Part shown: positions 1 to 64,000 of the stretch, one piece after another | How the letters are laid out: each line of letters starts with the position of its first letter | How positions within the stretch are numbered: the first letter of the stretch is position 1 | Origin: Methylocella silvestris | GTDB lineage: Bacteria; Pseudomonadota; Alphaproteobacteria; Rhizobiales; Beijerinckiaceae | DNA length: 64,000 nt | Assembly (NCBI RefSeq): GCF_002891535.1 | Contig: NZ_PDZR01000009.1 | Span: 62,001-126,000 of the forward strand | Direction of reading: 5' to 3' | The notes under the pieces: generated by a model | Told to the model about the DNA's origin: nothing | What the model saw: only the letters and a program-made list of their open reading frames with translations | The model's database searches: none | Translations under genes and position numbers: made by a program

Positions 1-1
1 C

Positions 2-760
2 CTCAACTTCACCTCGATTCATTTGTCATGGGAGCGCGGAGAGCGCGGCGCCCGCGTGCTGCGGCTCGCGGCCGATCTCGACGCCGCACAACCGCAGGCG
101 ACCGCGAATATTGCGACGGACCTCAAATGCTTCGGGTCGAACAAGAACGTCGCGAACGCGCTGCTTGAGTCCATGGCGCCCGACGGCCCGCATCAAGTCA
201 CCCTGCGCGGCGGCCACATCGTCGTCGACTATGGGCTATCCGTGCGGGTCAATCCGCAATCGCATCGCGGGGAGATCGTGGCCAAGGCCAATTCGGTCGA
301 TTTCTCTCTGGACGGCATCTCGATCGAACGTTTCGGCAAACAGCCGGCCGACGCTTTTCTCGACCAGAAAATCGCGGACCTCAATCTGACGGCGGCGGGC
401 GTCGCGCAAAAGGCGACCACGCTGCTCAAGCGGCCCTTCGCGGCGGCAAGCCCGCTCCTCGGCAATCTTCTGCTCGCCGGGCTCGATCTTGACCAGCCGC
501 AGGACACAAGGCGCCTGACCGTCGTCGGCGTGCAAGTGGATACAAGCGGCGGCGAAGGAGCGCATACGATGCGTTTTGCGACGATGCGGACGGATAAGGT
601 GTGCTTCTTCCGTCCGGGTGGCCACATTGGCCCCGATGGGCGCTTCATTCCGGGAGAGGGCGAATGGGTCTGCGGCAATTTCCCGCCGCCGAAACAGGCT
701 TGCACGCCCATTCCCGGCACAAAGCTCTGCCTGCCGCCGCCGCGGCTGCCGGGGCCTTGA
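2..760 (+). CDS. Hypothetical protein, C-terminal part (5' truncated by window edge)
   Basis: The reading frame is open to the left edge of the window, so the true start lies outside; the TTG at 23 is only an internal start-like codon. About 250 residues are visible. The last 60 or so are rich in Pro, Gly and Cys (four Cys after CFFRPGG), typical of an exported or envelope-associated protein, but no signal peptide can be seen because the N-terminus is missing. It converges on eutC with 7 bases between the stops. No family is recognised. Real-gene status rests on length and protein-like composition. Confidence 0.6.
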   Translation, partial: LNFTSIHLSWERGERGARVLRLAADLDAAQPQATANIATDLKCFGSNKNVANALLESMAPDGPHQVTLRGGHIVVDYGLSVRVNPQSHRGEIVAKANSVDFSLDGISIERFGKQPADAFLDQKIADLNLTAAGVAQKATTLLKRPFAAASPLLGNLLLAGLDLDQPQDTRRLTVVGVQVDTSGGEGAHTMRFATMRTDKVCFFRPGGHIGPDGRFIPGEGEWVCGNFPPPKQACTPIPGTKLCLPPPRLPGP

Positions 761-767
761 AAGCCTG

Positions 768-1592
768 TCAGGCCCGTGGCGAAACGCCTTCGCTGATCAG
801 GAAATTGGTCTGGTCCTGTTTCCCCTCCGTGGGAAGAACCTTCATTTCGGATTCATCCTTGAGGTCAACGCCCGACAATTTCCGCCGCTTCGCCTCCTTC
901 AAAAGATAGTCGAGGCGGTGCGCCGCGGCGGCAAAGCTTTGACCCTCGGGCCGCACATTGGAGATGCAATTGCGCGCCTCGTCGGTGAGGCCGACCCGCG
1001 GCGCATAGGTCATATAGAGCCCAAGACTGTCCGGCGCGCTGAGGCCCGGCCGCTCGCCGATCAGAATGACGACGATCTCCGCGCCGAACATCGCGCCGAT
1101 CTCGTCGCCGATCGCGACTCGTCCCTGTTCGACAAGAGCGACCGGCGCCATGCGCCAGCCGGCCTCGGTAAGTTTCGGGCGAATCGCCTCCAGCATCGAC
1201 AGCGCGTGCTCATTGACCGCAAAAGCCGATAGGCCGTCGGCGACGACAAAAGCGATGTCGAAGCCATGCGCGCCCTTGGCCGCGAGGGCGCCCAGCTTTT
1301 CGCGCGAATCCGCGCCGAGCTTGCGGCCGAGATCGGGGCGCTGCAAATAGGTGGTGCGGTCGGGCGCAGCGCTGTGCAATTCAATGACTGGAAACTGCGC
1401 CGCCTCCATGCGCGCGCAAAGCCCCTCGCGATCCATCGGCAAATGCACGGCGTCGCGCGCCCGCGCATGGGCGAATTGAAAGTCGAGCAGGGGTTTGGTC
1501 GGAATGCTGACGCCGGCGCGGCCGAGCGCAATGCGCGCCTGAGTCAGGCGGCGCAGCCCTTCCCACGGATTGACGACGACGAGATCGCTCAT
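768..1592 (-). CDS. eutC: Ethanolamine ammonia-lyase small subunit EutC
   Basis: Light subunit (274 aa) of adenosylcobalamin-dependent ethanolamine ammonia-lyase, which splits ethanolamine into acetaldehyde and ammonia. Family signatures are visible: ARIALGRAG at residues 19-27, a conserved ADGLSA near 118, [13 protein letters not shown] at 179-191 and [11 protein letters not shown] at 207-217, which contribute to the cobalamin site. The start is the ATG at 1592; an in-frame extension upstream is basic and non-conserved. It lies 25 bases after eutB on the same strand, so the two subunits are made together. Confidence 0.96.
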
Positions 1593-1617
1593 GGCGGGCC
1601 TTTCAATATCACACCTT

Positions 1618-3006
1618 CTACGCGATACGCGCCAGCGCGGGGGCGAACATCGACGACAGGGTTTTACGCGGATGCGGATGATCGGCGCCCTCAAACACGC
1701 CCTTGCGAATCAGCCAGCTTTCGAATTCGGGGGCCATGCGCAGACCGAGAACTTCACGCACATAGAGGGCGTCATGGAAGGACGTCGTCTGATAATTCAG
1801 CATGATGTCGTCCGATCCCGGGATGCCCATGATGAAACTACAGCCCGCCGCCGGCAGCAGGGTCAAGAGCATATCCATGTCGTCCTGGTCGGCCTCGGCG
1901 TGATTGGTGTAGCAGATGTCGCAGCCCATCGGCAGGCCGAGCAACTTGCCGCAGAAATGATCCTCGAGTCCGGCGCGGATGATTTGCTTGCCATTGTAGA
2001 GATATTCAGGCCCGATGAAGCCGACCACCGTATTCACGAGCAGGGGATGAAATTCGCGCGCGACGGCGTAGGCGCGCGCCTCGCAAGTCTGCTGATCGAC
2101 GCCATGATGGGCGTTGGCCGAAAGCGCCGAGCCCTGGCCGGTTTCGAAATACATCACATTGTCGCCGACCGTTCCGCGCTTTAAGGCCAGCGCCGCTTCG
2201 CGCCCCTCCTTGAGCACGGCAAGGTCGACGCCAAAGCTCTTGTTCGCGGCTTCCGTGCCGGCGATCGACTGGAACACGAGATCGACCGGCACGCCGCGAT
2301 TGATCGCCTCGATCGAGGTCGTGACATGGGTCAGGACGCAGGACTGGGTCGGGATCTCATATTTGTGGATCACCTCGTCGAGCATGGTCAAAAGGGCGCA
2401 GACGGCAGGCACGCTGTCGGTCGCCGGATTGATGCCTATCACCGCATCGCCGCTGCCGTAGAGCAGGCCGTCGAGGATGCTGGCGGCGATCCCCGCCGGA
2501 TCGTCGGTCGGATGGTTCGGCTGCAGGCGGGTGGAAAGCCGCCCGGCGAGGCCGATGGTGTTGCGCAGCCTGGTGACGACGCGGCATTTGCGCGCGACGA
2601 GGATCAGATCCTGCACGCGCATCAGCTTTGAAACGGCCGCCGCCATCTCCGGGGTAATGCCGGCGCTGAGCTTTGTCAGCGCGGCCTCGTCGGCCTCGGC
2701 GCCGAGCAGCCAGTTGCGGAAATCGCCGACCGTCAGGCTGCTCACCGGCGCGAACGCCGCTGCGTCATGGCGGTCGACGATCAGCCGCGTGACCTCGTCG
2801 TCCTCGTAAGGAACAACCACTTCGTTGAGGAAGGTTTTCAGGGGCAGGTCGGCGAGCGCCATCTGCGCCGCGGCGCGCTCGGAGTCGTCCTCGGCCGCGA
2901 CGCCGGCGAGATAGTCGCCGGAGCGCGCCGGGCTCGCCTTGGCGAGAAGCGTCTTAAGGTCGGGGAAGCGATAGGTTCGCCCCCCGACGCTCTGCGCATA
3001 GGTCAT
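1618..3006 (-). CDS. eutB: Ethanolamine ammonia-lyase large subunit EutB
   Basis: Catalytic heavy subunit (462 aa, usual length about 453). Residues aligning with the substrate contacts known from the E. coli enzyme are present: Gln162 in RLQPNHP, Asn193 in GINP, Glu288 in FETGQGS and Asp363 in [10 protein letters not shown]. The [13 protein letters not shown] motif near 394-406 is also kept. A purine-rich ribosome site (GAGGGGAAG) precedes the ATG. The gene sits 35 bases after the permease gene and 25 before eutC. Neither a reactivase (eutA) nor shell genes are in the window. Confidence 0.98.
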
Positions 3007-3041
3007 GGCTTCCCCTCGTTCAGACTCAAAAGCCCCAAGAC

Positions 3042-4475
3042 TTAGGGCTGGAGGCCTTCGGCCTTTAATTCATCGGTCGACTCGATCAGCGCGTCAATGG
3101 GCGACTCCTCGCGCCGTTTCGCGGTGGTGAGGAAGTAGAGATAGCCGATCCCCAGCAGGGCGCAGAAGATGACGAAGATCAGAAAATTATAGTAGATCAT
3201 CGCGATCATGCAGACGCCGGCGCCGATCAGGGCGAAACCCGGAAAGAACGGGTAGAATGGCGCGCGGAAGGGACGCGCCATATTGGGCTCGCTCTGACGC
3301 AGCTTGAACAGGCTCGCCATGCTGATGATGTACATCAAGATGGCGCCGAACACCGACATGGTGACGATGTTGGCGGTCAGGGGCTGGCCACCGATGACCA
3401 GCAGATTGTCGCTGAAGATCGCGAGGATGCCAATGACGCCGCCGGCGAGGATCGCGATCCACGGGGTCTTGAATTTTGGATGCACTTTGGCGAGCACAGG
3501 CGGCAGATAGCCTGCCCGAGCCAGCGCGAAGATCTGCCGCGAATAGCCGATGATGATGCCGTGAAAGGAGGCGACGAGGCCAAACAGGCCAAGGGCGACC
3601 AGCATGTGCAGCCAGCCGCTCTTTTCGCCGACGACGAATTTCATGGCCTGCGGCAGCGGGTCATTGATATTCGAAAGCAAGGTCCAGTCGCCCGCGGCGC
3701 CGGCGAACAGCATGACGCCGATGGCCAGAAACAGAAGGGTCAGGATGCCGGTGATATAGGCGATCGGGATCGAGCGCTTGGGGTCCTTGGCTTCCTCGGC
3801 GGCCATGGCGACGCCTTCGATCGCGAGGAAGAACCAGATCGCAAAGGGGATCGCCGCGAACATGCCGGAAATCGCCGCCCCGCTGAATTGATCCTGGCCG
3901 GACCAGCCGCCCTTGACGAAATTGGCGATCGAGAAGCCCGGGCTGACGACGCCCATGAAGACGAGCAGTTCGAAGATCGCCAGCACCGTCACGACGAGTT
4001 CGAAAGTGGCGGCGATTTCCACGCCGACAATATTGAGCCCCATGAATATGATGTAGGCGCCCAATGCCGCGACTTTGGGATCGAGAGCCGGAAATTGCAC
4101 GTTAAGATAGGCGCCGATCGCGAGCGAGATCGCCGGCGGCGCGAAGACGAATTCAATCAGGGTCGCCGCCCCGGCGAAATAGCCGCCGGTCGGGCCGTAG
4201 GCATGGCGCGCATAGGCGAACGGGCCGCCTGCATGAGGGATCGAGGTTGTCAGCTCCGTGAAGCTGAAAATGAAGGTCGTATACATAGCGGCGATGAATA
4301 GAGCCGTGACGGTGAAGCCGAGCGTTCCCGCCGTGGCCCAGCCATAACTCCAGCCGAAATATTCCCCGGAAATGACGAGGCCGACGGCGATCGCCCAAAG
4401 CTGGAGCGTCGACAGACTTTGCTTCAGCTCGTGATGCGTCACGACGCCTTGGTGATGCCCATGTGCTTCTTCCAT
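3042..4475 (-). CDS. eat: Ethanolamine permease (APC superfamily)
   Basis: Inner-membrane permease of 477 aa with about 12 hydrophobic segments, matching the amino acid-polyamine-organocation superfamily and in particular the Eat-type ethanolamine permeases (N-terminal ISGEYFGWSYGW, then TSIPHAGGPFAYARHAYGP). The His-rich N-terminus (EEAHGHHQG) is cytoplasmic. The ATG at 4475 has a strong AAGGGGG ribosome site. As first gene of eat-eutB-eutC it imports the substrate of the lyase. Only 99 bases separate it from the upstream same-strand gene, and no cobalamin-riboswitch-like structure was seen there. Confidence 0.93.
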   Translation of the reverse strand: MEEAHGHHQGVVTHHELKQSLSTLQLWAIAVGLVISGEYFGWSYGWATAGTLGFTVTALFIAAMYTTFIFSFTELTTSIPHAGGPFAYARHAYGPTGGYFAGAATLIEFVFAPPAISLAIGAYLNVQFPALDPKVAALGAYIIFMGLNIVGVEIAATFELVVTVLAIFELLVFMGVVSPGFSIANFVKGGWSGQDQFSGAAISGMFAAIPFAIWFFLAIEGVAMAAEEAKDPKRSIPIAYITGILTLLFLAIGVMLFAGAAGDWTLLSNINDPLPQAMKFVVGEKSGWLHMLVALGLFGLVASFHGIIIGYSRQIFALARAGYLPPVLAKVHPKFKTPWIAILAGGVIGILAIFSDNLLVIGGQPLTANIVTMSVFGAILMYIISMASLFKLRQSEPNMARPFRAPFYPFFPGFALIGAGVCMIAMIYYNFLIFVIFCALLGIGYLYFLTTAKRREESPIDALIESTDELKAEGLQP

Positions 4476-4574
4476 GCGAAGTTCCCCCTTGCCGCTGCCC
4501 CGGATCAGATCCCCCGCCGAGCGTCACGCGCAGGCCCGCCCTCCCCATGCAAGACGGGGACCCATTCATGAAGC

Positions 4575-5042
4575 CTAGCGAATCCGATGAGGCGGCCGGA
4601 CCCATTGGCTAAGATGCGGTTGCAGTTCGTGGTCCGGAACCTTTGTCAGATCCTTGGCGAGGACGCCGCGCAGCTTGTCGGCCGCCGGCTTGTCGAGGCC
4701 GTCCTTGAGTTCGTTCAGGATATGGCTCGGCGCGACGAGCACGAGCTCGTCGAATTCGCCCCGCCGCGAGGCGTCCGCCACCCAGCGCCCAAGCTCCTGC
4801 GCAAAGCGCTGCTTGGCCGCTTCGGCCGGGTCGGTGCGCGGTTCGGCGCTATGGCGGGTCGCGGAAGCGCTTTCATGGACGCGGCCCGGACGATCCGCGC
4901 CAAGGTCGGAGGAGCGCAAATGGGCGGTTTCGGAGGTCATATGATCGTGCGTTTCAAGGGTAAAATCTTCGGAGCGCGGGATCACGATGCGCGCCTGCCC
5001 TCCATCAGCCACGACGATCCATAGCTTTGCGCTGTGCGCCAT
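4575..5042 (-). CDS. Host-attachment-family protein (PF10116-like)
   Basis: A 155-aa soluble protein beginning WIVVADGGQARIV, the opening strand typical of the family named 'protein required for attachment to host cells'. The middle (about residues 45-80) is hydrophilic and variable; the C-terminal half (FDELVLVAPSHILNELKD, then VLAKDLTKVPDHEL) is the conserved part. The biochemical role is unknown; the fold resembles eRF1/acetate-kinase-like alpha/beta domains, which is a family inference. The ATG at 5042 is chosen because GAGGAA stands just upstream; the upstream extension lacks conservation features. Confidence 0.8.
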   Translation of the reverse strand: MAHSAKLWIVVADGGQARIVIPRSEDFTLETHDHMTSETAHLRSSDLGADRPGRVHESASATRHSAEPRTDPAEAAKQRFAQELGRWVADASRRGEFDELVLVAPSHILNELKDGLDKPAADKLRGVLAKDLTKVPDHELQPHLSQWVRPPHRIR

Positions 5043-5347
5043 TTCGTTCCTCACCGTTATTGAATCGCTTCGTTCAAGGGTCATTAAGCATGACGAACGA
5101 AAAACAAGCCGGCTTTTACCTAAAGTTAGACCCAACTCGCCGATATCCATAAGGCAAAATGAGCTTTTCGCCCATTTTACGCAGTCACGCGTTCGAAGCG
5201 CGCCGGGCCGATCCGGCGGATCAATCAGGGATGTTCCGCGCTGGCGGCAAAGAACAGCCACAATTGCACAGTCTTAATGGCGGTTAAGATTTAAGGCGCA
5301 GCTTGAGACGCGCGGCAAGATCAAGATGGAGTCGAGGGGTCGGAACC
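5043..5347. other. Divergent intergenic region, 305 bases
   Basis: This non-coding stretch separates the host-attachment-family gene (leftward) from the Ala/Pro-rich membrane protein gene (rightward) and is visibly more AT-rich than its flanks. Both promoters must lie here. The only distinct structure seen is the nested inverted repeat at 5069-5101. Confidence 0.6.
5069..5101. promoter_or_regulatory. Nested inverted repeat upstream of the 5042 gene
   Basis: Outer arms TTCGTTC (5069-5075) and GAACGAA (5095-5101) enclose inner arms GTCAT (5080-5084) and ATGAC (5090-5094), with AAGG unpaired on one side and TAAGC as loop. It lies 27-59 bases before the ATG of the leftward gene. It may be an operator or a leader hairpin; no cognate regulator is adjacent. 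Confidence 0.4.
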
Positions 5348-6811
5348 ATGAGCGAGCCAGCACCAAAACGGCAGCCACTGATCGATCTATATGAATTTGA
5401 GCGTCGCATGCGCGGCGCAGCCCCCCTGGCGATCGGGGATGAAAAATTTTTTGAGCGCGAGGCCGACGCTTCGACCGGCGCGGAACCGGAGCACGCGCCC
5501 ATCATGGCCTCTCGCCACAACATTTCCCTCACGGCCCGCGCCGAAGACCACGCCATCCCGTTTGAAGCGGCCGATCCGGTGATCGGCGGCGATTTCGCCG
5601 AGATCGAGGCGGCCCTGCTGCGCGCCGCGCGCGGCGCGGAACCGGCTCGACAGGACGCGGAAGGCCAGACCTTCCAGCCCATCATCCTTCCTGCCCTGCG
5701 CGCGACGCGTGATCATGAGGATGAGCCCTTCGCTTTCGCCAGCGCTCCGTTCAGCGCTTTCGCCATGGAGACCGGCGAAGGACAGCCGGCCGCATTCTCC
5801 GCGCTCGGCGACGAGCGTCTCCTGACGCAGGCCCCGGTCGACCATTTCGTCTATGTCGACGACGCGGCCGTGTCCGGCGAAGCCGCCCTCTACGAAGAAG
5901 AGAAGCGTTCGCGCCGGCCCCTCTATCTGATGGCCGCGGTGGTCATCGCCGGCATGGCCGGAATTATCACAAGTTCGGCGCTGAAGCGCGACGCCGGCTC
6001 CGACGATCGCAGCGAGTCCATGCAGACCGCGGCGATCGCTCCCGCGCCCACGGCTGCCGCCGAAGTCTCGTCCGCGACCTCCCCGGCGCCTGCGGGAGGC
6101 GCGGAAGCGTCCGCCCCGCAAGGCGCCGCGCCGCAGCTGGCCTCGATCGGGCAGGTCCCGGCTGAGGCGCCGGCGATCGACGCAGCGCAAGCGCAAGCCG
6201 CAGTCAGCGCCGCCTCGCTCCAGGACGCCGCCGCGCCGCCGGCCGCCGCGATGGGCAGCCTGCTCGCCCCGCCGCCCTATGGCGCCGCTCACGCCTCGAC
6301 CGCCGCCGCGGCAGCCCCCGCAGCCGCGACCGTAGCGCAGGCGCCTGCCACATCCGCGCCGGTGGCCCTTGGCGAACCAAAGAAGGTGAAAACGGCCTCG
6401 GTGCGGCCGGACGGCACGATCGCCAAGGCCGAATCGGCCGCTCATGTCGCCGCCAAGGACGCTGGCGCCAAGGAGGCGGCCGTGAAGACGGCTGCCAAGG
6501 ATACGGCAAAGCCCGCGCTCGCCAAGTCGGCCGCCTTGCCGCCGCCGCGCCCGGCCAAGGTCGCCGCCAAGCCGGCCGACGCCGCCGCCAAGATCGCTCA
6601 CAATGACGCAAACAACCGTCAGAAGAGCGCCGCTCAAGCGCCAGACCCGCAGCCCGTCCAGGTCGCCTCGGCTCCGGTCGAGCCGACGCCGGCGCCAGCG
6701 CCGAAGGCAAATCCGCTCGCCTTCGTTGACACCGCGGTGAGTTCGATCAGCGGGGCCACCACCAAATTGCTCGATTGGACCCGCTCGGCGACCAATCTCA
6801 CGCACAACTAA
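5348..6811 (+). CDS. Single-pass membrane protein with long Ala/Pro-rich exterior
   Basis: Unrecognised 487-aa protein. Residues 1-185 are acidic and probably cytoplasmic; a hydrophobic segment at about 190-212 (LYLMAAVVIAGMAGIITSSA) follows a basic KRSRRP stretch, giving an N-in orientation. The remaining 270 residues are low-complexity Ala, Pro and Lys, like the periplasmic spacers of TonB, FtsN or SPOR proteins. The last 30 residues (FVDTAVSSISGATTKLLDW) regain a helix-like pattern. No SPOR or TonB C-terminal domain is seen. Start ATG 5348 is preferred over upstream alternatives. A strong terminator follows at 6851. Confidence 0.75.
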   Translation: MSEPAPKRQPLIDLYEFERRMRGAAPLAIGDEKFFEREADASTGAEPEHAPIMASRHNISLTARAEDHAIPFEAADPVIGGDFAEIEAALLRAARGAEPARQDAEGQTFQPIILPALRATRDHEDEPFAFASAPFSAFAMETGEGQPAAFSALGDERLLTQAPVDHFVYVDDAAVSGEAALYEEEKRSRRPLYLMAAVVIAGMAGIITSSALKRDAGSDDRSESMQTAAIAPAPTAAAEVSSATSPAPAGGAEASAPQGAAPQLASIGQVPAEAPAIDAAQAQAAVSAASLQDAAAPPAAAMGSLLAPPPYGAAHASTAAAAAPAAATVAQAPATSAPVALGEPKKVKTASVRPDGTIAKAESAAHVAAKDAGAKEAAVKTAAKDTAKPALAKSAALPPPRPAKVAAKPADAAAKIAHNDANNRQKSAAQAPDPQPVQVASAPVEPTPAPAPKANPLAFVDTAVSSISGATTKLLDWTRSATNLTHN

Positions 6812-6850
6812 TCAACCGGCGCCTTTTGGCGCCGCGCTGAACTTCGGACC

Positions 6851-6890
6851 AGCATGATCGCCGCAAGCTTGCGCGATCATGCTTTTTTTT
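6851..6890 (+). terminator. Rho-independent terminator
   Basis: A perfect 11-bp stem AGCATGATCGC / GCGATCATGCT (6851-6861 and 6873-6883), whose loop can itself pair, is followed by eight T residues. It ends the transcript of the membrane-protein gene. Confidence 0.9.
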
Positions 6891-7052
6891 GCCCCGTCGC
6901 CGGCGCCCCACGCGGCGATTCGACGCCGCGTGCGCCGGGCAAGGCGGTTTATGGAAACCGCATCGCGATGATAAGGATTGATCTGGCGCAAGCGGGATTC
7001 GTGCCGCTGCGCCCGCTCTTTCGTCCTCACGAGCCCAAAGGAGATCCCCGAT

Positions 7053-9347
7053 ATGAGCAAGATGGACCCGACGGGCGTGAAACCCTATGACGGTCCCGCG
7101 GGGGGCTGGGGCGCGCTTCACGCCGTCGCCAAGGCGATCAAGGATCAGACGGCGGTCACGTCGGACGTGCGCGCGCTGCTCAAGGCGAACCAGCCGATGG
7201 GCTTCGATTGCCCCGGCTGCGCCTGGCCCGACCCCGACCACAGATCATCCTTCGAGTTTTGCGAAAACGGCGCAAAAGCCGTCGCCTGGGAGGCCACGGC
7301 CAAGCGCGCGGCGCCGGAGTTTTTCGCGGCCCATCCGGTGTCGGAACTCTGGGCCTGGTCCGACTTTGATATCGAGAAACAAGGCCGGCTCACCCATCCG
7401 ATGGCTTATGACCCGGCGAGCGACCGCTACCTGCCAATTTCCTGGGATGACGCCTTCGCCCGCATCGGCGCGGCGCTCCGGGCGCTTCCCGATCCGAATC
7501 AGGCGGAGTTCTACACGTCCGGGCGCGCCTCGAACGAAGCGGCGTTTCTCTATCAACTTTTCGTCCGCGAGTTCGGCACCAATAATTTCCCCGACTGCTC
7601 CAACATGTGCCATGAGGCGACGAGCGTCGGCTTGCCGGATTCGCTCGGCGCCGGCAAGGGCACCGTCACGCTCGAAGATTTCGATCATTGCGACGCCATT
7701 TTCTGCATCGGCCACAATCCAGGCACCAATCATCCGCGCATGCTCGCAACGCTGCGCGAGGCGGCCCGGCGCGGCGTGCCGATCGTCGTGTTCAATCCGC
7801 TGCGCGAGCGCGGCCTCGAGCGTTTCGCCTCGCCACAGGACCCGATCGAGATGCTGACCATGCGCTCGACGGAGATCGCCTCCTCCTACTATCAGGTCAA
7901 GGTCGGCGGCGACCTTGCTGCCCTGAAGGGCATGATGAAAACGGTGCTTGCGCTCGACGCGGCCTCACTTGCAAGCGGCGGCCCGGGCGTCCTCGACCGC
8001 GCCTTCATCGCCGAGCACACGTCGGGCTTTGAGGCGCTCGCCGCCGATCTCGAAGGGACCGAATGGGCGGCGATCGAGCGCCAGTCCGGCCTCTCGCGCG
8101 CCGACCTCGAAGCGGCGGGGGCGGTCTACGCGAAGGCGAGCCGCGTCATCCTCTGCTACGGCATGGGCGTCACGCAGCACCGGCATGGCACGTCAAACGT
8201 GCATCAGCTCGCCAATCTTCTGCTGCTCCGGGGCAATATCGGCCGCAAGGGCGCGGGGATCTGCCCGCTGCGCGGCCATTCCAACGTCCAGGGCGACCGC
8301 ACCGTAGGCGTCACCGAAATTCCGGACGAAGCGTTTCTCACTCGTCTCGACGCCGCTTTCGGCATCGTCTCGCCACGGCAGAAGGGCCATAATGCGGTCG
8401 AGACAGTTGAGGCGATCCGCGACGGAAACTCGAAAGCGATCATCTGCCTTGGCGGCAATCTCGCCGTAGCGATGTCAGACCCCGAAGCGACTTTCGCGGC
8501 GATGCGCAAGCTGGATCTTGCCGTCCATATCGCGACCAAGCCCAACCGCAGCCATCTGATCCTCGCCAAGGAGTCGATCATCCTGCCGTGCCTCGGCCGC
8601 ACCGAGATCGACGTGCAGGAGACCGGGCCGCAATCGGTCACCGTCGAGGATTCGATGTCGATGGTGCACGCCTCGCGCGGCGGTCTGAAGCCAGCCTCGA
8701 ACGAACTCCGCTCTGAGCCGGCGATCATCGCCGGCATCGCCAAGGCCGCCTTGCCGGCGAGCAAGACGAACTGGGACAGTCTTGTCGCCGACTACGCCCG
8801 CATCCGCGACAAGATCGAGGAGGTGTTTCCCGATTTCTTCAGCTTCAACGAACGCATCATGAAGCCGGGCGGATTTCGGCTGAAGGTCGCATCCTCGGAG
8901 CGGGAGTGGCGCACGCCATCCGGCAAGGCCAATTTCATCCCCGCCGACGGGCTGGCTGAAGATCCTGCCGCCGGCGCCGATGCGCTGGTTCTGACGACAA
9001 TAAGAAGCCATGACCAGTACAATACGACGATCTACAGCCTCAACGACCGCTATCGCGGCGTAACCGGCCGGCGCGACGTCGTCTTTATCAACGCCAGGGA
9101 TCTTTCCGCGCGGGGACTGAAACACGGCGACGTCGTTGACCTTGAGGCGGCGCCGGCCGACGGCGCAGACGGTCCGCGCCGCGTGATGCGGGGCCTCACC
9201 GCCGTCGCCTTTCCGATCGCGGAAGGCTCCGTCGCCGCCTACTACCCGGAAGCCAATGGTCTGATCGCGCTCGATTCTTACGATCATCGCAGCGGCACGC
9301 CGGCCTATAAATCAGTTCCGATACGCCTGCGGGCGGCAGAGGCCTGA
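7053..9347 (+). CDS. YdeP/FdhF-type molybdopterin oxidoreductase
   Basis: A 764-aa bis-MGD oxidoreductase of the formate-dehydrogenase-alpha-like group that includes E. coli YdeP. Cys53, Cys56 (FDCPGC) and Cys70 lie where the N-terminal Fe-S cluster binds in relatives, and Cys186-His187 (SNMCHEATS) aligns with the Mo ligand-His pair of FdhF, with Cys in place of selenocysteine. GHNPGTNHPRM, GVTQHRHGTSNVHQ and NLLLLRGNIGRKGAG are cofactor-binding motifs. The C-terminal dinucleotide-binding domain holds SHDQYNTTIY. There is no Tat signal, so it is cytoplasmic. The ATG at 7053 follows AAAGGAG. The true substrate is unknown for this family. No partner subunit is adjacent. Confidence 0.88.
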   Translation: MSKMDPTGVKPYDGPAGGWGALHAVAKAIKDQTAVTSDVRALLKANQPMGFDCPGCAWPDPDHRSSFEFCENGAKAVAWEATAKRAAPEFFAAHPVSELWAWSDFDIEKQGRLTHPMAYDPASDRYLPISWDDAFARIGAALRALPDPNQAEFYTSGRASNEAAFLYQLFVREFGTNNFPDCSNMCHEATSVGLPDSLGAGKGTVTLEDFDHCDAIFCIGHNPGTNHPRMLATLREAARRGVPIVVFNPLRERGLERFASPQDPIEMLTMRSTEIASSYYQVKVGGDLAALKGMMKTVLALDAASLASGGPGVLDRAFIAEHTSGFEALAADLEGTEWAAIERQSGLSRADLEAAGAVYAKASRVILCYGMGVTQHRHGTSNVHQLANLLLLRGNIGRKGAGICPLRGHSNVQGDRTVGVTEIPDEAFLTRLDAAFGIVSPRQKGHNAVETVEAIRDGNSKAIICLGGNLAVAMSDPEATFAAMRKLDLAVHIATKPNRSHLILAKESIILPCLGRTEIDVQETGPQSVTVEDSMSMVHASRGGLKPASNELRSEPAIIAGIAKAALPASKTNWDSLVADYARIRDKIEEVFPDFFSFNERIMKPGGFRLKVASSEREWRTPSGKANFIPADGLAEDPAAGADALVLTTIRSHDQYNTTIYSLNDRYRGVTGRRDVVFINARDLSARGLKHGDVVDLEAAPADGADGPRRVMRGLTAVAFPIAEGSVAAYYPEANGLIALDSYDHRSGTPAYKSVPIRLRAAEA

Positions 9348-9378
9348 TCGATCCGGGCGCCAGCCACAATCGCGTGTG

Positions 9379-9414
9379 AAACGGAGAAGCCCCCTGCTTC
9401 TCCGTTTCAATTTT
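9379..9414 (+). terminator. Rho-independent terminator
   Basis: A perfect 12-bp stem AAACGGAGAAGC / GCTTCTCCGTTT with loop CCCCT is followed by CAATTTT. It lies 31 bases after the oxidoreductase stop and before the chosen start of the MFS gene, arguing against a GTG start at 9376 for the latter. Confidence 0.85.
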
Positions 9415-9429
9415 GATAAAGCCGCATCC

Positions 9430-10668
9430 ATGGACGACAGGACGCCTGACACAAGCGCAGCCGCGACGGTTCCCCTGCTGCGCCAGCGCAGCATGCAGCT
9501 GTTTGTCGGCGCGCGCATGGCGATGGCCTTCTCCATGCAGATGCAGCATGTCGCCATCGCCTGGTCGGTCTATGCGCTGACCGGCGATCCGTTGAGCCTC
9601 GGCCTGATCGGCCTCGTCGAATTTATGCCGGCCGTGTTGTTCATTCTCATCACCGGCGGCGTCGCCGACCGGTTCGATCGCCGCAAGGTCGGCGTCGCCA
9701 GCGCGATCGCGCAGTCGCTCGCCTCGGTTTTTCTCCTTTATGCGGTCGCCAGCGCCGCGCCGAATCTTGCGCTCATCTACGCCATCGTCTTTTTCCTCGG
9801 GACGGCGCGTTCCTTCGCCCAGCCGGCCCTGGCGGCGCTGCTGCCTGACATCGTCGAAGTTGCAGATTTCCCCCGCGCCGTCGCCATGACCACCTCCTCC
9901 CTGCAGGTCGCGATGATCGCCGGCCCCGCGGCGGGCGGCCTCCTGATGGCATGGAGCGGCCCGGCGCTGTTTGCCCTGGCGGCGGCGCTCAACGCCGCGG
10001 CGGCGCTCATGATCGCCTTCATCAGGGCGCGGCAGAGCCTCGGCGAGGCCAAGAAGGAAACCGGCTTCAAAAGCCTGCTCGCCGGCTTTTCCTATGTTCG
10101 GGCCAATCGTCTCCTGCTCGGCGTCATCTCGCTCGATCTGTTCGCCGTGCTGTTTGGCGGCGTCACCGCCCTCTTGCCGATTTACGCCCGCGACATTCTC
10201 GACGCCGGTCCGGTCGGGCTCGGATTGCTGCGCAGCGGCCCGGCGATGGGGGCGATTGTCGTCGGCCTCATCCTCGCCCGCCTCCCGCTGCGCCGGAACG
10301 TCGGCGCGATCATGCTCGCATCGGTCGCCGCCTTTGGCGCGGCGACGATCCTTTTTGCGCTTTCGACCCAAATGCCGCTGTCGATGACCGCGATGATGGC
10401 GCTCGGCGGCTTCGACATGGTCAGCATGGTGATCCGCTTCACCATGGTCCAGCTCGGCACGCCGGACGCGATGCGCGGACGCGTCAGCGCCATCAACTAT
10501 GTGTTCATCGGCGCCTCGAAGCAGCTCGGCGATTTCGAATCGAGCCTCGTCGCCTCTTTCGCGGGGGCGAAGGGCGCGGCCCTCATCGGCGGCGTCGGGA
10601 CGCTTCTTGTCGTCGCGCTGTGGGCCTGGCGATTCCCTGAACTGCGCCGGGCCGACCGGCTTGAATGA
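9430..10668 (+). CDS. MFS transporter (EntS/MFS_3-like exporter)
   Basis: A 412-aa major facilitator with about 12 membrane segments. The loop 2-3 motif GGVADRFDRRKVG (motif A) is clear, and AFSMQMQHVAIAWSVY and FFLGTARSFAQPALAALLP match the MFS_3/enterobactin-exporter-like subgroup, which are proton-driven exporters. The substrate cannot be told. The ATG at 9430 is preferred because a terminator hairpin covers the only upstream in-frame alternative. The ribosome site is weak. It stands alone between a terminator and the cysE-like gene. Confidence 0.87.
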   Translation: MDDRTPDTSAAATVPLLRQRSMQLFVGARMAMAFSMQMQHVAIAWSVYALTGDPLSLGLIGLVEFMPAVLFILITGGVADRFDRRKVGVASAIAQSLASVFLLYAVASAAPNLALIYAIVFFLGTARSFAQPALAALLPDIVEVADFPRAVAMTTSSLQVAMIAGPAAGGLLMAWSGPALFALAAALNAAAALMIAFIRARQSLGEAKKETGFKSLLAGFSYVRANRLLLGVISLDLFAVLFGGVTALLPIYARDILDAGPVGLGLLRSGPAMGAIVVGLILARLPLRRNVGAIMLASVAAFGAATILFALSTQMPLSMTAMMALGGFDMVSMVIRFTMVQLGTPDAMRGRVSAINYVFIGASKQLGDFESSLVASFAGAKGAALIGGVGTLLVVALWAWRFPELRRADRLE

Positions 10669-10765
10669 AGCGCCGGCCCAGCGAAGATTTTAATTCTATC
10701 GACGACCGCGAGCTTGTTTGGGTAGATAGCCCTCAAATCCCGCCGCGGATCGGAAAGGTCGCAGC

Positions 10766-11710
10766 ATGAGTCCCGTATCGAGAAAGGCGAGCGCTTTGCG
10801 TAGCGCCAGCCCGCATTGGAATATCAAGGCCATAACCGCCGAATTGCGCGAGCTGCGCGTCAAGGACCACGAGCTGCGCGAGGGGCCGGTGAAGCTTCCC
10901 GCGCGCAAGGCGCTGGTCAAGATCATGGACGGTTTCAGCGCGGCTTTGTTTCCGAACCGCCTCGGCCTTTGTGAAATCAGCGATGAAGGCGTCGACTTTT
11001 TCGTCGGACATACGCTCGACCTGACCCTCAACGAGCTGTTGCAGCAGGTCCGGCTCGAGTTCGAGTTCACCTGCGCCCGCGGCGTCATTATCGCCCCGGA
11101 AAATGACCTCTCGGCGCCCGTCGTCGGCGCGCTCGCCAAGGAATTGCCCAGGATCCGCGCGCTGCTTGACTCCGACATCCGCGCGGCCTTCGACGGCGAT
11201 CCGGCGGCGCGCAGCATCGACGAGGTTCTGATCTGCTATCCGGGCGTCACCGCGATCATCCATCACCGCATCGCCCATGTTCTCTACAAGCTCGGCGCGC
11301 CGCTGCTCGCCCGCATGATCGCCGAGATCGCCCATTCGACGACCGGCATCGACATTCATCCTGGCGCTGAGATCGGCGAAAGCTTCTTCATCGATCATGG
11401 CACCGGCGTCGTCATCGGCGAGACGACGATCATCGGCAAGCGCGTGCGACTCTATCAGGCTGTCACGCTCGGGGCGAAGCGCTTCGCGACCGACGAGCAT
11501 GGCGCGCTGCTGAAGGGCGGCGCGCGCCATCCGATCGTCGAGGACGACGTCGTCGTCTATGCGGGGGCGACCATTCTCGGCCGCGTCACCATCGGCGCCG
11601 GCTCCTCGATCGGCGGCAATGTCTGGCTGACCCGCAGCGTGCCGCCGGGCAGCACGATCTCGCAGGCGCAGGTTCGCAGCGAGGATTTTCACGACGGCGG
11701 CGGGATCTGA
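10766..11710 (+). CDS. cysE: Serine O-acetyltransferase, EpsC type
   Basis: Transfers an acetyl group from acetyl-CoA to L-serine, the first step of cysteine synthesis. At 314 aa it has the long N-terminal helical domain of the EpsC subfamily, then the left-handed beta-helix of hexapeptide repeats from about residue 195 (GIDIHPGAEIGESFFIDHGTG). The catalytic His is in FIDHGTG, and TTIIGKRVRLYQAVTLG is the usual acyl-CoA face. It could supply O-acetylserine for the sulfide produced by the cysJI genes 4 kb downstream, but it is a separate transcription unit. Confidence 0.93.
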   Translation: MSPVSRKASALRSASPHWNIKAITAELRELRVKDHELREGPVKLPARKALVKIMDGFSAALFPNRLGLCEISDEGVDFFVGHTLDLTLNELLQQVRLEFEFTCARGVIIAPENDLSAPVVGALAKELPRIRALLDSDIRAAFDGDPAARSIDEVLICYPGVTAIIHHRIAHVLYKLGAPLLARMIAEIAHSTTGIDIHPGAEIGESFFIDHGTGVVIGETTIIGKRVRLYQAVTLGAKRFATDEHGALLKGGARHPIVEDDVVVYAGATILGRVTIGAGSSIGGNVWLTRSVPPGSTISQAQVRSEDFHDGGGI

Positions 11711-11747
11711 GCGTCCCGACGGCGTCCATCACCGCTGAGGCGCTTTG

Positions 11748-12701
11748 ATGCTGAGCGCTTTCGGAGCCGTCATTCCGATCTTCGCCCTGATCCTTGCCGG
11801 CGTCGCCGTCCGGCGCTGGGACATCCTTGGCCCCGGCGCTTCGCGCGAGCTGAACCGCTTCGTCGTCTTTCTCGCGCTGCCGGCGCTGTTGTTCGACATC
11901 ATGGCGCATGCGAGCTTTACGTCGATCTGGCAGCCGGGCTTTATCGCCGCGTTTGGCCTGAGTTCTGGCTTCGTTTTCGCGCTTGCCGTCGCCGCCCGCC
12001 TCAAAGCTGGACGCCCGCTCGCCGACGCCGGCGTCGACGGGCTCAACGCCGCCTATGGCAACACCGGCTATATCGGCATTCCGCTGTGCCTCATTGCCCT
12101 CGGCCCGGCGAGCCAGACGGGGGCCGTGATCGCGACGATCTTCACCGCCTGCGTTCTGTTCGGCGGCGCGATCGTGCTGATCGAGATTGGGCTGCAGGCG
12201 GAAAAGCGCATCGCCCCGCTGATTTTCAAGGTGGCGAAGTCGCTGCTGCGCAATCCGCTGGTGGCGGCGCCCGCCGCTGGCGCGCTCATCAATGCGCTGG
12301 GGTTCAAGATCCCCGATCAGGCCGAAGTCTTTTTCAAACTGCTCGGCTCCGCCGCTTCTCCCTGCGCTCTGGTCGCGCTCGGGCTGTTCTTCGCCAGCGG
12401 CCGCGACCGCGCCGAGGAGGCGCGGCCATGGCGGGAGGCCGGCGCGGCCGCGTTTCTGATCGGCCTCAAACTTTTCGTCCAGCCTTTGATTGCCTTCCTT
12501 CTCGTGGAAAAGGTTTTCGCGCTGGAGCCGGTCGCGGCGAAAACGGCGGTGGTCATGGCCGCGCTGCCAACCGGCACCGGCTCGTTCATGCTTGCAGAAT
12601 ATTACAGGCGCGAGGCGAGCCTGACCTCGAAGGTCATCTTGATCTCGACGGCGCTCTCGGCTGTCACCATTTCCCTCTATCTCGGCTTTGCGGGACGCTA
12701 G
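11748..12701 (+). CDS. AEC family transporter (auxin efflux carrier-like)
   Basis: Inner-membrane protein of 317 aa with about ten hydrophobic segments in two halves. N-terminal LSAFGAVIPIFALILAGVAV, then GNTGYIGIPL, and ALPTGTGSFMLAEYY in the second half are hallmarks of the AEC family, whose bacterial members carry malonate, malate or other organic acids. The ATG at 11748 follows GAGG; an adjacent in-frame TTG at 11745 is less likely. The gene is followed 49 bases later by corA on the same strand. Confidence 0.9.
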   Translation: MLSAFGAVIPIFALILAGVAVRRWDILGPGASRELNRFVVFLALPALLFDIMAHASFTSIWQPGFIAAFGLSSGFVFALAVAARLKAGRPLADAGVDGLNAAYGNTGYIGIPLCLIALGPASQTGAVIATIFTACVLFGGAIVLIEIGLQAEKRIAPLIFKVAKSLLRNPLVAAPAAGALINALGFKIPDQAEVFFKLLGSAASPCALVALGLFFASGRDRAEEARPWREAGAAAFLIGLKLFVQPLIAFLLVEKVFALEPVAAKTAVVMAALPTGTGSFMLAEYYRREASLTSKVILISTALSAVTISLYLGFAGR

Positions 12702-12750
12702 ATCGCGAGTAGCGTTAGCGCCTGCCGAACCGCCTCCAGGAGCAGCGCCA

Positions 12751-13719
12751 ATGGGCAAGGTGATCGCGGCGACGGCCTATAGCGCCGGCCGCAAGGTGGC
12801 CGATATTTCCATCGCGGAAAGCGGCGAATGGGCGAACCGGCCCGGCCATTTCGTCTGGATCGGCATTGAAGCCCCGAGCGAGCATGAGCTGCGCGCGCTG
12901 CAAAAACAGTTCGGCCTGCATGAACTGGCGCTGGAAGACGCCTTGAACGCGCATCAAAGACCGAAGGTCGAGGTCTATGGCGACACCAGCTTTCTGGTGC
13001 TGCGCACCGCCTTTCTGATCGACGGCCATATTGCGCTGGGCGAGACCGAGATTTTCGTCGGCAAGGGCTATGTCATCTCGGTGCGGCACGGCGCCTCGGC
13101 GTCCTATACGCGCGTGCGTCAATGCGCCGAGGCGACGCCGAAGCAGCTAAGCCATGGCGAGGATTATGTCGTCTACGCCATCGTCGATTTCATCGTCGAC
13201 AATTATCTGATCGTCGTCGAAAAGCTCGCCGCCGAGGTCGCGGCGCTCGAGGATCATGTGCTGGAGCCGCTGGACGAGACGCGGGTGGCGCGGATCTATG
13301 AGCTGCGGCGCGAACTCCAAAAGCTGCATCTCGTCGCCGCGCCCGCGGTCGAGGTGTGCCGACGGCTGGAGCACGCCGATATACCCGGCATCGACAGCGA
13401 TTTCCGGCCCTATTTCCGCGACATCGGCGACCATGTGAACAGGGCGCTCGAGCAGATCAATTCCCTGCGCGAGATGCTGGGCTTCGCCTTCGAAGCAGGG
13501 CTTCTGCTGGAATCCTCGCGCCAGGGCGCGATCGGCCGCCGCCTCACCGGCTGGGCGGCGATACTCGCCGTGCCCACCGCGATCGCCGGCATCTACGGCA
13601 TGAATTTCAAGAACATGCCGGAGCTCGAATGGCAGTACGGCTATTTCGCCGCGCTCGGCGTGATTTTCTCGACCTGTTTTTATCTGTTCTATCGATTCCG
13701 CAAGGCGGGGTGGATTTGA
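12751..13719 (+). CDS. corA: CorA-family divalent metal transporter
   Basis: A 322-aa CorA-type Mg2+/Co2+ channel. A large cytoplasmic domain (residues 1-255) with a coiled stretch ahead of the membrane part precedes two C-terminal membrane helices. The signature YGMNF has Gly-Met-Asn at 283-285, at the pore mouth, followed by MPELEWQYGY. AGGAG stands about 8 bases before the ATG. Its final 105 bases, coding for the second membrane helix, recur in altered form at 14196-14297. Confidence 0.94.
   Translation: MGKVIAATAYSAGRKVADISIAESGEWANRPGHFVWIGIEAPSEHELRALQKQFGLHELALEDALNAHQRPKVEVYGDTSFLVLRTAFLIDGHIALGETEIFVGKGYVISVRHGASASYTRVRQCAEATPKQLSHGEDYVVYAIVDFIVDNYLIVVEKLAAEVAALEDHVLEPLDETRVARIYELRRELQKLHLVAAPAVEVCRRLEHADIPGIDSDFRPYFRDIGDHVNRALEQINSLREMLGFAFEAGLLLESSRQGAIGRRLTGWAAILAVPTAIAGIYGMNFKNMPELEWQYGYFAALGVIFSTCFYLFYRFRKAGWI
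13615..13719 (+). repeat. Direct repeat copy A: 3' end of corA
   Basis: The last 105 bases of intact corA. The same sequence, with six substitutions and one 3-base deletion, is found in direct orientation at 14196-14297, about 480 bases further on. Confidence 0.95.
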
Positions 13720-13843
13720 CGGCAGGTGGAAATTTTGATGCGAGAGTAGCAATATAGGGCCGCGACCTCAGACAGGGCTTGCGCCATGCCTGCCGGCTTG
13801 CTCCGGCAGCCAGTTAGCCGGCTGTCGCAGACGTCAGATGCGA

Positions 13844-14053
13844 TCACCTGAAGCAGCGCAAGTTTCCATTAGGCATGCGAACGGCGGTATGGCCCGTTCG
13901 TCTCAGGCACCAATCCTGATTTTGACCGCCCCAGACGCACTGGCCCCACCCATTGCGATGGCCGTTTGGACCACAGCCGCCTAAAGCAAACGCCGGCGAC
14001 AAATTAGTGGAAAGGATGATAACGCCGAGCATCGCAGTCTTGAGCGCTTTCAT
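13844..14053 (-). CDS. Small secreted Cys-rich protein (GCG-type)
   Basis: A 69-aa precursor. Signal peptide residues 1-23 (MKALKTAMLGVIILSTNLSP, then AFA) are followed by a mature region of about 45 residues with five Cys and the pattern GCGPNGHRNGWGQC, resembling the short GCG...HR...C secreted proteins common in Rhizobiales. The ATG at 14053 has a clear ribosome site (AAGGGGG). Function unknown. It is oriented against corA and sits exactly between the two copies of the corA 3' end. Confidence 0.8.
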   Translation of the reverse strand: MKALKTAMLGVIILSTNLSPAFALGGCGPNGHRNGWGQCVWGGQNQDWCLRRTGHTAVRMPNGNLRCFR

Positions 14054-14404
14054 AAATACCCCCTTAAAATACGCGACAATTGGCGAGCCGCGCTTCTGAG
14101 ATGATAGTTGAGTGCGCGCTTTGTGCCTAGGCTGACGAAAGCGTGCCGTAGATGATCGATTCAACGATCGCGCGTGCATGTCAGCGACAACGCATATGCC
14201 GGAGCTCGAATGGCAGTACGGCTATTTCGCCGCGCTCGGCGTTTTCTCGACCTGTTTTTATCTTTGTTATCGATGCCGCAAGGCGGGGCGGATCTGAGCC
14301 AAAATTGTCTCAAGCCTGCGCACGTTATGATAGGGGACCACTGCTCATGCGGAGGCAGTCTCGGTAGCAGGCTTGCGTCAGCCTCTACACCACAAAAACC
14401 ACCT
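14054..14404. other. Intergenic stretch with corA remnant
   Basis: Between the small secreted gene and the end of cysI. The first 140 bases must hold the promoter of the leftward small gene; 14196-14297 is the partial corA copy. A 9-bp inverted pair CAAGCCTGC / GCAGGCTTG flanks the segment after it. Nothing else is recognised. Confidence 0.6.
14196..14297 (+). pseudogene. Partial corA duplicate (direct repeat copy B)
   Basis: This stretch matches the last 105 bases of corA with six substitutions and an in-frame 3-base deletion. It still reads without stops as MPELEWQYGYFAALGV, then a Phe-rich helix and a stop at the equivalent position. Changes include Phe to Cys twice and the penultimate Trp to Arg. 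The 33-codon frame has no good ribosome site, so it is probably a remnant of duplication, not a gene. Confidence 0.85.
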
Positions 14405-16177
14405 CTAAATATCCGTCGCCGAAAAGCGCAACGGCAGCTCAACATCATTGAATTCCCGGCCCGCGCGGACTTCCTTCACATAGCCGGCGCGGATGGTGTA
14501 GTCGCCGAAATGCTCGCCGGGCGCGCGATCGCGCGCGTAGTTTCCGGCGATCTCGTCGACGGCGCCCAAAATCGCGTCCTCGCCTACATTTTCGAGATAC
14601 ATCTTGTTGAGACGCTGGCCATGAAAGCCGCCGCCGAAATAGAGATTGTATTTGCCCGGCGCGCGGCCCGTCAGCGCGATCTCCGCCACATAGGGCCTCG
14701 CGCAGCCATTCGGGCAGCCGGTCATGCGGATCGTGATCGGCTCTTTCTCGAGACCCTTCTCCGCCAAGATGGTCTCAATCTTTGTGACCAGCGTCGGCAG
14801 GTAGCGTTCGCTTTCGGCCATGGCGAGGCCGCAGGTCGGCAGCGCGACGCAGGCCATCGAGTTGAGCCGGAGCAGGCTCTGGTCGTTGCGCTGATCGAGG
14901 CCGAACTGCTTCAGCAGCGCGGCGATCTTCGGCTTTTGCTTGGCCGGAATATCCGCGATGACGACATTCTGGTTCGCCGTCATCCGGAACGAACCCTGAT
15001 GCACGGCGGCGATCGCCCGCAGCCCGTCGAGCAGAGCCAGCCCCTCCCGATTGACGATGCGGCCGTTCTCGACAAACAGCGTGTAATGATAGCGGCCGTC
15101 CTCGCCTTTGGCCCAGCCATAGGAATCGCCGTTTGAGACGAATTCGAACGGTTTTGCCGGCTCCAGCGCAAAACCGAGGCGGCGCTCGATCTCGCCCTTG
15201 ATGAAGTCGAGCCCATGCGTGTCGATGGTATATTTGAAGCGGGCATGCGCGCGGGTCTTGCGGTCGCCGAAATCGCGCTGCGTTCCCACAACAGCGTCGG
15301 TCGCGGCCAGAATCTGCTCCTTGGGGATGAAGCCGATCACATCGCCAAGGCGCGGATAGGTTTCCGGCGCCTGATCGGTGCGGCCCATGCCGCCGCCAAT
15401 TGTAATGTTGTAGCCCGTCAGGCGGCCATCCTCGGTGATCGCGATGAAGCCGAGATCCTGCGTGTAGACGTCAATGTCATTATAGGGGGGGATGACAAGG
15501 CCGATCTTGAATTTGCGCGGCAGATATTGCTTGCCGAGAAACGGCTCCTCGGGCTCGGAACTCGCAACGCGCTCCTCGCCATACCAGATCTCATGATAGG
15601 CGCGCATATTCGGCATCGCATGGTCGCTGACGCGCCGCGCATCGTCGAAAACCTCGGCGTGAAGGCTGGAGAGGTTCGGATTGACCGAAGCCATGACGCC
15701 GCGCACGACGTCTCCGCAGGCGGCGATAGTGTCGATCAACACCTCGTGCAGCCCCTGAATGGTCGCCTTCAGATCGTTCTTCAAAACCCAATGAAACTGG
15801 AACGTCTGCCGCGTCGTCACGCGCAGCGAGGAATTGCCATAAGCGCGCGCCAATTCGTCGAGCTTCAGCCATTGCGCGGCAGTGGCGACCCCGCCCGGCA
15901 GGCGCAGGCGGATCAGGAAGGAATAGGCCGGCTCCAGCTTCTGGCGGCGGCGCTCATCGCGCAGGTCCCGGTCGTCCTGCACATAGACGCCGTGGAACTT
16001 CATCAGCTTGGCGTTGTCCTCGCCGGACACGGCGCCGGTGATGGCGTCGAGCAGCCCCTCATTGATCGTGCCGCGCAGCTGGTCGCTGCGGACCTTCATC
16101 GCCTCATCGGGACCGAGATTTTCGAGCGGCTGCGAGAGGTCGCGGCTGCGGTCTGGGCCGGCGAGAGTGTTGGTCAT
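14405..16177 (-). CDS. cysI: Sulfite reductase hemoprotein (beta) subunit
   Basis: Reduces sulfite to sulfide with six electrons for cysteine synthesis (590 aa). The siroheme-[4Fe-4S] cysteines are Cys443 and Cys449 (CVALPTC) and Cys488 and Cys492 (CPNGC). The paired ferredoxin-like and siroheme domains are represented by SSLRVTTRQTFQFHWV and FRMTANQNVVIADI. The start at ATG 16177 is chosen over an upstream extension; MTNTLAGPDRS is a plausible N-terminus. The gene follows cysJ by 10 bases, supporting an NADPH-dependent enzyme and not a ferredoxin type. Confidence 0.94.
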   Translation of the reverse strand: MTNTLAGPDRSRDLSQPLENLGPDEAMKVRSDQLRGTINEGLLDAITGAVSGEDNAKLMKFHGVYVQDDRDLRDERRRQKLEPAYSFLIRLRLPGGVATAAQWLKLDELARAYGNSSLRVTTRQTFQFHWVLKNDLKATIQGLHEVLIDTIAACGDVVRGVMASVNPNLSSLHAEVFDDARRVSDHAMPNMRAYHEIWYGEERVASSEPEEPFLGKQYLPRKFKIGLVIPPYNDIDVYTQDLGFIAITEDGRLTGYNITIGGGMGRTDQAPETYPRLGDVIGFIPKEQILAATDAVVGTQRDFGDRKTRAHARFKYTIDTHGLDFIKGEIERRLGFALEPAKPFEFVSNGDSYGWAKGEDGRYHYTLFVENGRIVNREGLALLDGLRAIAAVHQGSFRMTANQNVVIADIPAKQKPKIAALLKQFGLDQRNDQSLLRLNSMACVALPTCGLAMAESERYLPTLVTKIETILAEKGLEKEPITIRMTGCPNGCARPYVAEIALTGRAPGKYNLYFGGGFHGQRLNKMYLENVGEDAILGAVDEIAGNYARDRAPGEHFGDYTIRAGYVKEVRAGREFNDVELPLRFSATDI

Positions 16178-16187
16178 CTCAAAATCC

Positions 16188-18011
16188 TCAATACACGTCG
16201 CGCTGATAGCGGCGCCCATCCTGGAGGACGCGCACATAGTCCTCGGCGGCTTCGCGGGAGCGCGACCCATGGGTCTCGATGATCGCGATCAGCGCTTCAT
16301 GAACATCGGGCGCAAGCCGCGCCGCATCGCCGCACACATAGAAATGGGCGCCCTCTTCGAGCCAGCCGAAGATGTCCCGTCCCTGCTCCAGCATCCTGTG
16401 CTGCACATAGGCCTTGCCCCAGCGATCGCGCGAGAAGGCGACCTCCATCCGCGTGAGCGCCTTGGCCTTGAGATAAGCCTGCCATTCGGCCTGATAAAGG
16501 AAGTCCGAAACAAAATTGCGCTCGCCGAAGAACAGCCAGGACCGCCCCGACGCGCCGCGCGCCTCGCGCTCCTGCATGAAGGCGCGATAGGGTGCAACGC
16601 CCGTGCCGGCGCCTACCATGATGATCGGAACGTCATCGGCCGGCAGGCGGAAATGCGGATTGGACTGTACATAGACCGGCGCGCGCGTGTCGGGGGCAGC
16701 AAGCTTTGCGAAAAAGCCCGAGGCCACGCCGCAGCGCTCCTCGCCGTGAAGCATATAGCGCACGGTGGAGACGGTCAGATGCGCCTCGTCCGGATTGGCG
16801 GCAAGGCTCGATGCGATCGAATAGAGCCGCGGCTGCAGCGGACGCAGCCCCGCGACGAAGGATTGAGGCGTGACCTCGGACGCCGGAAATGCCCGGATCA
16901 GGTCGATGACATGATGATCGCGCAGAAAGGCGGCGCGCTCTTCTGCGCGCTCGGGCCCGAGCAGCCGCTCGAGATCATCAGCGCCGGAAAGCCCCGCCCA
17001 ATGTTCGAGGAAACGAGGCGTCGCCGTCGTGATCTCGAAATGCTCCTCGAGCGCCAGCGCGAGCCGCGCCTCGCGATCCTTGACCTTCACGGCCGCCGCG
17101 CCGTCGAGGCCGAGCGCCTCCAGCACGCGGTCGACGACGGAAGGGTTGTTGCGCGCCATGACGCCGAGCGCGTCGCCCGGCTCGAAGGTGACGCCGGAGC
17201 CTTCGAGCGAGATTTCAATGTGGCGCGTCTCCTTGCTGGAGCCGCGGCCGGTCAGCACGAGATTGTCGAGAATGCGCGCGAGGAAGGGATTGCGCTTGTC
17301 ATGGATGGCTTGCTGCGGCGAGGCGGCGAGCGGCGCGGCGCCGGGGGCGAACGGACCGCCTATGTCCGCGGCAAGCAGCGCCAGGGCCTCTTTGGTCCAG
17401 GCGCTGGCGGCCTCGTCATAATCGACGTCGCAATCGGCGCGCGGCAGAAGTCGCGTCGCGCCGAGCTCCTCGAAGCGCCGGTCAAGCCGCTTGCCCGCCT
17501 CGCAGTATTTTTCATAGGTAGAATCACCGAGCGCCAGCACGCCGAAGCGAAGGCCCGCCAGCGAAGGCGCCTTGCGCCCTTCGACAAATTCGAAGAAGCC
17601 GACCGCCGGCTGCGGCGGATCGCCCTCGCCATAGGTGCTGGCGATCAGGAGCACATCCTGCTCCTCCTTGAGGCGCCGCGGCTTATAATCGCCCATATCG
17701 ACAACGCTTGCCTCGAGCCCCAGCGCCTTGGCCTCGGCGGCGGCGACTTTTGCCAGCGCGGCGCTGTTGCCGGTCTCCGAGCCATAGAGAATGGTGAGTG
17801 TGCGCGCCGTCGCGGCGGCAGGAGCGACAGCGAGCGGCGGCGCGGCCAGGGCAGGGCCGGCTTGCGCCAAAGCCGCCTCAAGTCCCGCGAAATAGCCGCT
17901 GAGCCATAAGGCCTGACGCGCGTTCAGCGTCGCCGACAGCTCATTGACCTGCCGCCATTGCTCGGCGCTGAGCGCGGGGCCGGGCAGCTGCGAGGGGTCA
18001 ACGCGCTGCAA
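16188..18011 (-). CDS. cysJ: Sulfite reductase flavoprotein (alpha) subunit
   Basis: Passes electrons from NADPH through FAD and FMN to CysI (607 aa). The flavodoxin domain begins near residue 71 with ILYGSETGNS (phosphate loop 77-82), followed by STYGEGDPP and LGDSTYEKYC. RLYSIASS is the FAD site and VGAGTGVAPYRAFMQER the NADPH site; the chain ends in the aromatic residue (VY) usual for this reductase fold. The start is a TTG at 18011 with GGAG upstream; an in-frame stop lies 18 bases before it, so no longer start is possible. Confidence 0.93.
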   Translation of the reverse strand: MQRVDPSQLPGPALSAEQWRQVNELSATLNARQALWLSGYFAGLEAALAQAGPALAAPPLAVAPAAATARTLTILYGSETGNSAALAKVAAAEAKALGLEASVVDMGDYKPRRLKEEQDVLLIASTYGEGDPPQPAVGFFEFVEGRKAPSLAGLRFGVLALGDSTYEKYCEAGKRLDRRFEELGATRLLPRADCDVDYDEAASAWTKEALALLAADIGGPFAPGAAPLAASPQQAIHDKRNPFLARILDNLVLTGRGSSKETRHIEISLEGSGVTFEPGDALGVMARNNPSVVDRVLEALGLDGAAAVKVKDREARLALALEEHFEITTATPRFLEHWAGLSGADDLERLLGPERAEERAAFLRDHHVIDLIRAFPASEVTPQSFVAGLRPLQPRLYSIASSLAANPDEAHLTVSTVRYMLHGEERCGVASGFFAKLAAPDTRAPVYVQSNPHFRLPADDVPIIMVGAGTGVAPYRAFMQEREARGASGRSWLFFGERNFVSDFLYQAEWQAYLKAKALTRMEVAFSRDRWGKAYVQHRMLEQGRDIFGWLEEGAHFYVCGDAARLAPDVHEALIAIIETHGSRSREAAEDYVRVLQDGRRYQRDVY

Positions 18012-18459
18012 CGGACGCGCTCCAATTTAACATTATCATTCTGTTATAGCTCGTAATTTGCGGATTTATTCTGCAGTTCTACCGAAGGAGGCCGTTCGCT
18101 GCAAGCGGCTCGTCCTGCCCACAATGGCCCAATGCGGCGCGCTTTCCAATCGGCGGCAAAAGCGCCGCCTCGCCGGCGTGGCCGGAGACGCGCAATTCGG
18201 CTTTGGAGGCGCCGCCAGAGCGCTTGTCAAGCCGGTTGGCGTTCTATAACCTTCTGCCTAATTCATCGCGCGCGTTCAGCGGAAACCCGAGCAGCTTCAA
18301 AGCATTGCATTGAAACGCAGCAGCTAAAGCCCTTTGCGCGCGCCTTTGCCGGCACCGCGGTGGAGCGCGCGTCGCCAGGACCGCGGCAGGACGGAAATCG
18401 GACTGCGTCAAGAAAAATCCGGCGCCCGTGCGCTGACTGTTTTCGGGGGGAGATGCTCA
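18012..18459. other. Divergent intergenic region, 448 bases
   Basis: Between cysJ (leftward) and the lactate permease (rightward). The 60 bases next to cysJ are AT-rich with several TATAAC/GATAAT-like stretches on the minus strand, the likely cysJI promoter area. The half near the permease is GC-rich and shows no clear promoter. No gene, repeat or riboswitch-like structure is recognised. Confidence 0.5.
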
Positions 18460-20211
18460 ATGTGGCGCCAAGTTTACGATCCGTTCGGCAATAGCGTTAT
18501 TTCGACCCTTGTCGCCTGTCTGCCGATCGTCACATTGCTCGGCCTCATCGCCTTCACCAAGACCAAGGCCCATATCGCGGCCATAATCGCCTTGGCGGTC
18601 GCCTTCTGCGTCGCAGTGTTCGCCTTCACCATGCCGGCGGGAATGGCCGCGCGGGCGACCTTCCTCGGGGCTCTGACCGGTCTTTTCCCGATCGGCTGGA
18701 TCGTTCTCAACGTCATTTTCCTGCATCGGCTGACAGTCGAGAACGGCTCTTTCGCGGTTTTGCAGAGATCAATTGCCGGCATCACCGCCGACCGCCGGCT
18801 GCAGCTGCTGCTGGTCGCCTTCTGCTTCGGCGCTTTCTTCGAGGGCGCGGCGGGCTTTGGCACCCCGGTCGCCGTCACTGGCGCGATCCTGATCGGACTT
18901 GGATTCTCGCCGCTCGCCGCCTCGGGCCTGTCGCTGATCGCCAATACCGCCCCGGTGGCCTATGGCGCGCTCGGCACGCCGATCGTGGTGCTGGGTCAGG
19001 TGACGGGGCTCGATCCTGTCGCGCTCGGCGCCATGGTCGGCCGTCAATTACCGTTCTTTTCGGTGATCGTCCCCTTCTGGCTGATTGTCGTATTCGCCGG
19101 GTGGAAGGGAGCCTTGCAGATCTGGCCGGCGGTGCTGATCGCTGGCGTCACCTTCGCCGTGCCGCAGTTCCTCGTGTCCAATTTCCACGGCCCCTGGCTC
19201 GTCGACATCATCGCGGCGCTGGTCTCCATGGGTAGCCTCGCGTTGTTTCTGAAATTCTGGCGCCCGGCCGAGATCTGGACCAATCCATCGCTGGTCGGGC
19301 GGGTCGATCACAGCGCGGCGCAGTCCGTCCTATCGGCGCCCGAAGCCCCGCCGACGATTCTCGCTCATGGCGGCGAAAGCGACCTCGCGCTCGCGAGCGG
19401 ATCGAAATTCGCGCCAGGCGACCTGTCCAAGGCGCCGGTTGACGACCGCAGCGTCGTCATCAAGGCCTGGACGCCCTGGATCATCCTTTGCCTGTTCGTC
19501 TTCGTCTGGGGCACGGAATCCTTCAAGGCTCCGGTCAATGCGCTGTTCCTGCCGAAATTCGAAATTACCGGACTGCACGATCTCATCGCCAAGGTGCCGC
19601 CCGTCGTGCCGAAGGAGACGATCGAACATGCGGTTTACGGCTTCAATATTCTGACCATGACCGGCACCGCGATCTTCCTTGCGGCGATCGTCAGCGGCTT
19701 CGTGATGGGCTACTCCCCGTGGCAGCTGATTAAATCCTATGCGCGCACGCTGGTCGTCGTGCGCAATTCCCTCATCACCATCGCGGCCATGCTGGCGCTC
19801 GGCACGCTGACCAAGTTTTCAGGGGTCGACGCCACGCTTGGCCTGATGTTCGCCAATACCGGCTTTCTCTATCCGTTCTTCGGCGCGCTCCTCGGCTGGC
19901 TCGGCGTCGCGCTGACCGGATCCGATACGGCCTCGAACGTGTTGTTCGGCGGCTTGCAGAAAGTCAGCGCGCAACAGCTCGGCCTCTCGCCGATCCTGAT
20001 GGCGGCGACCAACTCCTCAGGCGGCGTGATGGGCAAGATGATCGACGCGCAATCGATCGTGGTCGCCTCGACGGCGACCAACTGGTTCGGTCACGAGGGC
20101 TCGATCCTGCGCTTCGTGTTTCCGCATTCGATCGTGCTCGCCTGTCTGATCGGCCTCCTCGTGATGCTGCAGGCCTATGTCTATCCATTCACCCAGATGG
20201 TGATTCACTAA
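18460..20211 (+). CDS. lctP: L-lactate permease
   Basis: Inner-membrane lactate-proton symporter of the LctP family, 583 aa with about 13-14 hydrophobic segments. CFGAFFEGAAGFGTPVAVTG and SNTAPVAYGALGTP-type motifs (here IANTAPVAYGALGTPI) are diagnostic, as is the C-terminal GGVMGKMIDAQSIVVAS. The ATG at 18460 is preceded by GGGGGGAG. Only 3 bases separate its stop from lutA, so uptake and oxidation of lactate are encoded as one operon. The upstream extension of the frame is Arg-rich and non-conserved. Confidence 0.94.
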   Translation: MWRQVYDPFGNSVISTLVACLPIVTLLGLIAFTKTKAHIAAIIALAVAFCVAVFAFTMPAGMAARATFLGALTGLFPIGWIVLNVIFLHRLTVENGSFAVLQRSIAGITADRRLQLLLVAFCFGAFFEGAAGFGTPVAVTGAILIGLGFSPLAASGLSLIANTAPVAYGALGTPIVVLGQVTGLDPVALGAMVGRQLPFFSVIVPFWLIVVFAGWKGALQIWPAVLIAGVTFAVPQFLVSNFHGPWLVDIIAALVSMGSLALFLKFWRPAEIWTNPSLVGRVDHSAAQSVLSAPEAPPTILAHGGESDLALASGSKFAPGDLSKAPVDDRSVVIKAWTPWIILCLFVFVWGTESFKAPVNALFLPKFEITGLHDLIAKVPPVVPKETIEHAVYGFNILTMTGTAIFLAAIVSGFVMGYSPWQLIKSYARTLVVVRNSLITIAAMLALGTLTKFSGVDATLGLMFANTGFLYPFFGALLGWLGVALTGSDTASNVLFGGLQKVSAQQLGLSPILMAATNSSGGVMGKMIDAQSIVVASTATNWFGHEGSILRFVFPHSIVLACLIGLLVMLQAYVYPFTQMVIH

Positions 20212-20214
20212 GCC

Positions 20215-20961
20215 ATGAAGGTCGGGCTGTTCGTCACCTGTCTCGCCGATCTGTTTCGACCGCGCACCGCCTTCGCCGCGCTGACCCTGCTGCGGCAGGC
20301 CGGCTGCGAGGTCGAGACGCCGCGCGCGCAGACCTGCTGCGGGCAGCCCGCCTTCAACTCCGGCGACAGCGCCGACGCGCGCAAGCTTGCGAGGAGCGTG
20401 ATCGAGTCCTTTGAAGGCTTCGACTATGTCGTCGCGCCATCCGGCTCCTGCGTCGGGATGCTGAAACACTACCCCGAATTATTTGCCGATGATCCTACGT
20501 GGCGCGAGCGCGCCGAAAATTTCGCAGGGCGCGCTTATGAACTGCTCAGCTTCCTCGTCGACGTCGTTCATTACCGTCCGCAAGGCGTCACACTCGCCGC
20601 CGTCGCCACCTATCACGACAGCTGCTCTGGCCTGCGCGAACTGAAGGTCGAACCGCAGCCGCGCGCGCTGATGGCCAATATCAAGGGATTGAGCGTCGTC
20701 CCGCTCCCCGACGTGCAATCCTGCTGCGGTTTCGGCGGCACCTTCTGCGTCAAATATCCGGCGATCTCGAACGCCATCGTCGACGAAAAGGCGCGCAACA
20801 TCGAATCGACCAACGCCGATCTGCTGCTCGGCGGCGATCTCGGCTGCCTCATGAACATGGCCGGGAAGCTGCATCGCCGCGGCTCGCGCGTCCGCGCCTT
20901 CCATCTCGCCGAAATCATCGCCGGAATGGGCGATGGGCCGGCGATCGGCGAGGAGCCCTGA
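20215..20961 (+). CDS. lutA: Lactate utilisation protein A (Fe-S, CCG domain)
   Basis: A 248-aa subunit of the LutABC L-lactate oxidising complex, related to glycolate oxidase GlcF. It carries two Cys-Cys-Gly (CCG) domains: TCCGQPAFNSGD near residue 40 and SCCGFGGTFC near 178, with supporting Cys in GSCVGM and DSCSGLRE, which bind Fe-S or heterodisulfide-reductase-type clusters. It begins 3 bases after lctP and overlaps lutB by one base. Confidence 0.93.
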   Translation: MKVGLFVTCLADLFRPRTAFAALTLLRQAGCEVETPRAQTCCGQPAFNSGDSADARKLARSVIESFEGFDYVVAPSGSCVGMLKHYPELFADDPTWRERAENFAGRAYELLSFLVDVVHYRPQGVTLAAVATYHDSCSGLRELKVEPQPRALMANIKGLSVVPLPDVQSCCGFGGTFCVKYPAISNAIVDEKARNIESTNADLLLGGDLGCLMNMAGKLHRRGSRVRAFHLAEIIAGMGDGPAIGEEP

Positions 20962-22391
20962 TGCCGGCCGCTCTCGACGATGCCCCGGCCGCCTCGTTCA
21001 AGCAGCGCGTCGCCGCGGCTCTCGCCAACCCCGACCTCAAGATCGCCATCGACCGCACGACGCGGACCGCGCGGCAGAAACGCGAGGCCGCCGTCGCCGA
21101 CTGGCCAGGCTTTGCGCCGGCGCGCGATCTCGGCCGGCGGATCAAGGATCATGTGATCGAAAACCTCGATCACTATCTCGTCGAATTCGAACGCAACGCT
21201 GCCGCCTCCGGAGCGAAGGTCCACTATGCCGCCACCGCGAGCGAGGCCTGCGACATCGTCATCGACATCTGCCGCAAGACCAAGGGCCACACCGTCACCC
21301 GCTCCAAATCCATGCTGGGCGAGGAAATTGGCCTGCCGCACGCTCTCGACGACGCGGGGCTGAACCGCGTCGAGACGGATCTTGCCGAACATATCGTGCA
21401 ACTGGCGCATGACCGGCCCTCGCACATCATCTGGCCGGCGCTGCATCACAAGCGCGAGGATATTGCAGCGCTTTTCCGCGAACATCACCATACGCCGCCG
21501 AACAGCGACGACGTCGGCGCGATGGTCGCCAGCGCGCGGCGCGAACTGCGGCCGAGCTTCCTTGGCGCCGATATCGGCATCAGCGGCGCGAATTTCCTGA
21601 TCGCCGACTCTGGCGCCGTCTGCACCGTCACCAATGAAGGCAACGCCGAGCTGACGACGACGATCCCGCGCGTCCATATCGTCACCGCAGGGATTGAGAA
21701 GCTCGTGCCTGGCCTCTCGCACGCCTTCGTGCTGCTGCGGCTGCTGGTGCGGTCGGCGACCGGCTCCGACATCACGCAATACACGACTTTTCACTGCGGT
21801 CCGAAGCAGCAAGGCGACCGCGACGGTCCGGACGAATTCCATATCGTGCTCGTCGACAACGGCCGCACGCGGATGATCCGCGAGGGCATCAAGGAGATGC
21901 TGCGCTGCCTGCGCTGCGGCGCCTGCATGAATCATTGCGTGGTCTTCAACGAGATCGGCGGCCACGCCTATGGCGGCGTCTATCCGGGGCCGATGGGCGC
22001 GGCGATGACGCCGGTCTTCGATGGGCTCAAGGCCTCGCGCGATCTGCCCAGCGCCTGCACGCTGAACGGCCGCTGCCAGGAGGTCTGCCCGGTTGACATT
22101 CCGCTGCCGACCATGCTGCGCGGCTGGCGCGAGAAAAGCTGGGCGCAGGGGCTGGAGCCACAGGTCCAGCGCCGTTTCCTCGGCCTCTGGGCGTTCGCCG
22201 CCAGCCGTCCCTCCCTTTACCGCTTCGGAACCGGCCTCGCCGTCAAGGCGCTGCGTCTGCTCGGACGCGGCGGCTGGATTTCCAATCTGCCGCTGGCCTC
22301 GGGCTGGACGCGCTACCGCGACTTCCCGAAACCCGCGGCCCGCACCTTCTGGCAAGAGTTCGACGCGCAAGATCGAAAGCGGGAGCAGTGA
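20961..22391 (+). CDS. lutB: Lactate utilisation protein B (Fe-S)
   Basis: A 476-aa iron-sulfur subunit. The N-terminal LUD domain (residues 20-290; GADIGISGANFLIADSG) is followed by ferredoxin motifs CLRCGACMNHC and CTLNGRCQEVCP, then a C-terminal helical tail. In the second motif the usual CxxC spacing is C-x5-C-x3-C-P. Translational coupling is tight: its ATG shares a base with the lutA stop and its end overlaps lutC by 4 bases. Confidence 0.93.
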   Translation: MPAALDDAPAASFKQRVAAALANPDLKIAIDRTTRTARQKREAAVADWPGFAPARDLGRRIKDHVIENLDHYLVEFERNAAASGAKVHYAATASEACDIVIDICRKTKGHTVTRSKSMLGEEIGLPHALDDAGLNRVETDLAEHIVQLAHDRPSHIIWPALHHKREDIAALFREHHHTPPNSDDVGAMVASARRELRPSFLGADIGISGANFLIADSGAVCTVTNEGNAELTTTIPRVHIVTAGIEKLVPGLSHAFVLLRLLVRSATGSDITQYTTFHCGPKQQGDRDGPDEFHIVLVDNGRTRMIREGIKEMLRCLRCGACMNHCVVFNEIGGHAYGGVYPGPMGAAMTPVFDGLKASRDLPSACTLNGRCQEVCPVDIPLPTMLRGWREKSWAQGLEPQVQRRFLGLWAFAASRPSLYRFGTGLAVKALRLLGRGGWISNLPLASGWTRYRDFPKPAARTFWQEFDAQDRKREQ

Positions 22392-23062
22392 GCGTCCGCG
22401 ACGATATTTTGACGGCGATCCGGCAGAGCCTCGGCGCGCCGGCAAAGCCGCCCGGCGCAATTTCAGCGGAGTCGACGGCGCTCGCCGCGGAATCGGCGCA
22501 GAGCCGGCCGGAGTTGCCGCACGCCGATCTCGTCGAGGCTTTCGCCGCCCGCCTGACCTCGGTCAAGGTCGTCGGGGCAAGCGTCGACCGGATCGCCCGG
22601 ATTGAAGACGCGCCCGCCGCCGTCGCCCGCTATTGCAAAACGCATGGGCTGGGCCTCGCCCTCGCGCTGCAGCCAGACCCCGCCCTCGCCGCGCTTGATT
22701 GGAACGGCTTTGAGCTTCATGCTGCGATCAGCGGCGACGAAGCGATCGCCGTCGCCAAAGCGCGCTGGGCGATCGCAGAGACCGGGACCTTCGTATTTCA
22801 TTCGGGGCCAGCCTCCCCCGTGCTGCTGTCTTACCTACCGATGCATCATCTGTGCATCATCGAAGCCGACCGCATCCTCGGCCATCTTGAGGACTACGCG
22901 ATCGCCGAGGCCGGCGCGGCGCCGCCGCGCAACGTCAATTTCATCACGGGCGCCAGCGGTACCTCCGACATCGAGGGACGGCTCGTTCGCGGTGCCCATG
23001 GCCCGGCTTTCCTGCATGGAATCATCGTCGATCCGGGGCTGTCCGAACCGAAATCATCATGA
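22388..23062 (+). CDS. lutC: Lactate utilisation protein C
   Basis: A 224-aa LUD-domain protein, third member of LutABC. The conserved core is WAIAETGTFVFHSG, LSYLPMHHLCIIEADRIL and FITGASGTSDIEGRLVRGAHGP. It starts with GTG at 22388, overlapping the lutB stop by 4 bases. It converges on the tetR gene, overlapping it by 6 bases at the 3' end. No lactate-responsive regulator (LutR or LldR type) is adjacent. Confidence 0.92.
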   Translation: MSVRDDILTAIRQSLGAPAKPPGAISAESTALAAESAQSRPELPHADLVEAFAARLTSVKVVGASVDRIARIEDAPAAVARYCKTHGLGLALALQPDPALAALDWNGFELHAAISGDEAIAVAKARWAIAETGTFVFHSGPASPVLLSYLPMHHLCIIEADRILGHLEDYAIAEAGAAPPRNVNFITGASGTSDIEGRLVRGAHGPAFLHGIIVDPGLSEPKSS

Positions 23063-23716
23063 TTTAGATCCATAGCGCGCCATGAAAAGGCTCACCGCGC
23101 CTTGGGCGTGAGCCAGAATGTCATCCTTGCCGAACGCGCGGCCGCCCGTCAGCACCGAGAGCTGATAGTAGGAAATGACGGAGCCAAGAAACAGGCGGGC
23201 CGCCAGAGTCGGATCAGCGCAGCTGAGTTCGCCCGCTTCCGCCGCGCTTTTCATATAGGCGGCGAGCCGCAGCAACAGCCGGCCCGGACCCTGATCGAAA
23301 AAGATGCGGCCGAGTTCTGGCTCGCGCGGCGCCTCGGCGACGACGACGCGATAAAGACACACGGAATCGGGGCGTGTCAGGAACTCAAGGAAATTGAGCG
23401 AAAAACGCAAAAGCGCCTGCTGAGGGGCTCCGCGCAAATTATCCTCCGCGCCGGCGACCAGCGCCGAGCGCCGCCGCACCACTTCGGCGAACAGATCCGC
23501 CTTGCAGCCAAAATGGCGGTAAAGCGTCTCCTTTGAGGCCCCCGCCCGCGCCGCAATGATCTGCATCGTCGTGTCGGCATAGCCGGCGTCAAGGAAAACC
23601 GCCTCTGCGACGGCCGCGATTTCGTCGCGCCTTTTCTCCCCGCGCGGCACAATTTTGACCTGGGCGCGCGCGCATTGGGCGTCGGTGGGGCGGGGCCTGA
23701 CGGGCTTTTGCTGCAT
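23057..23716 (-). CDS. TetR family regulator, likely repressor of emrAB
   Basis: A 219-aa regulator. Residues 28-75 form the TetR helix-turn-helix (AVFLDAGYADTTMQIIAARA, then GASKETLYRHFGCKADLF). The C-terminal ligand domain resembles AcrR/AefR-type repressors with LFLGSVISYYQL. It is divergent from emrA with 126 bases between the starts, where an inverted repeat lies at 23755-23771. The inferred role is repression of the emrA-emrB-nodT drug exporter and of itself. Confidence 0.9.
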   Translation of the reverse strand: MQQKPVRPRPTDAQCARAQVKIVPRGEKRRDEIAAVAEAVFLDAGYADTTMQIIAARAGASKETLYRHFGCKADLFAEVVRRRSALVAGAEDNLRGAPQQALLRFSLNFLEFLTRPDSVCLYRVVVAEAPREPELGRIFFDQGPGRLLLRLAAYMKSAAEAGELSCADPTLAARLFLGSVISYYQLSVLTGGRAFGKDDILAHAQGAVSLFMARYGSKS

Positions 23717-23754
23717 GGAGCCGGTGCGAATTGACTCAAGGTTTGTTTGGCAGT

Positions 23755-23771
23755 AACCGTACCAATCGGTT
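23755..23771. promoter_or_regulatory. Candidate TetR operator between tetR and emrA
   Basis: The inverted repeat AACCG-N7-CGGTT is centred in the tetR/emrA divergent gap, 39 bases before the tetR start. Size and spacing suit a TetR-type dimer; binding is inferred only. Confidence 0.4.
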
Positions 23772-23842
23772 CGGCTTCCTTATGCGCTTTTCGCAGACTT
23801 TGCGCAAGCCGCCGCTCCAACTCCCGCATTACCACGGCGGCT

Positions 23843-25036
23843 ATGACCATGGATCAACGCGCTGACCACGACGACCTCGGCGAAACGGCGGAAAAGCCGC
23901 AGGAGCCCGCGGGGCCGCGCGAGGACGAGGCCAGACCGCAGGAGGCGCCGGAGCCCGGCGTTGAAGCCGAGGAAACTTCGCAAGAGCCCCCCGCGCCGCC
24001 GAAGAAAAAACGCTCCCTGCTGCGCATCGGCCTTCTGATCCTTGCCGCGCTCGGAGCCGGCGGCGGCTATCTTTACTTCACGACGCGCGACATTCAGTCG
24101 ACCGACGACGCCTTCACCGATGGTCGCGCGGTGACGATCGCGCCGCAGGTCTCCGGCCTCGTCGTCTCGCTCGACATCACCGACAATCAATTCGTGCGCA
24201 AGGGTGATGCGCTGGTCCATATCGATCCGCGCCGCTATCTGCAGGACCGCGATTCCGCGAAGGGAGCGCTTGATGTCGCGCGCGCCCAGCTCGAGGGTTT
24301 AAAGCTCGGCGTCGAAATCGCGCGGAAAAACTTCCCGGCGCAACTTGAACAGGCGCAGGCGCAGCTCGCCTCGGCGCAGGCGGCGGCGGCGAAGGCCGAT
24401 GCCGACTATCAGCGTCAGAAAAGCTTGCCGAAACAGGCGACCACGCAGCAAGAGGTCGATGCGGCGACGGCGGCGCTGCGGCAGGCCCAGGCGCAAGTGT
24501 TGCTGTCGCAGGCGCAGCTCGATGCGGCGACGCCCGTTCCCCAACGCATCGGCCAGGCCAACGCCGACGTCGGCCGGCTGACTGGCCAGGTCGAGCAGGC
24601 GCAGGCGCAGCTGGATCAAGCCAATCTCAATCTCGAATGGACGGTCGTGCGGGCGCCGCAGGACGGCTGGATCACCAAGCGAAACGTCGAAGTTGGCAGC
24701 TATGTCACGCCGGGCCAGTCGATCTTCTCGATCGTCTCGCCGGACGTCTGGGTGACCGCGAACTTCAAAGAGACCCAGCTCGAGCGCATCCGCCCCGGGC
24801 AGGAGGTCGATATCGAGGTCGACGCCTATCCGCAGCTGAAGCTGAAAGGCCACGTCGACAGCATCCAGCTTGGAACGGGATCGAAGTTCACCGCTTTTCC
24901 GCCCGAGAACGCGACCGGCAATTTCGTCAAGATCGTGCAGCGCGTGCCGGTCAAGATCGTCATCGACAGCGGGCTCGATCCGGCCCTGCCGCTGCCCCTC
25001 GGCATCTCCGCCGTGCCAACGGTGCGGCTGAAATGA
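23843..25036 (+). CDS. emrA: EmrA-like membrane fusion protein
   Basis: Periplasmic adaptor (397 aa) linking an inner-membrane MFS pump to an outer-membrane channel. Residues 1-57 are cytoplasmic, acidic and Pro-rich; a single membrane helix is at about 59-78. After it come the barrel-sandwich halves (STDDAFTDGRAVTIAPQVSG and WTVVRAPQDGWITKRNVEVG) around a long Ala/Gln-rich coiled coil (about 155-270). The DDAFTDG start of the mature region is typical of EmrA/HlyD exporters. Start ATG 23843 or 23849 are both possible. Confidence 0.92.
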   Translation: MTMDQRADHDDLGETAEKPQEPAGPREDEARPQEAPEPGVEAEETSQEPPAPPKKKRSLLRIGLLILAALGAGGGYLYFTTRDIQSTDDAFTDGRAVTIAPQVSGLVVSLDITDNQFVRKGDALVHIDPRRYLQDRDSAKGALDVARAQLEGLKLGVEIARKNFPAQLEQAQAQLASAQAAAAKADADYQRQKSLPKQATTQQEVDAATAALRQAQAQVLLSQAQLDAATPVPQRIGQANADVGRLTGQVEQAQAQLDQANLNLEWTVVRAPQDGWITKRNVEVGSYVTPGQSIFSIVSPDVWVTANFKETQLERIRPGQEVDIEVDAYPQLKLKGHVDSIQLGTGSKFTAFPPENATGNFVKIVQRVPVKIVIDSGLDPALPLPLGISAVPTVRLK

Positions 25037-26610
25037 CAGCGGCGGACGCGCATGCCGGGTGGCGGCCTTCGGGCAATCCCTGGGCGATCGCCGTCGTGGT
25101 CACGCTCGCGGCCTTCATGGAAATTCTCGACACGACAATCGTCAATGTCGCGCTGCCGCACATCGCCGGCAGCCTCTCGTCGAGCAATGACGAGGCGACC
25201 TGGGCGCTGACCTCCTATCTCGTCGCCAACGCCATCGTACTGACGATCTCCGGCTGGCTCTCGTCGGTGATCGGCCGCAAACGCTATTTTCTGATCTGCA
25301 TCGGCATGTTCACGGTGTGCTCCTTCCTGTGCGGCATCGCCGACAGCCTGCCGCAGCTTGTGTTCTTCCGCCTGCTGCAGGGGTTTTTCGGCGGCGGCCT
25401 GCAGCCGAGCCAACAGGCGATCATCCTCGACACCTTCCCGCCGGAAAAGCGCGGCGCGGCCTTCGGCGTCACGGCGGTCGCGACCATCGTCGCTCCGGTG
25501 CTGGGGCCAACGCTCGGCGGCGTCATCACGGACACCTACAACTGGCGCTGGATCTTCTTCGCGAATATTCCGGTTGGAATCATCGCCATTTTCTTTGTGT
25601 CGATTTTGGTCGAGGATCCACCCTGGCTGCAAAAGCTGAAAAGCAAGCGCATCGATTTTGTCGGCCTCGGCTTCATCATTCTCGGCCTTGGCGCGCTTCA
25701 GGTCATGCTGGATCGCGGCGAGGATGACGACTGGTTCGGATCAGGCTTCATCCAGTTCATGGCCGTCCTCGCCTTCATCGGCATTGTTGGCGGAATCATC
25801 TGGCTGAAGACCGCCAAGAACCCCATCGTCAATCTCGACGTCTTCAAGGACCGGAATTTCGCGATGGGCTGCGTCTGCATCTCCGCCGTCGGCGGCGTGC
25901 TTTACGCCGGGGCGGTCGTGATTCCGCAATTTGCGCAGTCGGTGATTCATTACACGGCGACCTGGGCGGGATATATCCTGTCCCCCGGCGGCCTGGCGAT
26001 CATCGTGCTCATTCCGATCATTGGCCTGCTGATGCGTTTCGTGCAAACGCGCTTCATCATCGCGGCCGGATTCTTCATCATGGGTTCGGCGTTCTTCTAT
26101 TCGTCGCGGCTGACGCCGACGATCGATTTCGAAACGCTCGTCATCATGCGCGCCACACAGACGATGGGCCTCGCCTTTCTGTTCGTGCCGATCTCGACCA
26201 TCGCCTATATCACGCTGCCGCGCCGCCTCAACGGCGACGCAACCGCCCTGTTCTCGATGTTCCGCAACGTTTTCGGCTCGATCGGCATCGCGCTCGCAAC
26301 CGCGATGATCACCGAGCGCGGGCAGGTTCACCAGGCGCAGCTGTCGAAATGGGCGAACCCCTTTCACGAACCCTTCAACGCGCTGATCGCGACCTATCAG
26401 CAATCCCTGATCGCGATGGGCCACGCAAAGGACGCCGCGCACGATATCGCAGTCGGGATGGTCTATCAGTCGTTCCGCACACAGGCGCAGATCCTCGCCT
26501 ACTCCGATGTGTTTCTTTATACCGGAATCGTCGCCTTCTGCATCGTGCCGTTCTGCTTCTTCCTCACCGGCAAGAAGGCTGCGGGCAGCGCCGCCGGCGC
26601 GGCGCATTGA
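25033..26610 (+). CDS. emrB: EmrB-like DHA2-family multidrug exporter
   Basis: A 525-aa, 14-helix MFS drug:proton antiporter. AAFMEILDTTIVNVALPHIA is the DHA2 helix-1 motif (with the conserved Asp), SSVIGRKRYF is motif A, and GAAFGVTAVATIVAPVLGPT is the antiporter motif C. The ATG overlaps the emrA stop (ATGA), so the pair is translationally coupled. With emrA and the downstream NodT-type protein it would form a complete envelope-spanning exporter. Confidence 0.94.
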   Translation: MTAADAHAGWRPSGNPWAIAVVVTLAAFMEILDTTIVNVALPHIAGSLSSSNDEATWALTSYLVANAIVLTISGWLSSVIGRKRYFLICIGMFTVCSFLCGIADSLPQLVFFRLLQGFFGGGLQPSQQAIILDTFPPEKRGAAFGVTAVATIVAPVLGPTLGGVITDTYNWRWIFFANIPVGIIAIFFVSILVEDPPWLQKLKSKRIDFVGLGFIILGLGALQVMLDRGEDDDWFGSGFIQFMAVLAFIGIVGGIIWLKTAKNPIVNLDVFKDRNFAMGCVCISAVGGVLYAGAVVIPQFAQSVIHYTATWAGYILSPGGLAIIVLIPIIGLLMRFVQTRFIIAAGFFIMGSAFFYSSRLTPTIDFETLVIMRATQTMGLAFLFVPISTIAYITLPRRLNGDATALFSMFRNVFGSIGIALATAMITERGQVHQAQLSKWANPFHEPFNALIATYQQSLIAMGHAKDAAHDIAVGMVYQSFRTQAQILAYSDVFLYTGIVAFCIVPFCFFLTGKKAAGSAAGAAH

Positions 26611-26716
26611 CGATGACTTCCGTTATACCGCCTCATCACAGCGACAATAATTTGCGCCATCTTTACGCCCTAGACTGGCGCAATTCCTCCTGCCTTTGCA
26701 ACGCGCCGGAATGTTC

Positions 26717-28219
26717 ATGACGACGAGAAAAGCCACAGGCCTTGCTGCGGCTATGCTGGCGTGCCTCACGATAGGCGGCTGTTATTCGGTCGGACCGGAT
26801 TTCACGGCGCCCGATCCGTTGCTGCCGCGCACGTCTTTCCTTGGCAAACCGGAGCCGCGCGCGGAGCCGGAGCCGCCCCGTTTGAGCGAGCAGGGTTCCG
26901 GCGCCGACTGGTGGCGGACCTTTCACGACAAAACGCTGACGTCCCTTGCCGAGCGGGTCGCCGGCGCCAATCTCGATATCGCCTCCGCGACCGTCCGGCT
27001 CGGCGAAAGCCGGGCGCAGCGCGGCGTCGTCGCGTCGGCCGCCTTCCCCTCGATCAACGGCCAGGCGTCCTACCAGCGCGAGCTCTATAGCAAGAACGGC
27101 ATATTGAGTCTCGCCGGTCCCAACATCAACGCGCCGCCGATCAGCGTCTGGCAAACCGGCTTCGACGCGTCGTGGGAGCTCGACATCTGGGGCCGCGTCA
27201 GACGGCAGGTCGAATCCGCAGACGCTTCGCTGGAGGCCTCGGAATATCAACGCCGCGATATTCTCGTCTCGACGCTGGCTGAACTCGCGCGTGATTATGT
27301 AACGCTGCGGGGCGCGCAGGCGCAGATCGCGATTTTGAACGAGAATCTGAAAAGCGCGAGCGATATTCTGGAGCTGACGCGCACCAGAGCCGCCAAAGGA
27401 TTGACCAGCGACCTCGATGTGCAGAATGCGGCGGCTCTGGTCGACAGCATCAAGGCTCAGCTGCCGGCGCTGCAAAACGACGTCGACGTCAACGCCAATG
27501 CGATCAGCCTGATCCTCGACGAGCAGCCGGGCTCGCTCAAGGGCGAGTTGATGCAGGCGAAAAGCCGCATTCCGGCCCCGCCGCGCCCGCCCCTCGGCGT
27601 TCCCTCCGAACTCGCGCGCCGCCGGCCGGACATCCGCGCCGCGGAGGCGCAGCTGCATGCGACGACCGCCGATATCGGCGTCGCCGTCGCCGATTTCTAT
27701 CCGAGCGTGAAGCTGAACGGCAATCTCGTGCTGAACGCGCTCGACGCCAAAAATCTGTGGAAAGGAAGCTCGCTGCAATATCAGTTCGGGCCGAGCGTCT
27801 CGCTGCCGATTTTTGAAGCCGGCCGGCTGAAATCGACCCTCGACCTCAGATCGCAACAGCAGCAGGAAGCGGCGATCGCCTACCACAAGACGGTGCTTTC
27901 CGCCTGGCACGAGATCGTCAATGCGCTGAACGCCTACAGCGCCGAGCAGCGCCGCCGCGACAGCCTCAAGGCGCAGGTGGATCACGCCAGTCAGGCGCTC
28001 GCGATCTCACGCACGCGCTACAACAATGGCGTCGCCGATTTTCTCACCGTGCTCGACGCGCAGCGCACGGTGCTGCAGGCAATGCAACAGCAGGCGCAGA
28101 GCACGACGAATGTGTCGATCAGCCTGATCCAGCTCTACAAGGCGCTCGGCGGCGGCTGGCAGACGACCTTCCCGACCGAGCCGCCGCCGCCCATCGAGGC
28201 CGCGTTCGCGCCGCTGTAG
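26717..28219 (+). CDS. NodT family outer-membrane efflux lipoprotein
   Basis: TolC-like outer-membrane channel (500 aa). The signal peptide ends in the lipobox LTIGGC, so Cys22 would be lipidated; the mature start YSVGPDFTAPD is classic for the NodT/OprM family. Two repeated helical modules contain WWRTFHDKTLTSL, AELARDYVTLRGAQAQI and VPSELARRRPDIRAAEAQLHA. ATG 26717 gives a compact signal peptide; 26711 is also possible. It is 106 bases after emrB and probably in the same operon. Confidence 0.92.
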   Translation: MTTRKATGLAAAMLACLTIGGCYSVGPDFTAPDPLLPRTSFLGKPEPRAEPEPPRLSEQGSGADWWRTFHDKTLTSLAERVAGANLDIASATVRLGESRAQRGVVASAAFPSINGQASYQRELYSKNGILSLAGPNINAPPISVWQTGFDASWELDIWGRVRRQVESADASLEASEYQRRDILVSTLAELARDYVTLRGAQAQIAILNENLKSASDILELTRTRAAKGLTSDLDVQNAAALVDSIKAQLPALQNDVDVNANAISLILDEQPGSLKGELMQAKSRIPAPPRPPLGVPSELARRRPDIRAAEAQLHATTADIGVAVADFYPSVKLNGNLVLNALDAKNLWKGSSLQYQFGPSVSLPIFEAGRLKSTLDLRSQQQQEAAIAYHKTVLSAWHEIVNALNAYSAEQRRRDSLKAQVDHASQALAISRTRYNNGVADFLTVLDAQRTVLQAMQQQAQSTTNVSISLIQLYKALGGGWQTTFPTEPPPPIEAAFAPL

Positions 28220-28228
28220 AGTACGTCC

Positions 28229-28327
28229 CGTTCAGATGGAATCATCTGGACGAGAGGGAAAATCTCCAACTTGTTCATGTAAAGCGGTTTCCTATAGATC
28301 ACATGTTTTCATGTAATCGGAAAGCGC
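28229..28327. repeat. Double palindromic intergenic element
   Basis: Two adjacent imperfect palindromes. The first is CGTTCAGATG-GAAT-CATCTGGACG (28229-28252), arms differing at one base. The second (28284-28327) has outer arms GCGGTTTCC / GGAAAGCGC and inner arms ACATG / CATGT around TTTT. It looks like a dispersed alphaproteobacterial intergenic repeat and may double as terminator for the emr operon. No second copy was noticed in the window. Confidence 0.55.
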
Positions 28328-28337
28328 TCTCGCAACG

Positions 28338-28814
28338 TCAAGCCGGCTGCGCCAAAACCCCCGGCGCCTCGCGCCAGATCACCATGAGAAGCCTTACGAA
28401 AGCAGCGTCGCGACGCGCCGGCCTTTTTTCGCCGCCCTGCCCGGCGCCGGCGCCGGAACAAATGCGCGCGTCGCGCGTCAGCGTGCGGCGAAGCGCTTCG
28501 GACAACAGCGCGCCGAAGGCCGCCGCCTCCTGATCGGCGCCCGCCGAGGCGGCGCGCTCGCCCAGCCGCCGCCAGGCTTCGTCAGCGGCTTCGAGCGCAA
28601 AATTGACCAGCGCACTGGCAAGGTAGCTTTCGGTCGTGACGCCGCGATGCACGGCGACGGCGTGAATTTCATCGGCAAGGTCAGGATCGAGCCGGTCAAG
28701 GATTGCGCTGGCTTCAATGCCGCCGGATCGCAGCCCTGTGACCAGATCGCGCAATGGCAAGGGTTCGGACAGGTCGAAGCGTAATTCGGCGCCTCTCAAC
28801 AGAAAATCGAACAT
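28338..28814 (-). CDS. Hypothetical protein, 158 aa
   Basis: Soluble, helix-rich and not recognised. The N-terminus MFDFLLRGAELRFDLSEPLP leads into DLVTGLRSGGIEASAILDRL, a conserved-looking Ala/Leu helical region up to about residue 100. The C-terminal 50 residues are basic (GQGGEKRPARRDAAF). The start is set at ATG 28814 with a G-rich stretch upstream; the upstream ATG adds 14 uninformative residues. It is isolated: convergent with the emr operon and divergent from the histidine phosphatase gene. Confidence 0.55.
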   Translation of the reverse strand: MFDFLLRGAELRFDLSEPLPLRDLVTGLRSGGIEASAILDRLDPDLADEIHAVAVHRGVTTESYLASALVNFALEAADEAWRRLGERAASAGADQEAAAFGALLSEALRRTLTRDARICSGAGAGQGGEKRPARRDAAFVRLLMVIWREAPGVLAQPA

Positions 28815-28939
28815 GAACAACCCCGCTGGCTTGAGCGTTGGCGGCATGACTAACAAGCGTTACTCTATCATGAACGGCCGAGGCTGAACCCGGTTCAGAT
28901 CAAATCGTCCATTGGCGCAATGCTTGCCAGATGAGGCTT

Positions 28940-29596
28940 ATGACGACCCGATTTTGCCTCGTGCGCCATGGCGAGACCGACTGGAATGCCGAGGGGCGTC
29001 TCCAGGGGCAACTCGATATCGGGCTCAACGCCAGCGGCCGCGCGCAGGCTAAGGCCGCGGCCACGCGGCTCGCCGCCTGCCGTTTTGACGCGATCTTCAG
29101 CAGCGATCTCGAACGCGCCTATGACACGGCGGTCCCGATGGGGAAGGCCCTCGGCCTGCCGGTCGAGACCACTCCCGCGCTGCGCGAGCGGTTTTTCGGC
29201 GCGTTTCAGGGCCTGACGCATGCAGAGGCGCAAGCGCTTTTTCCGGCCGATTATGCGCGTTTTGCCGCCCGCGATCCCGAGGCGCCGCTGCCCGGCGACG
29301 GAGAGAGCCTCTGCGCCTTTTCGCGGCGCGTCGGCGGCGCGCTCAATCATCTCGCCGATGAGCTTGGCGGCAACACGATCCTGATCGTCGCCCATGGCGG
29401 CGTGCTTGATATGGCGCGCCGGCTGGCGTCCGGTCAGGATTTGCGGCAAAAACGCGATTTTACGTTGCTCAACGCCGCCCTCAACTGGATCGAACGGCGC
29501 GACGGTCAGTGGGCCGTGCAGAGTTGGGGCGACGTAGCCCATCTCGACGGGTCGCTCGACGAAATTCTGGATGCAGCGGGGGGAGCCGGCGCCTAG
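28940..29596 (+). CDS. Histidine phosphatase family protein
   Basis: Phosphoglycerate mutase-like fold, 218 aa. The phosphohistidine motif is LVRHGETDWNAEGRLQG (RHG near residue 8-10), the second His is in IVAHGGVLDMARRL, and SSDLERAYDTA plus ERFFGAFQGLTHAEA are family blocks. Members include GpmB-like, alpha-ribazole phosphatase (CobC) and general sugar-phosphate phosphatases; the substrate cannot be assigned. ATG 28940 is chosen because GAGG precedes it at good spacing. Confidence 0.9.
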   Translation: MTTRFCLVRHGETDWNAEGRLQGQLDIGLNASGRAQAKAAATRLAACRFDAIFSSDLERAYDTAVPMGKALGLPVETTPALRERFFGAFQGLTHAEAQALFPADYARFAARDPEAPLPGDGESLCAFSRRVGGALNHLADELGGNTILIVAHGGVLDMARRLASGQDLRQKRDFTLLNAALNWIERRDGQWAVQSWGDVAHLDGSLDEILDAAGGAGA

Positions 29597-29651
29597 CCAC
29601 GGACTTATTTGCGCGCCCGCCGCGACAGAAGAAGCGCGATGACGCTCACTC

Positions 29652-30650
29652 TCAAACCTCGCTCTCCGGCGGCGTCAGCACGGCGGCGCCCGATAGGCGT
29701 CCCTTGCGCAAATCGTCGAGCGCCTCATTGGCCCGCTCCAGCGGATAGATCGTCGTCACCGTCCGCACCGGTATTTTGGGGGCGAGCGCCAGAAACTCCT
29801 CGGCGTCGCGCCGGGTGAGATTGGCGACCGAGCGTATTATCCGCTCCTCCCACAGATCGGCATAGGGAAAGCTCGGGATATCGCTCATATGGATGCCGCC
29901 GCAGACCACCGTTCCGCCCTTGTCCACCGCTTTGAGGGCGGCTGGAACCAGCGCGCCGACGGGCGCAAATATCAGCGCGGCGTCGAGCTTGTGCGGCGGC
30001 AACTCGTCTGAGCCGCCCGCCCAGACCGCGCCGCATTTTTTTGCAAATTCCTGCGCCGCCGCGTCGCCCGACCGGGTGAAAGCGTAAATCGCCCAGCCCG
30101 AATGCCGCGCCACCTGCGCGACGATATGAGCAGCGGCGCCAAAGCCATAGAGTCCGAGCCGGCGACCTTCGCCGGCGAGGCGCAGCGTCCGGTAGCCGAT
30201 CAGCCCGGCGCAGAGCAGCGGCGCCGCGTCAACGTCCGTATAGTCATCCGGCAGGCGGAAGGCGAAACGCTCATCGGCGCACGTAAATTGCGCATAGCCG
30301 CCGTCGATGTCGTATCCGGTGAAGCGCGCCTGATCGCAGAGATTTTCGCGCCCGGAACGGCAGAATTTGCACGTTCCGCAAGTCCATCCGAGCCAGGGAA
30401 CGCCGACCCTGTCGCCGGGTTTGAAGCGGCTGACCCCTGCGCCGAGCTGCGTCACCACGCCCGCGATCTCATGCCCGATAATCAGCGGCAACTTTGGGCG
30501 CGGCAGCTCGCCGTCGATGACATGGAGGTCGGTGCGGCAGACCGCGCAGGCTTGCACCTTGATCAGCACTTCCCCCGCGCCCGGCGCAGGGGTCGCCACC
30601 TCGCGCAGGACGAGCGGCCTGCCGCTGCCTTCAAAGATCATGGCTAGCAT
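29652..30650 (-). CDS. Zinc-dependent alcohol dehydrogenase
   Basis: A 332-aa medium-chain dehydrogenase. Catalytic zinc ligands lie in CAVCRTDLHVIDGE and GHEIAG; the structural zinc site is CGTCKFCRSGRENLC. The Rossmann region reads GLYGFGAAAHIVAQVA, a variant in which GxGxxG is LYGFGAAA, and the chain matches the AdhP/'zinc-binding alcohol dehydrogenase family' group oxidising short alcohols or reducing aldehydes. It is followed by the MscS-like gene in the upstream direction on the same strand (23-base gap). Confidence 0.9.
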   Translation of the reverse strand: MLAMIFEGSGRPLVLREVATPAPGAGEVLIKVQACAVCRTDLHVIDGELPRPKLPLIIGHEIAGVVTQLGAGVSRFKPGDRVGVPWLGWTCGTCKFCRSGRENLCDQARFTGYDIDGGYAQFTCADERFAFRLPDDYTDVDAAPLLCAGLIGYRTLRLAGEGRRLGLYGFGAAAHIVAQVARHSGWAIYAFTRSGDAAAQEFAKKCGAVWAGGSDELPPHKLDAALIFAPVGALVPAALKAVDKGGTVVCGGIHMSDIPSFPYADLWEERIIRSVANLTRRDAEEFLALAPKIPVRTVTTIYPLERANEALDDLRKGRLSGAAVLTPPESEV

Positions 30651-30673
30651 CGTCGCCTGTCTCCCATCAGCCG

Positions 30674-32203
30674 TCAGCGCGCAGAGGTCAGATCGAGCTG
30701 GAACAGCTCCATGATCCGATCGGCGAAACGCTTTGCCGTGTGACCGGTGTGGTGTTTGACGTCCGCGTCGTTTTTCTGCTCCATCGCCCGCCGCTGCGCC
30801 AACGCCTCGCCGAGCTGATGCGACAGTCCGGGCCGCGAACGCAGCATAGGGGCAAGGTCTGCAGCGCCAATCTCATAGACGACGGCGCGGGTGACGGCGC
30901 GCAACGCATTCTGCTGCGGCTCGCCGAGCAGCAGGCCGCCCTCGCCGAAATAATCGCCGGGCGCCAGCCGCGTCAGCTCGCGATCGTCGCGCGCGTGATA
31001 GAGCGCAAGCGCGCCAGCCTGCACGATGCCGAGGGATTGCGCCAGCTCGCCCGGCCCGATGACGACCTCATTCGCCTCATATTCCTTGCGCTTCATTTTC
31101 TCCGCCAGCGCAGCCCTGTCCTCTTTCGCGAGGGAGCCGAACAAGGGCAGGCGCATCGTGATCCTGCCGGCAGCGGCCGCAGGCGTCTCAAATTCGATGT
31201 CCGGCGCGTAGGAATCGCCGGCGTCGGGCGCAAAGCTGAGGCCGGCTGCGACGGCGTGGCGATAGAAACGGTCGAAAACCTCATTTGTGGCGCTGTCGAT
31301 GAGGGTGCGGTCATGCACCCTGCATTTCAGCTCAACCTCGATCGCCGATCCGTTGAGCGATTTGACGGTGGCGGTCGGCGGCGGATCATGGAGGATCAGA
31401 TTGCAACTGGCCATCGCCTCAAGCCCCAGTTCGACTATGGCAGCGGGGGAGTGGGCCGGCCTCAGCCGCACCAGCACCCGCGCGTCGCGCGCCGAATCGG
31501 GCCAGCTCTGGTTGAGCAGCCTCGCCTTGGCGATGACGCTGTTCGGGATGATCGCCAGATCATGAGTCGACGTCAAAAGATGCACGTTCTGCCAATTGGT
31601 CTCGACGATGCGTCCCTCGACGGCGCTATCGACGACGATCCAGTCGCCGATGCGGTAAGACCGGCCGAGGCTGATCGCGACCCCTGAGAAAACATCGGCA
31701 AGCGTGCTTTGGAGCGCGAGGCCGGCGATGATGGCGACGGCGCCGGAGGTCGCAAACAGCGCCCCGACCGGAACCTCGAAGACCTGGCCGACAATGGCGA
31801 AGGCGACGCCGAGATAGATCAGCCCGGCGATCAGCTGCTGAAACAGCCGGCTTTCCTGCGGCTTGCGTTCGAAAATGACAAAGGCGTCGACGATGCCGAC
31901 AAGGCTGCGCGCGAGCGCGATCCACCACAAAACTTCGATGAAATAGAGCCCGATCTGATGCGCGGAGCTTTGCCCGGCGTCATGGCGCGGCTGATAGGGC
32001 TGAATGCCTTGACTGGCGAGCGCAGCCGTCAAGGCGACAAAGGAGCCGAGCCGGCCAGTGAGCCGCCACATGGCGTCCCGTCGGAGGGCGAGGATCGCGA
32101 GAGAAACGCAGCCAAGACTAAGGGCGCCCGCCATGACAGCGATATCGGAATGCTCGGCGGCGAGAGAGAAGAGCTGCGCCGGCTGCATCTGCGCCATGTT
32201 CAT
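30674..32203 (-). CDS. MscS-type mechanosensitive channel fused to a cNMP-binding domain
   Basis: A 509-aa protein. Hydrophobic segments at about 21-40, 51-66, 83-110 and 122-141 precede the MscS pore helix and beta domain (GAVAIIAGLALQSTLADVFS, then IGDWIVV; about 153-300). The C-terminal cyclic-nucleotide-binding domain spans about 352-460, with LPLFGSLAKEDR at its start and GDYFGEGGLLLG at 416-427. Such fusions are known as bacterial cyclic-nucleotide-gated (bCNG) channels. The ATG at 32203 is preferred over an upstream GTG. Confidence 0.88.
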   Translation of the reverse strand: MNMAQMQPAQLFSLAAEHSDIAVMAGALSLGCVSLAILALRRDAMWRLTGRLGSFVALTAALASQGIQPYQPRHDAGQSSAHQIGLYFIEVLWWIALARSLVGIVDAFVIFERKPQESRLFQQLIAGLIYLGVAFAIVGQVFEVPVGALFATSGAVAIIAGLALQSTLADVFSGVAISLGRSYRIGDWIVVDSAVEGRIVETNWQNVHLLTSTHDLAIIPNSVIAKARLLNQSWPDSARDARVLVRLRPAHSPAAIVELGLEAMASCNLILHDPPPTATVKSLNGSAIEVELKCRVHDRTLIDSATNEVFDRFYRHAVAAGLSFAPDAGDSYAPDIEFETPAAAAGRITMRLPLFGSLAKEDRAALAEKMKRKEYEANEVVIGPGELAQSLGIVQAGALALYHARDDRELTRLAPGDYFGEGGLLLGEPQQNALRAVTRAVVYEIGAADLAPMLRSRPGLSHQLGEALAQRRAMEQKNDADVKHHTGHTAKRFADRIMELFQLDLTSAR

Positions 32204-32301
32204 TGCAGGCGGCTCCCGCGCCACAACTCGAAAATATCGCTGGCCCCGTGTTAAATCGTAATTTCTCCTGGCGAACCCTGCCGGGTCCGCTTGCGAGCGG
32301 C

Positions 32302-32622
32302 CTAACGCGCCCGCTCGCTCTCCGCCTTGCCTCTTTGCTCGAACACATCCTTGCAGCCGGGGCTAAGCTCGCTGACGTGCTGGATCAGGCATTCCTTGAC
32401 CCGCGTCGGATCGGGGATTGCCGAAGAACAAATGGACAACGCGTCGGGCGTGCAGGCCTCCCGCTCTTCGGCCGTTCCCTCGAACCCTTGCGCAAGCGCC
32501 GCGCCTGCCCACAGAGAGAGCAGCGCGACGGCGAAAAATGCCCGCGCCGACGCGGACCCCGAAGTCCCGACCGCCCGCGGCGCCCTGCCCAGTTCGACAG
32601 ACCTGCTTTGCGCCTTAACCAT
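32302..32622 (-). CDS. Small secreted Cys-containing protein
   Basis: A 106-aa precursor. After a basic N-terminus, a hydrophobic segment (FFAVALLSLWAGAALAQ, about residues 29-45) forms a signal peptide ending in ALA-Q. The mature part has four Cys in the pattern EREACTPDALSIC ... RVKECL ... SPGCKDVF, a recurring short secreted family of Rhizobiales with unknown function, perhaps stabilised by two disulfides. GGAG precedes the ATG. Confidence 0.75.
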   Translation of the reverse strand: MVKAQSRSVELGRAPRAVGTSGSASARAFFAVALLSLWAGAALAQGFEGTAEEREACTPDALSICSSAIPDPTRVKECLIQHVSELSPGCKDVFEQRGKAESERAR

Positions 32623-32739
32623 GGTATCTCCGATCGCTGCATGGGATTGACGCTCCGCCGGACCGGCGGGCGCAAATTTTGGTGAATGATCGCAGCAGCC
32701 TTGTCAAACTGGAGGCCGCGTGTTTCGCCGGCCGCCGTC

Positions 32740-33147
32740 CTACAATCTGGCGGCGACGTCGACGCCGGCCTGAGCGATGATCGCGTCTTGCGAGGATTGA
32801 ACGCCGGAAACGCCAATGGCGCCGACGACGCGTCCGTCATGGATCAGCGGCAGGCCGCCTTCGATCGGCGTCGCGCCGGGCAGCGTCAGCATCACGGCGC
32901 GGCCGCCGACGACCGCCTCCTCAAGGCTTTTGGTGGTGCGCTTGAAGAGGAACGCCGTCCGCGCCTTCTCCTGCGACACCGTGACGGAGCCCGTCGGCGC
33001 GTCGTCAAGGCGCTGCAGGACCAGAAGATGACCGCCGTCATCGACCACGGAGATGGTGACGTTCCAGGCGTTCTTGACCGCTTCGGCTTCGGCGGCCGCC
33101 GCGATCGCCTTGGCGTCGGCAAGAGAGAGAGATTTTTTTACGAACAT
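32740..33147 (-). CDS. HbpS/GlcG-family (DUF336) heme-binding-like protein
   Basis: A 135-aa single-domain protein starting LSLADAKAIAAAAEAEA and containing VTISVVDDGGHLLVLQRLDD, KARTAFLFKRTT and VVGAIGVSG, the full signature of the GlcG/HbpS family. Family members bind heme or cobalamin-like ligands or act as accessory proteins in glycol/propanediol use; here the ligand is not known. No signal peptide. It stands alone, separated by 146 bases from the upstream tetR. Confidence 0.88.
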   Translation of the reverse strand: MFVKKSLSLADAKAIAAAAEAEAVKNAWNVTISVVDDGGHLLVLQRLDDAPTGSVTVSQEKARTAFLFKRTTKSLEEAVVGGRAVMLTLPGATPIEGGLPLIHDGRVVGAIGVSGVQSSQDAIIAQAGVDVAARL

Positions 33148-33293
33148 TCAGGGTCGTCTCCGAAGCATCGCGGCGCCATCCGACGTTTTGCGTAGGCGCG
33201 ACCGTTCTAACGCGGGCCGCAACGCCTCCACAAGGCCGCCAGCGAAAAGAACTCAAGCCGGGCGCGGGTTTCTCGCCGCGGGACGATTCTGCC

Positions 33294-34007
33294 TCAGTCG
33301 TTCCCGGTCCGGTCGCCCGGCGCGGCGCAAGGCTGGCGTACCGCTGGCGCGGCGAATGGGCGGCGCGGCTCGGCGCCTTCAAGAAATTGGCGGACCGCCC
33401 TGGCGACAATCGCCTCGATTTCGGCGGCGTCCGGCGGTTTGCGCACGCCGATCAGGCATTTGAATCGGATCGTGCCGGACAGCATCTCGAGGAAATGGTC
33501 GGCTGCCGTTTCAGCATCGTCGATCGTAAGCTTGCCGGCGCTTGCCTGGCGCCTGAAAAATTCGGCGAGGAAGGCGCGGCTGCGTCCGGGGCCGAGCGTC
33601 CAGTAGCGCTCGGCGATGTCAGGAATGCGGGGCGCCTCGGCGACCATGAGACGATTGAGGCTCAACGCCGCGGGAGAGGTAATAATGCCAAGATAGCGGG
33701 CGCCAATTTCGGTCAAAGCCGCCTCCGGCTCCTGCGGCGCCAGTTTCTCCGGAGTCATGCCAAGAAAAATCGATTGGCAGGTTCCCGTGACGAGCGCCTC
33801 GAACAGGCCCTGCTTGTCGCCGAAAAGCGTATAAAGAGTCTGACGCGACCCGCCCGACAGGGCGATCACCTCGTCGATCGTCGCGGCGGCGAAGCCCTTA
33901 TCCTCGAACACGACGCGCGCCGCCTCAAGGAAGGCCCGCCGGCGCGCGGCAAGGCGCTTGCTTGGCGCGGGCTCGGAAGGCTCGAAGTTATTTATCTCGT
34001 CTGTCAT
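33294..34007 (-). CDS. TetR family regulator of the adjacent RND pump
   Basis: A 237-aa regulator; the DNA-binding domain at about residues 20-66 has AARVVFEDKGFAAATIDEVI and SGGSRQTLYTLFGDKQGLF. The effector domain (SLNRLMVAEAPRIPDIAERY) resembles the AcrR-like group with a TetR_C C-terminal domain. The last 20 residues are Pro-rich. It is divergent from the RND permease gene with 86 bases between, holding a perfect palindrome at 34045-34055; local repression is the inferred role. Confidence 0.9.
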   Translation of the reverse strand: MTDEINNFEPSEPAPSKRLAARRRAFLEAARVVFEDKGFAAATIDEVIALSGGSRQTLYTLFGDKQGLFEALVTGTCQSIFLGMTPEKLAPQEPEAALTEIGARYLGIITSPAALSLNRLMVAEAPRIPDIAERYWTLGPGRSRAFLAEFFRRQASAGKLTIDDAETAADHFLEMLSGTIRFKCLIGVRKPPDAAEIEAIVARAVRQFLEGAEPRRPFAAPAVRQPCAAPGDRTGND

Positions 34008-34044
34008 TCACAAGCATGTGACAAAAAGCGCTGGCCACTTGATA

Positions 34045-34055
34045 TGTACTGTACA
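34045..34055. promoter_or_regulatory. Perfect palindrome in the tetR/RND divergent promoter
   Basis: TGTACTGTACA is overlapped by TACAAT-type -10-like boxes (34052-34057 and 34057-34062) on the plus strand. On the minus strand TTGACG stands 17 bases before CATATC, a possible tetR promoter spanning the palindrome. It is a candidate TetR operator. Confidence 0.4.
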
Positions 34056-34093
34056 ATACAATACGTCAAGACCCGAAGTTTCGGAGATTAGAC

Positions 34094-37000
34094 ATGGGCA
34101 TTGTCGGTTTCGCGCTGCGATTCCGCCACACATTCTATGTGCTGGCGCTGATGATGCTTTTTTTGGGCGGCGCGGCGATTTTCACCACGCCCAAGGACAT
34201 TTTTCCGAACATCAATATTCCGGTCGTCACCGTCATCTGGCAGTATACGGGCCTGACGCCCGAGGAGATGGAGCAGCGGGTCACCACCTATAGCGAATAT
34301 TCGATCAGCTCCAGCGTCAGCGACGTCAAGAATATCGAGAGCCAGACATTGTCTGGCATCGCTGTCGAGAAGATCTACTTCCAGCCCAATGTAAATATCG
34401 ATCTGGCGATCGCGCAGGTCGTCTCCGGCTCCAATTCGATCCGCGCGCTGATGCCGACCGGCATTCAGGCGCCGATCGTCATCCAATACAACGCATCGTC
34501 GGTGCCAGTGCTGCAGCTGAGCTTGAGTTCAGATTCGCTGAACGAGCAACAGCTCTTCGATTATGGCCTCTATCAGATGCGCCAGGCGCTGGCGCCGATC
34601 CCGGGCATAACGCTGCCGACGCCCTATGGCGGCAAATACCGCCAGATCATGGTCGACCTCGATCCCGACGCGCTGCGCGCGCGGGGCATCACGCCGAACG
34701 ACATCGTCAACGCCGTCAATGCGCAGAGCCTGACGCTGCCGTCAGGCGACGTGAAGCTTGGCGACCAGCAATTCATCGTCAAAGTCAATAATGCGGCGCC
34801 CTCGATCGACGCGCTGAACCAGATTCCGATCAAGAAGGTCGGCGGCGCCACCGTCTTTCTGTCCGACGTCGCTCATGTGCGCGACGGCTGGGCGGTGCAG
34901 CAAAATATCGTGCGCGCCGAGGGCAAGCGCTCCGTTCTCCTGACCATCATCAAGAACGGCAACGCCTCGACGCTTGACGTCGTCAATCGGGTCAAGGCGG
35001 CGCTTCCGGACATTCAGAAGGCGGCCCCGCCCGGCATGGACATCAAGCTCCTGTTCGATCAGTCGGTGTTCGTGCAGAACGCCATCGACAGCGTGCTGCA
35101 TGAAGGCGCGATCGCCGCCGCACTCACCGCCTTGATGATCCTGATCTTCCTCGGCTCGTGGCGCTCGACGCTGGTCGTCATGGTGTCGATCCCGCTCTCG
35201 ATCCTGACGTCCGTCGCGATCCTGTCTGTCCTCGGCCAGACGATCAACACCATGACCCTCGGCGGCCTCGCTCTCGCTGTCGGCATTCTCGTCGACGATT
35301 CGACGGTGACCATCGAGAATACGCATCGCCTCCTTGAGGAAGGCATGGATTTCGACAAGGCTGTGCTCGAGGGCGCCGCCGGCATCGCCGTGCCGACGCT
35401 TATTTCGACGCTGGCGATCTGCTGCGTTTTCATATCGGTGTTCTTTTTGCAGGGCGCCGCGCGCTATCTGTTCGCGCCGCTGGCCATGGCCGTCGTGTTC
35501 GCCATGCTCGCCTCCTATTGCATTTCGCGGACGCTGACGCCGATCATGATCGGTCTTTTGATCCGCAAGGAGCATGAGCGGCATGGCGAGGCGACGGACT
35601 GGCTCGCAAGATTTCACGCACGTTTTAATGCCGGCTTTGACCGCTTCCGCGATTTCTACGCGTGGCTGCTCACCGGCATTTTGCGGCGCAGGATCCTGAC
35701 GCCGGCGATTGCGCTCCTCGTCGTCGCCGGCGCGGGCGCCCTTTCACTGAACGTTGGGTCCGATTTCTTTCCGACGGTCGACGCCGGCCTCATCCAGCTG
35801 CATGTTCGCGTTCCGGCCCGCACCCGCATCGAGCGCACGGAGCAGATTTTCCAGGATGTCGAGGATAAGATTCGCGAGCTCGTTCCAGCAAACGACCTGA
35901 AACTCGTTCTCGACAATATCGGCCTGCCGCAGCGGCTCTATAATCTCGCCTTCACCGACGGCAGCGCCATCGGCGTCAATGACGGCGTGATCCAGATCGA
36001 ACTCGCCGAGGGGCATCAGGGGACAGCCAAAATCATCAGCACCCTGCGGCGGGAGCTGAGCGTCGCTTTCCCCGACGTCATGTTTTATTTTCAGCCGGCC
36101 GATCTCGTCACGCAGGTGTTGAATTTCGGCGTGCCGACGCAGATCGACGTCCAGATTCAGGGGCGCGACCGCGAGAACAACAAACGGGTCGCGGCGCTGC
36201 TGCAGGAGAAAATGAGCCGCGTTCCCGGCCTCGTCGACGCCCACATTCAGCAGGAGCTGAACGCACCGATGCTCTATTACACGGTCGACCGCACCAGAGC
36301 GCAGCAGCTTGGGCTGAATATGCAGCAGGTCGCCAACAACCTCAACATCAGCCTCAGCTCGTCGGAACAGGTGTCGCCGAATTTCTGGACCGATCCCAAG
36401 AACGGAATTCCCTATTTTATGCCGGCGCAAACGCCGGAATATCGCCTGGCGAGCAAGAATCAGCTCGACAACACGCCGCTGTCCACCAGTTCCGACGCGG
36501 AAGGCACGCCGATACCGACCCTGCTCGGCAACATCGCGACGGCCCAGCGGATCGGCGTGCAATCGGTCTACAATCACTCGAACATCCAGGCCGTCTATGA
36601 CGTCTATGGCAGCGTTCAGGATCGCGATCTTGGCTCCGTCGCGAAGGAAGTCCGCCGCATCGTCGATGAGGTCTCGCCCGAGCTGAAGCCGGGCAACAAG
36701 ATCGTCATTCGCGGCCAGATCGAGAGCATGGAATCGGCCTTCGGCAATCTGGCGCTGGGACTGATCTTCGCCGCCGTTTTCGTCTACATGCTGATGGTGG
36801 TCAATTATCAGAGCTTCGTCGATCCGCTGGCGGTGATCCTCGCTTTGCCCGGCGCCGGCGCCGGCATCATCCTCCTGCTGTTCGTTACGGGCACGACCTT
36901 GAGCGTGCCTTCGCTGATGGGCGCGATCATGGCGATCGGCGTCGCCTCGGCCAATTCGATCCTGCTCGTGACCTTCGCGCGCGAGCAACGCGAGGCCGGC

Positions 37001-37315
37001 CATACGCCGTTCGAGGCGGCCCTGTCGGCCGGAGTCACCCGGCTTCGGCCCGTGCTGATGACCGCCGCCGCCATGATCGTCGGCATGATTCCGATGGCGA
37101 TCGGCGGCCCGGGCGAAGAGCAGAACGCCGTGCTGGCGCGCTCGGTGATCGGCGGCGTCGCGGTCGGCACATTGACCACGCTGCTGTTCGTGCCCTTCCT
37201 CTATTCCATCGTCGGCCGCTTTGAGCGCACGGAACCGCACGTCCACAAGGATCCGACCCCGCAGGGGTCAGCGCACGGATCGCCCGAAAGAACGCCCCAA
37301 GGATCGCCGTCATGA
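34094..37315 (+). CDS. RND efflux permease (AcrB/HAE-like, divergent)
   Basis: A 1073-aa inner-membrane pump with the two-fold repeat of RND transporters: helix 1 near residues 11-30, large periplasmic domains, and a membrane block at about 338-540. Asp401-Asp402 in VGILVDDSTVTIEN match the proton-relay pair of AcrB. The lysine expected in the helix-10 motif is absent: GVASANSILLV stands at about 949-959. The C-terminus (PTPQGSAHGSPERTPQGSPS) is polar and repetitive. CGGAGA precedes the ATG. The adaptor gene overlaps by 4 bases; no outer-membrane partner is adjacent. Confidence 0.92.
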   Translation: MGIVGFALRFRHTFYVLALMMLFLGGAAIFTTPKDIFPNINIPVVTVIWQYTGLTPEEMEQRVTTYSEYSISSSVSDVKNIESQTLSGIAVEKIYFQPNVNIDLAIAQVVSGSNSIRALMPTGIQAPIVIQYNASSVPVLQLSLSSDSLNEQQLFDYGLYQMRQALAPIPGITLPTPYGGKYRQIMVDLDPDALRARGITPNDIVNAVNAQSLTLPSGDVKLGDQQFIVKVNNAAPSIDALNQIPIKKVGGATVFLSDVAHVRDGWAVQQNIVRAEGKRSVLLTIIKNGNASTLDVVNRVKAALPDIQKAAPPGMDIKLLFDQSVFVQNAIDSVLHEGAIAAALTALMILIFLGSWRSTLVVMVSIPLSILTSVAILSVLGQTINTMTLGGLALAVGILVDDSTVTIENTHRLLEEGMDFDKAVLEGAAGIAVPTLISTLAICCVFISVFFLQGAARYLFAPLAMAVVFAMLASYCISRTLTPIMIGLLIRKEHERHGEATDWLARFHARFNAGFDRFRDFYAWLLTGILRRRILTPAIALLVVAGAGALSLNVGSDFFPTVDAGLIQLHVRVPARTRIERTEQIFQDVEDKIRELVPANDLKLVLDNIGLPQRLYNLAFTDGSAIGVNDGVIQIELAEGHQGTAKIISTLRRELSVAFPDVMFYFQPADLVTQVLNFGVPTQIDVQIQGRDRENNKRVAALLQEKMSRVPGLVDAHIQQELNAPMLYYTVDRTRAQQLGLNMQQVANNLNISLSSSEQVSPNFWTDPKNGIPYFMPAQTPEYRLASKNQLDNTPLSTSSDAEGTPIPTLLGNIATAQRIGVQSVYNHSNIQAVYDVYGSVQDRDLGSVAKEVRRIVDEVSPELKPGNKIVIRGQIESMESAFGNLALGLIFAAVFVYMLMVVNYQSFVDPLAVILALPGAGAGIILLLFVTGTTLSVPSLMGAIMAIGVASANSILLVTFAREQREAGHTPFEAALSAGVTRLRPVLMTAAAMIVGMIPMAIGGPGEEQNAVLARSVIGGVAVGTLTTLLFVPFLYSIVGRFERTEPHVHKDPTPQGSAHGSPERTPQGSPS

Positions 37316-38589
37316 ACAGCATGCCTCCGGATCCCGCTTTGCATCAGACCAGTCTTCGCGCCGACGACGGGAAAGAAGACGGGCGCATCGAGCCCCCGCG
37401 CGAGACCGAACGGCGCGAGCGCGGCCGCCGGTCGATCGCGCGTCTCGTTGGCTTTCTGGCGGTTGCGATCGTCGCCGGGCTGGTCAGCTTTGGCCTCTGG
37501 ACCAAGTCGAGCCGCAATGCGGAGGCCGACGCTGCGATGCAGGCGCGGGTGAATGCGACGCCGACCGTGCGAATCGCCATCGTCAAGGAAGATACGACGC
37601 CGCGCACCATCGAGCTCACCGGCAATATGACAGCGTTCGACAGCGCGACGCTTTTCGCGCGCGCGACCGGCTATATCAGCGTCCGCCACGCCGACATCGG
37701 GACCAAGCTGAAAAAGGGCGACGTTCTCGCGATCATCGCCGCGCCCGACCTCGATCAGCAGCTCGTGCAGGCGAAGGCCCAGCTCGTGCAGTTTCAGGCC
37801 GCCGTGCAACAGGCCGAGGCCAACGCCGATCTCGGCCGCGTCACCGACCAGCGCACGTCGCGCCTCGTCGCACAGGGCTGGTCGAGCGCGCAACAGGGCG
37901 ACACCGACCGGCTGACGCTCGCGGCGCGCACCGCGGCGGTCGCCGTCGCCAAGGCCAATGTCACCGCGCAGGAAGCGGCCGTGAGCCGGCTGCAGCAACT
38001 GACGGAATTCGAGCGGATCACGGCGCCCTTCGACGGCGTCGTCACCAGCCGCCTCGTCGACGTCGGCAGTCTCGTGACCGCGGATGCGGCGAGCGGAACG
38101 CCGCTGTTCTCGATGGCCCGCACCGATGTCCTGCGCGTGCAGGCGTTTGTCCCGCAATCGGCCACCTTCGGCATCAAGGATGGCGACGCCGCGACGATCA
38201 CCGTCTCCGAACTGCCGGGCAAGACCTTCACGGGCCATGTCGCGCGCAACGCCGAGGCGCTCTCGGCCGGCACGCGGACGCTGCTCATGGAGGTCGACGT
38301 CGACAACAAGGACGGCGTCCTCAGCGCCGGCCTCTACAGCATCGTCCATCTCGCGGTGCGCCGGCCCAATCCCGTCATCATCATTCCCTCGCAGGCGGTG
38401 ATCTTCAACAAGGACGGATTGCGCGTCGCGGTCGTCTCCGACGGCGGAAAGATCGAGCTGCGCAAGATCGAGATCGAACAGGATAATGGCGCCAATGTCG
38501 AAGTGCGGTCCGGCCTCAAGAGCGGCGATAAGATCATCCTCAGCCCGCCCGCCAATGTGTCCGACGGGATGAGCGTCAAGACGGCCTAA
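37312..38589 (+). CDS. RND periplasmic adaptor (membrane fusion protein)
   Basis: A 425-aa adaptor for the preceding permease. Residues 1-40 are cytoplasmic and Arg-rich, with a membrane anchor at about 43-63 (LVGFLAVAIVAGLVSFGLW) and no lipobox. Lipoyl halves are ATGYISVRHADIGTKLKKGD and RITAPFDGVVTSRLVDVGS, around a coiled coil at about 140-230; beta-barrel and membrane-proximal domains follow. The ATG lies inside the permease stop (ATGA), so the two are translationally coupled. Confidence 0.92.
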   Translation: MNSMPPDPALHQTSLRADDGKEDGRIEPPRETERRERGRRSIARLVGFLAVAIVAGLVSFGLWTKSSRNAEADAAMQARVNATPTVRIAIVKEDTTPRTIELTGNMTAFDSATLFARATGYISVRHADIGTKLKKGDVLAIIAAPDLDQQLVQAKAQLVQFQAAVQQAEANADLGRVTDQRTSRLVAQGWSSAQQGDTDRLTLAARTAAVAVAKANVTAQEAAVSRLQQLTEFERITAPFDGVVTSRLVDVGSLVTADAASGTPLFSMARTDVLRVQAFVPQSATFGIKDGDAATITVSELPGKTFTGHVARNAEALSAGTRTLLMEVDVDNKDGVLSAGLYSIVHLAVRRPNPVIIIPSQAVIFNKDGLRVAVVSDGGKIELRKIEIEQDNGANVEVRSGLKSGDKIILSPPANVSDGMSVKTA

Positions 38590-38629
38590 GGCGCCGGCCG
38601 GGTTCGGCTGTTGAATAACGGAGTTTTCC

Positions 38630-39658
38630 ATGTCGAATCCGCCCGCCGCCACAGCCAACGCCGCGCCCAAAATGGATTACGTTCCGATCATCGGGACGTC
38701 GCTCGAAATTTCGCGGATCGCGATCGGCACATGGGCGATCGGCGGCTGGATGTGGGGCGGCGCGGATGACGCGCAATCGATGGAGACGCTTCGCGCCGCG
38801 CTCGATCACGGAATCAACTTGATCGATACGGCGCCCGTCTACGGCTTCGGCCATTCCGAGGAAATTGTCGGCCAGACGCTTTTCGACGGCGGCCTGCGCG
38901 GCCGCGCGCTCATCGCGACAAAGGTCGGGCTCGAGTGGAAGGACGGAAAAGTCTTCCGCAACGCCAGCCGGGACCGGATCAACGCGGAGATCGAACAATC
39001 TTTGCGGCGGCTGAAGACCGATCATATCGACATTTATCAAGTGCATTGGCCCGATCCGAAAACTCCGATCGAGGAAACCGCAGGGGCGATGAAGGCGCTG
39101 TTCGATCAGGGCGTCATCGGCGCGATCGGCGTCAGCAATTTTTCCGTCGATCAGATGGAGCTGTTCCAAAAGGTTGCGCCGCTGCATGTGGCGCAGCCAC
39201 CCTATAATCTGTTCGAGCGCGGGGTCGAAAAAGACATTCTGCCCTACTGCATCGAGCATGGGATCGCGGTTCTTGGCTATGGCTCGCTCTGCCGCGGCCT
39301 GCTCTCCGGCCGCATGAAGCTCGACACGGTTTTTGAGGGCGACGATCTGCGCCGCGTCGATCCAAAATTTCAGCCGCCGCGCTTTGCCCATTATCTTGCC
39401 GCGGCAGCGCGGCTCGACCGGCTGGCCCGCGAGCGCTTCGGCAAGACAGTCATCGATCTCGCCGTCCGCTTTGCGCTCGACCAGGGGGTCTCCTCGGCGC
39501 TGTGGGGCGCGCGCCATCCCGGCCAATTGAAGCCGGTCGATGAGATCTCCGGCTGGACGCTCGACGCCGCCGCCAAGGCCGAGATCGAGACGATCCTTCG
39601 CGAAGAAATCCCCGATCCCGTCGGGCCGGAATTCATGGCGCCGCCGGCCCGCGCCTGA
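38630..39658 (+). CDS. Aldo/keto reductase
   Basis: A 342-aa (beta/alpha)8 NADPH-dependent oxidoreductase. The catalytic tetrad is visible: Asp and Tyr in DTAPVYGFGHSEE, Lys in LIATKVG, and His in YQVHWPDP. GVSNFSVDQMELF and the later LWGARHPGQLKPV cofactor segment are conserved. The best match by eye is the AKR11/YajO-type general aldehyde reductases. It starts 40 bases after the RND adaptor and may be co-transcribed with it, but no functional link is evident. Confidence 0.9.
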   Translation: MSNPPAATANAAPKMDYVPIIGTSLEISRIAIGTWAIGGWMWGGADDAQSMETLRAALDHGINLIDTAPVYGFGHSEEIVGQTLFDGGLRGRALIATKVGLEWKDGKVFRNASRDRINAEIEQSLRRLKTDHIDIYQVHWPDPKTPIEETAGAMKALFDQGVIGAIGVSNFSVDQMELFQKVAPLHVAQPPYNLFERGVEKDILPYCIEHGIAVLGYGSLCRGLLSGRMKLDTVFEGDDLRRVDPKFQPPRFAHYLAAAARLDRLARERFGKTVIDLAVRFALDQGVSSALWGARHPGQLKPVDEISGWTLDAAAKAEIETILREEIPDPVGPEFMAPPARA

Positions 39659-39777
39659 TCGCGAGACTCAACTTCGTCTAAGCTCGCCGATACGCTCGTA
39701 AAGCCGGCTACGGAAAAATCCGTCTCCTTGGCTTCAAGCCTTGACCTCCGCCCGCGTCAAAGCCGCTATCCGACAAG

Positions 39778-39806
39778 TTGACTAAAATTATGGAGTAAAA
39801 TAAGAG
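39778..39806 (+). promoter_or_regulatory. Candidate promoter of the ABC/DUF3604 operon
   Basis: TTGACT at 39778-39783 is followed after 17 bases by TAAGAG at 39801-39806, in the AT-rich part of the 232-base gap after the aldo/keto reductase. The match to a -35/-10 pair is fair only. Confidence 0.35.
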
Positions 39807-39890
39807 CCTGTCCTTGATAATAACGAAGCTTTGCGCGCCAAATTAGCCGGCCAGCGCGATGTCTTCGTGGTCGTTCAACTGCGAGGGGCA

Positions 39891-40919
39891 ATGAATTTCA
39901 TGAAACTGGCTCGTGGTTTGGGGCTCGGTCTTGCCCTTGCCGCCGGCGCCCTCCTCGCCGTTCCTGCGGCCTCGGCGCAGACCAAGGTCCGGATCGGCTA
40001 CATTCCCGTCCTCGGCTCGGCGCAGCTCTTTGTCATCGACGGGCAAGGCTGGGCGAAGGACGAAGGGCTAGACCTCGAGCTGATCCGGTTTCAGGCCGGC
40101 ACGCAAGCGATCCAGGCGCTCGCCGCAGGCCAGCTCGACGCCTATCTCGCCGGCGTGCTGCCGCTTCTCGTCGCAAGATCCAAGGGCGTCGACGTCAAGG
40201 TCGTCGCCGCCGCCGCCATCGAGGAACTGCAGCTCGTCGGACGCGGACCCCTGCTCGCCGCGGCGGAAGGCGCCGACTTCAAGACCGCGATCGCCAATTT
40301 CACCGCGGCGCAGGGCCGCAAGCCAAAGATCGCGGCGCAGCCGCAGGGCTCGGTTCCCGACACGCTGCTGCGCTACTGGCTGCAGGTCGAAAACGGGATC
40401 GATCCGGCGAGCGTCGACATCACTGGCCTCGACATCGACGCAGCGCAGCAGGCCTTTCTCGCCGGGTCGGTCGACGCCGCCGTTCTGCGCGAGCCTGCCC
40501 TGACCGTCGTGCGTGATCGGGTGAAAGATTCGAAGGTCCTCGTCACGGGCCATCAATTCATGCCGGATCAGCCGGGCTCGGTGCTTGCGCTCTATAAGCC
40601 CGGCGAGCCGCAAAACGCCGCGACCGGCGAAAAGCTGCTGCGCCTGCATCTGCGCGCCACCGAACTGATCCGGGCGCATCCCGATCAGGCCGCGCCCTTC
40701 ATCCTCAAGGCGCTTGGCTCCGGCATTTTGACGCCGGCGCAGATCGACCGCGCGCTCTCCGGCTCCTTGTCCTCCTTCGTCACCGATCCAGCGCGCATCG
40801 TCGATGCGGTGGAAAAGCTGCAGGCGTTCGAGATCAAGCTCGGAACCGTCAAGACCGCGACGCCGGTCGCCGACCTGTTCGACCTCGCCTTCTACAAACG
40901 CGTCGCCGCCGCGAAATGA
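39891..40919 (+). CDS. ABC transporter substrate-binding protein (NMT1/SsuA/TauA-like)
   Basis: A 342-aa periplasmic binding protein with a signal peptide (LGLGLALAAGALLAVP, cleavage after ASA, about residue 29). The mature start TKVRIGYIPVLGSAQLFV followed by AGTQAIQALAAGQLDAYL is the pattern of binding proteins for nitrate, aliphatic sulfonates, taurine and thiamine-precursor transporters. IAAQPQGSVPDTLLRYWL is the second-lobe entry. The ligand cannot be read. Start ATG 39891 is favoured by GAGG 6 bases upstream; ATG 39900 is possible. It overlaps the permease gene by 4 bases. Confidence 0.9.
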   Translation: MNFMKLARGLGLGLALAAGALLAVPAASAQTKVRIGYIPVLGSAQLFVIDGQGWAKDEGLDLELIRFQAGTQAIQALAAGQLDAYLAGVLPLLVARSKGVDVKVVAAAAIEELQLVGRGPLLAAAEGADFKTAIANFTAAQGRKPKIAAQPQGSVPDTLLRYWLQVENGIDPASVDITGLDIDAAQQAFLAGSVDAAVLREPALTVVRDRVKDSKVLVTGHQFMPDQPGSVLALYKPGEPQNAATGEKLLRLHLRATELIRAHPDQAAPFILKALGSGILTPAQIDRALSGSLSSFVTDPARIVDAVEKLQAFEIKLGTVKTATPVADLFDLAFYKRVAAAK

Positions 40920-41728
40920 CCCTCGCCGCGCCGACGCGTTCGGCCTCGCGGGTTTGGCGCGGGATAAGCAGCTTTGGCGGCGCCGCCACGCCGCATCTGC
41001 TCGCTGCGCTTGGGCTCATTCTGTTTTTCACCGGGTGGGAGATCGCGGCGCGGCTCAATCCGTCCTTGTCCGCGCTGATCCCCATGCCGAGCCAGATCCC
41101 GCGCGCCTGGCTCGACGAAATCTCCGGCGGCTACTGGCTCGCAGCGGTCCGAAACAGCCTGTCGCACTATCTCATCGGCGTCGCCATAGGCTCCATTCTC
41201 GGCGTCGCTTTCGGTCTCGTCTGTGGCGTGCTGCCCTGGTTCGAATCGCTGCTCGCCGGGCTCGTGCGCCTGCTGCGGCCGATTCCGGGCCTCGCCTGGG
41301 TGCCCTTCGCGATTCTATGGTTCGGCCTGTCGTCGACCGCCGCGGCCTTCGTCATCGCCATCGCCGTGTTCTGGATCAATTTCTACGCCGCCTTCGGCGC
41401 CGTGCAGGCGATCGATCGCGATCTGATGGAGGTTGCGCGGGCTTTCGGCCATGGCGGCTTTTTCGGGCGCCTGTTCAAGATCGCGCTGCCCGCCGCGACG
41501 CCTGGCATTCTCGCCGGCGTTCGCACCGGCCTCGGCCAGGCCTGGATGTCGGTCGTCGCCGCCGAATTGTTCGGGGTGCCGGGCATTGGCGCGCGGATGA
41601 TGCAGGCGGCAAGCCTTCTCGCCACCGATCTCGTCGTCGTCTATATGCTGACCATGGCGCTGCTTTACGCCATCACCGACATTCTGTTCGTCGCCGTCCG
41701 GCGGAGGCTGACCGCATGGCAATCATAG
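40916..41728 (+). CDS. ABC transporter permease (SsuC/TauC-like)
   Basis: A 270-aa inner-membrane subunit with six predicted helices. The EAA loop that contacts the ATPase is MEVARAFGHGGFFGRLFKIA followed by LPAATPGILAG. RPIPGLAWVPFAILWFGLS is the typical helix-3/4 block of sulfonate/nitrate/taurine permeases. Its ATG lies in the stop of the binding-protein gene, and its end overlaps the ATPase gene by 13 bases. Confidence 0.93.
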   Translation: MTLAAPTRSASRVWRGISSFGGAATPHLLAALGLILFFTGWEIAARLNPSLSALIPMPSQIPRAWLDEISGGYWLAAVRNSLSHYLIGVAIGSILGVAFGLVCGVLPWFESLLAGLVRLLRPIPGLAWVPFAILWFGLSSTAAAFVIAIAVFWINFYAAFGAVQAIDRDLMEVARAFGHGGFFGRLFKIALPAATPGILAGVRTGLGQAWMSVVAAELFGVPGIGARMMQAASLLATDLVVVYMLTMALLYAITDILFVAVRRRLTAWQS

Positions 41729-42483
41729 CCGAGCTGCTCGGCGTCGGCCTGTCTTACGGATCGGGGGCGGATCGCGTCCGCATTCTCGAGAACTGCGATC
41801 TGCATCTCGAGCGCGGCGAATTCGTCGCGATCCTTGGCCCCTCCGGCGCTGGCAAATCGACGCTCCTGCGCGTGCTGATGGATCTCGTGAAGCCGAGCGC
41901 CGGCGACGTCCGGGTCGAGATCCCCGAACATCGCGGCCGCCGCCGCATGGCGCTGGTCTTTCAGGACGCCAAGCTGCTGCCCTGGCGCAAAGTCAGCGCC
42001 AATGCCGCCTTTGGGCTTGAAGGGCTCGGTCTGTCAAGGCGCGAGATTTCCACCCGCGTCGAGGCGGCGCTCGACCTTGTGGGATTGAGCGCGCAGATCG
42101 ACCGCTGGCCGCATCAGCTGTCCGGCGGCCAGCGCCAGCGTGTCGGCCTCGCGCGCGCGCTCGCGGTCGAGCCCGAGCTTTTGCTGATGGACGAGCCTTT
42201 CGGCGCGCTTGACGCCATCACGCGGGCCGATCTCCAGGACGAGCTTCTGACGCTCTGGAGCCGCACGCAAAAAACCATCCTCTTCGTTACCCACGACATT
42301 GACGAAGCGATCTATCTTGCCGACCGCGTCGTGGTGCTCGCCGGGTCGCCCGCGCGGGTGCAGGGGTGCTTTGCGACGCCGCCGCGGCCGCATCTGCGGT
42401 CGGACCCGCGCACATGGCGGCTCGTGTCCGAAATCCGCGCCAAACTGCAAGAGGACGGCGAACTCGTCGATTTCGAAATATGA
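41716..42483 (+). CDS. ABC transporter ATP-binding protein (SsuB/TauB-like)
   Basis: A 255-aa ATPase. Walker A GPSGAGKST, Q-loop VFQDAKLLPW, signature LSGGQRQR, Walker B LLLMDEPFGALD and H-loop VTHDIDEA are all intact. The start is ATG 41716, inside the 3' end of the permease gene; the open frame further upstream is a shadow of the permease. Its stop overlaps the start of the PHP/DUF3604-like gene (ATGA). Confidence 0.94.
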   Translation: MAIIAELLGVGLSYGSGADRVRILENCDLHLERGEFVAILGPSGAGKSTLLRVLMDLVKPSAGDVRVEIPEHRGRRRMALVFQDAKLLPWRKVSANAAFGLEGLGLSRREISTRVEAALDLVGLSAQIDRWPHQLSGGQRQRVGLARALAVEPELLLMDEPFGALDAITRADLQDELLTLWSRTQKTILFVTHDIDEAIYLADRVVVLAGSPARVQGCFATPPRPHLRSDPRTWRLVSEIRAKLQEDGELVDFEI

Positions 42484-44855
42484 GCGAGACCCCGAGCCGC
42501 CCGCCCGCCGGCGATTATATCGCCCCGCAAGGCTACTACGAAAAGACGCAGGCGATGCCCTTTCTCGGCCGCGTCAAATGCAGCGCCAGCGTCATAAAGG
42601 CCGGCGAGTGGACCGAACTTCTGCTCGACTATGAGGTCGGCGCCTCGGGTCTCGCCGACGGCGCATGGATCAAGGCGACCTTCAAATTCTATTCCGACTG
42701 GGCGCTGTTCCAGACCTCCGATCCGCGCGCGGCGAATTATGTCTCCGCCGAATATCAGGCCGGCCCGCTGCTGCCGGGACAGGAGCCGGCGAGCGTGCAG
42801 AGCCTTGCCTGCCGGTTCGACCAGAAGGGCCATGAACGGCCGTTCCAGAAGGCGATCATCGTCGATATCGTCGACGGCTATCTCAATCCCGGCGACCATA
42901 TCCTGATCCGACTTGGCGACCGTCGCCACGGCGGGCCGGGCACGCGCGCGCAGACCTTCGTCGAGAAGGATTTCCGCTTCCGTTTCTATATCGACCCGGT
43001 CGGCACCTCGCGCTTCGCTCCGGTTCCGGGCGATATCGTGCTGCAGATCGAGCCGGACGCGCCGCGCCGCCTTGTCGTCACCGCGCCGCGCCTGATCCAG
43101 CCGGGCGCGGATCTTCCCTGTCATATCCGCCTCGAGGATTCCTGGGGCAATGCGTGCCGCGACCTTTCCGTCGCGGTCGACGTCCGCGCCACGCAGGGCG
43201 GCGTCGAGATCTATCGCCGGCAGGCGCAACTCGCCTCCGACGGCTGGGCGATCCTGCGCCTCGACGATATCCCGACGGACGCCGCGGGCGAGCTCGTCAT
43301 CGCCGCGCGGATCGCGGACGGCCCCCATGCCGACGCGGATCAGGCCTTTGTTACAATCGACCCGCAAAGTCCGGTCCCGCGCATCTTTTACGCCGATCTG
43401 CATGTGCATTCCGACGACACGATCGGCACCAACGACACCGCCTATAACCTCTCCTACGGCCGCGACGTCGCCGGGCTCGACGTGCTCGGCTATACCGCCA
43501 ATGATTTTCAGATCACCGAAGCGCGGTGGCGCGCCTCTGTCGAGCGCATCCGCGAGATCAGCGTCGACGGCTCCTTCGTGTGCTATCCCGGCACGGAATG
43601 GTGCGGCAATTCCTGCGCTGGCGGCGACCATAATGTCGTCTTCCTCAGTGACGGCGAGCCGCTGTTTCCGCGCGGCCGCGAAGGCGAGAGCGTCCGCTCC
43701 TTCGAATGGAGCGAGGACATGGCGAGCAATGAGATCACGCCGGGAGCCTGGCCGCTCGACGAGCTTTACGCCGCTTATGCGCATGATCCCGAGGGCCATC
43801 TTCTGATCCCGCATGTCGGCGGGCGCCGGGCCAATCTCGCCTGGCATCATCCCGAGCTTGAACGGCTGATCGAGATCGGCTCGACCTGGGGGCAGTTTCC
43901 CTGGATGCTGCAGGACGCCGTGGCGCGCGGCTATCATCTTGGCGCTTCAGCCGCGAGCGACGAGCATCGCGGACGCTGCGGCGGCGGCGTGCCCGGCACG
44001 GCGGTGTTCGGCGTGCGCGGCGGCCTCACCGGCGTTATCGCCGATCAACTCGACCGCGCAACAATCGGCAAGGCGTTACGCGCGCGCAAGACTTTTGCGA
44101 CGACCGGAGAGCGCAGCGTTGCGCTCGCCTCGGCCGGCGATTATTGGCAGGGCGAGGCGTTTGCGCATAACGGCCCTTTGCGTGCGAATTACCGTTTTCT
44201 CGGCCAGGCCGGTTTTGAGGAGATCGCCGCCTACGATCATAACGGCTGCTTCTGGCGTCGCGACCTTGAGGTCGAAGCCGGCCTCTCCGACCATCGCATC
44301 CGCCTCCGCTGGGGCGGCGCCCGGATCAAGGACCGCTATCGGGCGGCGCAATGGCAAGGCCGCATCTCCATTCGCAATGGAATCATCCGCAGCTTCCGCG
44401 CAACAGGATTTGAGCATCAGGAAGAGGCGGTCTGGAGCCTTGGGCCAAGTGAAATCGGCTTTCGCTCGGACACTTTTGGCGACGCCGATTCAATCGAGAT
44501 CGATCTGACCGGGCTCGAGCGTTGCGAAATATCCGTCGAGGGGACGATCGGCGGCTATGTGAAGGTCGGCGACCCGTCGAAGCCAAATCCCTTCGTCCAT
44601 TGCCCATCCTTTGCGTGCAAGACAACGGGCGCCGAACTTTTCGCGTGGCGGCGCATCGATCAGGCGCTCGGCGGCGCCGATCTCTTCATTTCGCTCGAAC
44701 GCATCCCCGACGCGCCGCTTGCGCGCGACATCTGCGGCGTTGTCGAGATCGAGGCGGAGAATGGTCCGCATGGGTTCCGGCAAGTCTATTTTGCAGGCAA
44801 GCAAGCGGATGGCGCGAAAGTCTACACTTCGCCGATGCGCATAACTTTCGAGTAG
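42480..44855 (+). CDS. Putative metallohydrolase with PHP core (DUF3604-like)
   Basis: A 791-aa cytoplasmic protein (no signal peptide). Residues 1-300 form beta-rich, Ig-like modules; the central PHP-type domain starts at ADLHVHSDD (His308, His310). Further likely metal ligands are Glu373 (PGTEWCG), His384 (GGDHNVV), His445 (PHVGGRR) and the pair Asp494/His496 (SDEHRG). The C-terminal 220 residues are again beta-rich. This order fits DUF3604, a family without settled biochemistry. The gene is the last of a four-gene coupled operon with an ABC importer, suggesting that it acts on the imported compound. Confidence 0.82.
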   Translation: MSETPSRPPAGDYIAPQGYYEKTQAMPFLGRVKCSASVIKAGEWTELLLDYEVGASGLADGAWIKATFKFYSDWALFQTSDPRAANYVSAEYQAGPLLPGQEPASVQSLACRFDQKGHERPFQKAIIVDIVDGYLNPGDHILIRLGDRRHGGPGTRAQTFVEKDFRFRFYIDPVGTSRFAPVPGDIVLQIEPDAPRRLVVTAPRLIQPGADLPCHIRLEDSWGNACRDLSVAVDVRATQGGVEIYRRQAQLASDGWAILRLDDIPTDAAGELVIAARIADGPHADADQAFVTIDPQSPVPRIFYADLHVHSDDTIGTNDTAYNLSYGRDVAGLDVLGYTANDFQITEARWRASVERIREISVDGSFVCYPGTEWCGNSCAGGDHNVVFLSDGEPLFPRGREGESVRSFEWSEDMASNEITPGAWPLDELYAAYAHDPEGHLLIPHVGGRRANLAWHHPELERLIEIGSTWGQFPWMLQDAVARGYHLGASAASDEHRGRCGGGVPGTAVFGVRGGLTGVIADQLDRATIGKALRARKTFATTGERSVALASAGDYWQGEAFAHNGPLRANYRFLGQAGFEEIAAYDHNGCFWRRDLEVEAGLSDHRIRLRWGGARIKDRYRAAQWQGRISIRNGIIRSFRATGFEHQEEAVWSLGPSEIGFRSDTFGDADSIEIDLTGLERCEISVEGTIGGYVKVGDPSKPNPFVHCPSFACKTTGAELFAWRRIDQALGGADLFISLERIPDAPLARDICGVVEIEAENGPHGFRQVYFAGKQADGAKVYTSPMRITFE

Positions 44856-44865
44856 GGCGATTGTT

Positions 44866-44903
44866 GGAGCATCAGACGCTCAAGCGTGAAGATCTGATGC
44901 TCC
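44866..44903. terminator. Bidirectional hairpin between convergent operons
   Basis: A perfect 11-bp inverted repeat GGAGCATCAGA / TCTGATGCTCC with a 16-base loop that can form a small inner stem (CGCT/AGCG). It lies 11 bases after the DUF3604-like gene and 16 bases beyond the stop of the converging formate dehydrogenase gene. A T-run is lacking, so termination efficiency is uncertain. Confidence 0.6.
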
Positions 44904-44918
44904 GATCATCACCGCAGA

Positions 44919-46124
44919 TCAGCTCGCTTTCTTGAATTTCTCAGCCTCGGCGGAGCCGCCGGTGGCGTTGCCGGCGCTGTAGGAATGCGCGCCCGTTCCG
45001 GCGAGGTGGCCGCCTTCGACGATGAGATATTCGTCGCGGATCGGACGTCCCTCGAAGAAGCATTCGAGGATCTCGCGCGTTCCCGCCGCATAGCGCGCCT
45101 GCGCGGTTAGCGTCGTGCCCGAGATATGCGGCGTCATGCCATTATAGGGCATGCTGCGCCATGGATGATCCTTCGGCGCCGGCTGCGGGAACCACACGTC
45201 GCCGGCATAGCCCGCAAGTTGTCCGCTTTCGAGCGCCCGCGCGATCGCGTCGCGGTCGCATAGCTTGCCGCGCGCGGTGTTGACAATATAGGCGCCTCGC
45301 TTGAACAGTTTCAGCGTTTCCTCATTGATCATGTGCTCGGTTTCGGGGTGAAGCGGGCAGTTGAGCGTCACCACGTCACAATGGGGATACATCTCCTCAC
45401 GGTTGGCGTGCCAGGTAAGATTCAACTCCTTCTCGACCGATTCCGGCAGGCGGTGGCGGTCGGTATAGTGCAGCTTCACATCGAAGGGCGCGAGGCGGCG
45501 CAGCACCGCGAGACCGATGCGCCCGGCGGCGACGGTGCCGACCTGCATCGCCTCGAGGTCATAGGCGTGCTCGACGCAATCAGCGATGTTCCAGCCGCCC
45601 TTCTTCGCCCATTCATGCGAAGGCAGATAATTGCGCACCAGCGACAGGATCATCATCACCACATGTTCGGCGACGCTGATTGAATTGCAGTAGGTGACTT
45701 CCGCGACCGTGATCTTGCGGTCGATCGCCGACTGAAGGTCGACATGGTCGGAGCCGATGCCGGCGGTAAGCGCCATTTTGAGGTTCTTCGCCTTGGCGAA
45801 GCGCTCCGGCGTCAGATAGGCCGGCCAGAACGGCTGCGAGATGACGACGTCGGCGTCGACAAGTTCGCGCTCGAAGACCGAATCCGGTCCGTCCTTGTCG
45901 GAGGTGACGACCAGCGTATGGCCGTTCGCTTCGAGATATTTGCGCAGGCCCAGCTCGCCGGATACCGAGCCGAGCAGCACGCCCGGAACAAAGTCGATCG
46001 CTTTCGGGGTCGGCATGCTCTGGCCGCCAGGGTAGTGGGTGATCGTCGGCAGATCATCGCGCGCATAGGTTTTCGGGTAGCCCGTGATCGGATCGTCGTA
46101 GAGAACGCAAAGCACCTTCGCCAT
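44919..46124 (-). CDS. fdh: NAD-dependent formate dehydrogenase (metal-free)
   Basis: Oxidises formate to CO2 with NAD+ (401 aa, D-2-hydroxyacid dehydrogenase family). Residues match those of the Pseudomonas sp. 101 enzyme with an offset of one: Asn147, Asp222 (NAD specificity), Arg285 (NTARG), Asp309, Gln314 and His333 (TPHISG). The Rossmann loop is VGTVAAGRIG. A very strong AGGAGGG site precedes the ATG, fitting high expression. It is the final step of C1 oxidation in methylotrophs. A lysR gene lies upstream on the same strand. Confidence 0.97.
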   Translation of the reverse strand: MAKVLCVLYDDPITGYPKTYARDDLPTITHYPGGQSMPTPKAIDFVPGVLLGSVSGELGLRKYLEANGHTLVVTSDKDGPDSVFERELVDADVVISQPFWPAYLTPERFAKAKNLKMALTAGIGSDHVDLQSAIDRKITVAEVTYCNSISVAEHVVMMILSLVRNYLPSHEWAKKGGWNIADCVEHAYDLEAMQVGTVAAGRIGLAVLRRLAPFDVKLHYTDRHRLPESVEKELNLTWHANREEMYPHCDVVTLNCPLHPETEHMINEETLKLFKRGAYIVNTARGKLCDRDAIARALESGQLAGYAGDVWFPQPAPKDHPWRSMPYNGMTPHISGTTLTAQARYAAGTREILECFFEGRPIRDEYLIVEGGHLAGTGAHSYSAGNATGGSAEAEKFKKAS

Positions 46125-46353
46125 CTCAAGCCCTCCTTTTTCTAAATAAAAAGAGGAAACGCTCGCGCATCAGCTAAAGCTTGATCCAGCGTTACGCCAG
46201 TCTATCGCGCGACTATGCCAGAAAGCTTAGTCTTGACGTATTTCTTGAACGTTTCCTCATTCGAGTTGCTGCAGATATTTCTTCATCTGCTGCATCGAAC
46301 GGACGAACCCTCACGCTATTGTAAGCTAAAATCCAATGAAATACATGGAACAA

Positions 46354-46374
46354 TTGATAGACATCGTCGATCAA
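46354..46374. promoter_or_regulatory. LysR-type box upstream of fdh
   Basis: TTGAT-N11-ATCAA, a perfect T-N11-A dyad of the kind bound by LysR regulators, sits immediately beyond the lysR stop and about 230 bases upstream of fdh. A second, weaker ATTG-N12-CAAT pair is at 46318-46337. Binding by the adjacent LysR is inferred. Confidence 0.5.
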
Positions 46375-46375
46375 A

Positions 46376-47287
46376 TCACGGCCTCGCCTCTTTCAGCCCG
46401 GCCTCGACGTCAAGGTTCAGCACGGATCGCAACAGCCCGCCGGCCATGGGCGACGGCGGCTGCCGATCGAGAAGGACGAGGCCGATCATCTGGCTATGGA
46501 CTGGCTCGACGAGATCGAGCGCGATGAGGTCCGGCGCCGCGCCAAACACATAAAAGAAACTATGCGGCACGATGCTCGCCCATTCGCCGTGGCGCAGATG
46601 CGAGCAGACGCCAAGGAACGAGTTGGTCACGATTTTCGGACTGACCGTGACGCCGATCGATTTGGCGAGCTTGTCGATGATGCGCCGGTTTTGCATGTCG
46701 TCGCTGAGCAGGCACAAGGGCTTGCTGGCGGCCTCCTTCCAGGCGATTGCTGCACGCGCGGCGAGCGCAGGCGTGCGCCTGGCGACGAAGACGTAGCGCT
46801 CGCGGTAGAGCGGGATCTGGCGAAGATTTTCCAGCGGCTCGTTTTCGAGATAGGTCGCGCCGCCGTCGATCTCGAAGGCGTGCAGCATGCGCTCGATTTC
46901 GCGCGAAGTCATCGAACGGACTTCAACCGTCGCCGCCGGATGGGTCCGCGCGAAACGCGACGTCACGAAGGAGATCGCCGGCATCGCCGCCGGAATGACG
47001 CCGAGGCGCAGGGTTCCCGTGAGCGCCCGCCCCGCGCCGCTGATATCGTCGCGCAGACTGTTGTAGTCGGTGACGATCTGGCGTCCCCACATCAGGACTT
47101 TTTCGCCTTCGGCCGTGAGGCCGATGAAGCGCGGGCTTCTTATGACGAGCTGAACGCCGAGCGCCTGCTCGAGCTTGCGAATGGCCGCCGACAAAGTGGG
47201 CTGCGCAATGTTGCAGAGCTGCGCGGCGCGCGCGAAATGTCGCTCCCGCGCGAGCGTGACGAAATAGGACAAATGGCGAACCAGCAT
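46376..47287 (-). CDS. LysR family regulator, probably of fdh
   Basis: A 303-aa regulator. The winged helix-turn-helix is at residues 1-60 (LSYFVTLARERHFARAAQLC, then NIAQPTLSAAIRKLEQALG). The effector domain begins near 90 with TGTLRLGVIPAAMPAISFV; DGGATYLENEPLENLRQIPL suggests a small-anion or acid effector, but this is not determinable. The gene precedes fdh on the same strand by 251 bases and is divergent from the glutathione peroxidase gene. Confidence 0.92.
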   Translation of the reverse strand: MLVRHLSYFVTLARERHFARAAQLCNIAQPTLSAAIRKLEQALGVQLVIRSPRFIGLTAEGEKVLMWGRQIVTDYNSLRDDISGAGRALTGTLRLGVIPAAMPAISFVTSRFARTHPAATVEVRSMTSREIERMLHAFEIDGGATYLENEPLENLRQIPLYRERYVFVARRTPALAARAAIAWKEAASKPLCLLSDDMQNRRIIDKLAKSIGVTVSPKIVTNSFLGVCSHLRHGEWASIVPHSFFYVFGAAPDLIALDLVEPVHSQMIGLVLLDRQPPSPMAGGLLRSVLNLDVEAGLKEARP

Positions 47288-47480
47288 TTTCGGCGTCCGG
47301 GGCGGTCAAGCATTTCATCTATTCCCCATAGGATATAGCTTGAGCGCCTGCGCGTCGATCCGCCGCGAGAGCGCATTTGCGCCGCGTCGCTTCCATCGGT
47401 CAGGAAGCCCTTGCCTCGGCCGCGCCGCAGATGTCTTTAGGATCGCCGCAGCCGCAGCGGCAATCGGGAAGGACGAATTG

Positions 47481-47957
47481 ATGAACGCCTATGATTATTC
47501 GCTTCGGACGATCGACGGCGACGCCTTGCCGCTCGAAACCTTCAGGGGCAAGGCCGTGCTTCTGGTCAATACAGCCTCGGCTTGCGGACTGACGCCGCAA
47601 TATGAAGCGCTGGAAGAACTTTACCGCAAATATCAGGGCCGCGGGCTTGTGGTGCTCGGCGTGCCGTCGAATGATTTCGGCGGCCAGGAGCCGGGTACGG
47701 AAGCTGAGATCAAGCAATTCTGCGCGCTGAAATTCAACATCGAATTCCCGCTCGCCGCCAAGGAAAAGGTGGCGGGCGCCGCGGCGCATCCGCTCTACCG
47801 CGCAATCGCCGGCGAGCTCGGGGACGCCGCTGCGCCGAAATGGAACTTCCACAAATATCTGATCGGGCGCGACGGCGCGCTCAAGGCCTCGTTCGGATCG
47901 CGAACGGTTCCCGACGCGCCGGAGATCGTCGCCGCCATCGAAGCGGCGCTGGCCTGA
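47481..47957 (+). CDS. Glutathione peroxidase (Cys type)
   Basis: A 158-aa thiol peroxidase that reduces hydroperoxides. The catalytic set is Cys35 (NTASACGLTPQY), Gln69 (FGGQEPG), Trp121 and Asn122 (PKWNFHKYLI); Cys81 (FCALKF) is the usual resolving Cys, so thioredoxin may be the real reductant. No signal peptide. The start is ATG 47481; the long upstream in-frame extension has no conserved content. It converges on the dodecin gene with a 9-base gap. Confidence 0.94.
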   Translation: MNAYDYSLRTIDGDALPLETFRGKAVLLVNTASACGLTPQYEALEELYRKYQGRGLVVLGVPSNDFGGQEPGTEAEIKQFCALKFNIEFPLAAKEKVAGAAAHPLYRAIAGELGDAAAPKWNFHKYLIGRDGALKASFGSRTVPDAPEIVAAIEAALA

Positions 47958-47966
47958 GCGGCGGCG

Positions 47967-48173
47967 TCAGTCGAGCGTGAAGCCGACCTTCAGCGTCACC
48001 TGAAAATGATGCACCTTGCCGTCTTCGATATGACCCCGCGTCTCCACCACCTCGAACCAGCGCAGGTTCCGCAGGGTGCCGCTGGCGCGGGCGATCGCGT
48101 TCCTGATCGCCTCGTCCGTCGAGAGGGGCGAGGAGCCAACAAGTTCAACCACCTTATAGACATGATCTGACAT
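47967..48173 (-). CDS. Dodecin (flavin-binding dodecamer)
   Basis: A 68-aa protein of the dodecin family, small hollow dodecamers that store or buffer FMN, FAD or riboflavin. [19 protein letters not shown], then [16 protein letters not shown] (the Trp stacks on flavin) and [15 protein letters not shown] cover the full length. AAAGGGAC precedes the ATG. It is a single-gene unit. Confidence 0.95.
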
Positions 48174-48287
48174 ATTTAGTCCCTTTTCCTTTTTGATTAG
48201 ACCGCGCGGGCAAACCGGCCGCGCTCAAGCTCTCGACCCATGATTACGGAGCATGAAGTCGGTCTGCAAGTCTGCAACGTTTCGGCG

Positions 48288-50072
48288 TCATGCTCGGCTC
48301 CCGTCGAGCGCCGCCAGCGCTGGATCGCCCTCCGCCTCCAGCCGCTGCAACTCGCGCCGCGCCCACTCATAAGAGGTTTCAAACACTTCATCGAAGCGCG
48401 ACCAGTCGAGAAAACTCGATCCCGCGGAAGGAGGCGGCGACAGAATGAGATCCTCGCGCCCGCGCGCAAAACAATCCTGACGCGCATTGCTGAACACCGA
48501 TTTCTGGATGACGCTGATTGGGCCAGGACAGGGCGGCAGATTGCGCCGCAACGGGGTGAGATAGGCAAGCGCCAGCTCCAGCCGGCCAGGAAGGCGGTCA
48601 TAATCGACATCGAGGGGAAGCGATGGGGGCAGGCCGAGCGAAACGACGACATTGGGGCCGGATTTCAGCGAGGCCATGGGCTCGAGCGGCACATTATCGG
48701 CGATCGCTCCATCGACCAGCATGGCGCCCTCCCTGGTGATGACAGGCGGCAGCACGCCCGGAATCGAACTCGACGCCCGCACCGCCCGCCAGACGGGACC
48801 CGTGCGCAAAAGCTGCATCCTGTTCATCGACAGATCGGTGGCGATGGCGAAAAACGGCTTCCAGACGTCTTCGATCTCGGTTTCGCCATAGCGGCGTTTC
48901 AGCGCCTCATCGAAGGGGCGATGATCGAGCAGCGAATAGCGCGGAATGGTCATTTTCCGCAGCGCGCGGCTTTCGATGAAAATATGGCGAACCCCGCTCA
49001 GCACCTCCTGCGGGCCGCGCAGCAGCGCAAAGGCCGCCGCCATGCCGGAGCCGACGCTCGAGCCGCCGAACATGTCGAATGACAGCCCGCGCTCGCAAAG
49101 CGCCTTGTAGACGCCGATATGCGCGACGCCGAATGCGCCGCCCCCGCCCGCAACGAAGCCGATCGCGCGGCCGGTGAGAAAGCGCGCGAGGCTGGCGAAA
49201 TCCTGGCCGTCCTCCAGCGAAACATGATGGACCATGCCGATGTCGCGATCCTCCAGCCATCGCCGCGTTCCGGTCACGGCGCCGCGCCGGCGCAGATGCA
49301 GGCGCACGAGCCGGCGCCGCGCAGGCGGAATCAGCTCAAAGGCGAAGGCCTCGATCTCGTTTCGCGGCTGCGGCTCGTCGCCGTCGACGACGACCACGAG
49401 TTCGTCGGCAAGCCGCAGGCGGGCGCGGGTCCATTCGGTCAGCGTCTCGTCGGCGAGATAGACGGCGATCGGCGACGGCGGCTCGAAACCCACGTCCGTG
49501 ACGCTGGTGACAAGACGCGCCCGCGCTGAACCTCCGAGCGCGGCGGCGAGTCGCTCAAAAAACAGCGGCGGGATCGCGCCGCTCCCGCCCCTCACGATGG
49601 CGATTTCGCTCGCCGGGGCGAGCTTGGGCAGATGCAGCATGTTGCGCGTCGTGGCGTCGAGCCGTTTCGCCAGCCATTCGATCAGCGTGCGCTCAACCCC
49701 GGGCGCCAGCGCCTTGATGCGCTCGAAGGCGACATAGTCGATCTCGATCACGGTCGAAGGGCGGAGCGCTAGAACGCTCGCGCGGCGGCGCCCGCCCGCG
49801 AAAAAGGCGATCTCGCCGATCGGCTGGCCGGGCCCGATCTCGGCGACGATCTGATCGCGCTCGGCGACGCGCGCCTCGAACCGGCCCGAAAGGACGAGAT
49901 AGAAAGCGAAGGCGTCGTCGCCTTCCTTCAAAAGAAGCTCGCCGCGCGCAAGCTCGCGCGCGCGCAGCCGGCCGGCGATCAGGGCCAGGCTTTTGTCGGA
50001 CAGATCACGGAACAGCTCGAGACCGCGCAAAGCCGCGATCTGTTCCGACGCCACGGTTGCCTGGTCCGGCAT
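48288..50072 (-). CDS. cNMP-binding domain fused to patatin-like phospholipase
   Basis: A 594-aa protein of the neuropathy-target-esterase type. The N-terminal cyclic-nucleotide domain (residues 15-140; GQPIGEIAFFAGGRRRASVL) is joined by a linker domain to a patatin domain (300-510). The oxyanion hole is GGGGAFG at 309-315, the nucleophile Ser339 in GSSVG (337-341), and its partner Asp454 in VDGAIADN. It lacks membrane helices. It is expected to be a lysophospholipase. AGGAGG supports ATG 50072. It is divergent from the GH94 gene. Confidence 0.92.
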   Translation of the reverse strand: MPDQATVASEQIAALRGLELFRDLSDKSLALIAGRLRARELARGELLLKEGDDAFAFYLVLSGRFEARVAERDQIVAEIGPGQPIGEIAFFAGGRRRASVLALRPSTVIEIDYVAFERIKALAPGVERTLIEWLAKRLDATTRNMLHLPKLAPASEIAIVRGGSGAIPPLFFERLAAALGGSARARLVTSVTDVGFEPPSPIAVYLADETLTEWTRARLRLADELVVVVDGDEPQPRNEIEAFAFELIPPARRRLVRLHLRRRGAVTGTRRWLEDRDIGMVHHVSLEDGQDFASLARFLTGRAIGFVAGGGGAFGVAHIGVYKALCERGLSFDMFGGSSVGSGMAAAFALLRGPQEVLSGVRHIFIESRALRKMTIPRYSLLDHRPFDEALKRRYGETEIEDVWKPFFAIATDLSMNRMQLLRTGPVWRAVRASSSIPGVLPPVITREGAMLVDGAIADNVPLEPMASLKSGPNVVVSLGLPPSLPLDVDYDRLPGRLELALAYLTPLRRNLPPCPGPISVIQKSVFSNARQDCFARGREDLILSPPPSAGSSFLDWSRFDEVFETSYEWARRELQRLEAEGDPALAALDGSRA

Positions 50073-50247
50073 CGCCGCCTCCTTGTGGAGCGCCGGTCCC
50101 TTCGCGGGATCTTTGCGCCTTGAAGCAGCATACGTCGATTTGCGATGAAGGTTCCATTTTTTCGGTTGCGGGCCGCTGCGATACGCCGCCATTCTGGGCC
50201 TCCGCTCTTTGATTCCCTCCTAAAAAACAGCCAAGACTGAGATGTGA

Positions 50248-53200
50248 ATGACCGGCTTTGAAGCGCGCAACTGGACGACGCCGCGCGATGAGAACCTTGG
50301 CCTTCGGCGAATTTCCAACGCTTGCGGCCTGTCCGTCGCGGCGCTGCCCAATGGTTCATTGTTCGCGATCGAGCACCAAGGCGCCGGCGCGCCGATCCTC
50401 GTCAATCAGACGCTTGGCTCGCCGATCGCCGGCGCGATCGCCCGGATCTATCTGCGGATAGAGGCTGAAAAGCCGATCGAGATGACCGGGCCGGGCGCGG
50501 CGATGTTCGGGCAAGGCGCTGACCGGTTCGTCTGGAGCAGTCAATCGCATGGGATTCTTTGCCGCGTCACGCTGTTTTTGCAGCCGGACGCCAGCGCCTG
50601 GATCTGGCGCCTCGATGTCGAAAATCGCGGCGGCGCGCCGCGCGCGATGGATGCGGTCCTGATCCAGGACATCGGCCTTGGGCCGCGCGGATTCCTCATG
50701 AACAATGAGGCCTATGTCTCGCAATATGTCGATCATTTCATAAGCTTTCACGAGCGCTTCGGCCCTGTTGTGATGAGCCGTCAGAATCTTGCGCAGGACG
50801 GATTGTGTCCCTTCGCCATGCATGGATGTTTTGACGGCGCCGCCGGCTTTACAACAGACGGCAAGCAGCTGTTCGGCCCCGCGTTCCGCGACTCCGACGT
50901 CTTCTGCTTTCCCTACGGGGCCGACCTGCCGAACCGGCGGCTGCAACATGAGATGGCCTGCGTCGCGATCCAGTCGCCGCAGCTGCGGCTTGGTCCCGGC
51001 GCGCATGGTTCGCAAACATTTTTCGGGCTGTTCGCTGCCGATCAGCCGCAGTCCTCGAGCGAGGCAGACCTCGCGCGCATTGACGTGATCGACTGGCGTG
51101 ACGGTGATTTCTCCGTGGCGCCGCCGATGGCGCGCCCGGCGCGGAGTATGGTAGAGGCCGCGCCTGTCGCGATCGCCGGCGCTCTCGACGACGCCGCGAT
51201 CGACGCACTTTACCCGGACCGCTTCGAGGAGGAGTGGATCGACGGCCGGCTGATGTCTTTCTTCATGCCGGACGGACCGCATAACCGGCATGTTGTGTTG
51301 CGTGACAAGGAACGGCTCGTTACGCGCCGCCATGGCGCGCTGATGCGCTCCGGCGCCGCCATGCTGCCGGATGATTCGACGCTTTGCGCGACGGCCTGGA
51401 TGCATGGCGTTTTCGCGGCGCAGCTGACGATCGGCAACACCTCCTTCCACAAGCTGTTTTCGGTCTCGCGCGATCCCTATAATGTCACGCGGGGCAGCGG
51501 CTTGCGCATGCTCGCCGAGATTGACGGATGCTGGCGCCTGCTGACAACGCCGTCCGCGTTCGAGATCGGTCTCAACGACTGCCGCTGGGTCTACAAAATC
51601 GGCGCGCGAACAATCACTGTGTCCGCGACGGTTTCGGGCGAAGATCCGGCGATGGTTTTTGCGCTCGATAACGAAGGCGAGCCCTGCCGCTTTCTGGTTT
51701 TCGGCCATCTCGCGCTCGGCGAACGTGAATATGACCATCACAGCCCGGTCCAAGTCGCCCCCGCGTCGATGCGCGTGACGCTGCGCCCGGATCCCGACTG
51801 GCTGTGGGGCCAGCGCTATCCTGAAGCCGCCTATCATATCGTCAGCCCCGAGCCTGCCGATATCGAGGCGATCGGCGGCGACGAATTATTATATGAGGAT
51901 TCCGATCAACGCGACGGCTCCTGCGTCGCGCTCCGCACCAGAGCGGTGAATACCTTCTCCTTCGCTGTCGTCGGCTCGATGACGAGCGCCGCCGAGGCCG
52001 AAGTTCTTGCCGAAAAATACGCGCGCCAGGTTTCGCGCGAGGAGCTTCTCGAGCCCGCGCAAAAGTTTTGGCGCCATGTTACTCGCGGCGCGCGCGTCCG
52101 GGGCGATCGCGCACTGGATACGCTGATCCCGTGGCTTGCGCATGACGCGATGATCCACCTCACCGTTCCGCACGGGCTCGAACAATATACCGGCGCGGCG
52201 TGGGGCGTGCGCGACGTCTGCCAGGGTCCCGTCGAGCTGTTGCTGGCGCTGCGTCATGACGAACCGGTCAAGGAGATTTTGCGGCTTGTCTTCGCCCAGC
52301 AATATCAGGAAACCGGCGACTGGCCGCAATGGTTCATGCTCGACCCTTATGCGATCATTCAGGATCGCGTCAGCCATGGCGATGTGATCATATGGCCGCT
52401 GAAAGCCGTCAACGACTACATCGAGGCGACCGGCGATTTCGCCTTCCTTGACGAGCATATCGTGTGGCGCGGCAGGGAGGATCTCGAGCGCACCCCACAC
52501 AAGGACAGCGTCCTCCGCCATATCGAGAAACTGATCGAAACTATTCGCACGCGCTTCGTGCCGGGAACGGATCTCATCTCCTACGGCCACGGCGACTGGA
52601 ACGATTCGCTACAGCCCGTCGATCCGAAAATGCGCGACATCATGGCGTCAAGCTGGACGGTCAGCCTGCTCTATCAACAGCTGCGCCGCTACGCCGTCAT
52701 CCTTCAAAAATCCGCGCGCGCGGGAGAGGCCGCCGCGCTCGAAGAGCTTGCCGACGCCATCAGGGCCGACTTCAACGCGTTGCTGATCCGCGATGGAATT
52801 GTCGCCGGCTATGGCGTGTTCGAGCCGGGCGAGGCCGCCCCGGAATTACTGTTGCATCCGAGCGACGCCCGCACCGGCCTGCATTATTCGTTGCTGCCGA
52901 TGACGCGCTCGATGATCGGCGATCTGTTTACGCCAGCTCAGGCGGAACATCATCTGCGCCTTATCAACGACCACCTTCTTTTTGCCGACGGCGCGCGGCT
53001 GATGGACCGCCCCGTTCCCTATCACGGCGGTCCGCAGAGTATTTTCCGCCGCGCCGAATCGGCGAGTTTTTTTGGCCGCGAAATCGGGCTCATGTATGTG
53101 CATTCCCATCTGCGCTTCGGCGAGGCGCTGGCCTGCCGCGGCGATCTTGACGGGCTTTCCGACGCGCTTGGCGCGGTAAATCCCGTCTCGATCTGCGACA

Positions 53201-53478
53201 GGCTTGAAAACGCCCTGCCGCGCCAGCGCAACGCCTTCTTCTCCAGCAGCGATGCGGCCTTTGGCGACCGCGCCTCGGCCAGCGCGGAGTGGGACCGCCT
53301 CAGGCGCGGCGAGATCGGGCTCGAAGGCGGCTGGCGGATCTATTCCAGCGGGCCGGGCATCTTCATCAATCTGATGATCCGCCACGGTTTCGGGCGCCAG
53401 CGGCTTTGGGGACGCGCGACGCCGCAAAAGGGCTGGAGCCACGCGACGCTCGAATGGGATCTGGAGCCACAGTCCTAG
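50248..53478 (+). CDS. GH94-family phosphorylase, 1,2-beta-oligoglucan phosphorylase-like
   Basis: A 1076-aa cytoplasmic protein. The C-terminal (alpha/alpha)6 barrel has LEQYTGAAWGVRDVCQGPVE near residues 645-664 and GHGDWNDSL at 781-789, where Asp783 is the candidate general acid of GH94 phosphorylases. The N-terminal 600 residues are beta-sandwich-like. Its size fits 1,2-beta-oligoglucan phosphorylase (about 1100 aa) and exceeds cellobiose phosphorylase (about 800 aa). No glycosyltransferase or membrane part is present, so it is not a whole cyclic-glucan synthase. Likely role: phosphorolysis of beta-1,2-glucan oligosaccharides to glucose 1-phosphate; exact linkage unproven. Confidence 0.82.
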   Translation: MTGFEARNWTTPRDENLGLRRISNACGLSVAALPNGSLFAIEHQGAGAPILVNQTLGSPIAGAIARIYLRIEAEKPIEMTGPGAAMFGQGADRFVWSSQSHGILCRVTLFLQPDASAWIWRLDVENRGGAPRAMDAVLIQDIGLGPRGFLMNNEAYVSQYVDHFISFHERFGPVVMSRQNLAQDGLCPFAMHGCFDGAAGFTTDGKQLFGPAFRDSDVFCFPYGADLPNRRLQHEMACVAIQSPQLRLGPGAHGSQTFFGLFAADQPQSSSEADLARIDVIDWRDGDFSVAPPMARPARSMVEAAPVAIAGALDDAAIDALYPDRFEEEWIDGRLMSFFMPDGPHNRHVVLRDKERLVTRRHGALMRSGAAMLPDDSTLCATAWMHGVFAAQLTIGNTSFHKLFSVSRDPYNVTRGSGLRMLAEIDGCWRLLTTPSAFEIGLNDCRWVYKIGARTITVSATVSGEDPAMVFALDNEGEPCRFLVFGHLALGEREYDHHSPVQVAPASMRVTLRPDPDWLWGQRYPEAAYHIVSPEPADIEAIGGDELLYEDSDQRDGSCVALRTRAVNTFSFAVVGSMTSAAEAEVLAEKYARQVSREELLEPAQKFWRHVTRGARVRGDRALDTLIPWLAHDAMIHLTVPHGLEQYTGAAWGVRDVCQGPVELLLALRHDEPVKEILRLVFAQQYQETGDWPQWFMLDPYAIIQDRVSHGDVIIWPLKAVNDYIEATGDFAFLDEHIVWRGREDLERTPHKDSVLRHIEKLIETIRTRFVPGTDLISYGHGDWNDSLQPVDPKMRDIMASSWTVSLLYQQLRRYAVILQKSARAGEAAALEELADAIRADFNALLIRDGIVAGYGVFEPGEAAPELLLHPSDARTGLHYSLLPMTRSMIGDLFTPAQAEHHLRLINDHLLFADGARLMDRPVPYHGGPQSIFRRAESASFFGREIGLMYVHSHLRFGEALACRGDLDGLSDALGAVNPVSICDRLENALPRQRNAFFSSSDAAFGDRASASAEWDRLRRGEIGLEGGWRIYSSGPGIFINLMIRHGFGRQRLWGRATPQKGWSHATLEWDLEPQS

Positions 53479-53877
53479 ATTTGCGCGTCAGACATGTATG
53501 ACGCCATTCAGGGCGAGAGATGTAAAGCCCCCCTCCAAATTGGGCGAATAGGATTGGTTCGGGGCCCTTAACTCGCGGCCGGACATCAAAGTCGATTACA
53601 CCGCGCCGCACGCCTGGCGCAGCACCAACCCGGCTTTCCCGATGAATATGGGAATCAAGGTCACGGAAACGCTGCAGACGATTCTGCCGATGTTCGAGGA
53701 GCGCACCTGCCCGCAGACGATGGTGAAAATCCCCTCCACCCTCGACATGCCGCAGGTTCTGACGGCCGCTCTCTCCACGCCAGCGCCGGATAGGACCTGG
53801 CCGGGAGCGATTTCGCCCGCAGTCGCCCCTTAATGGTTGATCCGCGGGCGAAAAGGAACACGGCGACTGACGCCGCC
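53479..53877. other. Intergenic stretch with possible gene remnant
   Basis: 399 bases between the convergent GH94 and YCII genes. An open plus-strand frame runs 53552-53833 without a usable start until ATG 53642. It reads DWFGALNSRPDIKVDYTAPH, WRSTNPAFPMNMGIKV and IPSTLDMPQVL, which looks like real protein. No ribosome site is seen. It could be a fragment of a lost gene; the family was not recognised. Confidence 0.35.
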
Positions 53878-54300
53878 TCAGCGGCCGGCCAGTTTATCGC
53901 GGAGCCGGTCTTCCTGCTCCCCGAGTTCCGGCGTCAGCGCCTCGCCGAAGTCGGCGGCCTCAAACAGCGGGCGAATTTCGATCACGCTCGGGCCGGGCAT
54001 CGGGTTGGGACAGCGCTTCACCCATTCGACCGCCTCGGCGACGTCCTTGACCTGCCAGAGCCAGAAGCCGGCGATCACCTCGCGGGTCTCGGCAAAAGGC
54101 CCGTCCGTGACGATACGGCTCGCGCCGTCGAAAGCGACGCGCTTGCCCTTCGCCGACGGCTTTAGACCCTCGCCGGCCAGCATCACGCCGGCGGCGACCA
54201 ATTCTTCGTTGAACTTGCCCATCGCTTCAAGGAGCGCGGTTTCGGGCATGATCCCCGCCTCGCTGTCTTTCGTCGCCTTCACCAAAACCATAACGCGCAT
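53878..54300 (-). CDS. YCII-related (DGPF-type) protein
   Basis: A 140-aa protein starting MRVMVLVKATKDSEAG with KRVAFDGASRIVTDGPFAET and VIAGFWLWQVKDVAEAVEW, the signature of the YCII/DGPF domain family (ferredoxin-like fold; function unsettled, sometimes partnered with extracytoplasmic sigma factors). The last 25 residues (EALTPELGEQEDRLRDKLAG) are a charged tail. GGGAGG precedes ATG 54300. It lies 119 bases downstream of the HxlR gene on the same strand; no sigma factor is adjacent. Confidence 0.85.
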   Translation of the reverse strand: MRVMVLVKATKDSEAGIMPETALLEAMGKFNEELVAAGVMLAGEGLKPSAKGKRVAFDGASRIVTDGPFAETREVIAGFWLWQVKDVAEAVEWVKRCPNPMPGPSVIEIRPLFEAADFGEALTPELGEQEDRLRDKLAGR

Positions 54301-54419
54301 CGCCTGCCTCCCCTGATCCGCGAAGGCCGAGCCGACCCTGCTGATCATACGACGAATGAGCGGCGGCGGGATCGACATCCCGCCAAAAACTTTCTTCAAA
54401 AGGGAGGCGGGCCGGGATC

Positions 54420-54938
54420 TTAGCGCTTGACCCGGCGCGGCGCGGGCGCTGACGCCTCATGTTTTTCGGCGTAGCGCTCGCACATCGCCGCGCTCGCCGC
54501 CGGCCCCGGGGCAAGCTTCAGCCGCTTTCCGGCCAAGGGCTCGCCGGTCGCGCGATCGACGAGCACGGGATCGAGCGTGCGGCCGGTGTCGAGATCGACG
54601 ATCTGCAGCGCCTCGCCCTCCGGCGCGAAATGGCGATTGCCATAGTCCAGCAAAGCGAGAATCACGGGAAAAAAATCGCGGCCACGATCGGTCAGCACAT
54701 ATTCATAGCGCTTCGGCCGCTCCTTATAGAGCCGGCGTTCGAGCAGCCCATCCTCGACCAGCGTGCGCAGCCGCCGAGTCAGCATGTTGGGGGCGATCTT
54801 GAGGCTCGCCTCGAAGGCGTCGAAGCGTGTGACGCCGTTGATGGCGTCGCGCAGAATCAGCATGCTCCACCATTCGCCGACTCTTTCGAGACTGCGCGCG
54901 ATCGGGCATTCCATGGCTTCAAAGCTCTTGCGACGCAT
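54420..54938 (-). CDS. HxlR family transcriptional regulator
   Basis: A 172-aa regulator with the winged helix of HxlR (residues 8-100): CPIARSLERVGEWWSMLILR, FDAFEASLKIAPNMLTRRLR and YKERPKRYEYVLTDRGRDFF. HxlR proteins respond to aldehydes, quinones or disulfide stress in known cases. The start at ATG 54938 covers the conserved domain; longer in-frame starts (55010, 55049) would include a perfect inverted repeat. The C-terminal extension (APAPRRVKR) is basic. It stands between the YCII and iorB genes on the same strand. Confidence 0.9.
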   Translation of the reverse strand: MRRKSFEAMECPIARSLERVGEWWSMLILRDAINGVTRFDAFEASLKIAPNMLTRRLRTLVEDGLLERRLYKERPKRYEYVLTDRGRDFFPVILALLDYGNRHFAPEGEALQIVDLDTGRTLDPVLVDRATGEPLAGKRLKLAPGPAASAAMCERYAEKHEASAPAPRRVKR

Positions 54939-54957
54939 GGCAGTTACAAAAGCGGCC

Positions 54958-54992
54958 GGAGCGTCCGAGCAACTCGCGCTCTCGGACGCTCC
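54958..54992. promoter_or_regulatory. Perfect inverted repeat upstream of hxlR
   Basis: GGAGCGTCCGAG / CTCGGACGCTCC with an 11-base spacer, 20-54 bases before the ATG at 54938 on the minus strand. It may be an autoregulatory operator or a leader hairpin; it could also terminate read-through from iorB. Confidence 0.5.
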
Positions 54993-55122
54993 GATCTTGT
55001 GAGGGCGCATGACGCCCGGATTAAAGCCAGCAGCTTCTTTCGAGGTCATGCTGCAAATCGCGCCTTTTTCGCAAGCCCAGCCGCCGAACATTTTCGCGTG
55101 ACAAGCGCACGCAAATTTCCGG

Positions 55123-57318
55123 TCAGGCCGATTTTAGCGCGTTGGCGTCTATCGGCAGTTTCCGCAGCCGCTTTCCAGTCGCGGCAAAAATCGCGTTGAC
55201 GACGGCGGGCGCTATCCCGGCGGTGCCAGGCTCGCCTGCTCCCCCCGGCGGTTCAGTACTTTCAATAAAATACGTCTCCATCTTGGGCGCTTCATTGATT
55301 CGGAGCAACTGGTAACTGTCGAAATTGGTCTGCTCCACACGCCCGTCCTTGAGCGTGATTCCGCCATAAAGCGCGGCCGTAATGCCAAAAATCTGGCCGC
55401 CCTCGATCTGCGCTTTCAGCGTGTTCGGGTTCACCTGCCGGCCGCAGTCGAACGCCGCGACGATGCGCGTCACCTGCACCGAGCCGTCTCCTGCAACCGC
55501 AACTTCGGCGACCTGCGCGAGATAGCTGCCGAAGGCGAAGATCAATGAGACGCCGCGGCCGGAGCCCGCCGGCAGCGGAGAACCCCACCCGGCCTTTTCC
55601 GCCGCAAGATCCAGCACGGCTTTGGCGCGCGGCGCCTTGCCAAGCAAAGCGCGGCGAAACTCGACCGGGTCTTTCTTTGCGGCCGCCGCGAGCTCGTCGA
55701 CAAACCCTTCGACCATGAAGGAATTGTGGGTCGAGCCGACGCCGCGCCACCAGCCGGTCGTCATCCCGGCGGGCGGCTCATGCCGGACATAGTCGACAAG
55801 CAGATTATCGAAGCTGTAAGGGCCGGAGCCGCCCTCGACGGCGTCGGAATCGAGGCCGTTCTTGAACAAGGGAGGCGCCCAGCGCGCCAGGATCGAGGAG
55901 CCGACGACACGGTGGCTGAAACCGGCGACGACGCCCTTGTCGTCAAGGCCCGCCGACAGAACGTCATAGTAATAAGGCCGGTAGACATCGTGCTGGATGT
56001 CTTCCTCGCGCGACCAGATCACCTTGACCGGGCCTTCGACCTGTTTGGCGATGGCCACCGCCTGCGCAATCGCGTCGACGTCGAGCCTACGGCCGAAGCC
56101 GCCGCCAATCAGATGATTGTGCACCTGCACTTTCTCGACCGGCAGGCCGAGAACCTTGGCGCTGACCGCCTGCGCCCGCGTGATCACCTGGGTGCCCGTC
56201 CAGATGTCGCAACCGTCCTTGCGCGCATGGACCGTGCAGTTCTGTGGCTCGAGCGCGGCATGGGCGAGGAAGGGCTGCTCGTAAACGGCGTCGAATTTTC
56301 GCGCCGCGCCAGCGATCGCCTTCGCCGCATCGCCGGCCTTTTCGCCGACGGCGCCGTCAAGGGTCGCCGCTTGTTTCATCTGCGCGATGAGTTCGTCCTG
56401 CGAGAATTTCGCGTTTGGACCATCGTCCCATTCGATCTCGAGCGCGGCGAGGCCTTTCTTGGCTGCCCCATAATGGTCGGCGATGACGGCGACGGCGTCG
56501 TCGAGCTTGACGATCTGGCGCACGCCTCGGACTGCCTTGGCTTTCTCGTCATTGACGCTCTTCAGCTTGCCGCCAAAGGTTGGGCAGGCGGCGACGTCAG
56601 CGAATTTCATGCCCGGAAGAATGACGTCGATGCCATATTTGGCCGAACCATTGACCTTCAGCGGCGTATCGACCCGCTTTGCCGGCGTGCCGACAAGCTT
56701 GAAATCCTTCGGATCCTTCAAAGGAACCTGATCCGGGGCCGGATAGGTCGCGGCCTTGTCTGCGAGCGCGCCATAGGCGAGCTTGCGGCCGGACGCCTTG
56801 TCGATCACCTCGCCTTTTTCGGCATGCAGAGTGGAGGGATCGACCTTCCATTCTTCCGCGGCCGCCTTGATCAGCAACGTGCGCGCCACGGCGCCCGCTG
56901 TCAGCAGCGGCTTCCAGAGCGCGCGCACGGAGGTCGAGCCGCCGGTCACCTGAAAGCCAAGCAGCGGATTGGCGTAGAGCTTGTCGTCCGGCGGCGCCTG
57001 CTCGACGCTGATCTGGTCGAGCCCGACCTCAAGCTCTTCGGCGACCAGCATCGGCATGGCGGTGAAGGTGCCCTGGCCCATCTCGACCTGCGCGACGATG
57101 ATCGCGGTCTTACCGTCGCGCCCAATGCGGACGAAGGCGTTGGGGGCGAAACCGGCGAAGGCGCCCGTCTTTGCCGCATCGGCGAGCGCGGCGCCCGGCA
57201 AATGGAAGCCGAGCAGCAGGCCGCCGCCGGCGGCGGCGCTGACCTTGATAAACTGGCGCCGCGACGGCGCCGCAGAGGCGACGGAGAAAGCGCCTGACGA
57301 TTCGATGTCGAGGAACAT
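55123..57318 (-). CDS. iorB: Molybdenum hydroxylase large subunit (IorB-type)
   Basis: A 731-aa xanthine-dehydrogenase-family subunit binding the molybdopterin cytosine dinucleotide cofactor. A Tat signal (SRRQFIKVSAAAGGGLLLGF, residues 19-38) marks export to the periplasm. VAQVEMGQGTFTAMPMLVAE, LIGGGFGRRLDVD and WWRGVGSTHNSFMVEGFVDE are cofactor-binding blocks; the C-terminal GEPGTAGIAPAVVNAIF holds the catalytic Glu. Relatives oxidise isoquinoline or aldehydes. It follows iorA by 3 bases. Substrate unknown; an aldehyde is a reasonable guess. Confidence 0.9.
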   Translation of the reverse strand: MFLDIESSGAFSVASAAPSRRQFIKVSAAAGGGLLLGFHLPGAALADAAKTGAFAGFAPNAFVRIGRDGKTAIIVAQVEMGQGTFTAMPMLVAEELEVGLDQISVEQAPPDDKLYANPLLGFQVTGGSTSVRALWKPLLTAGAVARTLLIKAAAEEWKVDPSTLHAEKGEVIDKASGRKLAYGALADKAATYPAPDQVPLKDPKDFKLVGTPAKRVDTPLKVNGSAKYGIDVILPGMKFADVAACPTFGGKLKSVNDEKAKAVRGVRQIVKLDDAVAVIADHYGAAKKGLAALEIEWDDGPNAKFSQDELIAQMKQAATLDGAVGEKAGDAAKAIAGAARKFDAVYEQPFLAHAALEPQNCTVHARKDGCDIWTGTQVITRAQAVSAKVLGLPVEKVQVHNHLIGGGFGRRLDVDAIAQAVAIAKQVEGPVKVIWSREEDIQHDVYRPYYYDVLSAGLDDKGVVAGFSHRVVGSSILARWAPPLFKNGLDSDAVEGGSGPYSFDNLLVDYVRHEPPAGMTTGWWRGVGSTHNSFMVEGFVDELAAAAKKDPVEFRRALLGKAPRAKAVLDLAAEKAGWGSPLPAGSGRGVSLIFAFGSYLAQVAEVAVAGDGSVQVTRIVAAFDCGRQVNPNTLKAQIEGGQIFGITAALYGGITLKDGRVEQTNFDSYQLLRINEAPKMETYFIESTEPPGGAGEPGTAGIAPAVVNAIFAATGKRLRKLPIDANALKSA

Positions 57319-57321
57319 GGT

Positions 57322-57801
57322 TCAGCCTCCCTGCTTTACGGCGCCGGCGTCATTGGCGGCGAGCTTGATCGCCTCGCGGATGCGGCCATAGGTGCCGCAG
57401 CGGCAGATGTTGCCTGTCATCGCGTCGTCGATATCGGAGTCCGAGGGATGCGGATTGCCGGCGAGCAGCGCCGTCGCCGACATGATCTGGCCGGACTGGC
57501 AATAGCCGCATTGCGGCGTCTCCGTCACGAGCCATGCCTTTTGGATTTTTGCTCCCGCTTCGGTCGCGCCAATCGCCTCGATGGTGGTGATCGCCGAGGC
57601 GCCGATGCTGTCGATCGGCGTGATGCAGGAGCGGATCGGATTGCCGTCCTGATGCACGGTACAGGCGCCGCAGAGCGAGACGCCGCAGCCGAATTTGGTC
57701 CCCGTCAACTGGAAAATATCGCGCAACACCCAAAGAAGCGGCGTGTCGCCATCGACGTCCGCCGTTCGTTCGTTGCCGTTGACTTTGATTGTATAGGCCA
57801 T
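57322..57801 (-). CDS. iorA: Molybdenum hydroxylase [2Fe-2S] subunit (IorA-type)
   Basis: A 159-aa electron-transfer subunit. The plant-type ferredoxin cluster is bound by Cys39, Cys44, Cys47 and Cys59 (FGCGVSLCGACTV), and the second cluster by Cys98, Cys101, Cys133 and Cys135 (CGYCQSGQ and CRCGTY). No signal peptide; in IorAB-type enzymes it is probably carried out with the Tat-tagged large subunit. GGGAG six bases before ATG 57801 decides the start against the nearer ATG at 57807. Confidence 0.93.
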   Translation of the reverse strand: MAYTIKVNGNERTADVDGDTPLLWVLRDIFQLTGTKFGCGVSLCGACTVHQDGNPIRSCITPIDSIGASAITTIEAIGATEAGAKIQKAWLVTETPQCGYCQSGQIMSATALLAGNPHPSDSDIDDAMTGNICRCGTYGRIREAIKLAANDAGAVKQGG

Positions 57802-58121
57802 GGGCATCTCCCAAAATGTCAGTGATTGCGCATCGCAGCGCTTATCGCGATCTTCGGCGCGATCGGAGCCTGGGTAGGGGCGATAACGCGCGCGGCGCCC
57901 GGCCATGCGCCGGGGCGCGACGCAGCAACGCGAAGGCGGACGCGCCATCTGCGCCGCTTTCGCTAGCTTTCATTATGATAGCTAGTTTTTGCGGCTGCGC
58001 AAATGAGACGCACCGCGGCGAGGTTCACAATTTCGCCAGACGGACGGGACGGCGAAGCGACGCCAAAAAGCATCCTTCGACACGCTGCGTCCGCGGCTCC
58101 TCGGGCTGCAGGCGGCGTCTG
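57802..58121. other. Intergenic region upstream of iorA, 320 bases
   Basis: Between iorA and the small secreted protein gene, both leftward. It must carry the iorAB promoter. A 23-base near-palindrome lies at 57963-57985 in an AT-rich pocket. Nothing coding is recognised. Confidence 0.5.
57963..57985. promoter_or_regulatory. Near-perfect palindrome upstream of iorAB
   Basis: CTAGCT and AGCTAG frame an 11-base core that is itself dyad symmetric (TCAT/ATGA); only the centre and one position per arm break the symmetry. It stands about 160 bases before iorA and is a candidate operator. Confidence 0.5.
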
Positions 58122-58418
58122 TCAGCGAAAATGAACGCCGTCGCAGCGACCGTCCTCGGTCTTGAAATAAATCGGATCGCAGGGGCTGTAATCGGCCGCG
58201 CACATCTTGACGCAGGTGCGCGCCGGCGCGGAGGCCTCGGCCTCCTCTTCCCAATCCTGCGGATCGTCCGCGGCCGGCGGCATCGGCACGACATCGGGCT
58301 CGCCCGGCGTTCCCATGAACTGGACGAAGACAATGGGGGCGTTCACGCCCTCGGCCCGCACCTCGAAAGAGGCGGCGGAGGCGACAAGGAGAAGGCTCAA
58401 AGACAGTCGACGCAGCAT
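58122..58418 (-). CDS. Small secreted acidic protein
   Basis: A 98-aa precursor: signal peptide (MLRRLSLSLLLVASAASFEV, cleavage near RAE), then an acidic Pro-rich linker (VVPMPPAADDPQDWEEEAEA) and a C-terminal segment with four Cys (CVKMCAADYSPCDP and GRCDGVHF). Unrecognised. Cys spacing suggests two disulfides or metal binding. GGAGAG precedes ATG 58418. It lies between the AcrB-type pump and iorA, same strand, but with long gaps. Confidence 0.65.
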   Translation of the reverse strand: MLRRLSLSLLLVASAASFEVRAEGVNAPIVFVQFMGTPGEPDVVPMPPAADDPQDWEEEAEASAPARTCVKMCAADYSPCDPIYFKTEDGRCDGVHFR

Positions 58419-58506
58419 GCCATGTCTCTCCACGGGGCTGCGAAAGCGCTAACCCCGGATTGTGACAAGGTCAATGCAGATCGCCGCCGGCGTTGGGCTA
58501 CGCCTG

Positions 58507-61500
58507 TCAACTTCTCGCCGGCTCTTTCGCCTCTGCCGCCTTGTGTTCGTCGCCGCGTCCGCCTAGTTCGGCGCCCGGCGGCGGCGTCTTCTTGCCGCGC
58601 AAACGTTCGAGCCGTTGCGAGATTCCGCGCACCACGACATAGAAAGTCGGAGTGAACAGAAGGCCGAACATCGTCACCCCGAGCATGCCGGCGAACACCG
58701 CCGTGCCGAGCGACTGGCGCATTTCAGCGCCGGCGCCTTCCGCCCGGGCGAGCGGCAGGACGCCGAAGATGAAGGCGAAAGAGGTCATCAGGATGGGCCG
58801 CAACCGCGTCCGCGCCGCCGACACCGCCGCATCGAAGCGGGTCTGGCCCTCCTCTTCCGCCTGCTTGGCGAATTCAACGATCAAAATCGCGTTCTTGGCG
58901 GCAAGGCCGACCAGCACCACAAGCCCGATGTCGACCAGAATATTGCGGTCGAAATCGCGCCAGGTGACGCCAACCATAGCCGCCAGAATACACATCGGCA
59001 CGATCAGAATGACCGCGAAGGGCAAAGCCCAGCTTTCGTAAAGCGCGGCGAGCAGCAAGAAGACGAAGACGACGGCAAGGCCAAAGGCCAGAACCGCTGT
59101 ATTGCCTGCGAGTTTTTCCTGCAGCGCGATTTCGGTCCATTCAAAGCCAAAGCCCTGCGGCAAGGTCTGTTTGGCGAGCGTCTCGATCGCCGCGATGCCC
59201 TGCCCGGACGAGAAGCCGCGCGCGAGCGCAACCTGCACCTCGGCCGCGGGATAGAGGTTATAGCGGGTGACACGAAACGGGCCGGTCGCGTCGTTCAGCG
59301 AGGCGACCGAGCCGATCGGCACCATATCGCCATTGGCGTTGCGCGTTTTCAGGTTGGCGACGTCGCGCGTCGTCAGCCGGTACGGGTTATCGGCCTGCGC
59401 CGTGACCTGGTAGGTGCGCCCGAGAATGTTGAAATCATTGATATAGGCCGAGCCCATATAGACGGAGAGCGTCTCGAACACGCGCGAGATCGGCACGCCA
59501 AGCAGCTCAGCCTTGGTGCGATCGATATCGGCGTAGATCTGCGGCGTCTTGGTGTTGAACAAAGTGAAGGCCTGGACGAATCCCGGATTTTGATGGATCG
59601 CCCCGACGAGGCCCCAGGTCGCGCCCTCGAGCGCCGGCAGGCCGCGGCCGGACCGGTCCTGCACATAACCCTTGAGGCCGCCGCCGGTGCCGATGCCCGG
59701 AACCGAGGGCGGCTCGAGCACGAAGGCGAAGGCGTCGGTGATGACCGCAATGTGCTGGCGCACGTCGGCCAGAATTTTGGGGGCCGTGAGCCCCGCCGGG
59801 ACTCGATCCTTGAACGGTTTCAGAGCAACGAAAATAACGCCGGTGTTGGTGGCGTTGGTGAAGGTCGCGCCGTCGAAGCCGGCAAAGACCACCGCATGTT
59901 CGACGCCAGGGCGCTGAAGAATGATGTCTGTCGCCTGCCGCAGCACCTTGTCCGTGCGGTCGAGCGAGGAGCCGGGCGGCAGCTGGAAGGCGGCGATGAG
60001 ATAGCCGCGATCGAGCTGCGGTATGAGCCCGGTCGGCGTTTTGTTCAAAATGTCGAAGGCGAGGTAGATCAGCCCGGCATAGACAATCAGCACGACGAAG
60101 CTGATTCGGACGAGCCGCGCGGTCAGCGCCCCGTAGCCGGCGCTGAGCCTTTCAAAGACCCAGTTGAAGCCGGCGAAGAACCAGCGCAGCGGCGTCGCCA
60201 GGCGATAGACCAAACCGGATTTTTTCGCGTTGTGATTGCGTTTGAGCAGAATAGCGGCCAGCGCCGGCGACAGGGTCAGCGACACGAAAGCCGAGATGAC
60301 CGTCGCGCTGGCGATGGTGATCGCGAACTGCTTGTAGAAAGCGCCTTGCAGACCGGTGATGAATGCGGTCGGGATGAACACCGCGCAGAGGACGAGGGCG
60401 ATGGCGAGAAGCGCGCCGCCCACCTCGTCCATGGTTTTGTGCGCGGCCTCTTTTGGATCGGCGCCATGTTCGAGATAGCGCTCGACATTCTCAACGACGA
60501 CGATGGCGTCGTCGACGACGATGCCGATCGCGAGCACGAGGCCGAACAGGGACAGCGTGTTGAAGGTGAGGCCGACCCCGCTCATGAACAGGAAGCAGCC
60601 GATCAGCGACACCGGAATGGCGATGACGGGGATGATCGCCGCGCGCCATGTCTGCAAAAAGACGATGACGACGAGCACGACGAGGGCGATCGCCTCATAG
60701 AGCGTATGGACGACCTCATCGACCGACTGCTGGATAAATTCGGTCGGATTATAGACAACCGTATAGTCAATGCCCGGCGGAAAATCCTTCTTCGCCGTCT
60801 CCATTGCGGCGAGCACCGAGGCCGCGGTCGCGAGCGCGTTCGAACCTGGGCGCTGGTACATGACCATCGCGGTCGCGACGTCGCGGTCGAGATAGGCGTT
60901 GACGGTATAATCCTGCGCGCCGAGCTCGACGCGGCCGATGTCGCGGATGCGAATATAGCCATCCGCGTCGGACCTCACGACAATGTCCTCGAACTGGGCC
61001 GGATCGGTCAGGCGCCCGAGGGTCTGCACAGACAGCTGGAAGGCGCCCGGCGAGGAGACGGGCGGCTGGTTGATGGCGCCCGCCGCGACCTGAAGATTGG
61101 CGGCCTGCAACGCGGCGACGACCTCGCCGGCGGTCAGGCCGCGCGCCGCGACTTTCGCGGGATCGAGCCAGATGCGCATGGCGTAATCGCGCGCGCCGAA
61201 AATATCGACGCGGCCGACGCCGTCGACGCGCGCCAGCGCATCCTTGAGGTAAAGCGTCGCATAGTTCGAAATATATTGCTGGCTGCGCGAACCGTCGGGC
61301 GAGATCAGATGCACGACCATCATCAGGTCGGGCGAGGCTTTCTGCACGGTCACGCCCTGCCGGGTCACAGGCTCGGGCAGCCTTGGCGTTGCGATGGCGA
61401 CGCGGTTCTGCACAAGCACCTGCGCCTGATCGACATTGGTGCCGGGCTTGAACGTCACATTGATCGAGAGTCTGCCGTCGCCGGTCGATTGCGAGGTGAT

Positions 61501-61737
61501 GTAGAGCATGTCGTCAACGCCGTTGACCTGCTGCTCGATCGGCGTCGCTACGGTCGCCGCGATGACTTCGGCGGAGGCGCCGGGATAGGTCGTCGTGATG
61601 TTGACCGTCGGCGGCGCAATCTCCGGATATTCGGAGACGGGCAGCGATCTTTGCGCGATGGCGCCGGCGATCGTCAGAATGATCGACAAAACCGCGGCGA
61701 AGATCGGACGGTCGATGAAGAAATGAGAAAATCGCAT
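58507..61737 (-). CDS. acrB: RND multidrug efflux permease (AcrB/HAE1)
   Basis: A 1076-aa inner-membrane pump. RFSHFFIDRPIFAAVLSIIL is the HAE1 N-terminus; GIVVDDAIVVVENVER holds the paired Asp of the proton relay, and GLAAKNAILIVEFAKQ keeps the helix-10 Lys. ANLQVAAGAINQPPVSSPGA and SRGFSSGQG-like porter segments are typical of HAE1. The C-terminal tail is short and charged. The adaptor gene lies 131 bases upstream on the same strand; no outer-membrane channel or regulator is adjacent. Confidence 0.95.
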   Translation of the reverse strand: MRFSHFFIDRPIFAAVLSIILTIAGAIAQRSLPVSEYPEIAPPTVNITTTYPGASAEVIAATVATPIEQQVNGVDDMLYITSQSTGDGRLSINVTFKPGTNVDQAQVLVQNRVAIATPRLPEPVTRQGVTVQKASPDLMMVVHLISPDGSRSQQYISNYATLYLKDALARVDGVGRVDIFGARDYAMRIWLDPAKVAARGLTAGEVVAALQAANLQVAAGAINQPPVSSPGAFQLSVQTLGRLTDPAQFEDIVVRSDADGYIRIRDIGRVELGAQDYTVNAYLDRDVATAMVMYQRPGSNALATAASVLAAMETAKKDFPPGIDYTVVYNPTEFIQQSVDEVVHTLYEAIALVVLVVIVFLQTWRAAIIPVIAIPVSLIGCFLFMSGVGLTFNTLSLFGLVLAIGIVVDDAIVVVENVERYLEHGADPKEAAHKTMDEVGGALLAIALVLCAVFIPTAFITGLQGAFYKQFAITIASATVISAFVSLTLSPALAAILLKRNHNAKKSGLVYRLATPLRWFFAGFNWVFERLSAGYGALTARLVRISFVVLIVYAGLIYLAFDILNKTPTGLIPQLDRGYLIAAFQLPPGSSLDRTDKVLRQATDIILQRPGVEHAVVFAGFDGATFTNATNTGVIFVALKPFKDRVPAGLTAPKILADVRQHIAVITDAFAFVLEPPSVPGIGTGGGLKGYVQDRSGRGLPALEGATWGLVGAIHQNPGFVQAFTLFNTKTPQIYADIDRTKAELLGVPISRVFETLSVYMGSAYINDFNILGRTYQVTAQADNPYRLTTRDVANLKTRNANGDMVPIGSVASLNDATGPFRVTRYNLYPAAEVQVALARGFSSGQGIAAIETLAKQTLPQGFGFEWTEIALQEKLAGNTAVLAFGLAVVFVFLLLAALYESWALPFAVILIVPMCILAAMVGVTWRDFDRNILVDIGLVVLVGLAAKNAILIVEFAKQAEEEGQTRFDAAVSAARTRLRPILMTSFAFIFGVLPLARAEGAGAEMRQSLGTAVFAGMLGVTMFGLLFTPTFYVVVRGISQRLERLRGKKTPPPGAELGGRGDEHKAAEAKEPARS

Positions 61738-61868
61738 GCTCGTCCTTAACCGGCGACGCCGCAGCGCTGGCGCGCGCTGTCCTGCCCCACGGCGGCGTTA
61801 TGTGCGTTCATCGTTGCAAGCGGACGGCTGAAAGCCCGCTCATCGCGTTGCGCGTTTGACCGCGCGCG

Positions 61869-63050
61869 TCAATTCGAGGCGACAGGAAAGGCGATCTCGC
61901 CTGTCTTGGGGACGACCACCGCGCCCGGCCGCACGAAGGGGTTGGCGATGCCGGCGATGATAATGCGATCGTCCGGTTTTAGCCCGGCGAGCACGACGCG
62001 AAGCCCTTCATGCATGGCGCCGAGCGTCACCGTTTTCGGGACCACCTTGTTGTCCGGACCGACCGTCATGACGATCTTGCTCGCCTGGTCCGAGACGATG
62101 GTTGCGTCGGGGATCAGCAACGCATTGATGTTGCCGCCAAAAAGACGCAGGCGGCCAAACGTGCCGGGCAGGAGAAACAGGTCCTTGTTCTCAAACACGG
62201 CGCGGCCGCGGATGGTGCCGGCGCGCGAATTCAGCTGATTGTCGACAAAATCCATGACGCCGGCGTGGCTGTGCGTCCAGTCGGTTTCATCGCCGAGGCG
62301 GACCATCACGGGGTTCTTGAATTCGCGCGAGGACGGCCGCTCCTTTGCCGTGGCAAGACGCGCATAGCGAATATAATCGGCCTCGGAGGCGTCGAACACG
62401 AAATGGATCGGATCCAGCGTGACGATGGTGGTCAGCAATGTTGTCGCCCCGGTCTGGCCGCCCTGCACCAGATTGCCGACGTCGACCTTGTGATCCGAGA
62501 CGCGTCCGGGGATCGGCGCGCGCACCTGCGTCCATTCCAGATTGAGCCTTGCGTTGCGCAGCGCGGCCTCGGCGCTGAGCTGCTGCGCCTTGGCGATGTC
62601 GAGCGCGGATTTTCTCTGATCGACGTCGCGCGAGGTAATCGCACGGCTCTCGACAAGCTGCTGCGCCCGAATAACGTCATTGGCTGCGACCTCGACCTGG
62701 GCCTTCGCCTTGGCGACGTCCGCCTGGGCGCTGTCGACGGCGATCTGATAGGGGCGCGGATCGATCACGAACAAAAGATCGCCGGTATTGACGATCTGGC
62801 CGTCAACGAAATTGATGGTGTCGACCGCGCCGGAAACGCGCGGACGCACCTCGACCTGCTGCAGCGGCTCGAACCGTCCGGTATATTCGTCCCAGCGCGG
62901 CACTGACTTTGCGAGCGGATTGGCGACGGTGACTTCCGGCGGCGGCGGCCCTTCCGCAGCCTGCGCGCCAAAGGCGCCAAACCCGCCAAGGGTTATGCTG
63001 AAGATAAGCATAAGCCGCGCGAGCGGCCTTGCCGGAGCAAAAGATCCCAT
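61869..63050 (-). CDS. acrA: RND periplasmic adaptor (AcrA-like)
   Basis: A 393-aa adaptor. The signal peptide (residues 1-32, ending GAQAA) lacks a lipobox Cys, so it is not a lipoprotein. RFEPLQQVEVRPRVSGAVDT and WTQVRAPIPGRVSDHKVDVG are the lipoyl halves around a hairpin of about 90 residues; PSSREFKNPVMVRLGDETDW is in the barrel region. ATG 63050 has GGAG upstream; the longer open frame before it is Arg-rich and non-conserved. It forms a transcription unit with the downstream acrB-like gene. Confidence 0.94.
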   Translation of the reverse strand: MGSFAPARPLARLMLIFSITLGGFGAFGAQAAEGPPPPEVTVANPLAKSVPRWDEYTGRFEPLQQVEVRPRVSGAVDTINFVDGQIVNTGDLLFVIDPRPYQIAVDSAQADVAKAKAQVEVAANDVIRAQQLVESRAITSRDVDQRKSALDIAKAQQLSAEAALRNARLNLEWTQVRAPIPGRVSDHKVDVGNLVQGGQTGATTLLTTIVTLDPIHFVFDASEADYIRYARLATAKERPSSREFKNPVMVRLGDETDWTHSHAGVMDFVDNQLNSRAGTIRGRAVFENKDLFLLPGTFGRLRLFGGNINALLIPDATIVSDQASKIVMTVGPDNKVVPKTVTLGAMHEGLRVVLAGLKPDDRIIIAGIANPFVRPGAVVVPKTGEIAFPVASN

Positions 63051-63444
63051 CAATCCAACTCCATGAGCCGTGTCCGGGCGGCGCGAGCCTTGCCGCCCGC
63101 AACGACTGACGCGCGATCCCGCGTCCGTAGGGACGCAATCTTGCCGCCCCTCAAATCGCAAACTTGATTGCAAAATGCAAGTCACCATCCGCGGGACGCG
63201 AACGCATTCCCGAGCGCTCGGTCCACGCCAATGACGTCCGCGCCTTCGGCAGGCTGACCGCCGCCTATGATATCACGCGCTATGCCAGCGCCAAGCTGTT
63301 CTGGGAAATCGGCAGGAAGACGGCGGCGCTGACGCGCTTTTTGACATCGCCGGCGGCCGCGGCGGCGGCGGCGCCGAACGCGACTTGCGCGGCCTTGCGC
63401 TGAAACGCGACGCCGGCGGGAACTCCATCCGGTCGAAAGGCGCT
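63051..63444. other. Intergenic region with catalase remnant
   Basis: 394 bases between the acrA-like gene and the gene at the right edge, both leftward. The part next to acrA must include its promoter; 63197-63423 carries a decayed catalase segment on the plus strand. No other structure was recognised. Confidence 0.6.
63197..63423 (+). pseudogene. Catalase gene fragment, frameshifted
   Basis: The frame beginning at 63197 reads RERIPERSVHAND, then AYDITRYASAKLFWEIGRKT and ALTRF, matching the conserved catalase block RERIPERVVHAKG ... HDITKYTxAKxFxxxGKxT ... VRFST around the active-site His. After about 63340 the match continues in another frame as GAERDLRGLALK, corresponding to the catalase AERDxRGFALK block. 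So about 75 codons survive with at least one frameshift; neither the start nor the rest of the gene is present. Confidence 0.8.
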
Positions 63445-64000
63445 CTAACCGTCCAACGGAGCAAGCGCATTTTGGCGTGGCGGCGGGATCGCCGCCTGCC
63501 GCCAGCGGACGCCGATCTCCCTTGCCAGTCGGGGCAGATTCGGCGCGTCCCCCGCGCCGCCTTCCGGCCCGAACAGCAGCGCGTCGACCGCCGCGATCTG
63601 CCGCGCGATCGCCGGCTCGCACGCGGCGCGGCGCCAGCGCGCGCCGTCGAGCCGCGACAAAGCAAGGCTCGCCGCGCGGAACGCCGAAAAATCGCCGGCC
63701 CGGGCGGCGCGGCGCATCTCGCGCAGCCGTTTGCGCGCCGGGCCAAATGACTGCGACAATAATTCGCGCCACGAGGCGGACGTCAGGATGAAAAAGGCGA
63801 GAGCGGCCGTCCAGACAAAACTCGCCGCCCCGGCGACGAACAGCCAGGACGAAAGCATCGGGCCTTTTTCCGGCGCCGCGGCGCGCGTCAGGGCGGTCGG
63901 ATCGATGAAGGCGACCGTCTGCGCCGGGATCGCCGCGTCGCGCATCTTGCGCTCGCCGACGTCGAACCAGGGGATGTGAACCGCCGGCATTTTTGCGGGA
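63445..64000 (-). CDS. BatD-like membrane protein, C-terminal part (5' end outside window)
   Basis: The frame is open to the right edge, so the N-terminal portion is missing. Visible: PAVHIPWFDVGERKMRDAAI, the typical 'IPWFDV...P' strand at the end of the BatD periplasmic region, then a membrane helix (LFVAGAASFVWTAALAFFIL) and a cytoplasmic helical domain (KRLREMRRAARAGDFSAFRA and AAVDALLFG). BatD-type proteins accompany MoxR ATPases and von Willebrand-domain proteins in aerotolerance or, in methylotrophs, mxa-type clusters. Assignment is by pattern only. Confidence 0.6.
   Translation of the reverse strand, partial: PAKMPAVHIPWFDVGERKMRDAAIPAQTVAFIDPTALTRAAAPEKGPMLSSWLFVAGAASFVWTAALAFFILTSASWRELLSQSFGPARKRLREMRRAARAGDFSAFRAASLALSRLDGARWRRAACEPAIARQIAAVDALLFGPEGGAGDAPNLPRLAREIGVRWRQAAIPPPRQNALAPLDG

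Follow-up and report, generated by a model that had tools for sequence, protein, structure and literature searches.

The question raised by this locus is how the 3' end of corA came to lie twice in the same orientation, on either side of a small gene read from the opposite strand, in the window (the whole stretch of 64,000 nucleotides from Methylocella silvestris that was analysed). The features of the locus are listed in Table 1. As stated in the original prediction, the last 105 bases of corA recur downstream with six substitutions and one 3-nt deletion; this was confirmed by alignment and by a BLAST comparison of the window with itself (E = 1.8e-35), in which the pair, offset by 581 nt, was the sole short-range direct repeat of such quality in 64 kb. 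Copy 2 is identical to copy 1 over about 47 nt, followed by about 55 nt which hold the six substitutions and the 3-nt gap; three of the substitutions are nonsynonymous (F to C twice, W to R), and one Ile codon is deleted. An assembly artefact was ruled out as the source of the repeat, the same layout being found in the single-contig chromosome of the sister species (G009).

Table 1. Positions of the features at the corA locus, numbered from the first letter of the window
Feature	Position	Strand	Evidence
corA, intact CorA/ZntB-type divalent cation transporter, 322 aa	12751..13719	+	Pfam PF01544 (5.9e-62)
Copy 1 of the repeat (3' end of corA)	13615..13719	+	Alignment with copy 2
5'-terminal remnant (about 50 bp, with the transposase start codon) of an IS630-family insertion sequence	13770..13815	-	BLAST and nhmmer
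Gene for a small, predicted secreted Cys-rich protein, GCG_CRPN family, 69 aa	13844..14053	-	NCBIfam NF047412 match; orthologue in G009
Weak promoter-like match upstream of the GCG gene, 9/12 positions (0.7 expected by chance)	14101..14129	-	Consensus match only
Copy 2, truncated and very probably decaying copy of the corA 3' end	14196..14297	+	Alignment; longer, frameshifted homologue in G009 at about L031:3682-3858

The corA gene scored 197 bits against TIGR00383, slightly below the cut-off of 200.75. Between the window species and G009 it showed a dN of 0.007 and a dS of 0.385 (dN/dS about 0.02), and judged by these rates the intact corA is under strong purifying selection. About 100 nt of the gene (13575-13673) are identical between the two species; gene-wide, about one fifth of the third positions differ. 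Outside the window genome and G009, the nearest corA proteins were about 60% identical.

The single short GCG-type gene reported on the opposite strand between the copies is real: its product scored 26.8 bits against NF047412, above the curated cut-off of 24, and the orthologue in G009 is 99% identical at the amino acid level. The N-terminus of the translation has a hydrophobic start, MKALKTAMLGVIILSTNLSPAFA; secretion is predicted only. The GCG_CRPN family is present in 104 of the 199 genomes of the same bacterial family, and the homologues in G001 and G003 lie in other gene neighbourhoods. The only match on a plasmid was that of Methylocystis iwaonis (68% amino acid identity), a GCG_CRPN-like gene on NZ_CP143315.1 (L250:4001-4216) which is not listed in the PLSDB gene table. 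The viral contigs queried with the GCG protein yielded no relative, the literature searched offered nothing on GCG_CRPN, and RNA folds of the spacers were no better than those of shuffled sequences. Between the window and G009 the GCG gene (3.3%) and its upstream spacer (7.8%), together 13844-14195, are less diverged than the neighbouring DNA, with 17% in the spacer on the other side of the gene, and the dS of the GCG gene is 0.14 vs 0.26-0.40 for cysE, cysI, corA and the gene of the AEC transporter. As a sign of recent transfer, the low divergence of the GCG stretch (3.3% vs 8-17% around it) is suggestive only.

Regarding the age and state of copy 2, G009 shows the same gene order (cysE, AEC transporter, corA, GCG gene, second corA end and cysI). 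The second copy there corresponds to about nt 758-969 of corA (the last ~200-210 nt) and carries a 36-nt internal gap and a 1-nt frameshifting deletion. In the window all sequence 5' of corA nt 865 is absent from copy 2, the deletion joining the spacer to ATGCCGGAG. The spacers preceding the second copies are homologous in the two species, and one base (the third position of a TTC codon) is common only to the two second copies. On this shared private base and homologous spacer, the rearrangement is read as having happened once, before the separation of the two species, and the alignments show copy 2 to have once comprised at least about 200 nt, ending at the corA stop codon. The deletions in the second copies differ by lineage (5' truncation and 3-nt loss in the window, the 36-nt and 1-nt deletions in G009), and these copies carry changes of frame and of amino acids, whereas corA and the GCG gene are intact in both species. 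Because the second copy of G009 is longer but broken, copy 2 is very likely a relic in decay, left by an event that happened once, rather than a site that is being maintained. Across all four copies (two each in the window and G009) the repeat is nearly invariant in its first 47 nt, and the last 46 nt hold nearly all differences. This invariance, the identity at the end of corA and the low divergence of the GCG region could reflect chance, local constraint or later exchange, in a stretch too short to decide among them; the repeat itself is short, which makes dating from it weak.

Beyond the second copies the two genomes part. In G009, 14 nt separate copy 2 from vapC of a vapBC pair (PIN, PSK_trans_fac), beyond which lies cysI, and the DNA past copy 2 is unrelated between the window and G009 beyond about 20 nt. 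This vapBC-type toxin-antitoxin pair (L031:3873-4534), directly after the corA relic, is absent from the window. At 14405-14443 the cysI gene of the window lacks the stop used in G009, G014, G002 and G008 and continues for 12 codons (VELPLRFSATDI); cysI ends with FND in these four relatives. The altered end suggests that the deletion which removed vapBC in the window probably reached into cysI.

Among 15 genomes of the genus, the intact corA was found only in the window genome and G009. In G014 and G002 the AEC transporter is followed after about 125 bp by cysI, with neither corA nor the GCG gene, and in G008 cysE is directly followed by cysI; the block of corA, GCG gene and second corA end is therefore specific to the sister pair or was lost by the others. 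No empty site with a single corA was seen among the relatives compared, the congeners lacking corA at this place altogether, and no relative with a full second corA there was found. None of the other corA loci read had corA beside the AEC transporter or cysI.

The statement that no integrase or transposase is present holds for genes at the locus, but the degraded start of an IS630-family element lies in the spacer that separates copy 1 from the GCG gene. It matches nt 64-113 of an element with eight near-identical copies in G001 at 84% identity (E = 4.9e-9 against the window; nhmmer 7.7e-7) and is 80% identical to an element in another contig (C40) of the window genome (G000). The intact IS630-family element carries PF13358 and HTH domains, and the part retained spans the hairpin preceding the transposase start as well as the first codons; no further parts of the element were detected at the locus. 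Since G009 carries the stub too, it predates the species split. By its similarity the stub shows the past presence of a transposable element at the locus; it does not show that the element caused the duplication.

The proposed search for other genes with a duplicated 3' end returned none besides this locus in the ~0.8 Mb sampled (about 396 kb of the window genome and 400 kb of G009). No flanking gene-end repeats were found within about 1.5 kb on either side at 30 other GCG_CRPN loci, nor in G001 and G003, and a habitual association of GCG genes with such repeats was rejected on these grounds. The GCG motif stretch is itself part of the repeats seen at four GCG loci (L159, L160, L171 and L181), and the repeat at L172 (29 nt) lies away from the motif. 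A habitual duplication of the corA end was likewise rejected: among 82 corA loci, only that of G009 had the corA end repeated in direct orientation in the 5 kb downstream. Inverted matches occurred at eight of the 82, several of them in Bosea, and in the five checked (L047, L051, L056, L058 and L064, from Bosea and relatives) the match is another CorA paralogue, only distantly related and encoded on the opposite strand, about 2 kb or less downstream of corA. A recurrent cassette or gene-capture system was rejected, with no recombinase gene, no other gene-end pair in the ~0.8 Mb and none at the 30 GCG loci. The original prediction named two origins, insertion of a cassette or tandem duplication followed by loss; either could have produced the arrangement, but a recurrent cassette mechanism found no support. 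The locus is an ordinary degraded single rearrangement and not a cassette system.

As to which origin is the better one, the boundary of the homology bears on both. In both genomes the copies resemble each other only as far as the corA stop codon TGA, and the sequences beyond align no better than shuffles. Such a boundary results directly from an insert that brought a corA 3' end with it, or from integration at the gene end by a recombinase. The sequence downstream of copy 1 is not repeated after copy 2, which disfavours a tandem duplication of corA together with downstream DNA, because the similarity would then continue past the stop; had corA alone been duplicated in tandem, in a unit ending immediately beyond the stop, no such downstream repeat would be required and the boundary would be the same. 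The point at which the homology ends slightly favours a single insertion event with duplication, as against a tandem duplication and subsequent loss.

An insertion is given about an even chance of being the origin of the arrangement, and is preferred to tandem duplication for its economy rather than on direct proof. A piece with the IS630 stub and the GCG gene would have entered just after corA in a single event. The inserted piece would have carried, or duplicated, the corA 3' end, either through one crossover with DNA that contained part of corA or by joining at the gene end. The corA gene would have stayed whole, and the displaced end would have been left beside the original downstream DNA (vapBC in G009, lost in the window). 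In single-crossover insertion-duplication (Campbell-type integration) an intact gene, the insert and a 5'-truncated gene end follow one another in direct orientation. The layout here is the same; the differences are that no vector, circle or donor was identified and that the copies are diverged and shrunk. Against the insertion, neither a recombinase gene nor an att-like core nor a donor was found, and none of the relatives compared keeps a site with a single corA.

The strongest competitor, held to be a real possibility though short of an even chance, is that the whole of corA was duplicated in tandem, the IS630 element and the GCG gene entered between the copies, and most of the second corA was lost. 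The longer, frameshifted second copy of G009 is what a shrinking pseudogene would leave, and the IS630 stub does lie between the copies; this course, however, needs three events. Only the 3' part survives here, corA sequence upstream of about nt 758 being wholly absent from the second copy of either genome, and the homology stops at the stop codon, unlike what is known of tandem duplication with pseudogene decay. A second corA in direct orientation was found neither at this place nor within 5 kb downstream at the 82 corA loci.

Some prophages and islands integrate at gene ends, as e14 and phage 21 do at the icd gene of E. coli, or at tRNA genes. That the locus is the remnant of an element which integrated at the corA 3' end by a site-specific recombinase, rebuilding the gene end, with the rest since deleted, is improbable, although the expected succession of intact gene, insert and displaced 3' end in direct orientation is present and the homology ending at the stop codon fits. 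The doubled 3' end flanking an insert, with the reading frame kept, is shared with the icd prophages, but neither genome has an integrase at the locus, the body of an element is missing, and only one 69-aa gene and the IS630 stub lie between the copies. None of the related genomes tested shows a recurrence at corA, the other corA loci having no second corA end within 5 kb downstream (longer islands would fall outside that range); matches to corA in phage records are weak (75-82% over 45-98 nt), and the viral contigs hold no relative of the GCG protein. Slightly less probable again is the narrower version in which a small integrative element targeting the corA 3' end brought the GCG gene and lost all but this cargo and the displaced end.

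It is very improbable, finally, that selection maintains copy 2 as a small functional gene or a regulatory sequence: the predicted 33-codon frame is open in the window (39 aa counted from an upstream ATG) and the start of the repeat is nearly invariant, but in G009 the frame has shifted and its C-terminal end differs, and the two second copies carry different deletions, so that the frame is not a conserved gene and a functional mini-gene was rejected.

The locus carries a warning that short open frames found downstream of a gene may be remnants of the gene's own end. Recombination between the two direct repeats is conceivable in principle and would remove the GCG gene and leave a single corA end. 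Beyond the genus the significance is small; the locus documents how the AEC transporter and cysI came to have a lineage-specific corA and a GCG gene between them.
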